Shown: positions 1 through 64,000 of the stretch, one piece after another | How the letters are laid out: every line of letters starts with the position of its first letter | How positions within the stretch are numbered: the first letter of the stretch is position 1 | From: Shewanella sp. MTB7 | GTDB taxonomy: Bacteria; Pseudomonadota; Gammaproteobacteria; Enterobacterales; Shewanellaceae | Length of the DNA stretch: 64,000 bases | Assembly (NCBI RefSeq): GCF_027571385.1 | Contig: NZ_CP085636.1 | Span: 5,566,501 to 5,630,500, forward strand | Direction of reading: 5' to 3' | Notes under the pieces: model-generated | Told to the model about the DNA's origin: nothing | Database searches by the model: none | The model's input: the letters and a program-made list of their open reading frames with translations, nothing else | Position numbers and translations under genes: made by a program

Positions 1-467
1 AAGTTTGAACCTTTAAGTGACTCATCAAGGAACTCAAGACCGTAGTTAAACTCATGGTTACCCAAGTTAGCGGCATCGTATTGCAATTCGTTCATTGCTT
101 TATAAACAGGGTGGGTATTTTCTTTAACGTGCTCAGTACCCAGCGAAGCCATATAGTCGCCCATTGGGCTACCTTGGATTAAGTCGCCATTATCAAACAA
201 CATGCTATTTGCAACTTCTTCGCGTGCAGCTTCGATAACCAAAGAGGTACGTGCTAAACCCCATTCAGGCAGTTTAGTTTCGTTGGCTTCTTTGCTGACA
301 AAGTAATTGTATGGCATTACGTTGGTGTGGATGTCTGTTGTTTCCATCAAACGAACAGTGATGGTGTTGTCGCTAACATTATCATTATCATTTGATGAGC
401 TGTTACAACCCACTAGTGCCGCAGCAATGCTTGAAACAAGCAGAAGCTTTTTAGTACTTAATTTCAT
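1..467 (-). CDS. cpdB: 2',3'-cyclic-nucleotide 2'-phosphodiesterase/3'-nucleotidase, N-terminal part (cut by window start)
   Basis: Only the first 155 codons are in the window; the rest lies to the left. The protein starts with a lipoprotein signal ending in the lipobox LVGC (Cys21), then a low-complexity Asn/Asp/Ser linker. The metallophosphatase fold follows, with its metal-binding motifs visible: D45-x-H47 in TTDIHTN, the GD motif at 94-95 and LGNHEFNYG at 135-143. CpdB enzymes hydrolyse 2',3'-cyclic nucleotides and 3'-nucleotides in the periplasm, so the cell can use external nucleotides for phosphate and nucleosides. Most characterised CpdB proteins are soluble and periplasmic; the lipobox suggests this one is membrane-anchored, as is common in Shewanella-like relatives. 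The start follows a GGAG ribosome site 6 bases upstream. Confidence 0.85.
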   Translation of the reverse strand, partial: MKLSTKKLLLVSSIAAALVGCNSSSNDNDNVSDNTITVRLMETTDIHTNVMPYNYFVSKEANETKLPEWGLARTSLVIEAAREEVANSMLFDNGDLIQGSPMGDYMASLGTEHVKENTHPVYKAMNELQYDAANLGNHEFNYGLEFLDESLKGSN

Positions 468-1550
468 CTTTACTCCAAAAACCATTTTATTATTTTTAAT
501 TAAAATCATTACCACCACTTAAGAACTCGATAGTGTATTCTCAAATGAAGTAGGAAATATCGACCAATCATGTTCAATATCAATAAATTCGGAGTAAAAT
601 TAAATAAAAAAGACAAGTAAGTAAAGTGAACAATATATGTCTTACAACAAGCGTTAACAATTTAAATTAATAAGTAATTAACTGTGCAAACAAATTAAGT
701 AATAAAATTAAAAATGTACATAATAGAAAGGCATAACAAACAATAAAGAACCTCATCTAGGCATATACACAATCTCAAAGCCAAGTACAACTACACAACC
801 AAGCTCCACCCAATTACACACAAAGAAAACCTTTAACGCTTTTCAATTACAATGATTGCATTAATATTCGTGAATTAATGCCACATAAATATACATTCAA
901 CATCGCAACATCGTCCATAAAATAGAACGCTCAAACCAAATAACAATTTAAACCAATAAGAAACAACAAGCTAACTCACTACACTATAAAAAATCATTAT
1001 AGAAAGATGTGATTAAGTCATATTTATATCTTTAGTAAGCATGCCTAGATCACTCATTTGCTGAATTAGTAAGTAATTATCTATCCTGTTGATATTTAAT
1101 GATCAAAACAGATCAACTCTGACTAGAGACTAAAATTTAGTGATGTTTTTTATCGCAAAAATATTTTCAATAAATATAATGTTTAACACTGAAAACCATC
1201 AATATCAACAACGCAACGAGAGCGCTTAAGCAACAAATGAAACACCATGCGAACAATATAGATACGTAATAGCAACCTAGCTAAATAACTCTGCCAGCAA
1301 GGTTACCAAGAAAAACATAACTAAAACTCCCGCCATTATTTCTGTGAAGCCCAGCCCCTTTTTTTCAAAATAGAAGTGCACGTAATTAACTATGTCGGTC
1401 TATATTGGTTTGTCAGACTCTGCCTCTAATTATCTGGGTGGCTATGATTATCTATAAAATCTGCATCCAGAATTACCTGTGGCTTTGTTAATCATTAATC
1501 GCTATGTTACTTTTCAGTATCATCAAGATATTAAAATTGAATTTGCTACT
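468..1550. other. AT-rich gap without a recognisable gene
   Basis: This stretch of about 1.1 kb is markedly AT-rich and stop codons are dense in all frames. It should hold the promoter of the leftward cpdB gene and that of the rightward DUF2461 gene. I see no tRNA, clear terminator hairpin or open frame with a credible ribosome site. A small RNA cannot be excluded by eye. Confidence 0.5.
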
Positions 1551-2222
1551 ATGTTGACTCCCCAAAGCTTATCGTTTTTATCCTTGCTCGCCGCCAACAA
1601 TGACAGGGAATGGTTTAAAGCCCATCAGGCTCAGTATGAAGAGTTAATACGCACGCCTGCGCTTAAGTTTATTGAACAGATGCAGCCCCATGTTCACGCT
1701 CTGTCTCCCAGATTAAACGCTATAGCCAAAAAGGTAGGTGGCAGCCTGATGCTTCCCCAACGCGATGCTAGGTTCAGTAAAGATAAAACGCCATATAAAC
1801 TTTATATAGGCATTCGATTTCGTCATTTTCAAGCTCAAGGAGCGCCAGTCCCTAGACTTTATCTGCATATAGCCAACGACTCTTGCTTTTTAGGTGCCGG
1901 AATTTGGAATCCAGATAGTAAGGCGCTCAATAAAATACGCACCTGTATTGATGAAAACCCCAATGCCTACAACAAGGCCTTAGCCCAACTGCGTGCCGGC
2001 GGCTTTGAAATGCAAGGAGCCAGCCTTATTCGCCCACCCAGAGGTTATGACAAAACTCACCCCATGATCGATGAACTCAAGCGCAAAGAGTTTTTCGCCA
2101 TTAAAAAGCTCACCCCAGAGCAGATTTTTGCTGAAGATTTTGTCTCTTGGTGCGCCGAGGAATTTAAGCAGACTCAAAAACTAATGAGTTACTTGTGTTT
2201 TGCACTGGATTTGGATTACTAA
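1551..2222 (+). CDS. DUF2461 family protein (TIGR02453)
   Basis: The 223-residue product has the hallmarks of DUF2461: an N-terminal FLxxLAANNDREWFKAH segment, a central motif RDARFSKDKTPYKLYIG and a C-terminal helical part. The function of the family is unknown; it is widespread, soluble and about 220 residues long, which fits. The frame is open from 1479, but the ATG at 1551 gives the usual family N terminus, so I prefer it; no strong ribosome site marks either start. The stop codon lies inside the 7-bp target duplication of the ISL3-type insertion sequence that begins 4 bases later, so the insertion just missed disrupting the gene. Confidence 0.8.
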   Translation: MLTPQSLSFLSLLAANNDREWFKAHQAQYEELIRTPALKFIEQMQPHVHALSPRLNAIAKKVGGSLMLPQRDARFSKDKTPYKLYIGIRFRHFQAQGAPVPRLYLHIANDSCFLGAGIWNPDSKALNKIRTCIDENPNAYNKALAQLRAGGFEMQGASLIRPPRGYDKTHPMIDELKRKEFFAIKKLTPEQIFAEDFVSWCAEEFKQTQKLMSYLCFALDLDY

Positions 2223-2225
2223 GGC
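2219..2225. repeat. Target-site duplication of the ISL3 element, left copy
   Basis: CTAAGGC directly precedes the left inverted repeat and is repeated at 3574-3580 directly after the right one. Removing the element and one copy restores a continuous sequence from the DUF2461 stop codon into the downstream spacer. ISL3 elements usually duplicate 8 bp; here 7 bp are identical. Confidence 0.75.
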
Positions 2226-3573
2226 GGCTCTTCTCCGCTTACATGAGCTTGATATTTGGATAAAAGGTTGAATGGGTGTCAGGGACTGATGTTTGTCTGA
2301 TCTTGAGTTTGAAATATTCAATGTCTCGTATTCCTCTAGCTCTTCGCCTGAGTAAACCAATAGAGACATTCCCTGCTTCAACTCGAGCGTTGGTTAATTT
2401 ATATTTTGCGTAATTACAGACGCCGACTTTTCTATCCAATAGTGCGTCAGCATAATTACACAAGGACAATATCCTCGTTGACTTAGCAAGATCGCACCAA
2501 GCTTCAAGTGCCTTTACCATCGACTTGTAACACGGTTCATCCCATATCGCTTGTAACTGCTCTTTCAGCATATAAACAATGCAGAGAGTCTTGTTACTCT
2601 CGAGTAAGTCACCAAGTCTATCAGACTGTCTTTCATCCAGTTTATGGGCATTTTTCAGCAAGAGAAACAACGTTCCTTTAAGCATTTTTTTATCTTCATG
2701 AGAACCATTTCGAAAGGCTTTGGCGCGTTCTTTTTTGATTAATAAGCAATAGTTTTGCATCACATGAAATCGGTCGAAAACGATATCGGCGTTAGGGAGC
2801 ATTTTTCTTACTGCGGATTGATAAGGCTGACCCATAACCATTGAAACCGCTTTAATACCGTCTCTCGTCGCGGTTGATAGTTGCTCGAAGAACGAAATAA
2901 GGACCGCTGCTTTTCTACCGTGTTCGACCCAAATTAAATGACCAGAAACCAAATCGTATACCACTGTCATGTAGTCATGTCTTTTAGCTCGGGCTACCTC
3001 ATCAACGCCAATATGGATTAAATTGTTAAGCTTTGCGGGCTCTAGGCCTGGTAGGGTTGAATGTAGATATTCCTTATCAATGTTCTTTACCGTCTCCCAG
3101 CGAATACCTAAATGTTGAGAGACTGCGTGAATGCTCATGTATCGGCACAATCCACTAATGAACTGACAGAAGCGAATGGTATATCGCGCTCCTTTTGCAA
3201 CGTATTCAGTCGCCTCAATTAACCTTCTTCCGTCTTTATCTCTGGTCTGAGCGAGTTCGACTTCGATGCTACAAGGACGTCCACTAACAGGTAGATCGTG
3301 TACCCGCCTTCTTACATAGTGATCAACTGTACATCGCCTTTCAGTTCTTGGTTCTTTAACCTTAAACCGTCCGTCTCGGCGGCATCGTACAAGAACAGAG
3401 TGAGAGCCTTGTTCTATAGAAAAGGACTGCACACATTGCCCTTTAAAGCTAAATAGGGCGGATGGTAATGATGGCAAGGTATATTCACTTATTCACAAAT
3501 AAAAAAGTGTTGTAAATGATAATGTTATTTATGACCTTTGATATGAATAGACTCACCTAAGCGGAGAAGAGCC
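2226..3573 (-). mobile_element. ISL3-family insertion sequence, apparently complete (1348 bp)
   Basis: The ends are perfect 16-bp inverted repeats: GGCTCTTCTCCGCTTA at 2226-2241 and its reverse complement at 3558-3573. GGCTCTT is typical for ISL3 ends. A single transposase gene on the minus strand fills the element, and its stop codon lies inside the left repeat. A 7-bp direct repeat flanks the element. Intact ends, an open transposase and an identical flanking duplication suggest recent insertion and possible activity. Confidence 0.9.
2239..3477 (-). CDS. tnpA: ISL3-family transposase
   Basis: The 412-residue product resembles ISL3-type DDE transposases. A cysteine-containing N-terminal region (about 1-75) is followed by a helix-turn-helix-like segment near 115-135 (HAVSQHLGIRWETVKNID). 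The catalytic core has first acidic residue in IHIGVDEVARAKRHDY, second in ADIVFDRFHVMQN, and a C-terminal Glu in NARVEAGNVSIGLLRRRARG. It would cut and rejoin the element at the 16-bp ends described for the IS. The frame is uninterrupted. The length is near the usual 400-440 residues of the family. Confidence 0.9.
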   Translation of the reverse strand: MPSLPSALFSFKGQCVQSFSIEQGSHSVLVRCRRDGRFKVKEPRTERRCTVDHYVRRRVHDLPVSGRPCSIEVELAQTRDKDGRRLIEATEYVAKGARYTIRFCQFISGLCRYMSIHAVSQHLGIRWETVKNIDKEYLHSTLPGLEPAKLNNLIHIGVDEVARAKRHDYMTVVYDLVSGHLIWVEHGRKAAVLISFFEQLSTATRDGIKAVSMVMGQPYQSAVRKMLPNADIVFDRFHVMQNYCLLIKKERAKAFRNGSHEDKKMLKGTLFLLLKNAHKLDERQSDRLGDLLESNKTLCIVYMLKEQLQAIWDEPCYKSMVKALEAWCDLAKSTRILSLCNYADALLDRKVGVCNYAKYKLTNARVEAGNVSIGLLRRRARGIRDIEYFKLKIRQTSVPDTHSTFYPNIKLM

Positions 3574-3580
3574 CTAAGGC
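3574..3580. repeat. Target-site duplication of the ISL3 element, right copy
   Basis: CTAAGGC matches the sequence at 2219-2225 on the other side of the element. Confidence 0.75.
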
Positions 3581-3751
3581 TACAGCTTATTGAAGCTTAT
3601 TGGGGGCAGAGTAAGATAGACTCAAATGAATAGTTTCTGAAGCCACAGCTTGTAACAACAGACTCGATTGCTAGAATGGCTGCATATATCTTGAGGTAGC
3701 TTGGGTATAGAGTGTACGAATTATGAAATATTAGCTTACAGGAGAAATATC

Positions 3752-4231
3752 ATGGGCTTTGCGCTTTGCGATCTCACAGTAACCAGCACCGCTTTTACTC
3801 AACTAAGCTCGATTCCTAAATCACATACAGGTGAGGCTGAGAATATTTCCCCACAGCTCAGTTGGACAAATATTCCTGATGGCTGCAAATCATTTGCCGT
3901 TGTCTGTCATGATCCCGATGCCCCCTTGGTGAGCCCTGATGGCTCATACGGCTTCGTACATTGGCTTGTTTACAATATCCCATCTAATATTTTTCAACTT
4001 GAAGAAAACAGCAATCTTTACACCTCTGGACTTAACAACTTTGGGCGAGGTGAGTACGGTGGACCAATGCCTCCCAAAGGCCACGGCATTCACCTGTATT
4101 ACTTTTGGGTTTTGGCACTGGATGCGCAGTTGGATCTCCCCAAAGGACTGAGCATGAGAGAACTGCTAGCTAAAGTTGAACCTAACTTGATTGGCATGAA
4201 TCGCTTGGTCGGTAAGTATCAGCGAGACTGA
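3752..4231 (+). CDS. YbhB/YbcL family Raf-kinase-inhibitor-like (PEBP) protein
   Basis: The 159-residue product is a phosphatidylethanolamine-binding-protein fold of the bacterial YbhB/YbcL type. Visible motifs are SPQLSWTNIPDGCKSFAVVCHDPDAP (first part NISPQLSW, second part DPDAP), HWLVYNIP, and the late GHGIHLYYFWVLALD, which match the conserved ligand-pocket segments of PEBPs. It has no signal peptide, so it is probably cytoplasmic; the role of bacterial members is not settled. The frame is open from 3701 but the ATG at 3752 has an AGGAG ribosome site 8-12 bases upstream and gives the normal length. It is a single gene between an IS and a convergent transporter gene. Confidence 0.9.
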   Translation: MGFALCDLTVTSTAFTQLSSIPKSHTGEAENISPQLSWTNIPDGCKSFAVVCHDPDAPLVSPDGSYGFVHWLVYNIPSNIFQLEENSNLYTSGLNNFGRGEYGGPMPPKGHGIHLYYFWVLALDAQLDLPKGLSMRELLAKVEPNLIGMNRLVGKYQRD

Positions 4232-4326
4232 ATTTAAAACTAAATAAATGGGGTTTGTGGATCAGAGGGGATGAGTAAACCGGAGGAGAGACAACTCTTA
4301 CTCTTATCCTAATTATCTTAGTCTTA

Positions 4327-5628
4327 TCAAGGATAACTTTTTGAAACAGGCGTCACCTCGATCTTATCGGGCCGATTGCCATCAAGCGTTAACACTGTAA
4401 AACGCCACCGCTCCCACACAAATACATCTCCTACCTTGGGCATGCTATCTAGACACCACATAAGCATGCCGCTTAGGATGTGGTAGCCATGCTGCTCCTC
4501 ATCGGGGAGGGCGTCTAGCTCCAGTAGATCTTTGAGCACCAAAATAGGGATAAGTCCATTCATGGTCCAGCTGCCATCAGTGTGTTGCTTGGACCCGATA
4601 TCATCGGGTGAATGAGATTTAAACTCGCCGGCCAGCGCTTCAAGCAGGTCAGTGGGGGTCACTATGCCTTGCAGATCGCCATATTCATCGACAACAAAGA
4701 CTAAATGTTCACCAGTGTGACGAAAAAAAGCCAATAGCTGGCTACCGCTCCAGCTCTCAGGAATAAAGACGGGCGGAACTGCTGCTGACTTTATTGCCGC
4801 GTTATCCAGCGCCCCTGATATTTTTATTTTCAGTAGCTTCTTTGCAGACAGCACGCCAATTGGGTTATCTATCTCTCTATCAATAATGGGAAAGCGCTCA
4901 TGCTCTGCGGCTAATAAAGATGTTAGGTTGCTATCTATAGGCTTACTTAAATCAAAGGCTAAGATGTCGCTGCGGGGGGTGAGTAAAGATGACACTTTAC
5001 GGTCATCGAGATGGAAGACATTGCGTACCATATCTCGTTCCTGAGGCGCAATGCTACCACTGCGAGCCCCCTCCATTAGCAGGGCAAAAATATCCTCTTC
5101 GGTGATGGCTTCCTCACCGCTTCCTCGACCTTTACCCAACAGGTTAAGCATGAGGTCAGTCGACCAGGCCAGTAGCGTCACAAAGGGTCGAGATAGCATG
5201 GCTAGAAAGGTGAGTGGCCTAGCAACTAAGCGGGCAAAAAGTTCAGGATGGAGCTGGGCCAGTCTTTTGGGCACCAGTTCACCAATGACAATAGATAGAT
5301 AAGTGATCCCCAGTACAACAATAACAGTTGAGGCCATAGAGGCCGTTTTTGAAGACACTCCCCACGAAGTTAGATACTCGGCTAATGGTGCCGCCAACGC
5401 CGCCTCACCATAGATACCATTAAGCAGGCCTATGGTGGTTATGCCAATCTGTACTGTAGATAGAAATCGAGTGGGATCTTGTTTGAGTTTAATCGCATTA
5501 GCAGCGCCACTATCTCCTTTATCGGCAAGCTTTTGTAACCGGCTATTGCGGGCTGAAACCAGTGCAATTTCAGACATAGCAAACAAGCCATTAAGAAGAA
5601 TAAGCGCCATTAAGATCAACACGTCCAT
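4327..5628 (-). CDS. CorC/HlyC-type transporter with DUF21 and CBS domains
   Basis: The 433-residue protein has a DUF21/CNNM membrane domain (about 1-190, hydrophobic segments at 1-20, 60-80, 95-120, 140-165), a CBS pair (about 205-335, ending HLVFVVDEYGDLQGIVTPTDLLEALAGEF) and a C-terminal CorC_HlyC domain (about 350-430). This family is tied to divalent-cation, mainly magnesium and cobalt, export or homeostasis; the name 'hemolysin' in databases is historical. The start at 5628 follows an AAGGAGTTTGC ribosome site. Gene order shows no operon partner: the next gene left is convergent and hipA lies upstream on the same strand after a 280-bp gap. Confidence 0.88.
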   Translation of the reverse strand: MDVLILMALILLNGLFAMSEIALVSARNSRLQKLADKGDSGAANAIKLKQDPTRFLSTVQIGITTIGLLNGIYGEAALAAPLAEYLTSWGVSSKTASMASTVIVVLGITYLSIVIGELVPKRLAQLHPELFARLVARPLTFLAMLSRPFVTLLAWSTDLMLNLLGKGRGSGEEAITEEDIFALLMEGARSGSIAPQERDMVRNVFHLDDRKVSSLLTPRSDILAFDLSKPIDSNLTSLLAAEHERFPIIDREIDNPIGVLSAKKLLKIKISGALDNAAIKSAAVPPVFIPESWSGSQLLAFFRHTGEHLVFVVDEYGDLQGIVTPTDLLEALAGEFKSHSPDDIGSKQHTDGSWTMNGLIPILVLKDLLELDALPDEEQHGYHILSGMLMWCLDSMPKVGDVFVWERWRFTVLTLDGNRPDKIEVTPVSKSYP

Positions 5629-5910
5629 GCAAACTCCTTAAAAATACAAGCGACTCGTTAACTTTGCACCAAGCTGCGTTAAAGGCAAAGTATTTATTTA
5701 AAGTCTGCACAGTTAAATCGATTAATATTCAACTAAATAATCAGCTTAGAAGGGATATTATTTAGTTAGATCTGTATTCGCCCTTCTTTGCTATGTGATA
5801 GTTGCCGTACCCGGTAAACATGCCATTATCGTTGGGTGTCTATGAAAAACTGCGAACTTAGACACAGCATAACAATCCATCAAGAATCATGAGTGGCCAT
5901 GTTATTTTTT

Positions 5911-7212
5911 CTACAATTCAATATTTTTGATTTCTGCAGCGCTAGCTAGATAGCGTTCGCACCTAGCCAGTAGCAGTGCTTTGTATGCATCGACAAAGTC
6001 TTGCTCGGCTTTATCAAGTGCAGGAAGCATTACTATAACGTTATCTATGACTTGGGTTATCTTAGTCGCCATTTGAGTTAAATTATTGATAAGTAAAGTC
6101 CTTGGCAGGCCTATATCTTCAATAAACGAGGCTAGCTGATAAGCGTAGATCTTGTTGGGATCAAATTCATCATCTATCGCCATTGCCATCTCTTGCTCAA
6201 ATTCATCGTACAGCGTTACACATACCAAGTCGTACCATGGCGTAGGCACGAGACCTTCTGGCGTCATAAAGAATGAGTAGTTTTTACCGTGAGCATCAGC
6301 ATTACCGCTAAGTAAATTAAATAGCGCCCACTGCAGCATATCTTGCTTAGCCGCAGCCGGATTACTGCACTGGCTCGCTAAACCAAATAGTCTTGCAAAG
6401 CTAACGCCCTCGCGGATATCTCTCACATCGTGGCCAGCACCAAAATTACGCTCATACTTTTTGTTAACGCTAAATCCGAGTGTTTGGCAGCTATCGATAA
6501 TATGCCGTCTAAGCACTTTATGCTCATCAGGCAGATAGCGACGATCAAAGCGTTCAACACATAGTGCTTTATATTGACCAAAGTAGCTGATTTCTACGTT
6601 TGCCACATGCATTGATATGGCCTTAGCCAAACGCATGGTCAAAAATTCATTAATAACTAAATGTTGATGCTTTTCAAACTTTAGAATGTGTGTTGATGAA
6701 AGCGCGCCTTCAGCAAAACCAAATGCTTTACCGTTATAAAATAGGTTTAGTTTTGACTGTACACCTGCTACCGACAGCCTTGGCTTACCATCCCATACTT
6801 CCATTGGCCAACTATCAGGGTCTTCGAGGCGCTTAATGACTTCTGCATCGCTTATTGCTCTGAATGACGTCTCAGGTAGTAATGATTCTTTAAGAGAAAA
6901 GGCGATTGCACCAGCGGTGTCGAGACCAATGCCACGGACAAGTGCAAAGGTGTTCCCCCTAGACACACCTAGCGATTCAATAAGGTAATCGAGCCCCTTA
7001 TTCTCAGGAAGCAAATTAACCAAGAACATTGAGATTTGATTGCTACGCCCACTGCCATCTAGAGGAATCATGGGCGATATAGGAAAACCACGTTGTTGCC
7101 AATCATTGGTATAGTTAACAGCAAATGTCTCAGTAGCGGTATCGAATGACAGCTCACCGATAATTTGCTCACCGAGATGCATATCTAAAACGAGATTTAC
7201 AGAATCCGCCAT
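5911..7212 (-). CDS. hipA: HipA-type serine/threonine kinase toxin
   Basis: The 433-residue protein is a type II toxin kinase. It carries the N-terminal HipA_N region (about 1-115), the Ser-containing loop LSVAGVQSK with Ser147 at the place of the autophosphorylated serine (Ser150 in E. coli HipA), the catalytic loop NADAHGKN (Asp306) and the metal-binding PWYDLV (Asp328). E. coli HipA phosphorylates glutamyl-tRNA synthetase and causes growth arrest and persistence; HipA proteins of this length occur in Shewanella. All key residues are present, so it is probably active. It starts 3 bases after the hipB stop codon, so the two are one operon with antitoxin first, and the product should form a DNA-bound complex with HipB. 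Confidence 0.93.
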   Translation of the reverse strand: MADSVNLVLDMHLGEQIIGELSFDTATETFAVNYTNDWQQRGFPISPMIPLDGSGRSNQISMFLVNLLPENKGLDYLIESLGVSRGNTFALVRGIGLDTAGAIAFSLKESLLPETSFRAISDAEVIKRLEDPDSWPMEVWDGKPRLSVAGVQSKLNLFYNGKAFGFAEGALSSTHILKFEKHQHLVINEFLTMRLAKAISMHVANVEISYFGQYKALCVERFDRRYLPDEHKVLRRHIIDSCQTLGFSVNKKYERNFGAGHDVRDIREGVSFARLFGLASQCSNPAAAKQDMLQWALFNLLSGNADAHGKNYSFFMTPEGLVPTPWYDLVCVTLYDEFEQEMAMAIDDEFDPNKIYAYQLASFIEDIGLPRTLLINNLTQMATKITQVIDNVIVMLPALDKAEQDFVDAYKALLLARCERYLASAAEIKNIEL

Positions 7213-7215
7213 GTG

Positions 7216-7452
7216 TTAGTACCACCCGCTAGCATTAGTCGTGCTGTTTTGCTTAGCAACAATAGCGACACCCAAACCATCAAGGATTTTAAACACGGTA
7301 GAGATATAAACGTCTTCACCTTTCTCTACTCGAATAAAAGTCTTTTTAGTGACACCGCACAACATGGCGGCCACCTCTTGAGTAAGCCCAGCTTTTTTTC
7401 TGTTTTCTTTAACCAGTAAACCCAAGGATTGTTGATTTAGCGTAGGCCCCAT
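7216..7452 (-). CDS. hipB: HipB-type antitoxin, HTH (Xre family)
   Basis: The 78-residue protein has a helix-turn-helix of the Cro/Xre class (about 11-65: [20 protein letters not shown], then [12 protein letters not shown]). It is the expected antitoxin and repressor for the HipA encoded 3 bases downstream. HipB dimers bind paired operators upstream of the operon and hold HipA inactive. Two palindromes of form AGTGT-N8-ACACT lie upstream at 7516-7541 and 7617-7640 and fit that role. The ribosome site is weak, which could limit expression. Confidence 0.9.
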
Positions 7453-7515
7453 AACATAAGTCCCATAACGTTAGTTAAAAGTGTACTTTAGCTCTGAATG
7501 TTCGATTATCCAACA

Positions 7516-7541
7516 AAAAAGTGTAACGAAATACACTTTTT
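7516..7541. promoter_or_regulatory. Candidate hipBA operator O1
   Basis: A perfect inverted repeat: AAAAAGTGTA, 6 bases, TACACTTTTT. The core is AGTGT-N8-ACACT. It lies 64 bases upstream of hipB, where a repressor would block transcription. Assignment to HipB is inferred from position and from the second matching site. Confidence 0.65.
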
Positions 7542-7616
7542 AACTGTTTAACGCATTAACACACTCGGAAGTATAGGTTCGTACACTTTTGTATTAACTG
7601 AGCTGCTACACGACCA

Positions 7617-7640
7617 AATAGTGTCACTTGTTACACTATT
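7617..7640. promoter_or_regulatory. Candidate hipBA operator O2
   Basis: A perfect inverted repeat: AATAGTGT, 8 bases, ACACTATT, with the same AGTGT-N8-ACACT core as the site at 7516-7541. The two centres are exactly 100 bp apart. Extra half-sites lie at 7480-7486 and 7581-7590. Confidence 0.6.
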
Positions 7641-7732
7641 TAATGATTTTAGCGATTAACTCAAAAATGTAGTCTAAGAATCAAAGTACAATTAGTGATG
7701 GGTGGCGATGCGACTCTTTTGATACCGGTGAA

Positions 7733-7915
7733 CTATCTACACTCAATTAAAAGGGTATATGAAACCACAAATCCATTAAACCAACTGTTAGGCGTGATTG
7801 ATACAAGCTCCCCCCCTTGTTTGCTTACTTCATCAATTTGAGCATTCAATGCCTCTAAATCTACCTCTCCAAAACCCCAAAGTTTCCTCTGTTTAAACTC
7901 AACAACCTTTCTCAT
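7733..7915 (-). CDS. Small uncharacterised protein (60 aa)
   Basis: I do not recognise a named family with confidence. The product is soluble, begins MRKVVEFKQRK, has an amphipathic helix (about 18-34) and ends with a beta-rich segment (LVSITPNSWFNGFVVSYTLLIE), a pattern like short DUF4177-type proteins. A strong AGGGAG ribosome site about 8 bases before the ATG supports a real gene. It is transcribed toward hipB from beyond the two operators, separated by about 280 bases, so it may be an independent unit. Confidence 0.55.
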   Translation of the reverse strand: MRKVVEFKQRKLWGFGEVDLEALNAQIDEVSKQGGELVSITPNSWFNGFVVSYTLLIECR

Positions 7916-8093
7916 TATTACGCTCCCTGCTAATGAAACTTATCACATTTGTAGACACGCCTTGCGCGTTTATCCGCTGAAAGCACCTCTGCTATTTACC
8001 TTGTTTGAAACTACATGCTTTACACTTTTTAAACAACTTCAATGTAATGCAGAATCATGGACTTATCCTGCTACCCATTGCTTTCCATCTCAA

Positions 8094-8160
8094 AAAATAG
8101 GTAATATACATCTGATTTTTATCATGATTATTTAGAACGCTGAATGGATGCTGTTGATAA
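8094..8160 (+). repeat. Upstream region of NERD gene, repeated at 10352-10419
   Basis: This segment, including the shared run TAGGTAATATACATCTGATT, recurs before the 5' remnant at 10420. It shows that the promoter region was copied together with the gene. Confidence 0.7.
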
Positions 8161-9171
8161 ATGATTCTCAAGACTAAGCGACTTCAAAATACCAAAACAC
8201 CACAAACTGTAGCAGGCCAAAAACAGGAGCAGAGTGTCGCCTTCTTTCTACGTCGAGCCTACAAAGACCATAAGCAAGTACTGGTCATCAATGACTTTAA
8301 GTTCACTTTTAACGATGAGACTGCCCAGATTGATCACCTGATTATTTATCCTTATGGCTTTGTGTTGATCGAATCAAAAAGCATTAAAGGTCATGTCAAA
8401 GTTAACAAACAAGGTGAATGGACTAGAAGCCATAGCAGCAAGTGGCAAGGAATGGCATCGCCCATCAAACAAGTAGAGTTACAACAGGCCTTATTAAAAG
8501 AGCTACTACGCGAACATAAAAGCGAGATATTAGGTAAGTTACTGGGTATAAAGCAGCAGGGGTTCAACATGCGCTGTTGGGATCAACTCTGCGCCATATC
8601 CAGCGATGCTGTTATCGATAGAAACACTATGTCGGCAGCAGTCTCAGACAAGCTAGTAAAGTCGGAGTTTCTAGTCGATAAGCTAGATAAACTGATGAAC
8701 ATCAGAAACAGATTAATGAGAGTCATAAACATTAGCGACACTCGCCCTGACTTCTCACAGAAAGAGTTAGACTCTATAGGCTCCTCACTACTCGAACACC
8801 ATATCGAAAGCCAGCAGATAGGAAGCCAGCAGATAGAAGCACCTATCACACCGCCGACACTGATTGAACCAGCGACGATCCACCCCCAAACACCGCTATA
8901 CCAGCATGCTGTTCAGAGCCCAAACAAAGCACCACTGAATACACCCATATTACAAAACGAATTACGCTGTAAACATTGTGGTGAACCAACCAACTACACC
9001 CCAATGCCAGGTAAATTCGGCTACTACATTAAGTGTAATCAGTGCACTAAGAACACCCCCATGAAGCAAGCTTGCCCCCAGTGCCAAAGCAAGAACACCA
9101 AGGTACAAAAACGACAAGAAACCTACACGTTGAACTGCCAAGAATGTGGCAGTGGACTGAGAGTGATTTAG
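8161..9171 (+). CDS. NERD-domain (nuclease-related) protein with C-terminal zinc ribbons
   Basis: The 336-residue protein has an N-terminal NERD domain (about 15-135), with the nuclease-like core AQIDHLIIYPYGFVLIESKS: the Asp and the Glu-x-Lys (ESK) fit the PD-(D/E)xK-like NERD signature. A linker rich in Gln/Pro/Thr (about 215-260, with SQQIGSQQIEAP repeats) leads to two C-terminal zinc ribbons with CxxC pairs (CKHCGEP, CNQCTKN, CPQCQSK, CQECGSG; about 270-335), as in topoisomerase-type C4 fingers. NERD proteins probably act on DNA, but the substrate is unknown. Degraded copies of its 3' and 5' ends lie downstream at 9904-10172 and 10352-10581. Confidence 0.8.
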   Translation: MILKTKRLQNTKTPQTVAGQKQEQSVAFFLRRAYKDHKQVLVINDFKFTFNDETAQIDHLIIYPYGFVLIESKSIKGHVKVNKQGEWTRSHSSKWQGMASPIKQVELQQALLKELLREHKSEILGKLLGIKQQGFNMRCWDQLCAISSDAVIDRNTMSAAVSDKLVKSEFLVDKLDKLMNIRNRLMRVINISDTRPDFSQKELDSIGSSLLEHHIESQQIGSQQIEAPITPPTLIEPATIHPQTPLYQHAVQSPNKAPLNTPILQNELRCKHCGEPTNYTPMPGKFGYYIKCNQCTKNTPMKQACPQCQSKNTKVQKRQETYTLNCQECGSGLRVI

Positions 9172-9178
9172 TGGACTA

Positions 9179-9222
9179 GAGAAAGTTTACTCTGACCCTA
9201 TTATCCCCAGTGATAATAGGGT
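9179..9222. repeat. REP-like palindrome and hairpin after the NERD gene
   Basis: AGAGAAAGTTTACTCT at 9179-9194 is a near-palindrome that recurs after the 3' remnant at about 10152-10167; weaker relatives sit near 3607 and 11563. It is followed by an 11-bp hairpin, ACCCTATTATC, 6-base loop, then its complement (9195-9222). There is no T-run, so a terminator role is uncertain. Confidence 0.5.
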
Positions 9223-9443
9223 GTGTCTTCCAAACTAACTAATGCTTTCCTTGGGGTTGGCATAACAAATCCTCCTCAAAAACTCTTACCTAATCTTAGT
9301 CAAGGGATATACATCTAACAATTTTGGGTGTCTTGACTATTTTTGTCGCACTTAAACATTTGCAAGTGTAAACTCAAGCGAAAACTCACTTGCGTGTACA
9401 TTTGTATACCCTGTATACTAATGGAAAATTTATGGAGGTATAA

Positions 9444-9770
9444 ATGTCTTTAACTTTGGTAAATAAAGAAACAGATCAAGAAAAGGAAATTCCTACAGGT
9501 TTTTCATGGACGACGCTATTTTTTGGTATTTTTGTTCCATTGCTTAGAGGCTATTGGCCGTACTTTTTTGGATTACTAGTACTTTGCTTTTTTGGTGGTC
9601 TAGGAGTATTAATTGCATGGCTAGTTTGTCCATTTTTAATCAATAACCATTATAAAGACCACTTAATTAAAAACGGTTGGACTACTAAACAGAAATACAT
9701 TGCAGAAAAACAACGACAAGAAGAAGACAAGTTGTTGAGACAGGCTATGCTGAGTAAAGCTCTAGGTTAA
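9444..9770 (+). CDS. Small membrane protein, DUF2628/HrgC-like
   Basis: The 108-residue protein starts with a short polar strand region (MSLTLVNKETDQEKEIPTGF), then SWTTLFFGIFVPLLRG and a second long hydrophobic stretch (about 38-66), and a charged C-terminal helix (KYIAEKQRQEEDK). The pattern GFSWTTLFFGxFVPLxRG is typical of small membrane proteins annotated as DUF2628 or HrgC-like; no biochemical role is established. A TGGAGG ribosome site 6 bases before the ATG supports expression. It sits between the NERD gene and the remnant of that gene's 3' end. Confidence 0.75.
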   Translation: MSLTLVNKETDQEKEIPTGFSWTTLFFGIFVPLLRGYWPYFFGLLVLCFFGGLGVLIAWLVCPFLINNHYKDHLIKNGWTTKQKYIAEKQRQEEDKLLRQAMLSKALG

Positions 9771-9903
9771 TCCCCAATGAATGTGCTCTCCCCTAAAGAG
9801 GGCATTTTATATAAGTACTGCATGTGAGTATAGTAATACCACATTCAACCTAGAAATGTGCCACCTACGAATAACAATTTTGAATCTTGATTATTTCATA
9901 TCA

Positions 9904-10172
9904 ACATGTCGTTCAGCATTCAAACAAAGCACCACTGAATACACCCATATTACAAAACGAATTGTGCTGTAAACATTGTGACTATTCAACAAACTCCCCC
10001 CAATGCACTAAGAACACGCCCATGAAGCAAGCCTGTCCCCCTCTCGAAATAAAGAGTCAAAGCAAGAACACCAAGGTACAAAAACGAAAAGAAACCTACA
10101 CGCTAAACTGCCAAGATTGTGGCAGTGGACTGAGAGTGATTTAGTGGGCTAGAGAAAGTTTACTCTGACCCT
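9904..10172 (+). pseudogene. Remnant of NERD gene 3' end (zinc-ribbon part)
   Basis: The segment matches 8904-9210, from the region coding HAVQ..NKAPLNTPILQNEL to the stop codon and the palindrome after it. Several codons are lost inside: the piece coding the GKFGYYIKCN part is missing and PQC has become PPLEI. No start or NERD domain precedes it. A reading frame of 85 codons (9887-10144) is open, but is best read as a decayed fragment of a duplicated gene. Confidence 0.8.
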
Positions 10173-10351
10173 AATTATCCTTTATTATTTTTTACAATTA
10201 TGGGTGTCTTTATTATTTTTTAAGCTTAGTCACGACTTGAAAATTCATCCAGAATCATGGGTGGTAATGCTGTTTTGATGTTACCTCTCATGGCTGGCTA
10301 TGTTATTTCTAGTGATAGATGGCGATGCGATGCGATTGTTTTCCCTTTCAA

Positions 10352-10581
10352 TAAGTAGGTAATATACATCTGATTTTTGTCATAAATTTATTAAAATAAC
10401 GAATGGATGCGATTGATAAATGATTCTTAAAATTAAATTACTTCAAAATGCTCAATCCCCTCAAGAAATTGCAGGTCAGCAGCAAGAGCAGAACGTCGCA
10501 TTTTTTCTGTGCCGCGCCTACAAGGACAACCCAGAAGTTCTAGCCATTAATGACGTTAGCTACTTAAGAGGGTTAAGTTGA
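10352..10581 (+). pseudogene. Remnant of NERD gene 5' end with its upstream region
   Basis: From about 10352 the upstream DNA matches 8094-8160, and the frame from the ATG at 10420 matches the first about 45 codons of the gene at 8161 (for example QEQNVAFFLCRAYKD against QEQSVAFFLRRAYKD). After AINDV the match stops and the frame ends at TGA 10579-10581. The stop overlaps the likely TTG start of the next gene, so this 53-codon frame could still serve as a translated leader. Confidence 0.75.
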
Positions 10582-11489
10582 AGCCTTATATAATCAAGCT
10601 TCGTTATGTTGCGCTGCCAATAATGGTTGAAGCTGTAGGCTTAGCACTCATCTTTCTCGCCCTGTCTGCTTTCTATCAAAATAACTTAAGCACCGCCTTC
10701 GGACAAAGCACTGCCTACCATCATTACCTCGCCAATATTAAGTGGAGTGGTCCCATAGTCCTAGGGTTAATCATTATGTCTATCTATGCAATGTCATTAT
10801 TTTGGTTAAAAAAGCCTTTAGCTTTTCTGGAGTTTGAAAAATCACGTCATCATAGCTCAGTTATTTTTTCAATCATGCTATTTCAATCTGGATTATTGAT
10901 ATTGGCCTACACAATAGGCACATACGGTACTCAAACAACATATCAAGTCGACAACTTTAATGACTGGGAACTACAGGGGAAGCCTACTTATTTTAAAGTG
11001 AAGGTTACAAACGTAGAAGGCATTAGAGATATCGATGTCCGTTACAATTACTTAAGTAAGAATACTAAAGAATATTATGTGTTCTGTACGATATTACTCG
11101 ATAAAAATAAAAACCTATGGCTTGGCATAAGCGATTACTTTTTTATCAGTTCAGGAATAGAAAAGCCTAAATCTTTAATCATAGAGAAGATAATTATCGC
11201 TAATAAGAAATGCGATAACATCAAAACTATGAGTGATGCCTCTTTCAAAACCAGTAATTTTAATCTCGAGAACAATGGCTTTCTTGCGGCAGCTAAGCGT
11301 CTTGATGAATCCAGCCACTTAGATTTGAAGTATGCACAATTGCTGGTTCACTCCAAAATAAGCATGGAAGATAGTAGGTATACGCTATTCGGTATGGCGC
11401 TTATTCTTACATTGCTAGCCATGTTGTTTTTATCATATGACACCCATAACGCTCGTATAAACTGGGATAGGTATAGGGAAGCCAAATAG
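10578..11489 (+). CDS. Uncharacterised membrane protein (303 aa)
   Basis: I do not recognise the family. Hydrophobic segments at about 12-32, 57-77, 92-113 and 277-292 suggest four membrane spans, with a soluble domain of about 160 residues (115-275) between spans three and four. The TTG start at 10578 has a GAGGG ribosome site at 10567-10571 and overlaps the stop codon of the NERD 5' remnant; a later ATG at 10623 would remove most of the first span. The frame runs to a charged tail (NWDRYREAK). It belongs to the accessory patch between hipBA and groEL. Confidence 0.6.
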   Translation: MKPYIIKLRYVALPIMVEAVGLALIFLALSAFYQNNLSTAFGQSTAYHHYLANIKWSGPIVLGLIIMSIYAMSLFWLKKPLAFLEFEKSRHHSSVIFSIMLFQSGLLILAYTIGTYGTQTTYQVDNFNDWELQGKPTYFKVKVTNVEGIRDIDVRYNYLSKNTKEYYVFCTILLDKNKNLWLGISDYFFISSGIEKPKSLIIEKIIIANKKCDNIKTMSDASFKTSNFNLENNGFLAAAKRLDESSHLDLKYAQLLVHSKISMEDSRYTLFGMALILTLLAMLFLSYDTHNARINWDRYREAK

Positions 11490-11669
11490 AAGTAAACCAA
11501 GTAATTCAGTAGCTTTAAACATTAAAAACGCACCTATGACTAGCTGAGCTTATTGGCGTCAGAGTAAGATAAACTCTATTTCTAGTACCAGCTTAAAAGT
11601 GTAGCTTGATTAGCTTACAAACCAAGAACAAAGCTGTGGATCCCGGCCTTCGCCGGGATGACGGCAAAG

Positions 11670-11702
11670 AAAGCCCCGATACCGTTAAGTATCGGGGCTT
11701 TC
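11670..11702. terminator. Bidirectional terminator-like hairpin
   Basis: A 12-bp perfect stem AAGCCCCGATAC with a 6-base loop and A/T runs at its base. It can end transcription from the 303-aa gene on the left or from groEL on the right. Confidence 0.7.
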
Positions 11703-11790
11703 ATCTATTCACCAAGAGCTCTTTTTCAAGACGTTCAGTTTTAAACTTTTAGGCTATAGACCTGCAACCCTTTTGCTAATTTTTCCCATT

Positions 11791-11826
11791 AAAAAACCCG
11801 ACACTGTTTCCAGTCTCGGGTTTTCT
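11791..11826 (-). terminator. groEL terminator
   Basis: Stem AAAACCCGA-ACTG with one mismatch and a 4-base loop, followed by a T-run on the minus strand (A-run at 11791-11796). Confidence 0.7.
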
Positions 11827-11993
11827 CTATCTCTTTTACAAGAAGTTTTGGCTTTAAGCTTTTGAGCTACAGACCAGCAAACATATCTAACGCAGGAAAA
11901 ATCATTTTAGAGCAAGGTTTCTTGCCACGACGTTTAGCTTTTCATAAACGAGTGGCAAGGTAACGCAGCTATAAAGGATTTTAACCAGTTAGA

Positions 11994-13670
<1,677 letters not shown>

Positions 13671-13730
13671 TTAAAATTACCCGAGGCGTTTAAAACTCCA
13701 GATATTGGAAAAATCTCTAAACGAAGTGAT

Positions 13731-14021
13731 TTAGCTCACTACAGCCATTAGATCAGATTCTGAAAGGATCAGAACTTCTTCACCATCAATTTTTTCTTTC
13801 TTCACGCCGTAACCTTCATTGAAGATAACGATGTCGCCCACTTTTACGTCAAGTGGCTGCACAGAACCATTTTCAAGAATTCGGCCATTGCCTACAGCAA
13901 GTACTTCACCACGAGTCGATTGCTCAGCAGCACTACCAGTAAGTACGATACCACCCGCTGACTTTGATTCAACTTCAGAACGCTTAACTATGACACGGTC
14001 ATGTAATGGACGAATATTCAT
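13731..14021 (-). CDS. groS: Co-chaperonin GroES (10-kDa subunit)
   Basis: The 96-residue protein is a complete Gro[20 protein letters not shown] at the N terminus, the mobile loop [16 protein letters not shown] (about 20-35) that binds GroEL, and the end [11 protein letters not shown]. Seven copies cap the GroEL ring. An AGGAGC ribosome site precedes the ATG. It is the first gene of the operon, behind a heat-shock-type promoter at 14122-14150. Confidence 0.99.
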
Positions 14022-14121
14022 CTATGGATGCTCCTAATGATTTGTTTGCCCAACAAAAGGTTGGCAAGTTTTAATAAATACAGTAAAAAAATACGCTGAT
14101 TTTTACTGCTTGATGTTCGAT

Positions 14122-14150
14122 ATATGGGGGTCATCTGTTTCAGAACCAAG
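14122..14150 (-). promoter_or_regulatory. Sigma-32-type heat-shock promoter of groES-groEL
   Basis: On the minus strand CTTGGTT and CCCCATAT are separated by 14 bases, close to the sigma-32 consensus CTTGAAA-N13-CCCCATNT. The 5' leader would be about 90 nt. No CIRCE inverted repeat is visible. Confidence 0.65.
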
Positions 14151-14252
14151 GCCTTTACAAAAAAAAATCCATTTTTTTTAACTCGATTTTATAAATGCCG
14201 CTTCAATCCTGATAGAATTGCCCCCCCTTCAGTAATAAGACAAGACTTTCAC

Positions 14253-15608
14253 ATGAGAGACAGACACGGGTTGCTTACTCAGCCAATTGGTCGTGTACTG
14301 CTAAATATGAGCCTACCGAACCTGATTGGTATTTTGACCATTCTAGGGTTCAGTCTTGTCGACACATTTTTCATCAGTCAGTTAGGGACTGAGTCTCTCG
14401 CGGCGATTAGCTTTACTTTCCCTATTACGTTAGTCATTTCAAGTATTGCCATCGGCATAGGTGCTGGAGTGTCGACCAATTTAGGCCGGCTTATCGGCGG
14501 CGGGCAAGCACCTAAGGCTAAGGTGTTTCTGCATGACTCTTTACTGCTGACCTTCTTCTTAACCGCCTTTATATCCCTGTTGGGAAGCCTGTGTATCGAG
14601 CCACTATTTAGCTTGCTCGGTGCCAATGACTCGAGTTTGCCTCTCATCCATGACTATATGTTTATCTGGTATTTGGGGGCACCACTGTTGGTTATTCTAA
14701 TGGTGGGCAATCAAGGCCTTCGCGCCACGGGGGATACTAAGTCTCCAGCTAAAATAATGATGTTAGCCGCGCTGATTAATTTGATTTTAGATCCTCTACT
14801 TATTTTTGGCATAGGGCCCTTTCCACGCTTAGAGATTCAAGGCGCGGCCATTGCCACGGTTATCTCTTGGGCAGTCGCGTTATCACTATCGAGTTATCTG
14901 TTAATACTTAAACGTCACTTAGTGGAATTTGCAGGCTTCAATATCACTCGACTTAGATATAACTGGAAAAAGCTCGCTCATATTGCTCAACCTGCCGCCA
15001 TGATGAACTTAATGAACCCCCTTGCCAATGCCGTCATTATGGCTATGTTGGCGCGTATCGATCATGGTGCAGTTGCCGCCTTTGGCGCGGGCACACGCTT
15101 GGAGTCGGTACTGCTAGTTGTGGTGATGGCCCTCTCGTCTAGCTTAGTGCCGTTTATTGCACAAAATTTGGGCGCTGGCCAAACCGAGCGAGCCCGTGAA
15201 GCGTTGCTGTTATCACTTAAATTTGTACTGATTTTTCAGACCTTGCTTTATTTGCCACTGTATTTCTTTGCCGGATCAATTGCCCAGCTTTTCAGTAGCG
15301 ATCCTCAGGTGATCGAGTGGTTAACCTTCTATATTATTATGTTGCCCGCCGCTTATGGCCCACTGGGCGTAGTCATTTTGTTGGCGACGTCACTCAACGC
15401 TTACCACAGACCCATGTGTTCACTGGTGCTCAATGTATGTCGTCTGTTCTTAGTGATGTTGCCATTGGCCGCATTAGGCTCCTATTTAGGGGGCGTCAAA
15501 GGCTTGCTCCTAGCACTGCCTATTACCAATACCTTCCTCGGCATTGCCTGTTATATATTGGCAACCAAAATCTCAGAGCCAGCAAAAATCGAACCATCAT
15601 TGGCATAA
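14253..15608 (+). CDS. MATE family multidrug efflux transporter
   Basis: The 451-residue product has about twelve membrane spans in two halves, the MATE pattern. It starts RHGLLTQPIGRVLLNMSLPNLIGILTILGFSLVDTFFISQLGT, where PxxxG and DTxFI(S) are typical of the first helix pair. These pumps export cationic drugs and dyes in exchange for Na+ or H+. The frame is open from 14124, but residues before the ATG at 14253 do not fit the family, and an upstream start would overlap the groES promoter. The gene lies directly before the broken qnr gene; fluoroquinolones are common MATE substrates, though the pairing may be chance. Confidence 0.9.
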   Translation: MRDRHGLLTQPIGRVLLNMSLPNLIGILTILGFSLVDTFFISQLGTESLAAISFTFPITLVISSIAIGIGAGVSTNLGRLIGGGQAPKAKVFLHDSLLLTFFLTAFISLLGSLCIEPLFSLLGANDSSLPLIHDYMFIWYLGAPLLVILMVGNQGLRATGDTKSPAKIMMLAALINLILDPLLIFGIGPFPRLEIQGAAIATVISWAVALSLSSYLLILKRHLVEFAGFNITRLRYNWKKLAHIAQPAAMMNLMNPLANAVIMAMLARIDHGAVAAFGAGTRLESVLLVVVMALSSSLVPFIAQNLGAGQTERAREALLLSLKFVLIFQTLLYLPLYFFAGSIAQLFSSDPQVIEWLTFYIIMLPAAYGPLGVVILLATSLNAYHRPMCSLVLNVCRLFLVMLPLAALGSYLGGVKGLLLALPITNTFLGIACYILATKISEPAKIEPSLA

Positions 15609-15711
15609 AAACGGCTTATCCACCAACCAAAAACCGTCAACACAGCAAGGAAACCTTATGCACGCCAGTAATAGAATCTTCAGCGAAACCAGCTTCAACG
15701 AAGATGAACAA

Positions 15712-15974
15712 TACCCAAGCAACCTCATGATGCTCGTTTCAGAGCTCCCGTAGGATAGCTGAACAAGGCAGTGATTGAGGATAATGGTTATTCCCTTGTC
15801 GATATCACTAACGCAGTGCAGGGATTCTACGGGAATTCCCGAAGGGCATGGCGAGAAGCAACATGCTTCTGTGTTATGAAATATTGAATTAGAATAACTA
15901 GTCCTACTATTTCATGCCTTGAACTCTGTCACTTCTCGACATGCTGAATCCTGCATTTTGAAGTAGTTTGGGTA
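15712..15974 (+). mobile_element. Miniature inverted-repeat element, TACCC family, copy 1
   Basis: About 263 bp with ends TACCCAAGCAACC and AGTAGTTTGGGTA as imperfect terminal inverted repeats. It has no coding capacity. Ends match copy 2 at 16180-16439 over about 35 bp (shared GCTCGTTTCAGAG on the left and CTGAATCCTGCATTT on the right), while the interior differs. The right flank begins TA; the left flank is AA, so a clean TA duplication is not seen here, which fits a later deletion or point change. Confidence 0.75.
15783..15816 (+). repeat. Shared miniature-element core
   Basis: AATGGTTATTCCCTT, 12 bases, AACGCAG. The same core occurs in the other TACCC element and in both 266-bp-type elements. 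Confidence 0.7.
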
Positions 15975-16179
15975 TATAAGATGCAATCTTTGAGGACTGC
16001 CAGTTTTAAACAGTGCAACTTGAGCATGGCCAGCTTTACTGGAGCAAAGTGCTTTGGCATTGAGCTGCGAGAGTGCAATCTGCAGGGAGCCGATTTTGGC
16101 CAAGCCAGTTTTGCCAACCATATCACCCACAAGACTTTCTTCTGCTCAGTCTATATTACCGCCTGTAATCTGGCTTATA

Positions 16180-16439
16180 TACCCAAACTACCTGGAAACG
16201 CTCGTTTCAGAGGTCTTGCGCGAGTTCAATTCTAGGCGTATTAGTATTAGAATGGTTGCTCCCTGTTAAGCTAATACAACGACGAAGTGGGCTTGCGTAA
16301 AGCCTTCGTTGATGGGTTTTAATGCACTTTATTCTGCGTTATTGATTTTGCTAAGGGAACAACCATTACCTACAATCAATATCTTGCCTAAAGCGCATTA
16401 AATTCCCACTGAATCCTGCATTTCCAAGTAACTTGGGTA
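16180..16439 (+). mobile_element. Miniature inverted-repeat element, TACCC family, copy 2
   Basis: 260 bp, bounded by TACCCAAACTACCTGGAAA and its imperfect complement TTTCCAAGTAACTTGGGTA, flanked by TA on both sides. Removing it and one TA restores the qnr reading frame, which gives direct evidence for the ends and for a TA target. The interior has two opposed copies of the AATGGTT core (16251-16283 and 16334-16367), so the whole could fold into a long hairpin. TA targeting points to a Tc1/mariner-like (IS630-type) transposase supplied elsewhere. Confidence 0.85.
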
Positions 16440-16462
16440 TATTAACTTCGAAGGAGCCCTGC

Positions 16463-16498
16463 TGGAGAAGTGTGAGCTGATGGAGAAGTGTGAGCTGA
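16463..16498 (+). repeat. 18-bp tandem duplication in broken qnr
   Basis: TGGAGAAGTGTGAGCTGA occurs twice in direct succession. It duplicates the peptide MEKCEL in frame, six residues more than in QnrA. Confidence 0.9.
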
Positions 16499-16733
16499 TG
16501 GACAATTGTTGGCGCGGTGCTAACTTATTGGGATCTTCGATGAAGGGCTCAGCTCTCAGTGGTGGAGAATTTTCCCAATCCCAGTGGGGCACCTTTGAAT
16601 TATCTGGCTGTAACTTATACCGTGTCGAGCTTGATGGGCTTGACCCTCGCAATGTGAAGCTTGAAGGGGTGATGATAAACCAGTGGCAGCAGGAACAACT
16701 ACTGGCACCACTTGGCCTTATCGTGACACCAGA

Positions 16734-17678
16734 TTAAATCCAAGACTTGATAGAGCCACGTAACCGCTCCTCACGACCACAGCCTTTACCTGCATTACAG
16801 TTTTCAAGTGCGCTCATCATATGATCGATAAATCGCTGACTGGCTAAACTGATAAAACGTCTTGAGGGATAAACCAAATAGCACTTGCCGAGGTAAGGTT
16901 CCACATCTGCAAACAGCATGGTTAACTCCCCTGTCTCGACAAATTCTCGGGTCACTTCTATGGGTAAAAACGCAATTCCACGACCTTTTAAACTCGCCTC
17001 TAAACAGAGCTGAATACTGTTGAGACACAGGTTACCTTTCACACCTATAGTCATGTCATTGCCAAAGGGAACTTCATTGAAAATACGCCCATTAGGGTAA
17101 CGAAACAGGATAGAATTATGCTTCTCAAGATCTTCTGGCAGCATTGGCGTCCCAGCCTTAGCCAGATATTCTGGGCTAGCGACAAAATGCAGCTTCTCTG
17201 TCAGCATTTCTCGAGCCACCATCTCATTTTCGTTAAATGAATCTTCTACCATAAAGGCAAGATCGATATTATTGCGGATCATATCTTGCTGCTCTGTGCT
17301 AACAATCAATTCGACCGTAAGCTCAGGGTTATGATCCATAAATTCGAAAATACCATTAGCAATATCAAGCAGCTCAGGAACGGGAAAAATATGAATACGT
17401 AAGTGCCCGCCGATCTCGGCTTCAGTGTCAGTTAACTCCACCATGGTCTGCTCAAGATCACCAAGAATCGACAAGGTCTTATCGTAGAAGTGACTCCCTG
17501 AAGCCGTTAATGTCATAGAGCGGCTTTGACGATGAAACAGTTTTATACTCAAATCGTCCTCAAGGGATTGCAAACGACGACTCACTGTGGATTTGGGCAG
17601 ATTTAACAGATCCGCCGCTTCAACTAGGCTACCTGTTTCTACAATACGATGAAATAGGGCAATATCTTCAGTTTTCAT
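16734..17678 (-). CDS. LysR-family transcriptional regulator
   Basis: The 314-residue protein has the LysR winged helix-turn-helix at 1-60 (ALFHRIVETGSLVEAADLLN, then KSTVSRRLQSLEDDL) and a periplasmic-binding-like effector domain (about 90-295). It is read divergently from the MFP-RND pump genes that start 230 bp away, the usual layout for a LysR regulator of an adjacent efflux system. The stop overlaps the end of the broken qnr gene on the other strand by 4 bases. The effector is unknown. Confidence 0.9.
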   Translation of the reverse strand: MKTEDIALFHRIVETGSLVEAADLLNLPKSTVSRRLQSLEDDLSIKLFHRQSRSMTLTASGSHFYDKTLSILGDLEQTMVELTDTEAEIGGHLRIHIFPVPELLDIANGIFEFMDHNPELTVELIVSTEQQDMIRNNIDLAFMVEDSFNENEMVAREMLTEKLHFVASPEYLAKAGTPMLPEDLEKHNSILFRYPNGRIFNEVPFGNDMTIGVKGNLCLNSIQLCLEASLKGRGIAFLPIEVTREFVETGELTMLFADVEPYLGKCYLVYPSRRFISLASQRFIDHMMSALENCNAGKGCGREERLRGSIKSWI

Positions 17679-17909
17679 AACGCTCTCTGGTAATGGCTCA
17701 ATGGCTTCTCGCTAATTAATATGTTAGTTCAATAAAACAACTAAACTCGCCAGCAACAGACACTATGCTCACACCTAATTTTAACAAGCAAGTTTAATAG
17801 TCCCACTTTATGGAACCAATGATTCCATATCATCCCATTTTATTCAATATAAGATGCTGTTATCTTGGCAACCTTTATTACAATTTGTCACAAATACGGA
17901 ATTCGGTTT

Positions 17910-18992
17910 ATGAAACGCCTGACCAAAATACTCCCAATATTGATTAGTACCGCCATTTTGGCAGGATGCAGCACCGAATCTGCTGAGGTTACGTCTAACG
18001 TAATCAGGCCAGTGAAGTTACTTGAAATTACCGACATCAATTCCACCTCCATGCGTACCTTTCCGGCCAAAGTGGCTGCAGCCAAGCAAGCAGATCTCGC
18101 CTTTAGAGTGCCAGGACATCTGGTTGAGTTTTCGCTGGTTGAGGGACAATCGGTCAAAAAAGGTGAGTTGTTGGCGCGTATCGACGACAGAGATGCACGT
18201 AATACTTTGCTCAACCGTGAAGCTGATTATGAACTGGCAAATGCCGATTTTAAACGTAAAGGCGAGTTATTACGCCGTACGTTAATCTCACAGGCGGACT
18301 ACGATCTTGCCAAGGCTCAACTTAAGTCTGCCAAGGCGGCTCTGGCCAATGCACAAGACCAATTAAGTTATACCCAGTTAAAAGCGCCATACACAGGGAC
18401 TGTTGCTAAGATATCTATCGACAACTATCAGATGGTACAAGCTAACCAAGCTATCTTGTTATTACAAAAAGATCGTAACATTGATGTGGTGATTCAGGTA
18501 CCTGAATCACTGGCCAGCAGCGTGACCATGTTTAACCCACACACAAACTCTCTGCCGCAGGTGCGTTTTGCAAATCAACCCACTAAAAGTTACCCCGTTA
18601 GCTTAAAAGAACATGCAACTCAGGTGACGCCTGGCACCCAAAGCTATGAGGTGGTGTTTACTTTGCCTCAACCAACACAAATTAAGATCCTTCCGGGGAT
18701 GAGCGCCGAACTTACTTTAGATATCGCCATGTCCGATCAAGCAATTAAGACGGCAACCCTGCCCGTCAGCGCGATTATGAAACGAGATGTAGATGGTAAA
18801 GATATCGTCTGGCTCTATCACGATGACAAGGGAACCGTGACTCCGACTCAAGTGATTTTAGGCAAGGTGACCACTGAAGGGATTGAAATAGTCCAAGGGA
18901 TTCAGGTTGGCGATAAAGTGGTTGTGGCCGGAGTGCAATACCTCTCAGTGGATCAGGCGGTAAAACCGCTACGTTGGCAGCGTGGAGTTTAA
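17910..18992 (+). CDS. RND efflux pump periplasmic adaptor (membrane fusion protein), lipoprotein
   Basis: The 360-residue protein has a lipoprotein signal with lipobox LAGC (Cys20), then the lipoyl/biotinyl-like halves (about 55-90 and 155-190, DLAFRVPGHLVEFSLVEGQSVKKGELLARIDDRDA and LKAPYTGTVAKI), an alpha-helical hairpin (about 95-150) and beta-barrel and membrane-proximal domains. It bridges the inner-membrane pump and an outer-membrane channel. The ATG at 17910 begins the signal peptide; the frame upstream is not needed. It ends 3 bases before the pump gene starts, so the two are one operon. No TolC-type gene is present here. Confidence 0.93.
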   Translation: MKRLTKILPILISTAILAGCSTESAEVTSNVIRPVKLLEITDINSTSMRTFPAKVAAAKQADLAFRVPGHLVEFSLVEGQSVKKGELLARIDDRDARNTLLNREADYELANADFKRKGELLRRTLISQADYDLAKAQLKSAKAALANAQDQLSYTQLKAPYTGTVAKISIDNYQMVQANQAILLLQKDRNIDVVIQVPESLASSVTMFNPHTNSLPQVRFANQPTKSYPVSLKEHATQVTPGTQSYEVVFTLPQPTQIKILPGMSAELTLDIAMSDQAIKTATLPVSAIMKRDVDGKDIVWLYHDDKGTVTPTQVILGKVTTEGIEIVQGIQVGDKVVVAGVQYLSVDQAVKPLRWQRGV

Positions 18993-18995
18993 TCG

Positions 18996-21900
18996 ATGAA
19001 CTTTGCCGAATATGCCATAAAACACAAGGTCGTCAGTTGGATGTTTGCCCTACTGTTGTTAGTCGGTGGCAGCATCTCGTTTCTTGGGCTGGGTCAGCTC
19101 GAATTCCCTGAGTTCACCCTCAAACAGGCACTCGTGGTTACCGCCTACCCTGGTGCCTCACCGGAACAGGTCGAAGAGGAGGTTACCCTCCCTCTGGAAG
19201 ATGCGCTACAGCAACTCGATGCTATTAAACATATTACCTCGATTAACAGTGCCGGCTTATCTCAGATAGAAATAGAAGTTCACGATTATTACGGTGCAGA
19301 CGAGCTACCTCAAGTGTGGGACGAGGTCCGCCGTAAGGTCAACGACAAACTAGGCGAGTTGCCTCCTGGGGTGGCGACGCCGTCTGTGATAGATGATTTT
19401 GGCGATGTGTATGGCATTTTGCTTAACGTCTCCGGCGATGGTTACACTAGCCGAGAGTTGCAAAATTATGCCGATTTTCTCAGGCGCGAACTTGTGCTTG
19501 TCGATGGCGTGAAAAAAGTCACCATTGCTGGCAAAATTATCCAGCAGGTCGTGGTCGAGATATCCCAGCAGAAACTCAATGCGTTGGGCCTAGATCAAGA
19601 CTATATCTATAGCCTGATCAATAGCCAAAACGTGGTCTCCAACGCCGGCAGTATTCGCGTGGGCGATAACCGCATTCGTATCCACCCCACAGGTGAATTT
19701 AATCAAGTAGCGCAGATGGAGCGTCTACTGATCAGCACGCCAGGCAGCACAAAACTGATCTATCTTGGTGATATTGCCAGCATCTATAAAGACAACGACG
19801 AGACCCCAACCAATATTTACCATGGTAATGGCCAATCAGCCCTATCAGTAGGTATCTCATTTTCCAGCGGCGTTAACGTGGTCGATGTCGGCGTAGCCAT
19901 CAATGAAAAGCTAGTACAACTCGATAACGAGCGTCCTATAGGGATACATCTCAACACTGTCTACGATCAGAGCAAGATGGTGGATCAGACCATCGCAGGC
20001 TTCTTAATCAACCTCGCCGAGTCTATTGGTATAGTGATCGTCGTGCTGTTGATATTTATGGGTGTGCGCGCTGGTCTGTTGATGGGTCTGGTATTGCTAT
20101 TGACCATATTAGGCACCTTTATCATGATGAAAGTGCTCAATATTGAGCTGCAGATCATCTCTTTAGGTGCACTGATCATCGCCCTAGGTATGCTGGTCGA
20201 CAACGCCATCGTGGTGACCGAAGGCATACTCATTGGCATTAAGCGCGGCCAGAGCAGACTTGAGACCTCGAAGCAAGTCGTGTCGCAGACTCAATGGCCA
20301 CTACTTGGTGCCACTGTTATCGCCATTCTAGCCTTCGCGCCCATCGGCTTATCAGATACTGCCACAGGTGAATTCTGTGTTTCGTTATTTCAGGTCTTAT
20401 TGATCTCCCTCTTTATTAGCTGGATCACAGCGATGACCTTAACTCCCTTCTTCTGCCATTTGATGTTTAAAGATGGCGAAGTCAGCGGTGATGAGAATGA
20501 GGATCCGTATAAGGGCTTAATTTTCCAGTTCTACCGCACTAGCTTAAATGTTGCGATGCGTTTTCGCGCCATTACTTTACTCGTCGTTATCGCGGCGCTG
20601 TTTACCTCGGTAATGGGCTTTGGCTACGTAAAAAATGTCTTCTTTCCAGCCTCAAACACGCCGATGTTCTTCGTGGATGTATGGATGCCAGAGGGCACAG
20701 ATATTAAAGCAACAGAAGCTCTTCTCAGTCGAATAGAGAAGGATCTTTTACAGCAAGAGGCGAGTCATAATATTGGTTTAGTTAATCTCACCAGCGTAAT
20801 AGGTCAAGGCTCACAAAGATTTGTACTCTCCTATGTACCCGAGAAAGGCTACAGTTCCTATGGTCAGTTACTGATCGAGATGACAGATCTCACCAGTTTA
20901 GATCGATATATGCGCACACTAGAGAGGGAATTAAGCCTCACGTATCCTGAAGCCGAATATCGTTTCAAATATATGGAGAATGGTCCCAGCCCCGCGGCAA
21001 AAATAGAGGCCCGCTTCTTCGGTGAAGATCCTGTGGTACTACGTCAACTTGCTACTCAAGCTAAGGCGATCTTAGATGCAGAGCCTACAGCCGTAGGCGT
21101 AAGGCATAACTGGCGTAATCAGGTTCCTCTGATCCGTCCACAACTGGCACTGGCTCAAGCCCGTGAAACCGGGATCAGCAAACAAGATCTCGATAACTCC
21201 CTCCTGGTTAATTTCAGTGGTAAGCAGATAGGTGTCTATCGTGAGAACAGCCACCTAATGCCTATCATAGCCAGAGCGCCGGCCGAAGAACGCCTCGATG
21301 CTGACAGCCTGTGGAAACTGCAGGTGTGGAGCTCAGAAAACAGTGTATTTGTTCCGGCGACTCAGGTGGTCTCAGAATTCAGTACCGAGTGGGAAAATCC
21401 GCTTATCATGCGCCGCGACAGGAAACGTATGCTGGCCGTATATGCCGATCCGATCAACGGCACAGATGAGACGGCCGATTCGGTGTTCAGAAAAGTAAGA
21501 GCCGACATCGAAGCCATTCCGCTGCCAACGGGTTATGAATTCGAGTGGGGTGGCGAATACGAGACAGCAGGAGAAGCCCAGGTTTCGGTATTTAGCTCCA
21601 TTCCTATGGGCTATCTGGCGATGTTCTTAATCACAGTGCTGCTGTTTAATTCCATTCGTCAGCCTCTGGTTATCTGGTTTACGGTGCCCTTAGCCTTAAT
21701 CGGAGTCGTATGTGGCTTATTGATTTTTGATGCCCCTTTCAGCTTTATGGCGCTGCTCGGTTTACTCAGTTTAACGGGCATGATTATCAAGAATGGCATC
21801 GTACTGGTGGATCAGATAAATCTGGAGTTAAGTAGCGGCAAGGATCCCTATCGGGCCGTAGTTGACTCATCAGTGAGTCGTGTTCGACCTGTGCTGATGG

Positions 21901-22082
21901 CTGCTATCACCACTATGCTCGGCATGGTGCCACTTTTGTCCGATGCCTTTTTTGGCTCTATGGCAATCACCATTATCTTCGGCTTAGGCTTCGCTTCAGT
22001 ACTGACTTTAATCGTGCTGCCTGTGACCTATACCTTAGCGTTCCGTATCCCCTATTTGGGTAAGGAAGGAACTCAGACATAG
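18996..22082 (+). CDS. RND-family efflux transporter permease
   Basis: The 1028-residue protein is a full-length AcrB/MexB-like HAE1-type permease. It has a first membrane helix (about 13-33), two large periplasmic loops (TAYPGASPEQVEEEVTLPLE near 47-66 begins the first), helices 2-6 at about 330-480 with the proton-relay motif GMLVDNAIVVTEG (helix 4), a matching second half with helices to about 1015, and the LxGMIIKNGIVLVDQIN motif near 930. It uses proton influx to pump drugs or metabolites out with the adaptor encoded upstream. The divergent LysR protein is its likely regulator. Confidence 0.95.
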   Translation: MNFAEYAIKHKVVSWMFALLLLVGGSISFLGLGQLEFPEFTLKQALVVTAYPGASPEQVEEEVTLPLEDALQQLDAIKHITSINSAGLSQIEIEVHDYYGADELPQVWDEVRRKVNDKLGELPPGVATPSVIDDFGDVYGILLNVSGDGYTSRELQNYADFLRRELVLVDGVKKVTIAGKIIQQVVVEISQQKLNALGLDQDYIYSLINSQNVVSNAGSIRVGDNRIRIHPTGEFNQVAQMERLLISTPGSTKLIYLGDIASIYKDNDETPTNIYHGNGQSALSVGISFSSGVNVVDVGVAINEKLVQLDNERPIGIHLNTVYDQSKMVDQTIAGFLINLAESIGIVIVVLLIFMGVRAGLLMGLVLLLTILGTFIMMKVLNIELQIISLGALIIALGMLVDNAIVVTEGILIGIKRGQSRLETSKQVVSQTQWPLLGATVIAILAFAPIGLSDTATGEFCVSLFQVLLISLFISWITAMTLTPFFCHLMFKDGEVSGDENEDPYKGLIFQFYRTSLNVAMRFRAITLLVVIAALFTSVMGFGYVKNVFFPASNTPMFFVDVWMPEGTDIKATEALLSRIEKDLLQQEASHNIGLVNLTSVIGQGSQRFVLSYVPEKGYSSYGQLLIEMTDLTSLDRYMRTLERELSLTYPEAEYRFKYMENGPSPAAKIEARFFGEDPVVLRQLATQAKAILDAEPTAVGVRHNWRNQVPLIRPQLALAQARETGISKQDLDNSLLVNFSGKQIGVYRENSHLMPIIARAPAEERLDADSLWKLQVWSSENSVFVPATQVVSEFSTEWENPLIMRRDRKRMLAVYADPINGTDETADSVFRKVRADIEAIPLPTGYEFEWGGEYETAGEAQVSVFSSIPMGYLAMFLITVLLFNSIRQPLVIWFTVPLALIGVVCGLLIFDAPFSFMALLGLLSLTGMIIKNGIVLVDQINLELSSGKDPYRAVVDSSVSRVRPVLMAAITTMLGMVPLLSDAFFGSMAITIIFGLGFASVLTLIVLPVTYTLAFRIPYLGKEGTQT

Positions 22083-22122
22083 AATTAGTCACCAGATAAA
22101 CCCCAAATTGCTTCCCGGCAGT

Positions 22123-22155
22123 CCCGATCCAGAGATGGATCGGGTTCTCTTCTTA
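22123..22155 (+). terminator. Terminator after the RND operon
   Basis: Perfect 8-bp stem CCCGATCC, 6-base loop, GGATCGGG, then a T-rich run. Confidence 0.7.
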
Positions 22156-22236
22156 CTATTTTCACTTAAAAACACAGCAAGCCGCAGAATTGATCTAGAA
22201 TAACCACCAAATGTTCTCTAGCAAACTGGATGCTCA

Positions 22237-22587
22237 ATGAATAAAGCAACCAAAGCCGCCCTCATCTCCGCTTTTGTCTGTCCCGGCGGCGGTCACTTTT
22301 ATCTGAAACGTTATAACACCGGCACCCTACTCTCTACCGTGACCCTTGGCGCCTTGCTCTATCTGCTAACCCAAGCCGTCTCACGCGCCCAAGATATCTC
22401 AGATAAAATAGTCAGCGGGCAGATCCCGTTAGATCTCAGTGCCATCTATCCACTTATTACCCAACAACCTGCAGCCGAACAAGCGCTTTATAATAATATC
22501 GCCACCTCAGTGCTGGTCATCTCTTGGCTAGTCGGTGTCATCGATGCTTATAGGCAGGGAGCTATCGCTGATAAAGCTGAAAAATAA
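22237..22587 (+). CDS. Small uncharacterised membrane protein (116 aa)
   Basis: No family is recognised with certainty. The N terminus (AALISAFVCPGGGHFYLKRYNTG) has the PGxGHFYLxRY pattern seen in TM2-like small membrane proteins. Membrane segments lie at about 5-17 with 30-47 and at 90-106; the central loop is polar. It lies alone between the RND operon terminator and its own strong terminator at 22610-22646. Confidence 0.7.
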   Translation: MNKATKAALISAFVCPGGGHFYLKRYNTGTLLSTVTLGALLYLLTQAVSRAQDISDKIVSGQIPLDLSAIYPLITQQPAAEQALYNNIATSVLVISWLVGVIDAYRQGAIADKAEK

Positions 22588-22609
22588 TATTGATATTAAT
22601 TAAATACAG

Positions 22610-22646
22610 AAAAGGGCCAAACATTGTAATGTTTGGCCCTTTTGTT
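22610..22646 (+). terminator. Strong rho-independent terminator
   Basis: A 15-bp perfect stem AAAGGGCCAAACATT with a tight loop, followed by TTTTG. It ends the 116-aa gene and, read the other way, could also stop the DFSKT-repeat gene. Confidence 0.85.
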
Positions 22647-22697
22647 AACGTGCTTTGTCATAGAATGTGTTTACATATTAATGGCTTTCAGCTTAAA

Positions 22698-23003
22698 TCA
22701 ACTGCCGTGCTTTAATGATGAAGTCTTTGAAAAATCATGTTGAGTTGAAGGTGAACTAATCTTGTAAAGTTCAGCTGGCTGATTTTTTTGAAATTGATAT
22801 TCATTGCTCGCCGCTGCCGTTTTAGAAAAATCGTGTTGGCCAGATGATTGAGCTAACTGATTACCTGAAGCGGGTTTGTTTTGAGAAAAGTCATAGCTCG
22901 CTTGCGCTGCCACTGTTTTAGAAAAATCAGGCCTTTCTGCCAAAACAGATGTAGAAGCAAAGGCAAGTACTACTGATAAGGTCACGCTGGTTAACAACTT
23001 CAT
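22698..23003 (-). CDS. Secreted small repeat protein with DFSKT motifs
   Basis: The 101-residue precursor has a clear signal peptide (MKLLTSVTLSVVLAFASTSVLA, cleavage after ALA). The mature part is made of an alternating repeat: DFSKT followed by an AA-x-Y-x-F-x-x-N-x-P-A element (YDFSQNKPA, then YQFQKNQPA), with DFSKT three times at a spacing of about 35-40 residues. No family name is known to me. A TTG/ATG start 9 codons upstream is possible, but the ATG at 23003 gives a perfect signal sequence. It is probably periplasmic or exported. A single-gene unit. Confidence 0.7.
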   Translation of the reverse strand: MKLLTSVTLSVVLAFASTSVLAERPDFSKTVAAQASYDFSQNKPASGNQLAQSSGQHDFSKTAAASNEYQFQKNQPAELYKISSPSTQHDFSKTSSLKHGS

Positions 23004-23215
23004 ATAAAACTCCAATCTTATTGGCCACAAATTATTAACAACAGCTTAACGCAATTTACGGCGATGGTGAATAAACAAGTCGAACTTCATACAAAGTGTT
23101 ACATTGTTAATACATTAAAATATAATATAAACATGTGATTACGATGACTTTGAACTATAAAAATAGTTCACCAAATGGGATGAGATTGGCATTTTTACGC
23201 AGAGATTATGATAGT

Positions 23216-23280
23216 AGTTTGAGACTACAATTTAGGCGCTAGATTGTAATCTCAAACTCCTAGACTCTAAGATCTAGGAG
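23216..23280. repeat. Two adjoining inverted repeats downstream of the metalloprotease
   Basis: AGTTTGAGA (23216-23224) pairs with TCTCAAACT (23250-23258), with further pairing inside; then CTCCTAGA (23257-23264) pairs with TCTAGGAG (23273-23280). They may terminate or protect the metalloprotease mRNA; no long T-run follows. Confidence 0.5.
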
Positions 23281-23291
23281 TGGTGCTTTCT

Positions 23292-25697
23292 TTAGATAGG
23301 TGATCCTGGCGGCGTGGTTAACGGCTCAGAGAGCAGTGTAAACTTAGGATCTTTCATCCCATCTTCCACACCTTGAGCTAACCAGGAAAAATGTGCCGCC
23401 TCATAGGCGCTAACACGTTTAACCTTACGCTTTAACTGCTTGAGTGTGGCGGCTAACCTGCCTGCTAACTGTGCTTTCACTTCAGGACGCGTCTGTTTGT
23501 TGTGATAGGCTGACAGCAATTCATCAATGATGACGGTGTTAACTCGCATCCAGACTCCGAGCGCTGCACCTGTCGGAATATCTTCATACAGGGTAGCCCC
23601 TAGCAACTTATCCACTAAAGCTGGCACTGAGATTTGTTCTTTATCATTCAGATAAGCTTGATTAACACGATTTAAACGCTCGGGTGTAAACAGTTGAATT
23701 AAGGTATGTCGGCTCAATACTTCAGCCATACCCAAGGGATCATTGATAACTCCGAGGCCAGAATCAAAGCTCTCACGACTGTTTTGATAGTTACCCGACT
23801 TAGGCACTAACGCCTCCTGCAAGGATTGCGATATCACTAACTGATCTGGAGATAAAGTCTTTAATAGTGCTTCTAGCGCATTGAGTTGCAGTTGTGGCGC
23901 TAGGTAGTGCCAGGCCTCACCATCTACCCCTGCACCATAACTGTAATCTGTCCCACCAATAAATTTAGCAGCAGCCTCTATCTGGTAACGAGTCAGCAGA
24001 TAGATAGGCACGAAAGTATCACTCAACTCACCGATGGGCTGATCCTTAAGTAGGGCAAGATGAGAAAAATCGTTTATCGCTTGAGCGCGTACCTGTCCCA
24101 ATCGAACCAATTCAGCGACGGGATCGCTGCCATTGTCCCACAAACTTGCATAGGCATTACTGGCACTCTTGGCGCGAGAATCCGCTTCGCCAATATAACG
24201 TAACCCTTTATTCTGGGCATTTTTCATCATAGCAGCAAGTTGCGTAGACTCCTCTGTGGCATCGGCATATTCAGCATAACCATATTCAACCACATATTTA
24301 TCCCAAGCACCGACACCCACGCTATAGGGGGCTGAGATATCAATGTTACCATCGACTAACGCTATTTGAGGATGAGGATAATCCATCACAGAGGCGTTAT
24401 TATTTGTCGATGCGGCAAAGTTATGATCAAAGCCTAACGTGTGTCCCACTTCATGAGCAGAAAGTTGGCGAATTCGATCTAAAGAGAGCTTCATTGCCGC
24501 CTCTTCTGCTGCCGCTCTGTCTTCCCATCCTGCGGTCAAACCACGCGCTATCAGATGATCCTGCCGCACACGCTGACTGCCTAAAGTGACATGACCCTTG
24601 ATGATCTCGCCCGTCCTAGGATCGGTAACCGCGCTGCCATAAGACCAACCGCGTGTCGCACGATGCACCCATTGGATCATGTTGTAACGCACATCTTGTG
24701 GATCGGCATCTTCAGGTAATAGCTCAACCTTAAAACCATTGATGAAGCCCGCTTGAGTAAATGCTTCTTCCCACCAGCGAGCACCTTCAAGCAATGCACT
24801 GCGAATAGGTTCTGGCACACCGGGATCCAGATAATAGGTGATAGGGGTAATCACCTCACTAGGTGCTGTACCTGGCGTGACTTTTTGCAGACGATGACGC
24901 AAGAGGTGACGTTGGCGAATGTCTTCATTTACCTGAGTGCCGTAATCCAAATATTCATCTGAGAGGTAACCACTCATAGGGTGATAGTCCCGTGGAATGT
25001 AACCTTCATCGGGTAACTGAATAAACGAGTAACGCACTCGAACAGATAGATGATTAGCATCGGGGGTTACTTGAGCCACATCATCGCCGGCTTTTTTACT
25101 GTTAAATGAGAGAAGTACATCAACATCACTATTGCGCTCAAATGATTTAACTCCCTCAGGAATGATCAAGGATCGCTCTGCATCCAGTGTGTAATTGCCC
25201 TGTTTAGTTTCTTCAAGTCTCGATGAAATCCCGTGCAGATCATTGATAACCAGATCGTTAATCGCCACCAAGGGGCGTTTGCCATCCAGAATCTTACCGC
25301 GCCACAATACCGATTCAGCAAAGGCCTCTTTAACGGCACGAAGCTCTGCATTATTATCACTACTCGCCCGATACTGAGTGTTGAGTTGTTTCAATATAAG
25401 GTAAGGACCGTGGCGCTCAAACTGTACTAAACGGGTATAGCCTAACTGGCCACGATCGAGTCCGATGTCATTGGATCCAACACCATGGGGTAAACTGGTC
25501 AGCAGTAAAAATGGCTGGTTAAGTTTGTTCACTTCAAGATAGAGATCCCCTGAAGTATTCTCGTAGTAAAGATTAGAAAAACCTGTCGCCGCCTGGCTCT
25601 TTTTTATCAATGTGGCGGTATTGACTGGCGCGGCGATGACATTAACTACGGGCACTGACATCAGGGCAACTGCCAGCGCAATATTATAGGACTTCAT
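23292..25697 (-). CDS. Secreted zinc-dependent metalloprotease (DUF5117/DUF4953-type)
   Basis: The 801-residue protein has a signal peptide (about 1-22) and the zinc motif HEVGHTLGFDH (about residue 414), the HExxHxxGxxH form of metzincins; NNASVMDYP follows and supplies the Met-turn. The N-terminal DUF5117-like and C-terminal DUF5118/4953-like regions place it in a large bacterial family of exported zinc proteases of unknown substrate. An AAGGAGAT ribosome site precedes the ATG. It is a single-gene unit with its own inverted repeats downstream. Confidence 0.88.
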   Translation of the reverse strand: MKSYNIALAVALMSVPVVNVIAAPVNTATLIKKSQAATGFSNLYYENTSGDLYLEVNKLNQPFLLLTSLPHGVGSNDIGLDRGQLGYTRLVQFERHGPYLILKQLNTQYRASSDNNAELRAVKEAFAESVLWRGKILDGKRPLVAINDLVINDLHGISSRLEETKQGNYTLDAERSLIIPEGVKSFERNSDVDVLLSFNSKKAGDDVAQVTPDANHLSVRVRYSFIQLPDEGYIPRDYHPMSGYLSDEYLDYGTQVNEDIRQRHLLRHRLQKVTPGTAPSEVITPITYYLDPGVPEPIRSALLEGARWWEEAFTQAGFINGFKVELLPEDADPQDVRYNMIQWVHRATRGWSYGSAVTDPRTGEIIKGHVTLGSQRVRQDHLIARGLTAGWEDRAAAEEAAMKLSLDRIRQLSAHEVGHTLGFDHNFAASTNNNASVMDYPHPQIALVDGNIDISAPYSVGVGAWDKYVVEYGYAEYADATEESTQLAAMMKNAQNKGLRYIGEADSRAKSASNAYASLWDNGSDPVAELVRLGQVRAQAINDFSHLALLKDQPIGELSDTFVPIYLLTRYQIEAAAKFIGGTDYSYGAGVDGEAWHYLAPQLQLNALEALLKTLSPDQLVISQSLQEALVPKSGNYQNSRESFDSGLGVINDPLGMAEVLSRHTLIQLFTPERLNRVNQAYLNDKEQISVPALVDKLLGATLYEDIPTGAALGVWMRVNTVIIDELLSAYHNKQTRPEVKAQLAGRLAATLKQLKRKVKRVSAYEAAHFSWLAQGVEDGMKDPKFTLLSEPLTTPPGSPI

Positions 25698-25867
25698 TAT
25701 ATCTCCTTGAATAGGGTCACACAGCTCGATTATTTATTGTCGTTTTCAGCTGCATTCTTAAATAACATTATTCACTTGGATAGTGTGAAACACCACCCAT
25801 TAATATGCTCCATGGTAACAGCAATCATCTCAGTCTCAAGTGCTATTATTTGCATGCTCTCTAAAAC

Positions 25868-25906
25868 AATAGAGGGAAGATATTCCTAAGAATACTCCCC
25901 TCTATT
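25868..25906. terminator. Hairpin at the 3' end of the hybrid kinase gene
   Basis: AATAGAGGG pairs with CCCTCTATT across a 21-base loop. It lies just after the kinase stop codon. Terminator function is tentative because of the large loop. Confidence 0.4.
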
Positions 25907-25934
25907 AACGATTTAGATACTGACTTATCAGCCG

Positions 25935-28900
25935 CTAGCTCGCTTCATCTTTCTTCTTGATCCAATAACTTAAGGTATCGAACAACTCGCTCAATACTAT
26001 CGGCTTCGTGATATGCGCATTCATGCCCGCCGCTAAGCTTTTCTCTCTGTCACCAGACATGGCATGGGCAGTCATCGCAATAACAGGAAGCTCTGACTGA
26101 CTGTAATACTTACGCAACTCTCTCGTCGCTGTTAAGCCGTCCATGACGGGCATCTGAATATCCATCAACACGGCGTCATAATGTTTATCTTCAATCATAT
26201 CTAAAGCAATTTGGCCATTATCAGCAACATCAACCTCATAACCCGCACTCTTTAACAGCTCTGTTGCCACTTGTTGATTAATAAAGTTGTCTTCTACTAG
26301 CAGCACGAGTCCCGAGACCTCATCCAACGCCTCTGTAATTAGCGCCGGCACTGGACTTAGCTTAGGCTTATTATCCACAAAGGCTGAGATTATCTCGTCA
26401 AACAGTGCTGATGCTTTAAACGGCTTTTGTAGCATGGCGTAGATATCAGACTTCTCGACATCCTCCTTCAATGGTTCTGCGGCATAACCCGTCATCATAA
26501 TGATAATTGGCCGTTTATCCAGACGACCATCGGCCACCATGCGGTCCAGCTCCTCGATCACGGCAATACCGTCCATTTCAGGCATCATCCAGTCAAGCAA
26601 CAACAGATCAACCGCACTTTTACTTAGTTTATAAATCGCCTCGGAGCCACTGGCAGCCGTATCGACTTCAAATTTAAAACCTTGCATTATGGTCGAATAA
26701 ATCTGTAGTGCCGTCGGGTTATCATCCACAACCAAGGTTTTAAGATTGCCTAATTTAGCAGGAACGATCATAGGTTTAACTTCGGCTTCTTCGGCGATCC
26801 CAAAGCTAATAGTGAAACTGAAAGTGCTCCCTTCTCCCATTTCACTCTGCACTTGCATGGTGCCGCCCATCATTGACACTAAATGTTTACTGATAGAGAG
26901 GCCAAGACCTGTGCCACCGTATTTACGTGTCGTTGAACCATCAGCCTGTGAAAACGCATCAAATAGGTTCTCTTGCTGCTCCTTGCTTATTCCAATACCG
27001 GTATCGCGTACCCAAAACTTTAGCGTGATCCTATGATCCCGTTCTCCAACATCCTCACATCCCAGCTCAATCTCACCACTTTGAGTAAATTTAACCGCGT
27101 TAGAGAGCATATTGATCAGCACCTGACCCAGACGCAAAGGATCCCCTTCTAGAATTAAACCGGCTGTTACAGGTGCATAAAGCAGCAGTTCAACGCCCTT
27201 CTCTTGTGCCTTTAATGCATTGAGTTCCAAAGCATGATCAAGCACTTTATCTAATGGAAAAGAGACGCGCTCTAACTCCAACTTGCCAGCTTCGATCTTG
27301 GAGAAATCAAGAATGTCGTTGATGATCCTCAGCAGTGATTGAGCCGAGAAACCTGCTTTATCAATATAATCCTCTTGTTGAGGAGTCAGCGAGGTACGTT
27401 GTGCTAACTGCAACATGCCAATAATTGCATTCATCGGCGTGCGGATTTCATGACTCATGTTCGCCAAAAATTCACTCTTGTACAGATTTGCCGACTCTGC
27501 ATCTTGTTTCGCCTCGAGCAACACCACTTCATTACTCTTATGACGGGTTATATCCTTATGGGTTCCTACCATACGTTTAGGCTGATTATTGGCAGTAAAT
27601 TCAACCACTCGTCCACGGGACAGTAGCCAATGGTATTCACCACTCTTACCCTTCATGCGGAACTCTATATCGAAAGCGCCGATGGGATCAGCAAGGTACT
27701 CCTCACGATACTCCTCAACACGAAGTCGATCGTCAGGATGGATCAATGCATCTATGGTCGATACCAATGCCGGAAACTCATTACTCTTATAACCTAACAT
27801 TGAGTAATAAGCCGGATTACAGATGATCTGTTCAGAGTCGAGGTACCAATCCCACAAACCATCTTCAACGGCATCCATCGCCAAATGATAACGCTCTTCA
27901 GACAATCTTAACTGCTCAGCCGACTCATACTCACGGGTCACATCGCGCCACACCGCAATCAAACCCAATAGTTCTCCACGCCGATTATAAAACGGTATCT
28001 TGAGTGTATCTAAGAGAACAGGTTTACCCGCTAACTCGACCTTCTCCTGATAACGCAGTGGTGTTCGCTCAGACAGAACTCGCTCATCTTCCGCCTTAAT
28101 CCGCACCGATTGCTCTTCGGACGTGAGCTTGATGCTCTCCTGACCGATAATCTCACTCTCGGTATAACCCAACATACGTTCGGCCGACTTGTTACAGCCC
28201 AGGTATTTGCCCTCTTTATCCTTAAACACAATCGCTTCCGGAATAGAGTCAAGCAAAGACCGTAATAGTGCATACTCGCGCTCACGACGTTCGGTGGTTT
28301 CTTTAAGCCGCTCTGTTCGCCGCGCAACTAACTTATCCAGACGACGATTCTGTTCTGCTAAATGACGGGTATATTGCTGGTTCTCTTCAAAAATCCGGCT
28401 CACTAGTTGAAACCAAGGTTCCCAACCTAAGGTCATCTTCTCTGGCGGTTTTCTCGGCGTTTGTGAACAGCCCTCGAGGTGTGTCAGCAGTTGAGATGCC
28501 GGATTGACAAAGGAGCGACGAGTCTGCCAATGAACAATGGTCACCAACACCGACAGTGCCAATACCACTAAAATAAATGTCAGCTCCAACTTTTCCCAAG
28601 AGTCTTTAAACAGATCATCTTCTCTTTGAAGATATAGGAGTCGCCAAGGCACATTTTGTAAGGCGACTGAATTGATATAGTAACCGTTACGAATGATCCC
28701 CTCATGGGCATCGAACAACTCCGACTCGGGCAGCGAATGCAGTTCAGAGGGGATCTTCTGACTAATATGGTAAACACGTCCCATATCGGTACTGTCATCA
28801 CCACTATGAGTGAGAATATTGTTCTTTTGATCGAGCAAAATCACAGTGCCTGGCATCTTAAAATAGAGGCGGATTTGTCTCGCCAACGATGACAAGGTCA

Positions 28901-29642
28901 TATCTAAATTAATCGAACCGATAAACTCATCTTGCAGGTAGATAGGCACACCCAAAGTGGTTAATAGCTCTTTACTATTAGGATCGACATAGGCCGGACT
29001 CCAAAACACACTGCGTTGTGGGTTCATTGCTGGCGTGGCTAACTGAAATTGATTCTTGTTAAGCAGTTCTTCACGAAATCGTTGTTCATCTGCAGGCCAA
29101 GGATAGTAGGACATGATCCTTCGCTTTGAGATGTAGTAGATAGAGGAGGCCTTAGGTGCTGCTTCAGTCGCCACGGGGAAAGAGAGCGAGAGCTCAAATA
29201 GCATCTCTAACTCTTGATAGAATTTGTCACTGCGCCCATTGAGCGAACCGGATCCAGTGATCCGCCCCATATTAGTAAAAGGCTCACCTGTCTTGGCATA
29301 ATTGGGTTCTAAGGTAAAATATTGGCCACTTTCATTGAACTTTTCATACTGGGGCAACCTATCGGTACGCACCAGTTCACCGAACCTTAAGTGATCGATA
29401 GCCACATTACGCAGACTTTTGACCGCGCGGATACTGGACTCTAACAGGAGGTCAACCTGCATAACGTGGCGCTCGACCTGTTCTTCTCTCTTATTCAGCA
29501 GCTGACTTTTTTCACGCTCTAAGTAAAACCAAGCCGTGATCAAGGCCATGATAATCACACCAATATAGGTATAAAAAACAGCCCGATTATAGTTTTTCTG
29601 TATCGGTGACTTCAGTTGAAGATCCGGCTCAGTCGCTTTCAT
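25935..29642 (-). CDS. Hybrid sensor histidine kinase with two receiver domains
   Basis: The 1235-residue protein has a membrane helix at about 20-40, a periplasmic Cache-like sensor (about 45-330), a second helix (about 345-365), PAS domains (about 455-570 and 580-705), the HisKA box NMSHEIRTPMN (His near 729), the HATPase (DTGIGISKEQ and GGTGLGLSI), a receiver with Asp near 1015 (LLLLDWMMPEMDG) and a second receiver with Asp near 1159 (AVLMDIQMPVMDG). It lacks an Hpt domain, so phosphate must pass to another protein. The ATG at 29642 follows an AAGGG ribosome site; a GTG 12 codons earlier is less likely. Signal unknown. No response regulator gene is adjacent. Confidence 0.9.
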   Translation of the reverse strand: MKATEPDLQLKSPIQKNYNRAVFYTYIGVIIMALITAWFYLEREKSQLLNKREEQVERHVMQVDLLLESSIRAVKSLRNVAIDHLRFGELVRTDRLPQYEKFNESGQYFTLEPNYAKTGEPFTNMGRITGSGSLNGRSDKFYQELEMLFELSLSFPVATEAAPKASSIYYISKRRIMSYYPWPADEQRFREELLNKNQFQLATPAMNPQRSVFWSPAYVDPNSKELLTTLGVPIYLQDEFIGSINLDMTLSSLARQIRLYFKMPGTVILLDQKNNILTHSGDDSTDMGRVYHISQKIPSELHSLPESELFDAHEGIIRNGYYINSVALQNVPWRLLYLQREDDLFKDSWEKLELTFILVVLALSVLVTIVHWQTRRSFVNPASQLLTHLEGCSQTPRKPPEKMTLGWEPWFQLVSRIFEENQQYTRHLAEQNRRLDKLVARRTERLKETTERREREYALLRSLLDSIPEAIVFKDKEGKYLGCNKSAERMLGYTESEIIGQESIKLTSEEQSVRIKAEDERVLSERTPLRYQEKVELAGKPVLLDTLKIPFYNRRGELLGLIAVWRDVTREYESAEQLRLSEERYHLAMDAVEDGLWDWYLDSEQIICNPAYYSMLGYKSNEFPALVSTIDALIHPDDRLRVEEYREEYLADPIGAFDIEFRMKGKSGEYHWLLSRGRVVEFTANNQPKRMVGTHKDITRHKSNEVVLLEAKQDAESANLYKSEFLANMSHEIRTPMNAIIGMLQLAQRTSLTPQQEDYIDKAGFSAQSLLRIINDILDFSKIEAGKLELERVSFPLDKVLDHALELNALKAQEKGVELLLYAPVTAGLILEGDPLRLGQVLINMLSNAVKFTQSGEIELGCEDVGERDHRITLKFWVRDTGIGISKEQQENLFDAFSQADGSTTRKYGGTGLGLSISKHLVSMMGGTMQVQSEMGEGSTFSFTISFGIAEEAEVKPMIVPAKLGNLKTLVVDDNPTALQIYSTIMQGFKFEVDTAASGSEAIYKLSKSAVDLLLLDWMMPEMDGIAVIEELDRMVADGRLDKRPIIIMMTGYAAEPLKEDVEKSDIYAMLQKPFKASALFDEIISAFVDNKPKLSPVPALITEALDEVSGLVLLVEDNFINQQVATELLKSAGYEVDVADNGQIALDMIEDKHYDAVLMDIQMPVMDGLTATRELRKYYSQSELPVIAMTAHAMSGDREKSLAAGMNAHITKPIVLSELFDTLSYWIKKKDEAS

Positions 29643-29923
29643 TCTTGACCCTTGAGTAACACGAGACCACCTGGACACATCCCTGACCAGATCATAAAAT
29701 TCAATACCAGTATAGTATCAGGAAGATAGCTGAATGGAACACACATTCTCTTGTTAGCGGTTAACCAAGCAGTAGGAGTAAATGAGCCGAATACAGTTTG
29801 TTTAAGCGTTAATAATTGCTTTACTTAATACCCAAACAGCTTAGGCATAAGCACTACAAACCAAATAACAATGATACAGATGTATCCCACAAAGTAAAAA
29901 GTAGGCTATCACTTTGAGATATT

Positions 29924-30189
29924 ATACCAATCAGTATAAGAAGTTGATCTACTCAGAGTGTTTTTTGGCAAGCTAATTCAAGGCGGATGGATGACAGAAT
30001 GGTTGTTCCCTTGTGAGTTCATTCAACGCAGAAATAGGCAGCCAAAAACACTCCTTACAGGCGAGTTTTAGCGGTTCTGATGCTGTGTTAACGAGCTTAA
30101 CCGTAGAATAACTATGCTCTTCACTCGTTGCCTTGCCTCAGAAGCGCTAAACTCTCGCTGAGCGATCAAATCTTTATACTGATTGGTAT
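29924..30189 (+). mobile_element. Miniature inverted-repeat element, ATACCAATC family, copy A (266 bp)
   Basis: Ends are ATACCAATCAGTATAA and its perfect complement TTATACTGATTGGTAT. It codes for nothing. The near-identical interior occurs in inverted orientation at 35079-35444. It carries the AATGGTT core at 29998-30031. Such elements depend on a transposase elsewhere. Confidence 0.85.
29998..30031 (+). repeat. Shared miniature-element core
   Basis: AATGGTTGTTCCCTT, 12 bases, AACGCAG, as in the TACCC family elements. Confidence 0.7.
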
Positions 30190-30286
30190 TACTGAATTGT
30201 GTATCTCTAAGTGGCTTGAGAAATAAAAAGACCTCAACTTATAGAAAGTCAGAGGCCTAATAAAGGAAACGTTTAGCAAAAAAGAG

Positions 30287-31681
30287 TTACAGGTTCTCTT
30301 CAGCAAACTCAGCAAGACGAGAGCGAACCACGCCATTGAGGTAAATATTTGCACTGCCTTCGAAGTTTTTAAACCGCTCGACAATATAAGTTAGGCCAGA
30401 CGTGACGGCGGTGAGATAGTTAGTATCAATCTGAGCTAAATTACCACTACAAATTAATTTAGTTCCCTCTCCCATACGTGTGATCATGGTCTTAATCTGC
30501 GATGCTGTCAGGTTTTGACACTCATCGAGGATAACCACTGAGTTCTGAATAGATCGACCCCGCATAAAGTTAATCGACTTAAACTGAATATTGGCCTTAT
30601 CCATGATGTAGTTCATGCTGCCACTAGGATTAACATCATTTTTATGCAATACCTCTAAGGTGTCGGTGATCGCCGCAAGCCAAGGCGCCATCTTCTCCTC
30701 TTCGGTGCCAGGTAAAAATCCGATGGACTCAGCAATTTCAGGCGTGTTACGGGTCACGATAATCTTATCGTAGAGTCCACGTTCAACCACCATCTCAAGC
30801 GCTGCAGCTATCGCTAACAGCGTTTTACCACACCCCGCAGGACCCGTTAAAATCACCAAATCAATGTCCGGATCTAGCAGAGCCTGCATTGCCATACCTT
30901 GATAGATATTCTTAGGACGGATCCCCCAAGCATCTAGATTCAATAACCTGTCTTTACCTAGATCTAGCAGGTGCAGATCTGTGTCCGTTTTCTCTGTTAC
31001 ACGACCACAGAAATTGGAATCCTTATCCATCAGATATTGATTGACGTAAAAGTTCTCATCCCCGACCTCTGCAATAGGCACCGTATGCACGGTATGACGC
31101 CCTTGAGTTTCAGTGTTCACATGTTCTTTACGGTCCCAAAAGTTACCGTCGAATTGGTGAAAACCTTTGGTTAGGAAACGAATATCGTCGATAAGTTGAT
31201 CCGTACGATAATCTTCAACCACTAATATACCTGCACCTTTGGCTTTTAAGCGCATATTGATATCTTTGGTCACTAAGACAACGGTACGGGGGTAGTGGAT
31301 TTTTTGTAGGTGTAGCGCGGTATTGATGATGCGATTATCGTTATTATCCCCGGGAAGGGATGCTTGTGTCATCTCAAGTTGATGGTCAGGGAAGATGGCC
31401 AGAGATCCTGAAACATCACCATGATCTTCACGCCTTGGTAGCTTTACCCCTTGAACTATCTCCTCTGGGGTCGTGGTTCCTCCGAGAATATCCTCTAATG
31501 CTCTGATCGCCACTCGAGCATCTCGACTTACATCTCGTTTTCTGTCCTTAATCTGATCCAGCTCTTCCAGAACGGTCATCGGGACAACTACATCGTGCTC
31601 TTTAAATGAATAAATGGCTAAAGGTTCATGTAGTAATACATTGGTATCCAGTACAAACAACTTTCTGTCGTCTTGTTCCAT
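30287..31681 (-). CDS. PIN-domain PhoH-type ATPase (PhoH2-like)
   Basis: The 464-residue protein fuses a PIN-domain ribonuclease (about 1-140, starting KLFVLDTNVLLHEPLAIYSF, with acidic residues for metal binding) to a PhoH ATPase/helicase (about 245-460, Walker A GPAGCGKT near 282 and VVILDECQNLT as Walker B). PhoH2 proteins act as RNA helicase-nucleases in actinobacteria; the gammaproteobacterial relatives are less studied. The length and domain order are typical. It is a single gene, read away from the divergent rapA. Confidence 0.9.
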   Translation of the reverse strand: MEQDDRKLFVLDTNVLLHEPLAIYSFKEHDVVVPMTVLEELDQIKDRKRDVSRDARVAIRALEDILGGTTTPEEIVQGVKLPRREDHGDVSGSLAIFPDHQLEMTQASLPGDNNDNRIINTALHLQKIHYPRTVVLVTKDINMRLKAKGAGILVVEDYRTDQLIDDIRFLTKGFHQFDGNFWDRKEHVNTETQGRHTVHTVPIAEVGDENFYVNQYLMDKDSNFCGRVTEKTDTDLHLLDLGKDRLLNLDAWGIRPKNIYQGMAMQALLDPDIDLVILTGPAGCGKTLLAIAAALEMVVERGLYDKIIVTRNTPEIAESIGFLPGTEEEKMAPWLAAITDTLEVLHKNDVNPSGSMNYIMDKANIQFKSINFMRGRSIQNSVVILDECQNLTASQIKTMITRMGEGTKLICSGNLAQIDTNYLTAVTSGLTYIVERFKNFEGSANIYLNGVVRSRLAEFAEENL

Positions 31682-32115
31682 GGCGCCTCCATAATTTCCA
31701 TTAAACGCTTGTTGAAATACGGGTCGATATTCTCCTTGTTGTGTCAGTAAAAGATATTCATTTATCGCTTAACTATGATTCAAACCTACATTAGCCTAAG
31801 CCACTAAACAATTTAAATTTAATAAAATTAAATTGTTGGTAAAAAACTTTTCATAAAAATCCATACTCACACTATTACAGTATAGCTTCAATAACTTACT
31901 TGTGAGTTTCTTCTTTTAAACTTCGCTTACCTCTATGACAAATCAATGACAAACAGATGACAAATTGATTCCTCACGATCACGTCTGTATAATTGATCAC
32001 CAACTATCGAGTCACTAGCGATGCTCATGACCAAGATTAGCGTTCGACATAAATACGCTTAATGTTATAACATACGCGCCCTTCGTGATTTACCCTGTAG
32101 ATGAGAATATAAGTA
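31682..32115. other. Divergent promoter region between PIN-PhoH and rapA
   Basis: 434 bp, AT-rich in its left half. It should hold promoters for both flanking genes. The repeats ACAAATCAATGACAAACAGATGACAAAT at 31937-31964 contain three spaced GACAAA-like units, possibly a regulator site. I see no small gene. Confidence 0.4.
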
Positions 32116-35022
32116 ATGCCCTTTTCCTTAGGTCAACGCTGGATAAGCGACACCGAATCTGAACTTGGTTTAGGTACTGTTGTTGCTGTGGAAGGCCGTA
32201 TGGTCACTGTGATGTTTCCAGCAACTGATGATAACCGTATGTTCTCTCGAGCCGAAGCGCCGTTAACACGCGTTATTTTTAATCCGGGCGATAAAGCTGA
32301 GAGCCATGAAGGCTGGAGTTTGACCGTTAGTGAAGTTGAAGAGAAAGATAATCTTATTACCTATCATGGCATTCATTGTGAAACTGGTGAGCAAGTCAGC
32401 TTGCGAGAAACATTGCTGAACCACAATATTCGTTTTAACAAACCCCAAGACCGATTGTTTGCAGGTCAAATTGATCGCATGGAGCGTTTCGGCGTTCGTT
32501 ACCAATGTCAGCAACTCAGAAATAAATTAGCGACATCGGATCTGCTCGGTCTACAAGGTCCGAGAGTTGGCCTTATTCCTCACCAGCAGTGGATAGCCCA
32601 TGAAGTGGGTCGTCGATTTGCGCCACGAGTTTTACTCGCCGATGAAGTGGGTTTGGGCAAGACCATTGAAGCAGGCCTGATCATCCATCAACAACTGCTG
32701 ACGGGTCGCGCCGAACGTGTTCTGGTTATTGTGCCAGATACGCTACGTCATCAGTGGTTAGTCGAAATGCTGCGTCGATTCAATCTAAAATTCTCAGTAT
32801 TTGATGAAGATAGATGTGTCGAAGCCTATGCGGATAACGACAACCCATTCTACACCGAGCAACTTGTTATCTGCTCATTGGAGTTACTTCGTAAAAAGAG
32901 ACGTTTAGATCAAGCCTTAGATGCCGATTGGGATCTGATGATTGTCGATGAAGCCCATCACCTTGAGTGGACTGAAGATGCGCCAAGCCGCGCTTATCGC
33001 ATCATTGAAGCACTCTCTGAAGTCGTACCCGGCGTATTGCTATTAACCGCTACCCCGGATCAATTAGGCCATCAGAGTCATTTTGCTCGCCTGCGTTTGC
33101 TTGACCCCGATCGTTTCTATGATTACGACGCTTTCTTAAAAGAGGAAGCTAACTATGCCGATATCGCCACCACTGCAGATGCCCTAGCAGGAAATAAACC
33201 TCTACCACAAGAGCTTGTAGATAGCCTCAAAACACTTTTGTCTGAAAAAGATATCAGTGCTAGCCTTGAGCTAATTCAGGCCACTGACGGCGATGTAGAC
33301 ATGCAGCAAGCTGCTCGTGATGCTCTGTTACAGGATCTGCTGGACAGACACGGAACTGGACGCGTTCTTTATCGTAACAGTCGTGCTTCAGTTAAAGGCT
33401 TCCCTACCCGTATTTTCAATGGTTACCCACAGAAAGTGCCGACACAATATGTCACCGCTGCGCGTGTAGGCGCCATGATGAATGGCTATTTAGATACTGC
33501 TGGGAAAGTGAAACAAGCACTAAGCCCTGAAAAAATATACCAAGACTTTGAAAGTTCAAGTGCTAGCTGGTGGAAGTTTGATCCTCGCGTTGACTGGCTC
33601 ATCGATTTCTTGAAAGAGAACCGTAGAGAGAAAGTGCTTATTATTGCCAGTCAGGCCGAAACAGCCCTTAGTCTGGAAGAGGCATTGCGCACCCGTGAAG
33701 GTATACAGGCTACCGTGTTCCACGAAGGGATGTCGATTATCGAACGAGATAAAGCTGGTGCATACTTCGCTCAGGAAACTGGCGGTGCTCAAGCCCTCAT
33801 CTGCAGTGAAATTGGTTCTGAAGGCCGTAATTTCCAGTTTGCCAGTCATTTGATCCTGTTCGATCTGCCTCTAAATCCAGATCTACTCGAACAACGCATA
33901 GGTCGTCTGGATCGTATTGGACAGAATAACGATGTTTCGATCCATGTACCTTATCTAGAAAATACGGCACAAGAGTGCTTAATGCAGTGGTATCACAAAG
34001 GGCTTAATGCATTCGAACAGACCTGTCCAAGCGGCCATATTCTGTTTAACGAGTTTTCAGAATCACTTTATAATGTACTGATAAATCAAGACAAAGAAGC
34101 TTTAGATCAAATTTTAAGTGATACTCAAACTCGATATACTGAACTAAAATCAGCCATGGAGCAGGGGCGCGATAAGCTACTTGAGATTAACTCTCACGGC
34201 GGTGAACGAGCCAATAAGCTAGTACAACAGTTAGCTGCACGTGATGAGGATACCAACCTCATTGGCTCAGTGATCCGTTTATGGGACATTATCGGCGTCG
34301 ATCAAGAGGACTGTGGCGAAAATGCTATCGTCCTACGTCCGAGTGAGCATATGATGTTTCCGACGTACCCAGGCCTGCCTGAAGATGGCATCACCGTCAC
34401 TTTCGACAGAGAGATGGCGCTTTCCCGTGACGATATAGCTCTCATTACTCAGGAGCACCCTATTGTGCAAACGGGTCTGGATCTGATCACGTCATCGGAA
34501 ACAGGCACCACGAGCGTAGCTGTGTTGAAAAACAAGTCGCTGCCAGCGGGAACTATCTTTCTCGAGTTGATTTACATGGCCGATGCATCCGCGCCTAAAT
34601 CAAGCCAGCTATACCGTTATTTACCACCGACACCAGTGCGCGTTTTACTGGATAAAAATGGTAATAACTTAGCTGAAAACGTCAGTTATGACAGCTTCAA
34701 TAAGCAACTCAGCGCGGTCAATCGTCATATTGCCAGTAAGCTTGTTAATGCGTCACAGAGCATTTTGCACCCACTGTTCGCTAAAGGTGAAGAGTTCGCA
34801 GCTATCGAGCTTAAAATGCTGGCCGATAGCGCTCGTATTAAGATGACTTCTCAACTTACAGGTGAGTTGGAACGTTTAGAGGCACTCAAAGCCGTTAATC
34901 CGAATATTCGTGATGAAGAGATAGAACATTTGCGACAGCAGATGAGCGAACTTAACACCTACTTGGATGGAGCGATTTTGCAGCTCGACGCTATACGCTT
35001 AATCTTGGTTAGTCACGCCTAA
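32116..35022 (+). CDS. rapA: RNA polymerase-associated ATPase RapA
   Basis: The 968-residue protein matches RapA (HepA), a Swi2/Snf2 ATPase that binds core RNA polymerase and promotes its recycling after termination. Seen are the N-terminal Tudor-like domains ([20 protein letters not shown]), Walker A DEVGLGKT (about 176-183), the DEAH box (about 278-281), the helicase C-terminal domain with [20 protein letters not shown] and [11 protein letters not shown], and the RapA-specific C-terminal region. Length equals that of E. coli RapA. A perfect terminator follows at 35048-35080. Confidence 0.97.
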
Positions 35023-35047
35023 CACTAGCTTCTAGTCCGTTTTATCT

Positions 35048-35080
35048 AAGCCCCTTAACTCATCGAGTTAAGGGGCTTAT
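35048..35080 (+). terminator. rapA terminator
   Basis: Perfect 14-bp stem AAGCCCCTTAACTC, 3-base loop, then its complement. Its last bases abut or overlap the left end of the miniature element at 35079, which therefore inserted at or in the terminator's T-run. Confidence 0.85.
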
Positions 35081-35444
35081 ACCAATCAGTATAAAGATGT
35101 GATCGCTCAGCGAGAGTTTAGCGCTTCTGAGGCAAGGTCCTTAATTGCTCCTGCATTAATGACATTCACCACATCTGACCTCCAAGGATGGAGGAAATGT
35201 CTTAAGTATGTAGGGAACATACAAGACCATGTGGTTTGCAACGAGTGAGGAACATAGTTGTTCTACGTTTAAGCTCGTTAACACAGCATCGAATGCGCTA
35301 AAACCCGCCTGTAAGGAGTGTTTTTAGCTACCTACTTCTGCGTTGAATAAACTCACAAGGGAATAACCATTCTGTCATTCATTCGCCTTAAATTAGCTTA
35401 CCAAAAAAACTCTGAGTAGATCACTTTCTTATACCGATTGGTAT
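35079..35444 (-). mobile_element. Miniature inverted-repeat element, ATACCAATC family, copy B with 100-bp insertion
   Basis: Read on the minus strand it matches copy A (29924-30189) from end to end, with ends ATACCAATC(G/A)GTATAA. About 100 bp are added between the segments CTCGTTG and CCTTGCCTCAG (about 35142-35243), a piece absent from copy A. Several point differences separate the copies, so they are not from one very recent event. Confidence 0.85.
35338..35371 (-). repeat. Shared miniature-element core
   Basis: AATGGTTATTCCCTT, 12 bases, AACGCAG on the minus strand. Confidence 0.7.
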
Positions 35445-35515
35445 CGGTACCGACTATTACGTACTCTTGTTATACTCAACCCTATATTAACTGACTCACT
35501 ATAAGAAATTCTTCG

Positions 35516-36418
35516 ATGAAAGTAAGCCAAGCACTTCACTTCCTCTCCCAGTCCTCTTTCTTAATAGGAACCCTCCTACTCGTTGTTATTAGCACTCGCA
35601 GTTTGGCAGCAGAGCAAGTCACTAGTCATCCCAAATATAGCTACCTTGCAAGTGAAGAGGTCATCTCCATTGAAGTCGGTAAACAAAAATCTGAAGTATT
35701 AGTGCGCAGTTGGACAGGCAAGAAAAAACTCGGTGCAGCAATCCTCTTCTCCAACCCAGGCATGAATGCCGATTCAGCAGGGCTACAAGCATATTTAAGA
35801 CGAGAACTGCCCCATACAGGCTGGGCGACTATCGCCATCACACCACCAAAAAGGGTTTCGACCCTAAATTTTGCCACTGCACCGGGAGATATTTCGAAAC
35901 CAGGCGAGGGAAAATATAATCCAAACAATGGCGAACGCACTCCGCAATATTCGAAAGAGCAATGGATTAACATCCGAGAGAAACAAGAAACTTTCATTGC
36001 TGACACGATGAATCAACTCGATGAGATAGGGACACCCTATCCAGGGAAAAGGATACTTATCGCCACTGGTCAAGGGGCTGGGTTTGTCATCTCTATGTTA
36101 AGTAAAAATAGACTAACAAAGCCCGATGTCTTAGTCCTTATCAATCCTTTTATGAGCACGAAACATGAAAACCTTGAACTGCCTAAGTTGCTAGCAGAAT
36201 TAGATATACCAGTACTTGATATCCAGTCGGCAGATGGTCATATTGCCTCCCAGGAGACCAAAGAAAATCGACGTTTACTTTCCCCTCAAAATGCCCCCTA
36301 TCGCTACAGGCAGCAACGGATGCTATTAAACCTCAATCAGACTGAAGCATGGCAAACCTGTTTAGATTTAATCGAAGGGTTTGCTCACAGTATCAATAAA
36401 ACCAAATTAGCTAGGTAA
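35516..36418 (+). CDS. DUF3530 family exported protein (alpha/beta-hydrolase-like)
   Basis: The 300-residue protein has a signal peptide (about 1-32, ending SLAAE) and a fold like alpha/beta hydrolases: LGAAILFSNPGMNADSAG, GWATIAITPP and RILIATGQGAGFVISML (a degenerate GxGxG nucleophile elbow in which the usual Ser is Gln). DUF3530 proteins are exported and of unknown activity; the missing nucleophile suggests a non-enzymatic or unusual role. The start follows the miniature element by 72 bp, so that element may carry or affect its promoter. Confidence 0.82.
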   Translation: MKVSQALHFLSQSSFLIGTLLLVVISTRSLAAEQVTSHPKYSYLASEEVISIEVGKQKSEVLVRSWTGKKKLGAAILFSNPGMNADSAGLQAYLRRELPHTGWATIAITPPKRVSTLNFATAPGDISKPGEGKYNPNNGERTPQYSKEQWINIREKQETFIADTMNQLDEIGTPYPGKRILIATGQGAGFVISMLSKNRLTKPDVLVLINPFMSTKHENLELPKLLAELDIPVLDIQSADGHIASQETKENRRLLSPQNAPYRYRQQRMLLNLNQTEAWQTCLDLIEGFAHSINKTKLAR

Positions 36419-36448
36419 GCGAGCAGAATAGGGCTGCCAGCTAAACAA

Positions 36449-36943
36449 TTACTTGTCTTTCGTTAACATCAACGAGAGAGCTACCAGTACGATAATTATC
36501 CCCATGTAGAGCAGTTCTAGCATACTCTGAGGTTTCATCTCGATAAAATAAGAGAAGAGCTTGATGATCAACATCATCAAGATAACCTTACCAAGTTTGC
36601 TCTTAAGCGAATCAATGCTGCTTATCACTAATATTTTCCCAGCCGCTTTGCTCTTTTCTGCAACCTCTAGATTATTGATAAAGAGCTCATAGAGTCCAAA
36701 AGCAAAAATCAGCAATACAGCACCAAGCAAGAAGGTATCTAAAATCTCCACCACCACCATGATCAGATCATTACGTATTTCATGACCGCCAGTAAAAATA
36801 TAGACCCAAATAAGACCCAGCATATGAAGAACATCTTTCAATCCCATCACAAAGATGACAAATGCTGCGATGATACAAGCTAACACACCTAACATAACCG
36901 ATAATCGGCTACTCCATAACATACGCTCGAACAGATTCCGCAT
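36449..36943 (-). CDS. YqhA/UPF0114 family membrane protein
   Basis: The product from the ATG at 36943 has 164 residues and three or four membrane segments (about 12-32, 50-75, 105-120 and 140-160). RNLFERMLWSSRLSVMLGVLACI at the N terminus is typical of UPF0114. The function is unknown. A TTG four codons upstream would also be possible but ATG with MRNLFERM is the family start. Convergent with the DUF3530 gene. Confidence 0.85.
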   Translation of the reverse strand: MRNLFERMLWSSRLSVMLGVLACIIAAFVIFVMGLKDVLHMLGLIWVYIFTGGHEIRNDLIMVVVEILDTFLLGAVLLIFAFGLYELFINNLEVAEKSKAAGKILVISSIDSLKSKLGKVILMMLIIKLFSYFIEMKPQSMLELLYMGIIIVLVALSLMLTKDK

Positions 36944-37090
36944 TGGTAATTCCAAATTGATGACAAGTAAATTAACCTGATCTTAAAGGCAATTATAACC
37001 TTGACCACAATTAGATGGATAAAACGTGATCTACCTCATGCCACAGTAATGTTATTTCAAGTAGGCAACTAAGACCTATCGGCATCATGA

Positions 37091-37912
37091 TCACCAACCG
37101 GACTGACGATCTCGATACTCGCTCTTACTCTCTGCTCCTTTTGCCTCCAGACTGTTTCTTTTAGCCGCAATGATTCTATTCTTCCCCATAAGTAACCTAA
37201 TCTGACTAAAAGACTCACGGGATAACAACCGTCTAACACTGGCAGTCCAGCTCTTGTTGATACTCATCTTAATCGCAGCGTTCGCATCGGGTGAGGTATT
37301 GCTAATCTCGCAAGCAAGCTCTTGAGCTCGATCCATAGGGGAAGGAGAAATCTCGGTGACCAGGCCTTTATCTAATGACTCCTGCGCTGATAACACCTTA
37401 GCTGTCATGGTCAATAGCATGGCCTGATCTTTACCGACCAACTCCCTGAGTGATACTAAACCAGCCATATCAGGTACTAAGCCCCATTTAGCTTCCATAA
37501 TTGACAACTTAGCTTCAGGAGACACGATACGAATATCAGCGCCCAACGCTATCTGCATTCCCCCTCCAAAACAGCAACCTTCAATAACCGCTATGACAGG
37601 GATCGGCAGGTTACGCCAACCATAGGAGACTCTTTGAGCTAAATTAGCGTTACCCGGCAACCACTTAAAAAGTAAACTAACAGCCTGAAAAGGTGAGTTC
37701 ATGACACTTTTTACATCCAGACCCGAACTGAAGTTCCCTGCTGCTCCTGATAAAATGACCACTTTAATACTGCGATCTTTTTTTAGTTCTGAGATAACAC
37801 CATCTAATTCTTTAAACATCTGAAAATTAAGCGCATTGCATTTATCAGGTCGTGATAAAATCACATGACCGATCCCATTTAATATTGTTAATTGAACAAG
37901 TTCCCTTGTCAT
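37091..37912 (-). CDS. Crotonase (enoyl-CoA hydratase/isomerase family)
   Basis: The 273-residue protein has the crotonase core: LSRPDKCNALN, the oxyanion-hole segments AAGNFSSGLDVKSV and IEGCCFGGGMQIALGADIRI (GGG motif), and the MEAKWGLVPDM segment that carries acidic catalytic residues in related isomerases and hydratases. It acts on acyl-CoA thioesters, perhaps in fatty-acid or branched-chain breakdown; the exact reaction cannot be told. Single gene with no fad partner next to it. Confidence 0.88.
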   Translation of the reverse strand: MTRELVQLTILNGIGHVILSRPDKCNALNFQMFKELDGVISELKKDRSIKVVILSGAAGNFSSGLDVKSVMNSPFQAVSLLFKWLPGNANLAQRVSYGWRNLPIPVIAVIEGCCFGGGMQIALGADIRIVSPEAKLSIMEAKWGLVPDMAGLVSLRELVGKDQAMLLTMTAKVLSAQESLDKGLVTEISPSPMDRAQELACEISNTSPDANAAIKMSINKSWTASVRRLLSRESFSQIRLLMGKNRIIAAKRNSLEAKGAESKSEYRDRQSGW

Positions 37913-38285
37913 ACTCTCTCGCTTTCACTGGTCAGTCCAGAAAACAGGTTAACATAATTGATATGTTTAACTAATATAGATAACAAGAAAAGAAAGTTTG
38001 ACTATCGTCAAAAAAATGACATTATAATTAAATCTTTGTAGTCATAGTGATAGACAATAGTGCACAAAAATCACAAACTGCTGGGAAGAGATGGTCTGTC
38101 ATTACAAAATATTATATCTCTCTGAATTAAAAAACAATGACACTCACAATAGGTCATTTATGAGATTAAAATTAACTTGAACGCTAAAAAACAAATACTG
38201 CGATATTTTTCAACGATTGAACGGGCGAGTTCAGTAATAAGTGTTATCTTTGAATATATGGGCAGATTAGGATCTTAAAAGAAAA
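37913..38285. other. Divergent gap between crotonase and response regulator genes
   Basis: About 370 bp, AT-rich, likely holding promoters for both directions. No gene or clear operator seen. Confidence 0.4.
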
Positions 38286-39281
38286 ATGCCAACCCCAGTA
38301 CTCATATGCGACGATTCAGCACTTGCCAGAAAGCAGATGGCCAGAACACTCCCTAAAGAGTGGGAAGTAGATATTACCTTTGCCACTAACGGTGCCGAAG
38401 GGATTGAAGCAATTAAAGCTGGTAAAGGCGAGGTGGTTTTTCTCGATCTGAATATGCCTGTCATGGATGGCTATGAGGTGCTTGAAATTATTCAAAAAGA
38501 GGACCTTCCCGCCCTTGTTATCGTCGTCTCTGGCGATATTCAAATCAAAGCTCATGAGAGAGTCAAAGCTTTGGGAGCCTTAGACTTTATCCAAAAGCCC
38601 GTCAGTGCCGACGCCATCAGCAACATTCTTCAGGAGTATGGCATCTTAACTGTCGCCATAGGTGAAGGTGTCGCCGATAGCCCAATGATCAAAGTTGATC
38701 TACGTGATGCTTGTCAAGAGATCGCCAATGTCGCCATGGGACGAGCTGCCGATCTGCTCGCAAAATTACTCGATGTGTTCGTACTATTACCCATACCTAA
38801 TGTCAATGTACTCGAAGTCAGTGAGTTAACCATGACACTAAAGGCCACGGAGGAGCACAGCAAGGTATCAGCTCTCTGCCAAGGATTTATTGGTGCAGGC
38901 ATCGCCGGGGAAGCCTTACTTCTGTTCCATGACTCTTCTTTTAAAGATATGGCTAAGTTAATGGGACTGGATAACCCTGAAGATACTAACACAGAGATGG
39001 AGGTGATGATCGATACTGGTAATGTATTGATTGGGGCCTTCTTGAATGGAATATCTGAACAACTGCATATGAAATTCAGTCAGAGTCATCCCGTCGTACT
39101 AGGTCGCCACTGTACGGTTAACGACCTCATTCATGACAATTCAGAGAAATGGTCTCGCACTTTAGCGATGGAAATAAACTACCGCATTGAAGATCATGAT
39201 ATTCAATGCGACCTTCTTCTACTGTTTACTGAAGACTCACTGCCGACGCTTAATTTTAAGCTCGGTTACTTGTTAGATTAA
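38286..39281 (+). CDS. Response regulator with C-terminal CheX/CheC-like phosphatase domain
   Basis: The 331-residue protein has a receiver domain at 1-125 (phospho-acceptor Asp53 in VVFLDLNMPVMDG, Lys near 105 in FIQKP) and a CheX/CheC-type domain (about 140-330; DACQEIANVAMGRAADLLA and the EVMIDTGNVLIGAFLNG motif with the conserved E/N pair). CheC/CheX proteins dephosphorylate CheY-P, so this protein may turn off a partner receiver. It is 12 bp upstream of a diguanylate cyclase gene, a common pairing that links signalling to c-di-GMP. Confidence 0.85.
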   Translation: MPTPVLICDDSALARKQMARTLPKEWEVDITFATNGAEGIEAIKAGKGEVVFLDLNMPVMDGYEVLEIIQKEDLPALVIVVSGDIQIKAHERVKALGALDFIQKPVSADAISNILQEYGILTVAIGEGVADSPMIKVDLRDACQEIANVAMGRAADLLAKLLDVFVLLPIPNVNVLEVSELTMTLKATEEHSKVSALCQGFIGAGIAGEALLLFHDSSFKDMAKLMGLDNPEDTNTEMEVMIDTGNVLIGAFLNGISEQLHMKFSQSHPVVLGRHCTVNDLIHDNSEKWSRTLAMEINYRIEDHDIQCDLLLLFTEDSLPTLNFKLGYLLD

Positions 39282-39293
39282 GTCGGATCATCT

Positions 39294-40256
39294 ATGTCAT
39301 ATGACCAAAGCGCAATGAACGAACTCCACTGGCTGATCGATATGGTTCAGACCATTGAGGTTGGCTTGGTTGTCCTTGATAAGAACTTTGATATTCAGCT
39401 TTGGAATGGCTTTATGGAAAACCACAGCGGTGTCTCCCCCAACTCCATCAAGGGTGAAAACCTGTTTGAACAATTTGATTATCTTCCAGCTACTTGGCTA
39501 AAACAGAAGATGGAATCAGTATTCTTACTTAAAAATCGTGCCTTTATCAGCTGGGAACAACGCCCCTATATCTTCAAGTTTAAGAACTACCGTCCTATCA
39601 CTGGTCGAGCCGACTTTATGTACCAGAATGTCACCTTGCTCCCTCTCTCTTCACTAACAGGGCAGATCACTCATATCAGTATGATCATTTACGATGTTAC
39701 TGATGTGGCAATCAATAAACTGCAAATAAAAGGGGTGAATGAACGCCTAGAACATTTAAGCCAAACCGATGGCCTGACTCAGCTTAACAACCGAAGATAC
39801 TGGCAACAATGCATGCAGAAAGAGTTTGATAGACATGCACGTTACGGTGATGAGACAACGCTGGTTATGTTTGATATCGACGACTTTAAAAAAGTAAATG
39901 ATAACTATGGTCACAGCATCGGCGATAAAGTGATACAGCATATCTCTCACCTGTTAACGCAATCTTTGCGCGAGACTGATTGTGCAGGCCGATATGGTGG
40001 CGAAGAGTTTTCAGTGGTGCTTGCAAAAACCTCAGCAACAGATGCACTTCAATTTGCTGAACGATTAAGACATAAAATTGAAAACACACCGCTAATCTGT
40101 GAAGATCAAACAATTAGTGTCACGGTAAGTATTGGGATTTGTGATATTAAAGAGGAATTAAAAAACAGTGGTCAATGGTTAAGTTTTGCCGACGAAGCCC
40201 TGTATTCAGCTAAAGAGTCCGGACGAAATAAGTGTGTTATCTACAAACAAAAATAA
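39294..40256 (+). CDS. Diguanylate cyclase (PAS-GGDEF)
   Basis: The 320-residue protein has an N-terminal PAS-like sensor (about 15-145) and a GGDEF domain (about 155-320) with active-site GGEEF near residue 235 and an inhibitory I-site RxxD (RETD) five residues before it. It makes c-di-GMP from two GTP and is likely product-inhibited. The start at 39294 is 12 bp after the response regulator gene; both form one operon ended by the terminator at 40281-40312. There is no membrane span. Confidence 0.92.
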   Translation: MSYDQSAMNELHWLIDMVQTIEVGLVVLDKNFDIQLWNGFMENHSGVSPNSIKGENLFEQFDYLPATWLKQKMESVFLLKNRAFISWEQRPYIFKFKNYRPITGRADFMYQNVTLLPLSSLTGQITHISMIIYDVTDVAINKLQIKGVNERLEHLSQTDGLTQLNNRRYWQQCMQKEFDRHARYGDETTLVMFDIDDFKKVNDNYGHSIGDKVIQHISHLLTQSLRETDCAGRYGGEEFSVVLAKTSATDALQFAERLRHKIENTPLICEDQTISVTVSIGICDIKEELKNSGQWLSFADEALYSAKESGRNKCVIYKQK

Positions 40257-40280
40257 CGCTTTCATGTCAATAAACACCCA

Positions 40281-40312
40281 ATAAAAATGCCCATTAAGAT
40301 GGGCATTTTTAT
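40281..40312 (+). terminator. Terminator after diguanylate cyclase gene
   Basis: AAAAATGCCCAT, loop TAAG, ATGGGCATTTTT; also usable in reverse for rraB. Confidence 0.85.
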
Positions 40313-40337
40313 TGTTCGGATAAATCACTTATACCGA

Positions 40338-40796
40338 TTAATGCAGTGGTTTTTTAACTTCCGCTTTGAATTGATCTTCTTCGAAGTCGTCATCTTCGTA
40401 GTCATCATCTTCAAACTCTTCTTCGCGGATCTCTTCACCATTTTCATCGATGAAATATGTTCCCCAACCGTCGTAATCCACTTTCTGTTTAGCTGCAATC
40501 AATAGAAGAGACTCACAAGCTTTATCCAGAAGTTCAACATCTAATTGATGATTTGCTATGGCATCGAAACAGTAGATCACCGAGCCATCTTCTAGCTCCA
40601 TCTCTTCGGCATCACTCACTTCAAAACCAGCTTTGAATGCATCGACAGCGGCTTTTTCTAAACGATCAAAGTTGTTCGATGAAAAATGATGTTCAATTGT
40701 ATACTCAGCACTCGTGTTAGAACCATCATCTAAGATAGCCGTAACAATCTCCTGATTTTCTTGCCTCTGCGCTTTAAGTAAACGATCAATTGACAT
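40338..40796 (-). CDS. rraB: RNase E inhibitor RraB
   Basis: The 152-residue product matches RraB (YjgD): [20 protein letters not shown], the middle [20 protein letters not shown], the DYDGWGTYF motif and the acidic tail ([19 protein letters not shown]). RraB binds the C-terminal scaffold of RNase E and alters RNA decay. The ATG at 40796 fits the family better than the open frame start at 40835. A GAG-type ribosome site (GGAGTTATCT) precedes it. Confidence 0.93.
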
Positions 40797-40867
40797 AGAT
40801 AACTCCAAATAAAAAAATCTGCAAAGATTATACACGATAAATAACTTTAAACTTAAAGATAGCGAGA

Positions 40868-40893
40868 CAAAAAAGCCTCCAAAACTGGAGGCT
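40868..40893 (-). terminator. plsC-type gene terminator
   Basis: AGCCTCC-loop-GGAGGCT with a T-run on the minus strand. Confidence 0.7.
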
Positions 40894-40941
40894 ATATTTA
40901 ATCGCTATCGCTCAAAAGCAATAAGATCACTGGACGATGAA

Positions 40942-41664
40942 TTACTTTACCATCAAAGCTGAAGCTTCTTGATCCAACTGAGTTAAACGAGTCGACATCA
41001 TAGAATGAATACGCTTCGACAGCTCTTTTACCTGAGATTTAGCCAAACCTTTAGTTTCAATGGGCTCCATCATCTCAATGATAACCACACCATTATTCCA
41101 ACGATTAAGTTTTATATGACTTTGATTAGAAGCCAGTACCGGCACCATAGCTACACCGGCTTCAATTGCGGTATGAAACGCACCTGATTTAAATGGCAAT
41201 AGTCCCTTACCCCGAGAGCGAGTTCCTTCCGGAAATATCCAAATAGACAAGCACTTATCTTTGATTTTCTTGGCGGTTTGCGCCATCGTTTCAAAGGCTC
41301 TATTGCGATTTTTCCTATCAATAAGAATATTGCCAGACAACCAGTATATTTGGCCAAAAAATGGAACCCAAGCCAAGCTCTTCTTACCTAAACTGACCGT
41401 TCCCTTAGGTACAGCAGCCGTATGAGTAAACATATCGTAATTATTCTGGTGATTTGCCAGAAAAATACAAGGTTCCGTCGTTGCCACACTTGGCTTACGA
41501 ACAATCACCTTAATACCTAATACAGGGGCTGCATAAGAGAAAATTTTAGCGAACATGTGTACATTGTCACGATGTCTAGGTCTTAATAAACAAACAAGAC
41601 CGCCAAAAACAAATGCTAGCAGTAACATAACGGCTAAAACTAACGTTCTGAAGATTAAAAGCAC
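40942..41664 (-). CDS. 1-acyl-sn-glycerol-3-phosphate acyltransferase (PlsC family)
   Basis: The 240-residue protein has an N-terminal membrane helix (about 3-25), the NHxxxxD catalytic box NHQNNYD (near 71), and FPEGTRSRG (near 144), as in PlsC. It adds a fatty acyl chain to lysophosphatidic acid, forming phosphatidic acid at the inner membrane. The length is typical. It is separated from rraB by a terminator and is a single gene. It may be the main plsC or a paralog. Confidence 0.9.
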   Translation of the reverse strand: MLLIFRTLVLAVMLLLAFVFGGLVCLLRPRHRDNVHMFAKIFSYAAPVLGIKVIVRKPSVATTEPCIFLANHQNNYDMFTHTAAVPKGTVSLGKKSLAWVPFFGQIYWLSGNILIDRKNRNRAFETMAQTAKKIKDKCLSIWIFPEGTRSRGKGLLPFKSGAFHTAIEAGVAMVPVLASNQSHIKLNRWNNGVVIIEMMEPIETKGLAKSQVKELSKRIHSMMSTRLTQLDQEASALMVK

Positions 41665-41829
41665 AACTTACTCCCTTAGTACCAATGGCGACAGTATAGC
41701 CAGCAAGATGATACGACTCAATAAAATGTTGCTTCACCAACTTAAATTATTAGCTTAGTGATACACTTGTAGCCTGAACACATCTACCCAAGCAATGAGG
41801 GAGTTTAGTAGAACAACATTAACTCTATT

Positions 41830-42633
41830 TTAATTCTGGGTTAATTTACCTTTCTTTACGCCACCATTAAATCTCATTAATTTGCTAAGCACCAACCTGC
41901 TCATGATTGCACTCACTGCCAACGTCGTCACAATTGCAGCACCACTTGGGAGGTCAAAACAAGCTGAAAGAATAAGCCCGAGTATGTAACCAACCAGACC
42001 AACTAAATATGCTACGGGTAACCTGTATTTTTTCCTGCATTTATTGACGGCTAATGCTGGCAATATCAAAGTACTGAACACCAGATAAACACCTACCAAC
42101 TCAACTGAAAGCGTGATGACTAGCGCAAACATGATATAGAAACCTCTACCATCAAGCAGTGCGGGTTTCAGGTAGATCAAACTCAAGATACACACAGAAA
42201 CAACAGCAGGCAGTGTCAGTTGCGACCAATTGACCCATAGGATCTGGCCCGACATCAACTGCTTCAACATCTCAGCACCATGGGGATCATTAGAGAGCAT
42301 CAACATAGCAGCGACTGCCGCTAAAACATAAAAGCACCCGATAATGGCTTCTAGTTCATCAGCCATTATTTTCGACAGCCAAGCAATAAAACCTGCGCCA
42401 GCAAGCGCAAACAGTGCGGGCATCCACACATTAGAAAATGGCAGATGCTCAATGTCATGATTAAGGTGAGCCACAATAGCACCTAAAGCAGCGACTTGGG
42501 CAATCGCCAGATCAATAAAAATGATGCCGCGTTTTAGTACCTGTTGACCAAGCACTACATGAGTAGACAAGACAAGAACACCAGCAATAAAAGCAGGAAA
42601 TAAAATGGAGAGTAAATCAGTATCAAACATCAT
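41830..42633 (-). CDS. znuB: Zinc ABC transporter permease (ZnuB-like)
   Basis: The 267-residue protein has about eight membrane segments of the ABC-3 family, with TDLLSILFPAFIAGVLVLSTHVVLGQ at the start and FIDLAIAQVAALGAI, the family's coupling region. It moves zinc or manganese into the cytoplasm with a substrate-binding protein (encoded just upstream) and an ATPase. The gene is 67 bp downstream of znuA in the same direction. No ZnuC-type ATPase gene occurs on either side. Confidence 0.88.
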   Translation of the reverse strand: MMFDTDLLSILFPAFIAGVLVLSTHVVLGQQVLKRGIIFIDLAIAQVAALGAIVAHLNHDIEHLPFSNVWMPALFALAGAGFIAWLSKIMADELEAIIGCFYVLAAVAAMLMLSNDPHGAEMLKQLMSGQILWVNWSQLTLPAVVSVCILSLIYLKPALLDGRGFYIMFALVITLSVELVGVYLVFSTLILPALAVNKCRKKYRLPVAYLVGLVGYILGLILSACFDLPSGAAIVTTLAVSAIMSRLVLSKLMRFNGGVKKGKLTQN

Positions 42634-42700
42634 TAATACTCTTTAGTAGATAGAAATAAGTATTGCCCCGACTAGAGACAATACTGTCGCGAAGAGTCTA

Positions 42701-43615
42701 TTAGCTGGTTTGATACTGAAGCAACAGATCAATAACATTATCGTATAGGCTAAACAGATCTTGGCTCTGATCATTTCCTCCTACAGACATAGGTAAGATC
42801 TGTACGGGTAAGTTCGCACGCTCACCTAACCACTCTGCCCCTCGCTCGCTCTGATAAGACGCCACAATGATCGCCATAATGTCACCGGTTTCAGCACGCT
42901 TAAGCAAGCTTGCCAGATGACTACTACTTGGCGGTAAACCCGGTTTAGGCTCAAGATCTCCAACCTGCTCTATTCCAATCCAATCAAACAGATAACGGAA
43001 GCTAGAGTGATATGCAATCACCTTTTTCCCCTTTAACGGTGCAGCTTTAGCTTGCCATTGAGGGATTGCTTGAGCCCATTTACCACTAAATTCGCTTAAG
43101 GCGGTTTGATATCGCTCAGGTGAAGCTGGATCGAGTGAGATAAGTTTAGCGGTCAAGGCCTCTGCCACCTTTAAAATCCTCTGTGGAGAAAAATGCAGAT
43201 GTGGATTCCCCTGAGCATGTACGTCACCCATGCTACGATCGACTGACTCAAGTTTATCTAAGGTATTTACATGCTCAGCAGCAAAAAATAATCCTTGATC
43301 GGTTGAACGCACCTTGGCATTAGACGATTTCATCTGCAGCATCGGCAGCCAACCAACTTCGAGGTCTGCACCGGCGCAAATAACAAGATCTGCTTGGCGC
43401 ATCTTCGCGATTAAACTAGGTCTTGCCTGAACTTGATGTGGGTCTTGCATCGCGGTCGTAGCCGAATATATTTTAGCGTCAGGCGCTAACTCTTTCGCCA
43501 ATGCCGCATATTCAGGCTCACAAGCAAAAATGTTGAATTCGGCATTAGCCAAGCTTGAATAGCCTACGGTTAACGCAAGCGCCACTATTTTAGCGAGATT
43601 AGAATTGATGCGCAC
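42701..43615 (-). CDS. znuA: Zinc ABC transporter substrate-binding protein (ZnuA-like)
   Basis: The 304-residue protein has a signal peptide (about 1-25, ending SLANA) and matches ZnuA/cluster-9 metal-binding proteins: FACEPEYAALAKEL, DPHQVQARPS, and the conserved metal motif NPHLHFSPQRI; KKVIAYHSSFRYL is another His site. The usual His-rich loop is short here. Its GTG start overlaps the end of the upstream porin gene by 17 bp with a GGGGG ribosome site, so the two are translationally coupled and the product is periplasmic. Confidence 0.88.
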   Translation of the reverse strand: MRINSNLAKIVALALTVGYSSLANAEFNIFACEPEYAALAKELAPDAKIYSATTAMQDPHQVQARPSLIAKMRQADLVICAGADLEVGWLPMLQMKSSNAKVRSTDQGLFFAAEHVNTLDKLESVDRSMGDVHAQGNPHLHFSPQRILKVAEALTAKLISLDPASPERYQTALSEFSGKWAQAIPQWQAKAAPLKGKKVIAYHSSFRYLFDWIGIEQVGDLEPKPGLPPSSSHLASLLKRAETGDIMAIIVASYQSERGAEWLGERANLPVQILPMSVGGNDQSQDLFSLYDNVIDLLLQYQTS

Positions 43616-44774
43616 CGTGAGCCCCCAAAGTCATAACATACTGAAGTGTGATGACGTTATCGTCTTTAATACCGTCAAAATTGGTTCCTTGCTGATTGGT
43701 ATATTGCAGTCGAACCGTTGAAAAATGGCTGTGATGCCAAGCTAAACTCACTTCAGCTTCTTGCAGTTTCTGAGGGTCGAAGTGATCACCGTGCAGCTCT
43801 TGAGTATCAACTTCGCCATAACGTAAACCCGCAGACCAATTGGGTGATAGTTGATACACACCACTTAAATACCAGCCAAGTTGATCATCAGTCGCCGGAG
43901 CCAACAAATGTTCACGCTCGTCTAACGGAGTAAAATCTGTGACCTTAAAATACTCACCACTCAAGGTAAAATGCTGATATTTATAGTTACCATTTGGCGC
44001 CCACTTATAGACAAAATCAGCAATATAGGTATTTTCACCTGTGTATTGTGCACTGTGGCTATGTTCATGTCCGTCACTCTCCTCTTCGTGTTCTGTATGC
44101 TCATCAGCAGTCATTCGGCCATTTTGGTTACGCATATAGCTTAACCCTGCCTGCCAAGAGCCATTAGCACCCACGTCGCCACCAAACTTGGAATAAGCTG
44201 TGTAAACACCAATCTCTTTATATTCACGTTCATTATGCTCATCGGCCGCACGCATACTGTCGCCTTTAAAGGCTTCAATCCCCATAGCCCAATAGAGATC
44301 CGTTGGCGCCACATAATTCAAACGCACACCGTCATCAAAATAATGACTGCCTAAAAAAGCCCGATAAACCGCTGGCCTGTCAGCAAAAGCGTCGGTATGA
44401 ACATGTTGGTTATTGAGGTAACCCACATCAGATAAGAAGCGACCTGCTCGCAGCGAGAATCCAGCAGGCATGGCCAATGTTTGAATGAATGCCTCTTCGA
44501 TACCCAGTTCAGTTTCACCTTCATGTATTTCAACAACGGCGGTTAATTTGCCGTAAAACATGTCGTCGATATTCGCGCTCAGTGCCACTTCTGTATGGCC
44601 CAGGCCAAAACCTTCGACGCGCTCCGCCATTGGACGTTCGGTATTTTGATAATAACCATCAAGTACGGCACTGATAGCCGGATTTGTCAGGGTGGGCTTT
44701 TCTGCAAAAGCAGAAGTAGAAATCAGCGCACAGGCCGCAGCCACGTGTGATACGCGGAAATTAGTCACTTTCAT
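43599..44774 (-). CDS. Putative zinc-linked outer-membrane porin
   Basis: The product from the ATG at 44774 has 391 residues, a signal peptide (MKVTNFRVSHVAAACALISTSAFA) and a C-terminal sequence of alternating residues ending in Phe (HGAHQF), as in outer-membrane beta-barrels. A His/Glu-rich loop (EHTEHEEESDGHEHSHS, about 240) could bind zinc. It has no TonB plug, so it is a porin-type channel. The gene heads an apparent operon with znuA and znuB. An extended palindrome lies just upstream (44796-44824). The link to zinc is by context and the His-rich loop. Confidence 0.75.
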   Translation of the reverse strand: MKVTNFRVSHVAAACALISTSAFAEKPTLTNPAISAVLDGYYQNTERPMAERVEGFGLGHTEVALSANIDDMFYGKLTAVVEIHEGETELGIEEAFIQTLAMPAGFSLRAGRFLSDVGYLNNQHVHTDAFADRPAVYRAFLGSHYFDDGVRLNYVAPTDLYWAMGIEAFKGDSMRAADEHNEREYKEIGVYTAYSKFGGDVGANGSWQAGLSYMRNQNGRMTADEHTEHEEESDGHEHSHSAQYTGENTYIADFVYKWAPNGNYKYQHFTLSGEYFKVTDFTPLDEREHLLAPATDDQLGWYLSGVYQLSPNWSAGLRYGEVDTQELHGDHFDPQKLQEAEVSLAWHHSHFSTVRLQYTNQQGTNFDGIKDDNVITLQYVMTLGAHGAHQF

Positions 44775-44795
44775 TTTTTTCTCCAAAATACAGCG

Positions 44796-44824
44796 GTTCA
44801 CAGCTACTTATAGTAACTGTGAAC
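44796..44824. promoter_or_regulatory. Candidate operator palindrome before the zinc porin operon
   Basis: GTTCACAG, 13 bases that continue the symmetry in part, CTGTGAAC. It ends 22 bp before the porin start. It may bind a regulator or fold as a hairpin; it does not closely match the Zur consensus I know. Confidence 0.45.
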
Positions 44825-45023
44825 AAAATCAAAAACTTAAAAAAGATAAAAACTTGATTTAGGTGATTTATTTAATATCAATCTACGCAGTGATGTTGAA
44901 TATTTAGATCTATAATGCCAACGGCTTAAATCAAAAATAGCAGTAATTCAGATAGAATTACCCTCTGTTTGATTTAGTTACAGTTAAATAGATCTTAGAA
45001 AACAAAATCACTGAAAATTGATA

Positions 45024-45314
45024 TTAAGCTGCAACAGGTGGGGCGCGACTACGGAAAAAACTGGTGTGCTGAGAGGTTTGCTCATCGATGACAACAAGAC
45101 TCACTTCATAAGTCTGAAGATTAACCGTCAGGTCAAAATGATGAGTGGGCAGTAACTTATTTAGCTGATGTTTATGAAAGCAGAGCGTACAGTGGGTTTG
45201 GGCTCCACCATCATTGATGTGTTCGACACTATGGGCTGAAGCGGCAAACGACAGGCAGATCAATAGGGCTGAAAGCCATATTGCTATACCTCGTCTAACG
45301 CTATTTTTGACCAT
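45024..45314 (-). CDS. Small exported Cys/His protein near the zinc cluster (DUF2946-like)
   Basis: The 96-residue product from the ATG at 45314 has a signal peptide (about 8-27) followed by HSVEHINDGGAQTHCTLCFHKH, a CxxC with clustered His that resembles DUF2946-type metal-linked proteins. A metal-related role is plausible from this and from the porin-ZnuAB genes next to it. Function is not known. The open frame continues upstream through the 10-bp repeat array, but that part (FGFIWFYLVLFGFIW) is an artefact of the repeat, so I chose the ATG at 45314. Confidence 0.65.
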   Translation of the reverse strand: MVKNSVRRGIAIWLSALLICLSFAASAHSVEHINDGGAQTHCTLCFHKHQLNKLLPTHHFDLTVNLQTYEVSLVVIDEQTSQHTSFFRSRAPPVAA

Positions 45315-45320
45315 AGAAAG

Positions 45321-45373
45321 ACACCAAATAAAACCAAATAAAACCAAATAAAACCAAATAAAACCAAATAAAA
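45321..45373. repeat. 10-bp tandem repeat array (phased A-tracts)
   Basis: AAACCAAATA is repeated four times perfectly (45331-45370), with an imperfect copy before and a partial copy after. The unit equals one DNA turn, so the AAAA tracts are in phase and the DNA is expected to bend. It lies 7 bp upstream of the small Cys/His protein start, where copy-number change could alter expression. Confidence 0.9.
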
Positions 45374-45599
45374 TCGTGCTCAATTTGATACAAACAATAG
45401 ACTAAGTCAAGTTACAGTTATAATTTAGATAGCTAATATTCAAATTTAGTTATTATGCCTATGAAAATAAGACTTGAGTCACCTTATAAATCGAATAAAT
45501 TAATACTGACTTAAGGCATTATGGATAAGATTGTGATATTAAAACTGTCGGTTAATACTGATTGAAACCGAACCAACTCGCTTAGATGGGGTAATTAAC

Positions 45600-45725
45600 A
45601 TGTTAGATTTTTTACGTGCGAACGGTAAAATGCTCTTTTGGACCACCTTATTTTTTATCGCTATTGGCGGTGGAATTTATTATGTAGATACAGCCCTTGA
45701 GGCACAAGTTCAGGTTATCGAGTAA
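45600..45725 (+). CDS. Possible 41-aa single-span membrane protein
   Basis: MLDFLRANGKMLFWTTLFF starts a short frame with one clear membrane segment (about 12-31) and the end ALEAQVQVIE. A GGGG stretch 12 bases upstream is a weak ribosome site. No homolog is known to me; compact size and the sharp hydrophobic helix make it plausible but unproven. Confidence 0.4.
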   Translation: MLDFLRANGKMLFWTTLFFIAIGGGIYYVDTALEAQVQVIE

Positions 45726-45899
45726 TTTCGATTGAGAATGTTATATTCATAATTTTTAACTATATCCTTGATAACCACAGCCTAAATGTTATCAAGCATC
45801 GGTTACTAGTTTACCTGTAAATACTTCTGTAACACAGTGAATATGGCATTGCCATGTACCTATGAACGTCCATTGTCCAATGCCATAAATAGTACCTTA

Positions 45900-46235
45900 T
45901 TAACGATATTTCTGCCTCTGCTCACTATCATCAACTTCCACTTTTTCAGGAGCTTCGATGACCTTCAAATGATCCATCATATGACTAACTAACATAAGCA
46001 TTGTCGCTATAATAGCAACTGGCGTCGTTATGTTGCGCATTTCAGGTGTGAAATAGCCATAAGTTAACGCCACAATCCCTAGGTAAAAACCTAACATTTT
46101 AAGCCGAGAGAGTATCGGACTTTTACCTAACCAAGCATCACAGTGGGGACACTGAATCTGCGCATTAAAACCACTTTCACGTTGATTTTTAACATCATTC
46201 ACGCCAAAAAACTTACTACAATGGGTGCACAACAC
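45900..46235 (-). CDS. Uncharacterised zinc-ribbon membrane protein (111 aa)
   Basis: An N-terminal pair of CxxC motifs (CTHC at 3-6, CPHC at 34-37) forms a likely zinc ribbon. Two membrane segments follow (about 48-62 and 72-88), then a charged tail (KVEVDDSEQRQKYR). I do not recognise a named family. It is read divergently from the MscS gene. Confidence 0.65.
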   Translation of the reverse strand: MLCTHCSKFFGVNDVKNQRESGFNAQIQCPHCDAWLGKSPILSRLKMLGFYLGIVALTYGYFTPEMRNITTPVAIIATMLMLVSHMMDHLKVIEAPEKVEVDDSEQRQKYR

Positions 46236-46383
46236 AGCATAACTCTCTAAAATATCGACGAAGATAAAGCCAGAGTTTAACAGAATCCACCACAGAAAGT
46301 TTATTTACCCTATTCAATAACTAAATTTACACCGAGGTTGAGTGGGGATAGAATAGCGAAAATTTTATACTAGGAATTGATCT

Positions 46384-47988
46384 ATGTATCGCATGATCGC
46401 CATGATAATGCTCGCTATCATCGGACTTAGCGGCTTACCAGCACAAGCAGATTCATCCAATATCTCTAACCAACTCACATCACTGCAAACCTCTATTCAG
46501 CATGATGTGGCTCAATTGAGCAAAACCCAAGGTGAACTGGCTAATTTCACTGAATATAGAATTAAACAAAATACCGAACTGTTACATGAACAACTCAAAG
46601 AGTTGATGGCTAAGTCAAATCTAGATAAGGAGATGCTCAAGCCTTTTATTGAAAGTCACCTCATCTTTATTGGTAAAGTTGATGCCTATTTTAAAAATAA
46701 AATCAGTAAGCTGCAAAACCAACTAGGTAAAGGCGATGATAATAGAATCATGATGCAGCTTGCCGTATTGGAAACTGAACGTGATCAACAATTGCAAGCC
46801 TATTTAGAGGTACTCGAGTGGGCAAATACTTTAGGTCTTAATACAGGTGATAAAACCGCACTGTTGACAAAAAGCCTTATTGCCCGAGCGAATGGCTTTA
46901 ATAGCTTTGTTCAGTTCACACAAGACAAATTAAAACTGGCTGTTAAAGAAGTGAGTCTTGCAGGTAAAGATGTCACCGCAGAGCAAACGCTCAATGTCAC
47001 CGACCTTAAAGAACGCTTATCTTACGCCAGTGCGAGCTTAGGTGTTGCTATTCATCTCCTTGATACCTTAGGTCAGAATACTTCAGATATGAAAGAGACT
47101 TTATTTAAAAGCTCAGGTGATATTACTCAAGATGTATTGAATATGGATGTTGCCAGCAGTCTATTCGAACAATGGCTTACCTCAGTGCAGAATTACTTGA
47201 TTGAAAATGGTCCGGGTATTGTTTTCAAACTGTTTATTTTTGTCTTGATCTTATTCGCTGCAAAGCTGATAAGTAAAGCGGTTCGGAAATTGGTAAAAAA
47301 AGCGGTCAGTAACTCTAAACTGAAGGTGAGCATACTTCTGCAAGAGTTCTTTATCTCGCTATCAGGCAAGGCCACCTTCACTTTAGGCGTCTTAATAGCC
47401 CTTTCTCAATTGGGAATAGAATTAGCACCTCTTCTAGCAGGCTTCGGTGTTGCTGGTGTGATTATCGGTTTTGCACTGCAAGATACCCTATCTAACTTTG
47501 CCTCGGGTATGATGATCTTAATCTATCGGCCTTACGATGTTGGCGATCTAATTAATGCCGCAGGTGTAACCGGTAAAGTCAGCCATATGAGCTTAGTCTC
47601 AACCACTATTAAGACTCTGGACAATCAAAGACTCATTATCCCCAACAACAAAATTTGGGGCGATACCATCAATAACATTACCGTCGAACATCAGCGACGT
47701 GTGGATATGACCTTCGGTATCGGCTACAGCGATGATATTGAAAAGACAGAAAGGGTATTGGCAGAGATCATTATGGCTCACCCTAAAGTGCTTAAGAGTC
47801 CTGAACCGACTATCAAGCTACATACCTTAGGTGAATCATCGGTCGATTTCGTTGTTCGTCCATGGGCTAAGCCTGAAGATTATTGGGATGTATATTGGGA
47901 TATTACGCGCACAGTGAAAATGCGCTTCGACGCTGAAAACATCAGTATTCCTTTCCCACAACGCGATATTCATGTTTATCAGAAGTAA
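46384..47988 (+). CDS. Mechanosensitive ion channel, MscS family, with long N-terminal periplasmic domain
   Basis: The 534-residue protein has a signal peptide (about 1-22), a coiled-coil-rich periplasmic region (about 25-260), membrane helices (about 275-300, 318-340, 345-375) and an MscS core. The pore helix GFGVAGVIIGFALQDTLSNFASGMMIL and the beta-domain RPYDVGDLI are diagnostic. The C-terminal alpha/beta domain ends with FPQRDIHVYQK. It opens under membrane tension to release solutes. The N-terminal extension makes it longer than MscS itself (about 286 residues), as in YbdG- or MscK-like relatives. Confidence 0.9.
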   Translation: MYRMIAMIMLAIIGLSGLPAQADSSNISNQLTSLQTSIQHDVAQLSKTQGELANFTEYRIKQNTELLHEQLKELMAKSNLDKEMLKPFIESHLIFIGKVDAYFKNKISKLQNQLGKGDDNRIMMQLAVLETERDQQLQAYLEVLEWANTLGLNTGDKTALLTKSLIARANGFNSFVQFTQDKLKLAVKEVSLAGKDVTAEQTLNVTDLKERLSYASASLGVAIHLLDTLGQNTSDMKETLFKSSGDITQDVLNMDVASSLFEQWLTSVQNYLIENGPGIVFKLFIFVLILFAAKLISKAVRKLVKKAVSNSKLKVSILLQEFFISLSGKATFTLGVLIALSQLGIELAPLLAGFGVAGVIIGFALQDTLSNFASGMMILIYRPYDVGDLINAAGVTGKVSHMSLVSTTIKTLDNQRLIIPNNKIWGDTINNITVEHQRRVDMTFGIGYSDDIEKTERVLAEIIMAHPKVLKSPEPTIKLHTLGESSVDFVVRPWAKPEDYWDVYWDITRTVKMRFDAENISIPFPQRDIHVYQK

Positions 47989-48033
47989 TATATAAACAAT
48001 TAATATCATATAGTTAACACAACTAAGACCAAC

Positions 48034-48073
48034 AAAAAGGGGCGGATATCGTATTCAGCCCCTTTGCTTTTTC
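48034..48073. terminator. Terminator between MscS and fhs genes
   Basis: AAAGGGGC pairs with GCCCCTTT over a 14-base loop, T-rich on both sides; both convergent genes may use it. Confidence 0.6.
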
Positions 48074-48107
48074 ACATACCAAAAACTCAAGTTACTAGGA
48101 ACTTCTT

Positions 48108-49820
48108 TTATGCTAAGCCAACAATTTCATCTTTATCGTTGATATCAACATTCAGGTAACCCGGTTTGATTCCCAAGCCTGGCATAGTCATTACCTTGCC
48201 TACTAACGCAGTTATAAAGCCAGCACCCGCATTAATTTTTAACTGCATAATGGGCAATTCAAATCCCTTAGGTACACCTTTAACAGCAGGATCATGGCTT
48301 ATTGAAAGCGGGGTTTTAGCGATACAAACAGCTAAATTATCCAGTCCCATGGCTTTAATCTGCTCAAGTTGCAAATTAGCCTCTTCAGATAGTACTATCC
48401 CCCTAGCCCCATATCCTGACTCGGCGATGGTGAGTAATTTAGCTTCAATACTGATATTGGTTTGATAGAGAAAATGAAAATTTGAATCTTGCTCTGTCGC
48501 AGCAACAACCTTGCGGGCCAAAGTCTCCGTTCCACTGGCTCCCAGACTAAAAGCATCACTAATTTCACAAGCAAAAGCGCCAGCCTGCATCACTTCACTT
48601 TTAAGCCAATCTAACTCTTCCTGTGTATCCGAAGGAAAACGATTAAGGGCGACGACTACAGGGATCCCATATTGACTCACATTATCCATGTGCCATTTTA
48701 AATTTAAAAAACCCGCTTCAAGGCGCGTCTGATCTGGCAGGGTAATATCAGCTTCAGAATCAACTCCAGAATTAGCTTTTAGCGCTTTTAACGTCGCGAC
48801 AAGTACCGCTGCATCGGGTGCTTTACCAGACTCTCGAACCTTAATATTACAGAATTTCTCAAAGCCCATATCTGAGCCAAACCCGCCTTCGGTAACGACA
48901 ATATCCGCCAATTTAAGTGCGATTCTATCGGCAATAATCGAGGAGTTACCATGGGCAATATTGGCAAAGGGACCCGCATGGATCAAACAAGGATCCCCCG
49001 TCAGAGTCTGCATCAATGTAGGTTCGATAGCGTCACTCATGATGACGGTCATGGCACCTGCAACTCCTAACTTATCTGCTGTAATTGGCAGGTTGTTTTT
49101 ATCTAAAGCCAACACTAAACGACCAATACGTTTACGCATATCTTTTAAATCACGACTCAATGCCAGAATAGCCATCAACTCAGAGGCTGCGGTAATATCA
49201 AAACCTGAGGTATGAACCGGGCCATTTAGTTCGCCAAGTCCCACAGTGATAGTACGTAGACTACGTTCATTATGATCAACGACTCTACGCCAAAGGATCT
49301 GTTCTGGATCAATATTTAACGGGGATAATCCTGACTGTAGAGTAAACTCTTCAACCGACAATCTCGACTCATGGAAGAGTCGGGCATCAATAGCTGCAGC
49401 AGCTAAATTATGGGCACTGCTCACCGCATGAATATCCCCCGTGAGATGAAGGTTCATCTCCTCCATAGGGATAACTTGAGAATAACCACCGCCAGCCGCG
49501 CCACCTTTAATACCAAAAACTGGCCCCATACTTGGTTGACGTATACAGGCACAAGCTTTCTTACCGATGGCATTCAACCCTTGTGTCAAACCAATGCTAG
49601 TGACTGTCTTCCCCTCTCCAAAAGGAGTCGGTGTTACAGCAGTAACAATCACCAATTTGCCGTCTAAATTGTCCTGAATTCGATCAAGTATAGACAGCTT
49701 TACTTTAGCCTTAGCCTCACCATACAGTGACAGTTCTGCGGTTTCGATACCGAATTTTGTTGCAATATCGCTTATATGTTGAGGTTTAGCCTGACGAGAG
49801 ATTTCAATATCAGTGAGCAT
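48108..49820 (-). CDS. fhs: Formate-tetrahydrofolate ligase
   Basis: The 570-residue protein is full length. It has the P-loop [10 protein letters not shown] (about 63-72), the family signature [20 protein letters not shown], and [20 protein letters not shown]. It joins formate to tetrahydrofolate with ATP to give 10-formyl-THF, the C1 donor for purine and fMet-tRNA synthesis. A ribosome site (AAAGGAG) precedes the ATG. Single gene. Confidence 0.96.
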
Positions 49821-50072
49821 TCTGTGGCTCCTTTAAAATAGAGAAGAATAGGGTAACAAATCTGTAGTAGCGGCGAATTTTAGGCGATTCGATGAAAGAG
49901 ACAAACAGCTAAAACTAAATTGTGATGATTAATTAAGCTTTTATGAATCTAAATCAAATAAATGTGATCTAGCATCTCGTTATACCGATTGATATTAGAT
50001 AATGACACGTCGCTAAAAACACAAAGGCGCCACTGGCTGGCACCTTCTCGATTCAAAAGAACAGGGTTGTTT

Positions 50073-50957
50073 TTATAGAAAACTGACTTTCCCTGACAGG
50101 TGCGGACGTCGGCCACGGGCATCTCTTAGCTCAAATACAACATTACCTTCACTATTTTCAGCAACAAAAGTCACATCAGACGGCATAAACAGCGGGAGTT
50201 TAAAGGCAACATCCACTTTACAAGGCCGCTGGTCAATTTGCGGTATCATCTGAGCAATACATCGTGCTTTTGACCACATACCATGAGCGAGAACACGATC
50301 GAAACCAAATCGCTTAGAAAAGACAGGATGAAGATGAATTAGGTTGTAATCACCTGATGCTTTAGCGTATTTACGACCGAGATTATCAGCTAAAGACCAA
50401 GACTCTGGCGACTCCCAAGCCATAGCGTTCGCTTTAGGTGGACGGACCCGACGTGCAGTACTTTCGACACGATATAGATAAGTAGACAATGATTCCCACA
50501 CTAAGACACCATTGACCTTAGCTTGAGAAGCTAATTCAAACTCAAGTCCCGCATCGGTTAACTGGCTACCGATCAAGACACACTCTAAAGTAAACTTTTC
50601 ATCGACATTTAGCTGCCTATGCTGAGTAATACTATTTTTTAAATGAATCATCCCGAGCAGAGGAAATGTGATCGCTTTATGAGTAAAGATAAAGGCATGA
50701 AGACGAAATACCATGACATACAGGTAGGTCAAAGGTAATGTCTTACCGTCAAACTCAAACCCACAAACAGATGCGTAGTCGCTAACATTTTTTGCCAACA
50801 AGCCAACGTTCTGAGTACTAACTTGGATCCGAGGCAGCGGTTGCTCATCCCATCCAGGCTTACGCTCAAAGAAGATCTTACGATACAAGGACAATAACGA
50901 AGGCATCGCTTTTAGCTCAACCAAATGCTCTTTTTCAACGCTCATCGAACCGTTCAA
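50073..50957 (-). CDS. MaoC-like dehydratase (hot-dog fold) protein
   Basis: The 294-residue protein has an N-terminal hot-dog half (about 30-145) and a MaoC-like C-terminal half (about 175-290) with YNLIHLHPVFSKRFGFDRVLAHGM (the hydratase D/H motif replaced by N-x-x-H) and an RPCKVDVAFKLPLFMPSD strand set. It should act on enoyl- or hydroxyacyl-thioesters; the substrate is not clear. The altered motif reads DYNLIH, which still matches R-hydratase signature DxNPxH except for Leu in place of Pro... so activity is likely. Confidence 0.8.
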   Translation of the reverse strand: MNGSMSVEKEHLVELKAMPSLLSLYRKIFFERKPGWDEQPLPRIQVSTQNVGLLAKNVSDYASVCGFEFDGKTLPLTYLYVMVFRLHAFIFTHKAITFPLLGMIHLKNSITQHRQLNVDEKFTLECVLIGSQLTDAGLEFELASQAKVNGVLVWESLSTYLYRVESTARRVRPPKANAMAWESPESWSLADNLGRKYAKASGDYNLIHLHPVFSKRFGFDRVLAHGMWSKARCIAQMIPQIDQRPCKVDVAFKLPLFMPSDVTFVAENSEGNVVFELRDARGRRPHLSGKVSFL

Positions 50958-51120
50958 ATTTCAACTCACCACACAGATATTAAGCCAGCGAGTATACCCA
51001 AAATGAGTATGTTTGTCCTAAATTTGAACTAATACTTTTATATCAATAAGGTAGAGAAAAAATAGTAACCCAATAGAACAATAAGTGACGCCACTCCCTT
51101 TAAAGCTAACCAATATCAGG

Positions 51121-51750
51121 CTAATCGAAGAGCTCGACAACACACTTTGACTGCTCTTTAATAATCCCTTTAAGGTAAGTTCTTTCCTCTGTTGCCACCC
51201 GTTGAATAACGCTAACAGGTAAGCGTTTGAGTAAGACCTTACCGCTATTGGGGTGAAACAAAACTTTACGAGGCCAGGAGCCACCGAGATCTTCAACCTC
51301 AACATCGATTCCCTCCATATGAAGGTAGTTTTTTACAAAATCGATATTCGACTGCCCAACATTAAGCACTGTTTCTTTGCTCATCTGAGCCCCACCAAAA
51401 ATTTTAGCTTTTAATCTCTTACGTTGCCCACCTAAAGTCAGTATTCCGTTAATCAGCTGTTCCATTGCAAAATTGCCATAACGGCATGAGTAACTCATCA
51501 ATTCATGCCAGTCTTCATTTAGCTCTCTCTCGGGCAACAAAAAGTGATTTAATCCTCCAATGCCAAGCAGAGGATCCCATATACAAGCAGCGACACAAGA
51601 GCCCAGTCGAGTGAAAACATACTCATCTTGAGTCGAGATATAAAACAAACCAGGATCGACACGTGCAACGACTTTATTGTGTTTCCTATCCCATTTTCTA
51701 GGGATCTCTTCAAAGCCTTTAGTTGGTGATGGAATAACCAGAGCTGTCAT
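51121..51750 (-). CDS. cheD: Chemoreceptor glutamine deamidase CheD
   Basis: The 209-residue protein has the CheD catalytic set: Cys in LGSCVAACIWDP, His in GGLNHFLLP, and the later FGGAQM motif with a downstream Thr/Ser region (KETVLNVGQSNIDF). CheD deamidates specific Gln residues of methyl-accepting receptors and works with CheC. The gene is isolated, with no other che gene nearby in this window. Confidence 0.92.
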   Translation of the reverse strand: MTALVIPSPTKGFEEIPRKWDRKHNKVVARVDPGLFYISTQDEYVFTRLGSCVAACIWDPLLGIGGLNHFLLPERELNEDWHELMSYSCRYGNFAMEQLINGILTLGGQRKRLKAKIFGGAQMSKETVLNVGQSNIDFVKNYLHMEGIDVEVEDLGGSWPRKVLFHPNSGKVLLKRLPVSVIQRVATEERTYLKGIIKEQSKCVVELFD

Positions 51751-51855
51751 TCAGCCTCCTTGCTGGTGAGCTAAGTGATTATAGAAAGTATAGATAAATT
51801 ACAAACCTGCACCAGAAAGTATAGTCAAGATAACGCTTGGTCACCCAGCTTTACC

Positions 51856-52737
51856 TCATTGACAAGAATGTTTCCAACAATCATTCACTTCAGCCCCCTT
51901 GTTAATCAGCTCCTTGACAATACTTTTAGGACCTACCACATGTCCGGCACCCACCATAATAAACATAGGTTGAGGCGTACTTTCAGCTTCCATCAATTCA
52001 CGCATTCTCGTTGCCATATTCAAGTTTCGTTGCCACAAGAACTTCTCGACCATCAAGAGGTCATCACCGTCGATCATTTGTCCCTCCATCAACTCATTTA
52101 AATGCATTTCATCGCCGTTTCGCCACGCATTCACTAAGGAGTGCATCTCATCATCAGGAGCTTCAATCGCTTCTCTTACCATTTTCCATTGAGTCTCATC
52201 ATTAAACGATGACATCAATTGAAATTGAAATTCTGTACTTTCCAGCTCTAAAAGAGGCCGACCTCTATTTTTTGAAATAAATCTCTGTTCAATACCATAG
52301 GGAGCGGTATAGCCTAACTTTTCAAAGCGAGCCAGACTCAACTGCATCGATTGTAACCAAGGAGCAAACCCTTTCATGGCCGCACACATTTTCCCACGTG
52401 TATCACAATAATGATCAAGCTGTGCTTGTGTCTTCATGTCTGCTGACACAGACTTCAATCCATACTGATTGATCAAGGCACTGATATCGGCATTATCAGT
52501 ATCGGCCTCAACCACCAAAGATGCGGCAGAATCAAATAATGACTCAATTTGAGTAGCCATAGGATAAAAGTCGGCTTTACCCACATGAATTGAGCCAAGT
52601 AAATATGCCGTATTCCCTTTATATTCAATTTGATAAAACGGAGGGTTATCCTCAGGAGCTGCCTGCACTGAAAAGGTACAAGCTAAGCAAGCTCCCCAGA
52701 CTAACGTAAGTATTCCACTTAACTTACTTGTTGCCAT
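51856..52737 (-). CDS. TraB/GumN family exported protein
   Basis: The 293-residue protein has a signal peptide (about 1-26, ending VQA) and the family start YKGNTAYLLGSIHVGKADFYPM, the GxxH motif, and the end FIMVGAGHVVG. TraB/GumN proteins (Tiki-like) are thought to be metal-dependent proteases, but bacterial function is unsettled. The CxxC-like DHYCDTRGKMCAAMKG and WKHSC near the end suggest disulfides. It is read divergently from the small 103-aa gene. Confidence 0.88.
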   Translation of the reverse strand: MATSKLSGILTLVWGACLACTFSVQAAPEDNPPFYQIEYKGNTAYLLGSIHVGKADFYPMATQIESLFDSAASLVVEADTDNADISALINQYGLKSVSADMKTQAQLDHYCDTRGKMCAAMKGFAPWLQSMQLSLARFEKLGYTAPYGIEQRFISKNRGRPLLELESTEFQFQLMSSFNDETQWKMVREAIEAPDDEMHSLVNAWRNGDEMHLNELMEGQMIDGDDLLMVEKFLWQRNLNMATRMRELMEAESTPQPMFIMVGAGHVVGPKSIVKELINKGAEVNDCWKHSCQ

Positions 52738-52791
52738 CTTCTTCGCCCCTTATAATCTCGACAATTAAAATTTATGAAATGAGAGGCAGTT

Positions 52792-53103
52792 ATGCCACAC
52801 ACACGTGTTATTGAACAACTTAAAGATAATTTACAAGCCGCTTATCGTAAATCTATCGATGCCGATGGCAAACTCGATGAACTTAAAAAATCGGGTCATG
52901 TAAAGTTCAATACCATTTTTACCCAAGATGAAGGATTTTCAACTCGAAGTAATCGCTTTAAACCTTATGTTGAAGAGCTGGCCATCGAGCTTGAAAAAAT
53001 GCCAACTGATGCACAAGCATTACCAGCAGCTCTAGAGCAATTTGTAAGAAAACTTGGTGTGTTAATACAGACTTTACAAGCTTTTAAAGATCAAGCTAAA
53101 TAA
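52792..53103 (+). CDS. Uncharacterised small protein (103 aa)
   Basis: I do not recognise a family. The product is soluble, helical and rich in Lys and Glu (EQLKDNLQAAYRKSIDADGK, ELAIELEKMPTDAQALPAAL), with no membrane span or cysteine. A GAGAGG ribosome site lies about 6 bases before the ATG, so the gene is likely real. Confidence 0.6.
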   Translation: MPHTRVIEQLKDNLQAAYRKSIDADGKLDELKKSGHVKFNTIFTQDEGFSTRSNRFKPYVEELAIELEKMPTDAQALPAALEQFVRKLGVLIQTLQAFKDQAK

Positions 53104-53209
53104 ATTCACCCAAAAAATAAGTAAAGTCATCTTGCTGTCACTCTAGGGTTTATTTGCTTTGATCAACAGAAGTGAGCCTCTCCGTAGTTAGCGCTAGGGA
53201 AAGTACTTA

Positions 53210-53252
53210 AAAAAAACAGGCTAAAAAAGCGCTCAGCTCTTTTTAGCCTGTT
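53210..53252 (-). terminator. DUF3016 gene terminator
   Basis: AACAGGCTAAAAAG pairs with its complement at 53239-53252, then a T-run on the minus strand. Confidence 0.75.
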
Positions 53253-53272
53253 AGCTAATATGTTGTGAACAA

Positions 53273-53797
53273 TTAAAGCTTTGGCGCTACTGTTTTTTTC
53301 AACCAATCAACCAACAATTTAGATTCATACCGAGTCGGTTTATCATTAATACGACCAACTGAATGCATAAATCCTAAATCCGTTAACTTTTCAGCGCCAG
53401 CCATAATCGTCTTACCGTCCTGAGTCACTGTATAAGTAAAGGTAATACGCGGAGGATAGATATCTTTCACCACGCGCATATCATGACTGCTTGCGCCAAA
53501 TGTAGGCCTAACATCTCCTGCAAGATCGAGATTAGTGACTTGCAGTTCAAGTTTTTGATTAGGCTTTAATACTTTAACGGCCTCTTTATTTAGGTTCTTG
53601 GTCAAGGTTTCAAAAGTACGCATCTCGTAACGTGATTGGATATCTCCCACAGCTTTAACATCACGAAAACTCTTAGGATCTTTCCACTCTATTTTAACCA
53701 TTCCATTTTCAGTGACTGGGTTTTCAACAACATCGGTAGCCGCAAACACGGCACCAGAACTCATGATCCCCACTAATAATAAATATGTTACCTTCAT
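53273..53797 (-). CDS. DUF3016 family exported protein
   Basis: The 174-residue protein from the ATG at 53797 has a signal peptide (MKVTYLLLVGIMSSGAVFA), then the DUF3016 core with VKIEWKDPKSFRDVKAV and DVRPTFGASSHDMRVVKDIYPPRITFTY. The family is periplasmic and of unknown function. A strong GGAGG ribosome site 6 bases before this ATG decides the start. Confidence 0.85.
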   Translation of the reverse strand: MKVTYLLLVGIMSSGAVFAATDVVENPVTENGMVKIEWKDPKSFRDVKAVGDIQSRYEMRTFETLTKNLNKEAVKVLKPNQKLELQVTNLDLAGDVRPTFGASSHDMRVVKDIYPPRITFTYTVTQDGKTIMAGAEKLTDLGFMHSVGRINDKPTRYESKLLVDWLKKTVAPKL

Positions 53798-54004
53798 ATG
53801 AACCTCCAAAGATTATCGGACACAAAACGACTGCCTTAAAGTTTACGATTAATAACCTGAATACCCACTTAATGCAAAACAATTAGTGCCTAGCCACTTG
53901 TCTAGTTCAATAAACTGACAGAATGATAAAAACAAGAAGTAGACGTATTCAAAAACAAAAAGCGAGCTGTTCTCGCATTTTGTTTTAATGGCTAAATGAC
54001 TTAA

Positions 54005-54514
54005 TTAGAAAGGGAAACGTTGGCTCAATTGAGGATAGGTACTTTTCAATAACTTCTTCTTAGTTGAGAACTTCTTTCCTTGAGGGGTCGCCATACCAGA
54101 GGGAACAAAAGGCAACTCCTCACCGCTTCTATCCTCAAATATTTGTCCTGCAATAAGATCATACTCATCGAGAAAAGGATAAGCATAACCATCTTTTTCA
54201 GGCCACTGTGACAATGTGCCTAACACATCAGGAGCTTCGATTGCTTTGTCATACCACTCTTTGCCTAATGAGATCAAAAAGCAGCGAAACTCAGCGAAGG
54301 CATATTCAGAGTCACAGCCAGTGATAATATAGGCAGCACCCCACATCGACCAAAAGTAAGAGCGACGCATTTGCTGACCAAATATTTTATCAAACTCGAC
54401 TAACTCATCATCACTAAATGGTTCAAGCTTAGCTCTTAAATTATCGGCTAAACTGATCTGATCTTGCTCCGGTGTTGCTCTCGTTACCAGTAGCCAAAAC
54501 TCTGCTTCGGTCAT
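54005..54514 (-). CDS. DUF4240 family protein
   Basis: The 169-residue protein starts MTEAEFWLLVTRA, the usual DUF4240 opening, and carries the MWGAAYIITGCDSEYAFAEF and YPFLDEYDLIAGQIF parts typical of this family (also found in polymorphic-toxin immunity-like proteins). It is soluble; its function is unknown. Its 5' end faces the next gene, read divergently. Confidence 0.82.
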   Translation of the reverse strand: MTEAEFWLLVTRATPEQDQISLADNLRAKLEPFSDDELVEFDKIFGQQMRRSYFWSMWGAAYIITGCDSEYAFAEFRCFLISLGKEWYDKAIEAPDVLGTLSQWPEKDGYAYPFLDEYDLIAGQIFEDRSGEELPFVPSGMATPQGKKFSTKKKLLKSTYPQLSQRFPF

Positions 54515-54666
54515 ATCTATCCCATCAATGTAAACTCGCCCCTATTCTAACTAATTCACTTCACCAGAGCAGTAAAATTATCCCTCTTAAGCCAGACAAA
54601 CTAACTTTGACACAATCGGTTGATTTTTTTACACTCCCCCCAATATTTAGCCTGACGAGTTATGCA

Positions 54667-55056
54667 ATGAAAAAACCTACATTAGCCCTCAGCCTCATCA
54701 TGATCCTGTATGCAGCGCTTGCGGTCGTTGCAACATGGCGGGCCATCAATATCCAAGTGTTCGATCTCTTTTCATTTGGTGTTGTGCCGGTTTTATTTGG
54801 TTTACTCTTAAGAACTAGCTGGGCGGGTATCGCTTTTAAAGTCTATTTAGCGATCCAAACCTTAGGGCTAACAGCACTCGCTGGCACTGCCATTATCGCC
54901 TACCAAATATCTCCGCAAGATGTAAAAGTGGTATTCAACAATATTGAGATACCGGTGTCTTTAATCGCAATCACTGCTAGCCTAGCTTTAATATTTCAAT
55001 TTTGGGTCGCTTTTTCTAAATCCACCAAGAGATACTTAGCACTCACCTCAGAATAA
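54667..55056 (+). CDS. Uncharacterised small membrane protein (129 aa)
   Basis: Four hydrophobic segments are visible (about 5-25, 35-53, 57-78 and 95-115), joined by short loops. The ATG at 54667 gives MKKPTLALSLIMILYAALAVVATW; the longer frame upstream overlaps the divergent gene. No named family is recognised. Confidence 0.65.
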   Translation: MKKPTLALSLIMILYAALAVVATWRAINIQVFDLFSFGVVPVLFGLLLRTSWAGIAFKVYLAIQTLGLTALAGTAIIAYQISPQDVKVVFNNIEIPVSLIAITASLALIFQFWVAFSKSTKRYLALTSE

Positions 55057-55205
55057 AACGTCTATAAAGTTCGCGAACTTAGCTCTGATATTGGCTAACA
55101 ATCAGCCAGAGAACACTTTCTGCACAGATTTTAGCCTTAAAGAGGCAAGAAGCGGCTTAAAGCTCTTTTAATATCAGATATCTTATGGCATGTTAGTGAC
55201 TGCAA

Positions 55206-55235
55206 TTACTACAAATACTGTGTGATTGGTATAAT
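55206..55235 (+). promoter_or_regulatory. Promoter of the HU gene
   Basis: An extended -10 TGGTATAAT at 55227-55235 with a weak TTACTA at 55206-55211 (18-bp spacing). It is 30 bp upstream of the HU start. Confidence 0.6.
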
Positions 55236-55264
55236 TTAATCTACGGAAAGAAGAGACTATTCAA

Positions 55265-55537
55265 ATGAATAAGACTGAACTTGTTGCAAAAATGGCTGAG
55301 CGTGCAGAACTGACTAAAACAGAAGCTGCTCGTGCACTAAAATCTTTTGAAGAGACGGTTACAGAAGCGATGAAAAACGGTGATAAGATTTCTATCGTTG
55401 GATTTGGTTCTTTCGAAACGTCTAATCGCGCTGCACGTACTGGCCGTAACCCACAAACGGGTAAAGAGATTCAAATCCCTGCCGCCACAGTACCAAAGTT
55501 TAAAGCGGGTAAAACACTGAAAGACAGCGTTAACTAA
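55265..55537 (+). CDS. hupA: DNA-binding protein HU (HU-alpha-like)
   Basis: The 90-residue protein has the HU fold: MNKTELVAKMAERAELTKTEA, GFGSFETSNRAARTGRNPQTG (DNA-wrapping arm with RNPxTG) and VPKFKAGKTLKD. It bends DNA non-specifically and compacts the nucleoid. A strong extended -10 promoter lies just upstream and a terminator follows at 55561-55586. Assigned to the alpha form by sequence recognition, so gene letter is less sure than family. Confidence 0.93.
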   Translation: MNKTELVAKMAERAELTKTEAARALKSFEETVTEAMKNGDKISIVGFGSFETSNRAARTGRNPQTGKEIQIPAATVPKFKAGKTLKDSVN

Positions 55538-55560
55538 ACACGCCTTTCACCGTTTTAAAT

Positions 55561-55586
55561 AAAAACCTCCTGATGGAGGTTTTTTT
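55561..55586 (+). terminator. HU gene terminator
   Basis: AAAAACCTCC, TGAT loop, GGAGG, then TTTTTTT. Confidence 0.9.
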
Positions 55587-55826
55587 GTGTCATTTTCTTT
55601 AATAACGCTCCCTTCTCTCAATCTTCAAATTTATTGGTTGCACCAGTTAAGTGCGACTTTGCATCAATATTAACCAAAATACAGCATAAGTATCTATTAC
55701 CAAATACAACTTACTGATATTAATTAATAAAAACATTGGCACATTACTCGCTTATCTATTCTTAATATCTACTGCAGTAAATTCATAAGCCGCAGAGGTA
55801 TGATTATAAATAATGGGGAATTAAAG

Positions 55827-56516
55827 ATGAGATTAGCACTAACAAGTACACTATTGGCTTCAAGCATACTAACCAGCTTTGGTGCATATGCCGACGTTAC
55901 CGCAAATATAGGTGCAACGTCTAACTACCTTTGGCGAGGCGTAAGTCAGACCCAAGATGCTGTTGCTGTGCAAGGAGGGATAGACTATGAGCATGACAAT
56001 GGTTTTTACCTAGGAACTTGGGCTTCAAATGTAGATTTTGGCGATGCCACCAGTTATGAGTTAGATTTTTACACTGGCTATACTGGCAGTATCGGTGAAG
56101 AGTTTGGGTATGATATAGGTTACCTTTACTATGCTTATCCTGACAGCGATTCAAATATCGATTTTGGCGAGCTCAAAGCCACTGTGAGTTGGAAATGGTT
56201 TAACTTGAGCTACTCACATGTCGTCAATGCAGACAGCGATGTAGCAAGTGAGCCATTAGACAATAAAGACATGGGCTACTTTGACGCAGGAGTGAGCATC
56301 CCTCTCTCTGATACGCTATCAATTGCACTGCATTATGGATATTCTACCGATGATATCGTGACCGCTTGGTTTGCAACCAGCCACTACTCTGATTATTCAG
56401 TATCTCTTAATAAAGAAACCAGTGTAGGAGACATTAACTTTATGATCAGTGATACCGATCTGAATGGTGATGATCCCAAAATAGTTATTGGATACAGTTA
56501 TAGTTTCGGCTTATAA
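55827..56516 (+). CDS. TorF-family putative porin
   Basis: The 229-residue protein from the ATG at 55827 has a signal peptide (about 1-22, ending AYA), then NIGATSNYLWRGVSQTQDAVAVQGG, the TorF/Gcw_chp hallmark, followed by alternating beta strands and a C-terminal IGYSYSFGL, typical for outer-membrane barrels. GGGGA stands about 10 bases before this ATG. The family is common in marine gammaproteobacteria; its substrate is not established. Confidence 0.88.
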   Translation: MRLALTSTLLASSILTSFGAYADVTANIGATSNYLWRGVSQTQDAVAVQGGIDYEHDNGFYLGTWASNVDFGDATSYELDFYTGYTGSIGEEFGYDIGYLYYAYPDSDSNIDFGELKATVSWKWFNLSYSHVVNADSDVASEPLDNKDMGYFDAGVSIPLSDTLSIALHYGYSTDDIVTAWFATSHYSDYSVSLNKETSVGDINFMISDTDLNGDDPKIVIGYSYSFGL

Positions 56517-56907
56517 ACATTTTATTCTTTCAATATCACAAAACTTGAAACTGTGACATACAACAGGGTGAGCCTTGACCTAACAAGCGAGTGCTCACGC
56601 TAAGCAATCACAATAACCATTTGAATTTTAATTATTTAATTGAACTATAAAATAAAAAACAGCAACAAGATTAATTTATACATCATCTATAAGAATTGTT
56701 AGCTAGATCCCACTTTTTCTCAGTGGAGCCTGATATCTTCCTCATCAGCGCTTACTAATATGCAGTTTACATTCCCGTTACCATCTTAGTGAATATTTAA
56801 AACCTAAAGCGTGAACAAATAACCAATCCCGACATGATTTCAAATGTCATTTTTACCTATTAGCAAATGAAAGATGCCAAAGGTATTTAACAAGTAAGGA
56901 GTTCGTT
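56517..56907. other. Gap without a gene
   Basis: About 390 bp, AT-rich, with a short hairpin CCACT-loop-AGTGG at about 56710-56726. I see nothing else. Confidence 0.35.
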
Positions 56908-57081
56908 ATGGCTCAAATGATTGATCTTGCGCCCGACGATGCAGAAATAGAAGCCATCGCTCAACCGTCTAGCAGAAGAGAGATGGATGATATAGTACAC
57001 CGACGTGCAATAAAGAAGCGTTTAGAAGATCTTCTAGCAGATGCTGAACTACAACGTGCCATGGGTGGAGATTTTTACTAA
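56908..57081 (+). CDS. PA3496-like small conserved protein (57 aa)
   Basis: The 57-residue product starts MAQMIDLAPDDAEIEAIA and has basic helical residues RRAIKKRLEDLLADAELQRAMGGDFY, close to the pattern of the short PA3496-like family. A strong AAGGAG ribosome site 6 bases before the ATG supports the gene. Family naming is from memory of this motif. Confidence 0.65.
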   Translation: MAQMIDLAPDDAEIEAIAQPSSRREMDDIVHRRAIKKRLEDLLADAELQRAMGGDFY

Positions 57082-57207
57082 TCCACCTTTTGATGACTGA
57101 ATCTAGGCAGTGACCTAGATTCAGACATAATATCAAGAATCACTTATCAGATAAATTCCCAAACAACTCACCGTTCTCTTTTATCATTAACATTTTTATC
57201 AGATAAA

Positions 57208-57242
57208 AAAATACCCCGGAGTGATCACTCTGAGGCATTGTT
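57208..57242 (-). terminator. Terminator of the enolase-superfamily gene
   Basis: A long near-palindrome AATGCCTCAGAGTGA/TCACTCCGGGGTATT on the minus strand with G-U pairs, followed by TTTTTTT. Confidence 0.65.
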
Positions 57243-57261
57243 ATTGGTAAAACCTAATTAT

Positions 57262-58380
57262 CTAACTCACTCGATAACGATTAATAACCTCATCATCTAG
57301 CTCTATTCCTAAGCCCGGAGCATCAGACACATACACGTAACCATTATCAAAAGGTAAGCGGTTTTTGACTAAGTCGGTAAATAGCGGACTATCACTCTGT
57401 GAATACTCCATTAACGTGCCATGTTCGCATGCAGCTAAGAAATGCACTGACGCTGCCAGTAAAATACCAGTACTAAAACCGTGTGGCACTAACTGGGTAC
57501 CGTGCATTTGTGCAATATCATAAATCTTTTTCATTTCGGTAATACCACCACAACGGGTGATATCTGGCTGCACAATATCCACATTTGATTTTTGTAAGAA
57601 ATCACTGAACTCATAACGTGTTGTTAGTGACTCTCCGCCCGCCAGCTTTTGTGGTATTTGACCCGCAAGCTTAGCGTAACTATTCATATTGTCAGCCAGT
57701 ACTGGCTCTTCAACCCAGTTTAAATTAAACTTCTCTAAGCGTTTGCACATAGCCATCGCATGGCCACAGGTGCCCCACCTAGAAGCAAGATCAATTTGCA
57801 CTTCAATATCATCACCAACTGCTTCACGCACATGACGGACGATTTCATAATCTGTGTCAGGGTCGGTACCAAATACACCACCACCAAACTTAATACTAGT
57901 GAAACCTTGCGCAACTAATGACTGAGCGATGGCGCGGTTATCTTCAGGTTTATCCGCTGGAATAAAGGTACCGTATGCTTGAATTTTATCGCGATACTTA
58001 CCACCAAGTAACGTGTGTACAGGTACATTATAAAATTGACCAGCAATATCCCACAGCGCGATATCAATCGCACTAATAGCATGAATGCCTGCACCGCGAC
58101 GGCCCATATAGTTTGAAGCCCAATACATCTTGTTCCACAGTCTTTCAATTTCTAATGGATTTTCACCCAATAATAATGCCTTAAGACCGTAGCAATATAA
58201 GTTCGAGTTCGGTGTTTCAATACAGGCTTTAACCACTTCAGGTGAAGAATCAGCCTCACCAATACCCACTAGACCTGTATCCGTAATTACTTTAACGATA
58301 ACCGCATCTTCACCCCAAGTGCAGATTTCATCCACTGCTGGTACGCGTAAGTGGATCACTTCTATATCGATAATTTTCAT
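57262..58380 (-). CDS. Enolase-superfamily (mandelate racemase/muconate lactonizing) enzyme
   Basis: The 372-residue protein is an intact member of the MR/MLE group. Metal ligands are Asp197, Glu224 and Glu250; base residues Lys164 (SIKFGG) and the His300-Asp273 dyad (PHGFSTG, QPDITRCGG) are present. This pattern, with a dyad, fits racemases or dehydratases acting on carboxylates. The gene starts where the transporter gene ends (58380) and the LysR gene is divergent beyond it. A BCCT transporter partner resembles operons for betaine-type solutes such as hydroxyproline betaine, whose epimerase (HpbD) belongs to this superfamily; this is an inference. Confidence 0.85.
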   Translation of the reverse strand: MKIIDIEVIHLRVPAVDEICTWGEDAVIVKVITDTGLVGIGEADSSPEVVKACIETPNSNLYCYGLKALLLGENPLEIERLWNKMYWASNYMGRRGAGIHAISAIDIALWDIAGQFYNVPVHTLLGGKYRDKIQAYGTFIPADKPEDNRAIAQSLVAQGFTSIKFGGGVFGTDPDTDYEIVRHVREAVGDDIEVQIDLASRWGTCGHAMAMCKRLEKFNLNWVEEPVLADNMNSYAKLAGQIPQKLAGGESLTTRYEFSDFLQKSNVDIVQPDITRCGGITEMKKIYDIAQMHGTQLVPHGFSTGILLAASVHFLAACEHGTLMEYSQSDSPLFTDLVKNRLPFDNGYVYVSDAPGLGIELDDEVINRYRVS

Positions 58381-59941
58381 TATTTTGCCTCATCAAAATT
58401 GTGCGTGGTTAAGAATTTCTTCAACCCAAAAATACAAATAACTAGAACAATGGTAAATGGCGCAGCAGTTAATGTAACCGCGATCTTTAGGGTCGATAAC
58501 GATGCATTGATATACAGCATGGCTAACGGTAGTAAACTTAACATGATGCACCAGAATAGACGTAACGAACGAGTTGGATCTTGACCTTGGGACAAGTCTT
58601 TAGTGGTTACCGCAGCAACCGTAAATGCGGTAGCATCAAGATGCGAAGCAAGAAACACCATCATTAACACAAAATAGAAAACAGATAATATTGAGCCAAA
58701 TGGTAAGTTACTAATTAACTCTGCCACCGCATAATCACCGCTTACCGTATTTAATATTTCAGGCACGTTAATGACGCCGGTATTAAACATATCCACAGCG
58801 TAACCACTTAAACTGCCAAAGAAGAACCAACAACCACCACAACCACCTGCAATCAGACCTAAAATGACTTCACGAATGGTACGACCCTTAGAGATTCGGG
58901 TAATAAAGATTGCCACACCTGGCGTGTAAGTTAACCAATAGAGCCAATAGAATACGGTCCAATCTTTATTGAATGTTCCTTCATTCGTGGCGTCAGTAAA
59001 CAAACTCATCTCAACAAAATTACCTATGGTTAAGCCCACTGTATTGACGAAGAAGTCGATAATGAATCCGGTATCACCGAGTATCAGTACAATTAAACCA
59101 AACACAAATGTCATGCCACATGCCATATGGGCAATTTTTTGTAGACCTTCGCTAATACCAATATATGAGCTTAAGGTGAACGTTAACGTCACCAAACCAA
59201 GCAGTAATACTTTGAAAGAAATACATTCTCAAAACCAAACAGTGAAGACAAACCTGTGGATACGGTACCAATGGTAATGGTTGTGGTTAGAATTAAACCG
59301 CCAAAAGTCGAAAAAAGGAAAATTAAATCAAGCACTCGACCAGTAATACGACTTGCCATTCCGCCATCTTTTAAGCCTGTAATCGATGACACTAATGATG
59401 ATAAATTTAAACCCTTGCTGCGATTAACATGGAAGTGATAAGCCATGGTAATAGACGCTAATGCATAAATAGCCCAAGGTGTGATCCCCCAATGGAAAAA
59501 GACATAGGACAAACTATGACGCAACGCTTGATTACTTTCAGCGGTGATATTTAAACCGATTGAATTATAGTAATAAGCCCACTCCATAAATGCCCAATAC
59601 ATGGTGGCCGAGCCTAAACCTGCACAGATAAACATGAATATCCAACTCATGTTTGAATACTCAGGATCACCTTCACCTAATTTGATCGTGCCATATTTAC
59701 TTGCGGCAATAAAAAGCACAATACACACACACGCAAATCCAAGTAGTTGGACAAATGAACCAATACTATTGGTCAAACTTGCGAACATACCGACAGCAGC
59801 TTCTTGTGAGCTTTCTGGATACAACATTAATAATACAATTAATGAGAAAACGAACAGTAAGCTAACGCTGATCAAGAATAGATCATTCTTTGATGACGGT
59901 GGCGATATTGACAAACTAGTGTCTGTAGCTTGTATGGTCAT
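58380..59941 (-). pseudogene. BCCT family transporter, frameshifted
   Basis: Two overlapping frames code for one BCCT (betaine/choline/carnitine) transporter. The N-terminal part (59941 down to 59189, about 250 residues) contains the first six or so membrane spans and MYWAFMEWAYYY, with the family's conserved Trp/Gly positions; it ends at a stop just after ENVFLSKYYCLVW. The C-terminal frame (58380-59195) continues at LVTLTFTLSSYIGISEGLQKI. A change of one base near 59205-59220 (minus strand TTTCTTTCAAAG) explains the break, either a real mutation or a sequencing error. BCCT proteins import quaternary amines with Na+ or H+. An ATG at 59941 has a GGAGC ribosome site. Confidence 0.8.
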
Positions 59942-60070
59942 TATTGTGCTCCACAAATTTAAAGATAAGCATTCGTTATAATTAGAGTGCTATACGAATT
60001 GGCGTGGATTTTTTACGATTACTTAAGTAGGATCAAGCAACCATTCTTTATACCTCCATAATGAATCATT

Positions 60071-60991
60071 ATGCGCAGTTCAAAAAAAGAGCACTCATTA
60101 TTGCGTACCCCTCATTTCGCATGGCTTTTAGCCTTTAAGTCCGTAGCAGAAAAGCAAAGTTTCACGTTAGCAAGTCGTGAACTTCATCTTACCCAACCTG
60201 CGGTAAGTCAACAGGTGGCAAAACTCGAAAGCCTCTTTAACGTTAAACTTTTTTTTAGAGATTCAAAAAAGGTCGTGTTAACTGAAGCTGGTGAGCAATT
60301 ATTGTCGCAAATTGAGACACCATTTAATCGACTGATGAAAGTCGTGGAAACGTTTCAAAAAGTCAGCGACTCATGCTTACTTAATATCGAAACTGAACCT
60401 GTTTTCAGTCGAGTGCTAATCAGCCCTGAGCTCCCTAAATTTCTGGAAGAGAATCCACAAATATTATTTAGACAAGTACTCACCACCCATCATCTTGATT
60501 TTTTATCAGAAACTGAAGTAGCCATCAAATGGGGCGATGGTAAATGGGATGGGGTTGATGCCCAATTTCTCTGTGGACTTGAATACGTACCTGTTTGCTC
60601 GCCAGAATATAAAGCAAAAATGAACATATCGAGCTTAGAAGATTTAAATCGTACGACTTTGATCCACGAACGTGACTACAACGATTGGAAACACTGGTTG
60701 AAGTATTACCCTGTTGCAGGACTTAATCTCGATCAAGGTCATGTAATAGGTGAGTCGGATGTGGTCATGTCGATGGCAGTTTCTGGTATCGGGGTGGCAT
60801 TATGTGGCTATGATTTAATTAAAGAACATCTGCAATCAAAAAAGTTGATTATGCTGTTTCCGGATCTCAAAGTTAGGCACCACAAAGCCTATTATATTTT
60901 AACTCGCCGCCATCATGAACTTTCTGCACAATCCAAATTATTTATTGCTTTCTTACATCAAATTGTATTAAAAAACGCTCGGATTTATTAA
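60071..60991 (+). CDS. LysR-family regulator, GcvA-like
   Basis: The 306-residue protein has the LysR helix-turn-helix at about 14-72 (LLAFKSVAEKQSFTLASREL then LTQPAVSQQVAKLESLF) and a ligand-binding domain (about 95-300). It is read divergently from the transporter and enolase-superfamily genes, 130 bp away, so it probably controls them and senses their substrate or product. Start ATG at 60071 lacks a strong ribosome site but gives the full HTH. Confidence 0.9.
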   Translation: MRSSKKEHSLLRTPHFAWLLAFKSVAEKQSFTLASRELHLTQPAVSQQVAKLESLFNVKLFFRDSKKVVLTEAGEQLLSQIETPFNRLMKVVETFQKVSDSCLLNIETEPVFSRVLISPELPKFLEENPQILFRQVLTTHHLDFLSETEVAIKWGDGKWDGVDAQFLCGLEYVPVCSPEYKAKMNISSLEDLNRTTLIHERDYNDWKHWLKYYPVAGLNLDQGHVIGESDVVMSMAVSGIGVALCGYDLIKEHLQSKKLIMLFPDLKVRHHKAYYILTRRHHELSAQSKLFIAFLHQIVLKNARIY

Positions 60992-61131
60992 TGAAATAAG
61001 TTCGGTTAAGCCCATCATCCTAACACCTGGAAATGCATTAGCTATTTTCAACTCTCGTAATCGCGGTGCAGTAAACAAGATGCCATTAACTCACGGTTAA
61101 TGATCATGAGAACCTGAGTATCGAAAGACTA

Positions 61132-63417
61132 CTATTTGAATATTTCAACAGCGATCGATTTAGAGGTTGGCGTCCAACTTAAATCACCAACACTTTCTAA
61201 AGGCACCAGTGGATTTGTTTCCGGATAATACGCTGCAACATTGCCTCGTGGAATGTCGTATTCAATCAAGGTAAAATCCGAAACTTGACGGAGCTTGCTA
61301 TCAGGCCAAAGTGAGTTAATGTTAACGCAATCTAGATGTGCTAGCCCTAAAAGAGCTATATCTTCAGCATTCATCATTAACACTCTACGCTGGCCATAAA
61401 CGCCTCTGTACCTGTCATCCAAACCATAGATAGTTGTATTATATTGATCATGGGAACGCAAAGTCTGCAGCACAAAAACAGGTTTATCGGTTAATCCATA
61501 AATAGACTGAGGCACGATTGAATCTGGTAATTCATGGGTCATAAACTCCGCTTTCTGACTCTCTGTATTCCATATATGTCGAGCTGCTGGATTGCCTAAA
61601 TAGAAGCCTCCTGCTTGTTGGATTTGATGATTAAAGTTATCAAACCTAGGGATCACTTCAGCAATTTTATCGCGAATATTGTCATAGTCGGCAATCATCT
61701 CAGACCAATCAACTAACGCCTCACCTAACGTCGCTTTAGCGATACCTGCAATGATTGCAGGCTCAGATAACATCTGCCCCAACTCACTCTCTACCACTCC
61801 AGCAGAGCCGTGCACCATGCTAAATGAATCTTCAACGGTCACCTTCTGAGCCCCACTTGCCTGCATATCAATATCTGTTCGCCCAAGACAAGGTAAAATC
61901 AGCGCCTGTTTACCTGTCACCAAATGCGTTCGATTCAACTTAGTCGCTATATGCACCGTTAAACCACAGCGGCTTAGGGCTTCCTCCGTCAATTGTGTAT
62001 CTGGGGCTGCCGCAGCAAAATTGCCACCTAATCCGATAAAAACTTTACTCTCACCAGACAACATAGCGTGGATCGCCTGCACCACATTATGCCCGGGCTC
62101 TACAGGAGGAGAAAAACCAAACACTCGCTCAAGACTTGCCAAAAAAGCCTTATTGGGCTTTTCGTTGATCCCCATCGTTCTGTCACCCTGTACATTACTG
62201 TGGCCACGAACAGGGCACAAACCAGCTCCAGGTTTGCCTAGTTGTCCTCGCAATAACTGTAAATTGGTCAGTTCCTGAATAGTCTGCACTGAGTGTTTAT
62301 GTTGTGTGAGCCCCATGGCCCAAGTACAAATAACACGATCAGCGTTAAGGTGAGCTTTAGCTGCTTGCTCAAGTTGTCCCTGAGTCAGTCCCGACTGCTC
62401 AATGATTTTACTCCAACGAGTGTTCTCAACCTCCTCAAGGTAACGCTCAATTCCCTGACTATGTTCAGAGATAAACCCATCATCAAATACGCCAGCTCCT
62501 CCGGTGGTTTTATTATCCTTATCCATCGCCACCATCGCTTTGACCATGCCTCTGATCGCCGCCATATCGCCACCCAACTTAGGGGTGAAATAGACACTGC
62601 TGATGGGCGTTGAGCCGTGAGTTACCATCTCAACCTTATCCTGAGGATTAGCAAAACGCTCTAAGCCACGCTCTTTTAAGGTGTTAAACGTAATGATCTG
62701 AGCGCCGCGCCGAGATGCTTGATACAAGGTGTCTAGCATTCTTGGATGATTACTACCTGGGTTTTGACCAAATACAAAAATAGCATCAGCATACTCAAAA
62801 TCATCTAAGGTAACCGTGCCTTTCCCTACTCCAATGGAGGCGGTCAATGCCACACCCGTTGCCTCATGACACATGTTAGAGCAGTCAGGGAAATTATTGC
62901 TACCGTACATTCTGACAAATAGCTGATACAGAAAAGCAGCCTCATTACTGGTGCGGCCAGAGGTATAAAACTCAGCCTGATTTGGATTGGCTAGTCCATT
63001 TAACGTGCCAGCAATGAGCTCAAAAGCATCTGCCCATGAGATTGATTCATATCTGTCGGTATCCGAGTTATATGTTAGTGGCTCAGATAATCGTCCTTGT
63101 GACTCTAAAAAGTAACCGTCCTGCAATTTAAGTTCACTGACACTGTGATGCTGAAAAAACTCAGCGGTCACTCGTTTACTGGTCGCCTCCCAGTTCACCG
63201 CTTTAGCGCCATTTTCACAAAACTTAAAGTGCCCCTGCTCACGGTTTTCACCCCATGCACATCCAGGGCAATCAAAACCATGATCTTGATTGGTTTTGAG
63301 TAAATTTCTAATATTATTGGCAAGGTTCTCACTTTTAATAAGGTGCTTTGCCGTGCTGGCTAAGGCTCCCCACCCACCGGCAGCTTGAGCATATTTAGCG
63401 ATTCTTTTTTTTGTCAT
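61132..63417 (-). CDS. FdhF/YdeP-family molybdopterin oxidoreductase
   Basis: The 761-residue protein resembles YdeP: GGWGALASTAKHLI and the CPGCAW motif (near 50), then a molybdopterin domain (FYTSGRTSNEAAFLYQLFVR, FGQNPGSNHPRMLDTL) and a C-terminal molybdopterin-dinucleotide-binding domain (about 650-755; DQYNTTIYGLDDRYRGVYGQR). The CPGCAW site has too few Cys for a full Fe-S motif like FdhF. YdeP is linked to acid resistance in E. coli; the enzymatic reaction is unknown. A GGAGT ribosome site precedes the start. It is 22 bp downstream of fdhD, an operon that suits a bis-MGD enzyme. Confidence 0.9.
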   Translation of the reverse strand: MTKKRIAKYAQAAGGWGALASTAKHLIKSENLANNIRNLLKTNQDHGFDCPGCAWGENREQGHFKFCENGAKAVNWEATSKRVTAEFFQHHSVSELKLQDGYFLESQGRLSEPLTYNSDTDRYESISWADAFELIAGTLNGLANPNQAEFYTSGRTSNEAAFLYQLFVRMYGSNNFPDCSNMCHEATGVALTASIGVGKGTVTLDDFEYADAIFVFGQNPGSNHPRMLDTLYQASRRGAQIITFNTLKERGLERFANPQDKVEMVTHGSTPISSVYFTPKLGGDMAAIRGMVKAMVAMDKDNKTTGGAGVFDDGFISEHSQGIERYLEEVENTRWSKIIEQSGLTQGQLEQAAKAHLNADRVICTWAMGLTQHKHSVQTIQELTNLQLLRGQLGKPGAGLCPVRGHSNVQGDRTMGINEKPNKAFLASLERVFGFSPPVEPGHNVVQAIHAMLSGESKVFIGLGGNFAAAAPDTQLTEEALSRCGLTVHIATKLNRTHLVTGKQALILPCLGRTDIDMQASGAQKVTVEDSFSMVHGSAGVVESELGQMLSEPAIIAGIAKATLGEALVDWSEMIADYDNIRDKIAEVIPRFDNFNHQIQQAGGFYLGNPAARHIWNTESQKAEFMTHELPDSIVPQSIYGLTDKPVFVLQTLRSHDQYNTTIYGLDDRYRGVYGQRRVLMMNAEDIALLGLAHLDCVNINSLWPDSKLRQVSDFTLIEYDIPRGNVAAYYPETNPLVPLESVGDLSWTPTSKSIAVEIFK

Positions 63418-63439
63418 AGTATCGACTCAAACTCCTAGG

Positions 63440-64000
63440 TTAAACGCCTCTGCTATAGACTCTCGGGGCGTCATGCTTGGTAAGGTGGAGCAAATTAATA
63501 TTGTGTTTCTCGGCCCAAGATACCGCCAAATTCGTTGGCGCAGACAAACACACTAAGGTCGAAAATCCGGTACGGGCTATTTTTTGAATTAATTCATAAC
63601 TACAGCGGCTGGTCATCACAATAAAACCTGTATCAGGATCAAGCTTAGTCGCGATAAGATGACCAATCAGTTTATCGAGTGCATTATGGCGACCCACATC
63701 TTCCCGACAGGCCTTTATCTCGCCATTGTAGTAAACAAAAAAGGCCCCGTGCAGCGCACCTGAAATTTGTCCATATTGTTGCCACTCTCTTAACTTCGGC
63801 GCTAAGTCAGTCAACACTCTCAAATCCGGCAACGCGCTTTTAGCTACGGGAAGGGCTGGTGACAACAGGTTTTCCAATGCTTCTAACCCACAAATCCCAC
63901 ATCCTGTACGTCCACTCAGTTGACGTCTCTGTCGTTTAAGTTGAGCAAAATCTCTCTCATGAATGGTGACATTGGCTTCAATCCCCATCTTCGTCACTTG
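63440..64000 (-). CDS. fdhD: Formate dehydrogenase accessory sulfurtransferase FdhD (N terminus beyond window)
   Basis: About 185 C-terminal residues are present; the start lies past the window end. The key GRTGCGICG motif (CxxC loop that carries sulfur) and HGAFFVYYNGEIKACREDVGRHNALDKLIG are clear. FdhD transfers sulfur from IscS to the molybdenum cofactor before insertion into formate dehydrogenase-type enzymes. It lies directly upstream of the YdeP-like gene. Confidence 0.93.
   Translation of the reverse strand, partial: QVTKMGIEANVTIHERDFAQLKRQRRQLSGRTGCGICGLEALENLLSPALPVAKSALPDLRVLTDLAPKLREWQQYGQISGALHGAFFVYYNGEIKACREDVGRHNALDKLIGHLIATKLDPDTGFIVMTSRCSYELIQKIARTGFSTLVCLSAPTNLAVSWAEKHNINLLHLTKHDAPRVYSRGV

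What the first reader, a model, noticed from the sequence alone, without database searches (positions are those of the whole stretch)
15658..16737. Chromosomal qnr gene decaying through two miniature elements, a deletion and a tandem duplication
Seen directly: qnr-like peptide fragments in order, split by a 263-bp and a 260-bp element, with a frame jump at a TGCCAGTTT microhomology and an 18-bp duplication. Known: Qnr proteins protect gyrase from quinolones and have reservoirs in Shewanella and Vibrio. Inferred: the reservoir gene has been lost here by repeat-driven decay, recorded step by step. One step is exactly reversible (excise 16180-16439 plus one TA). Losing a resistance gene this way in a natural host is unusual.
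Basis: partly seen in the sequence, partly recalled or inferred. Interest (0 to 1): 0.88.

Follow-up and report, generated by a model that had tools for sequence, protein, structure and literature searches.

The report
Quinolone-protection gene broken by mobile inserts
One of two copies of a quinolone-protection gene in this bacterium has recently been broken by two small mobile DNA inserts, a deletion and a duplication, while the second copy is intact; a related species carries the same insert at the same spot.

Summary
Between a MATE gene and a LysR gene lies a qnr (pentapeptide-repeat, gyrase-protection family) pseudogene, cut by a 263-bp and a 260-bp miniature element; about 122 bp are missing and 18 bp are duplicated. 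Syntenic intact genes exist in related species. Three corrections. (1) Qnr is not lost from the genome: an intact 218-aa qnr of another lineage lies elsewhere. (2) The decay looks recent: the pieces carry about 2.5 times the nonsynonymous change of the sister branch, while LysR and MATE are near even. (3) It is not a one-off: genome G125 (Shewanella woodyi by recalled length only) has the same element at the same TA, same orientation, and G062, closer to G125, has an intact gene. The two qnr copies of the element are sisters (UFBoot 96) and share a 21-mer variant found at no other place in 129 genomes. Parallel insertion or a very short exchange is unresolved. A 2008 paper noted stop codons in S. 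woodyi qnr without knowing the cause. Ordinary kind of event, with one odd coincidence.

The parts
15658..15709 (+). 5' stub of the qnr pseudogene, about 17 codons from ATG
   Evidence: Position and reading frame aligned by eye with syntenic relatives; too short for a family score
15712..15974 (+). Miniature element 1 (263 bp, TACCC..GGGTA); left target copy changed to AA, right TA at 15975-15976
   Evidence: 9 full-length copies at about 91% or more in the genome; same element at the same place in G125
15977..15997 (+). Short qnr stretch between element 1 and the deletion junction
   Evidence: Aligned with G062 and G125
15998..16006 (+). Deletion junction TGCCAGTTT; about 122 bp missing against G125 and G062
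   Evidence: Offset of blast segments against G125 and anchor positions in G062 and G125
15998..16178 (+). Middle qnr piece
   Evidence: NF033086 E 2.6e-29; 86% identical to G062
16180..16439 (+). Miniature element 2 (260 bp) with TA on both sides
   Evidence: 6 full-length copies at 88% or more
16459..16494 (+). 18-bp tandem duplication, in frame
   Evidence: a six-residue gap in G062
16440..16737 (+). C-terminal qnr piece with stop
   Evidence: NF033086 E 4.9e-32; 82% identical to G062
14124..15608 (+). MATE transporter gene, upstream syntenic neighbour
   Evidence: PF01554 E 3.3e-49
16734..17678 (-). LysR-family regulator gene, downstream convergent neighbour, overlapping the qnr stop
   Evidence: PF03466 E 2.3e-29

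Best explanation
A chromosomal qnr gene kept by selection between the MATE and LysR genes was inactivated recently in this lineage. Two non-autonomous TA-target elements (MITEs) inserted into it, presumably moved by a transposase acting in trans (inferred; none found). A deletion of about 122 bp and an 18-bp duplication, probably slippage between the short near-repeats that pentapeptide-coding DNA contains (inferred), broke it further. An intact qnr of another lineage in the same genome may have made the loss tolerable (inferred). Shown: anatomy, family, intact syntenic relatives, intact paralogue, multicopy elements, excess nonsynonymous change.
For: Family and pieces. Syntenic qnr beside LysR in 16 of 16 syntenic stretches fetched (MATE seen in 15, L076 starts at a contig end). 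Intact paralogue. Multicopy elements on TA (45 of 61 copies gave a clean target). About 19.6 nonsynonymous changes on the window branch against 7.9 on the G062 branch, mean over 12 outgroups that share history, with LysR 12.2 against 10.8 and MATE 16.1 against 12.9 amino-acid changes.
Against: No transcript or phenotype is known. The middle and C-terminal pieces have no internal stop, so a short peptide could still be made. The nonsynonymous excess is about 12 changes only, and synonymous sites are saturated. The deletion and duplication mechanism is not shown. The transposase was not found.
Confidence: 0.9

Rival explanations
1. Parallel insertion: element 1 entered the same TA of the syntenic qnr independently in the G000 and G125 lineages, from related source copies, because the site or region is a local hot spot.
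For: G062, closer to G125, lacks the element and is intact. Both genes were constrained until late. G125 flanks carry no G000 tract. Element-1 copies in G125 and G062 also sit 33 bp apart in one homologous region in the same orientation.
Against: Uniform targeting gives about 3.6e-4 expected coincidences (my arithmetic: 11 x 30 copies, about 453,000 TA from 71 per kb, two orientations). Apart from TA, the 45 targets show only an A+T lean. The two copies share a variant seen nowhere else, and both have T at 15977 where G062 has C.
Confidence: 0.5
2. Exchange: the element-bearing site passed between the lineages by a very short recombination tract.
For: Sister copies (UFBoot 96); shared variant; sites 15708 and 15977 next to the element agree between G000 and G125 against G062.
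Against: Sites 15699 and 15709 agree between G000 and G062, and 15705 and 15711 with neither. Flanks are about 79-81% identical in G000 and G125, and the tract would have to end within a few bases on each side.
Confidence: 0.3
3. Common descent: the insertion predates the split of the G000 and G125 lineages and was lost or replaced in G062.
For: Same TA, orientation and shared variant. Same-site elements of G062 and G125 diverge slowly: 25 of 1424 sites against 91 of 1769 in 200-bp flanks (my sums; one failed flank alignment left out).
Against: The two qnr elements differ at 11 of 267 sites while fourfold-site distances of the hosts are 0.7-1.0. G062 and G125 qnr show 7 nonsynonymous against 20 synonymous differences over codons 20-218, so the G125 gene was constrained after its split from G062. 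None of the other 10 G000 copies shares a site with the 50 sampled in G062 and G125.
Confidence: 0.15

Closest known systems
Shewanella woodyi qnr, Swoqnr (Sanchez et al. 2008, PMC2556341; passages seen)
   Different: The paper left open whether it was a sequence error or a pseudogene and, in the passages seen, names no inserted element.
Chromosomal Qnr family (NF033086)
   Same: Both larger pieces match model positions 57-120 and 126-211.
   Different: Broken; each piece is below the whole-protein cut-off of 240 bits.
Bacterial MITEs with TA target (review PMC10969869; passages seen)
   Same: Short, terminal inverted repeats, multicopy, no transposase inside.
   Different: No autonomous partner identified; 264-, 267- and 474-bp classes share the ends in the loci examined.

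Membership tests
Qnr family (NF033086) | Sequence match to the family model | tested here: met
   Two pieces, E 2.6e-29 and 4.9e-32
Qnr family (NF033086) | Complete reading frame over the 240-bit cut-off | tested here: not met
   102.5 and 111.4 bits, pieces apart; it is a pseudogene of the family
Qnr family (NF033086) | Protection of gyrase from quinolones | not testable with these tools
   Needs an assay
MITE | Terminal inverted repeats | tested here: met
   Arms of 37 nt, 78% complementary, for element 2 (I2); for element 1 the ends TATACCCAA../..TTGGGTATA
MITE | Multicopy and without transposase gene | tested here: met
   9 and 6 full-length copies; no long ORF inside
MITE | Target duplication | tested here: met
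   TA on both sides in 45 of 61 sampled copies of element 1; element 2 here has TA on both sides
IS630/Tc1-type MITE | Autonomous element with the same ends | tested here: inconclusive
   16 DDE_3 matches in the genome; 10 loci read, none flanked by paired ends of this type

The most novel reading that the evidence does not exclude
The TA near codon 18 of this qnr lineage is a recurrent landing site for one MITE variant, hit at least twice in different Shewanella species, so that qnr in marine reservoirs is switched off repeatedly, and perhaps reversibly, at one exact place.
Probability: 0.15. Interest if true: 0.65.

Novelty: new member of a known kind. Interest (0 to 1): 0.4.

Why it matters
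Chromosomal qnr in Shewanella is usually discussed as a reservoir; here one lineage of it is being lost through mobile-element insertion while a paralogue stays intact. It offers a likely cause for the stop codons that a 2008 paper reported in S. woodyi qnr. The same element at the same TA in two species makes target recurrence, or very short exchange between species, testable.

Tried and rejected
Another pentapeptide family: rejected, far weaker scores. Rfam families in the window: none at gathering score. Plasmid origin: of 253 plasmid records with a match none covers 80% of the 4-kb query; the listed rows match groES or a short qnr stretch. IS630-type partner: 10 of 16 loci read; single TACCCAA or TTGGGTA words in three, no paired ends. 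Longer element with the same ends: only a 474-bp one, without an ORF of 120 aa, in the loci examined. Exact 33-base end pattern in viral contigs: none. A G000 tract in the G125 flanks: not seen. Papers on a MITE in qnr: none in the listings, which cover an open-licence library and list the best rows only. PMC2394961 (mobile elements of S. oneidensis) is not held and was not read. Ages from private changes are rough: element 1 has 3 changes unique among 49 copies, element 2 has 6 private among 8 copies. The model control also rings below cut-off in 9 of 14 control genomes, over it in none, so only strong matches were used.

Full report
Setting. The window lies at 5566501-5630500 of a 6,367,435-bp single-contig genome, G000. 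Named relatives of its LysR gene are mostly Shewanella drafts. G125 (5,935,403 bp) and G073 (6,353,406 bp) have lengths that I recall for S. woodyi and S. psychrophila; no call confirmed these names.

Anatomy. A qnr start at 15658 is followed after about 17 codons by element 1 (15712-15974), a short qnr stretch, a junction at 15998-16006, a middle piece to 16178, element 2 (16180-16439), an 18-bp tandem duplication (16459-16494) and a C-terminal piece with a stop at 16737. Searched apart, the middle and C-terminal pieces match the Qnr model at E 2.6e-29 and 4.9e-32 and Qnr chains of solved structures at E 1.1e-20 and 1.1e-24.

Relatives. Of the 18 stretches, two are paralogue loci. In the other 16 the order qnr, LysR recurs, with MATE seen in 15 and groES in 14; the rest end before them. 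G062 has an intact 219-aa gene. In G125 one blast segment runs through element 1 unbroken, 511 columns at 80.8%. An in-frame TAA follows the element there, and the first ATG-started qnr ORF downstream is 143 aa. G125 keeps the stretch that the window lacks; the offset is 122 bp. By my reading of the rows, 48 genomes have the LysR orthologue at 66% or more, and 40 of them have an over-cut-off qnr within 5 kb. The eight others are G000, G057, G094, G027, G046, G063, G037 and G009. In G057 and G009 MATE lies beside LysR with no qnr between; in the other five fetched stretches the probes found neither MATE nor qnr within 4 kb.

Not lost from the genome. A stop-free qnr over the family cut-off lies at 952555-953175. 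It is a 218-aa ORF with 338 bits on the Qnr model and 353 bits on the QnrVC model, whose cut-off of 460 it does not reach. The window pieces are 61% and 55% identical to it, but 86% and 82% to G062: another lineage. In the genus 58 of 129 genomes, this one included, have an over-cut-off qnr; G125 and G062 show one match each.

Elements. Element 1 has 9 full-length copies at about 91% or more in G000; one search lists 18 in G062 and 19 in G125 at 94% or more (my count). Full-length copies at 88-97% are listed for 11 further genomes, with only five candidates scored per genome. Copy identity does not follow host distance, which suggests movement between species (inference). Element 2 has 6 full-length copies at 88% or more. 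No autonomous partner was found.

Timing. Fourfold-site distances are 0.7-1.05 between G000 and G062 or G125, and 0.13-0.21 between G062 and G125. The pieces carry about 19.6 nonsynonymous changes on the G000 branch and 7.9 on the G062 branch (mean of 12 outgroups that share history), while LysR (12.2, 10.8) and MATE (16.1, 12.9; amino-acid changes, 10 outgroups) are near even. G062 and G125 qnr differ by 7 nonsynonymous and 20 synonymous changes over codons 20-218. So both genes were constrained until late and both insertions look recent. The order of the lesions cannot be read.

Coincidence. Element 1 sits at the same TA in the same orientation in G000 and G125, not in G062. The two copies are sisters (UFBoot 96 in a 49-copy tree; FastTree 0.885 on 41 copies). 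They share a base found in no other place by an exact 21-mer search of 129 genomes; a second change inside the 21-mer would hide other carriers. Uniform targeting gives about 3.6e-4 expected coincidences (my arithmetic). Against exchange: informative sites of the left flank split 22 with G000, 18 G062 with G000 and 18 neither, and close to the element 15708 and 15977 agree with G000 while 15699 and 15709 do not. Element-1 copies 33 bp apart in one homologous region of G125 and G062 hint at local hot spots. Parallel insertion and short exchange remain open; common descent is least likely.

Literature. Passages of PMC2556341 say that Swoqnr presents two stop codons and that the authors could not tell error from pseudogene. 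Passages of PMC10011109 name S. algae as the qnrA reservoir. Listings showed no paper on a MITE in qnr.

Verdict. Observation confirmed; decay right; loss of the reservoir gene overstated. The kind of event is ordinary; the same-site element in two species is the odd part.

Noticed in passing
L063:2697-2767 and L064:2643-2711: G062 and G125 share a partial tandem copy of the 3' end of qnr just after its stop.
   Followed up: no
L188 and L189: Element-1 copies in G125 and G062 sit 33 bp apart in one homologous region, same orientation, near a T-rich stretch.
   Followed up: partly
L191/L196, L193/L210, L236/L252, L242/L254, L244/L255: Five same-site element pairs of G062 and G125 differ at 25 of 1424 sites against 91 of 1769 in their 200-bp flanks (my sums, one failed flank alignment left out): the elements change more slowly than their surroundings.
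   Followed up: partly
L224:2117-2308: In G090 a lone internal qnr fragment (residues 102-165 of the G062 protein), apparently another remnant.
   Followed up: no
L222:3760-4708 and L223:1358-1747: The LysR gene is split into two frames in G078 and matches only in its 3' part, with a TAG, in G007.
   Followed up: no
window:9887-10144: An 85-aa ORF repeats the C-terminal zinc-ribbon-like part of the 336-aa ORF at 8161-9171, as if partly duplicated (by eye).
   Followed up: no
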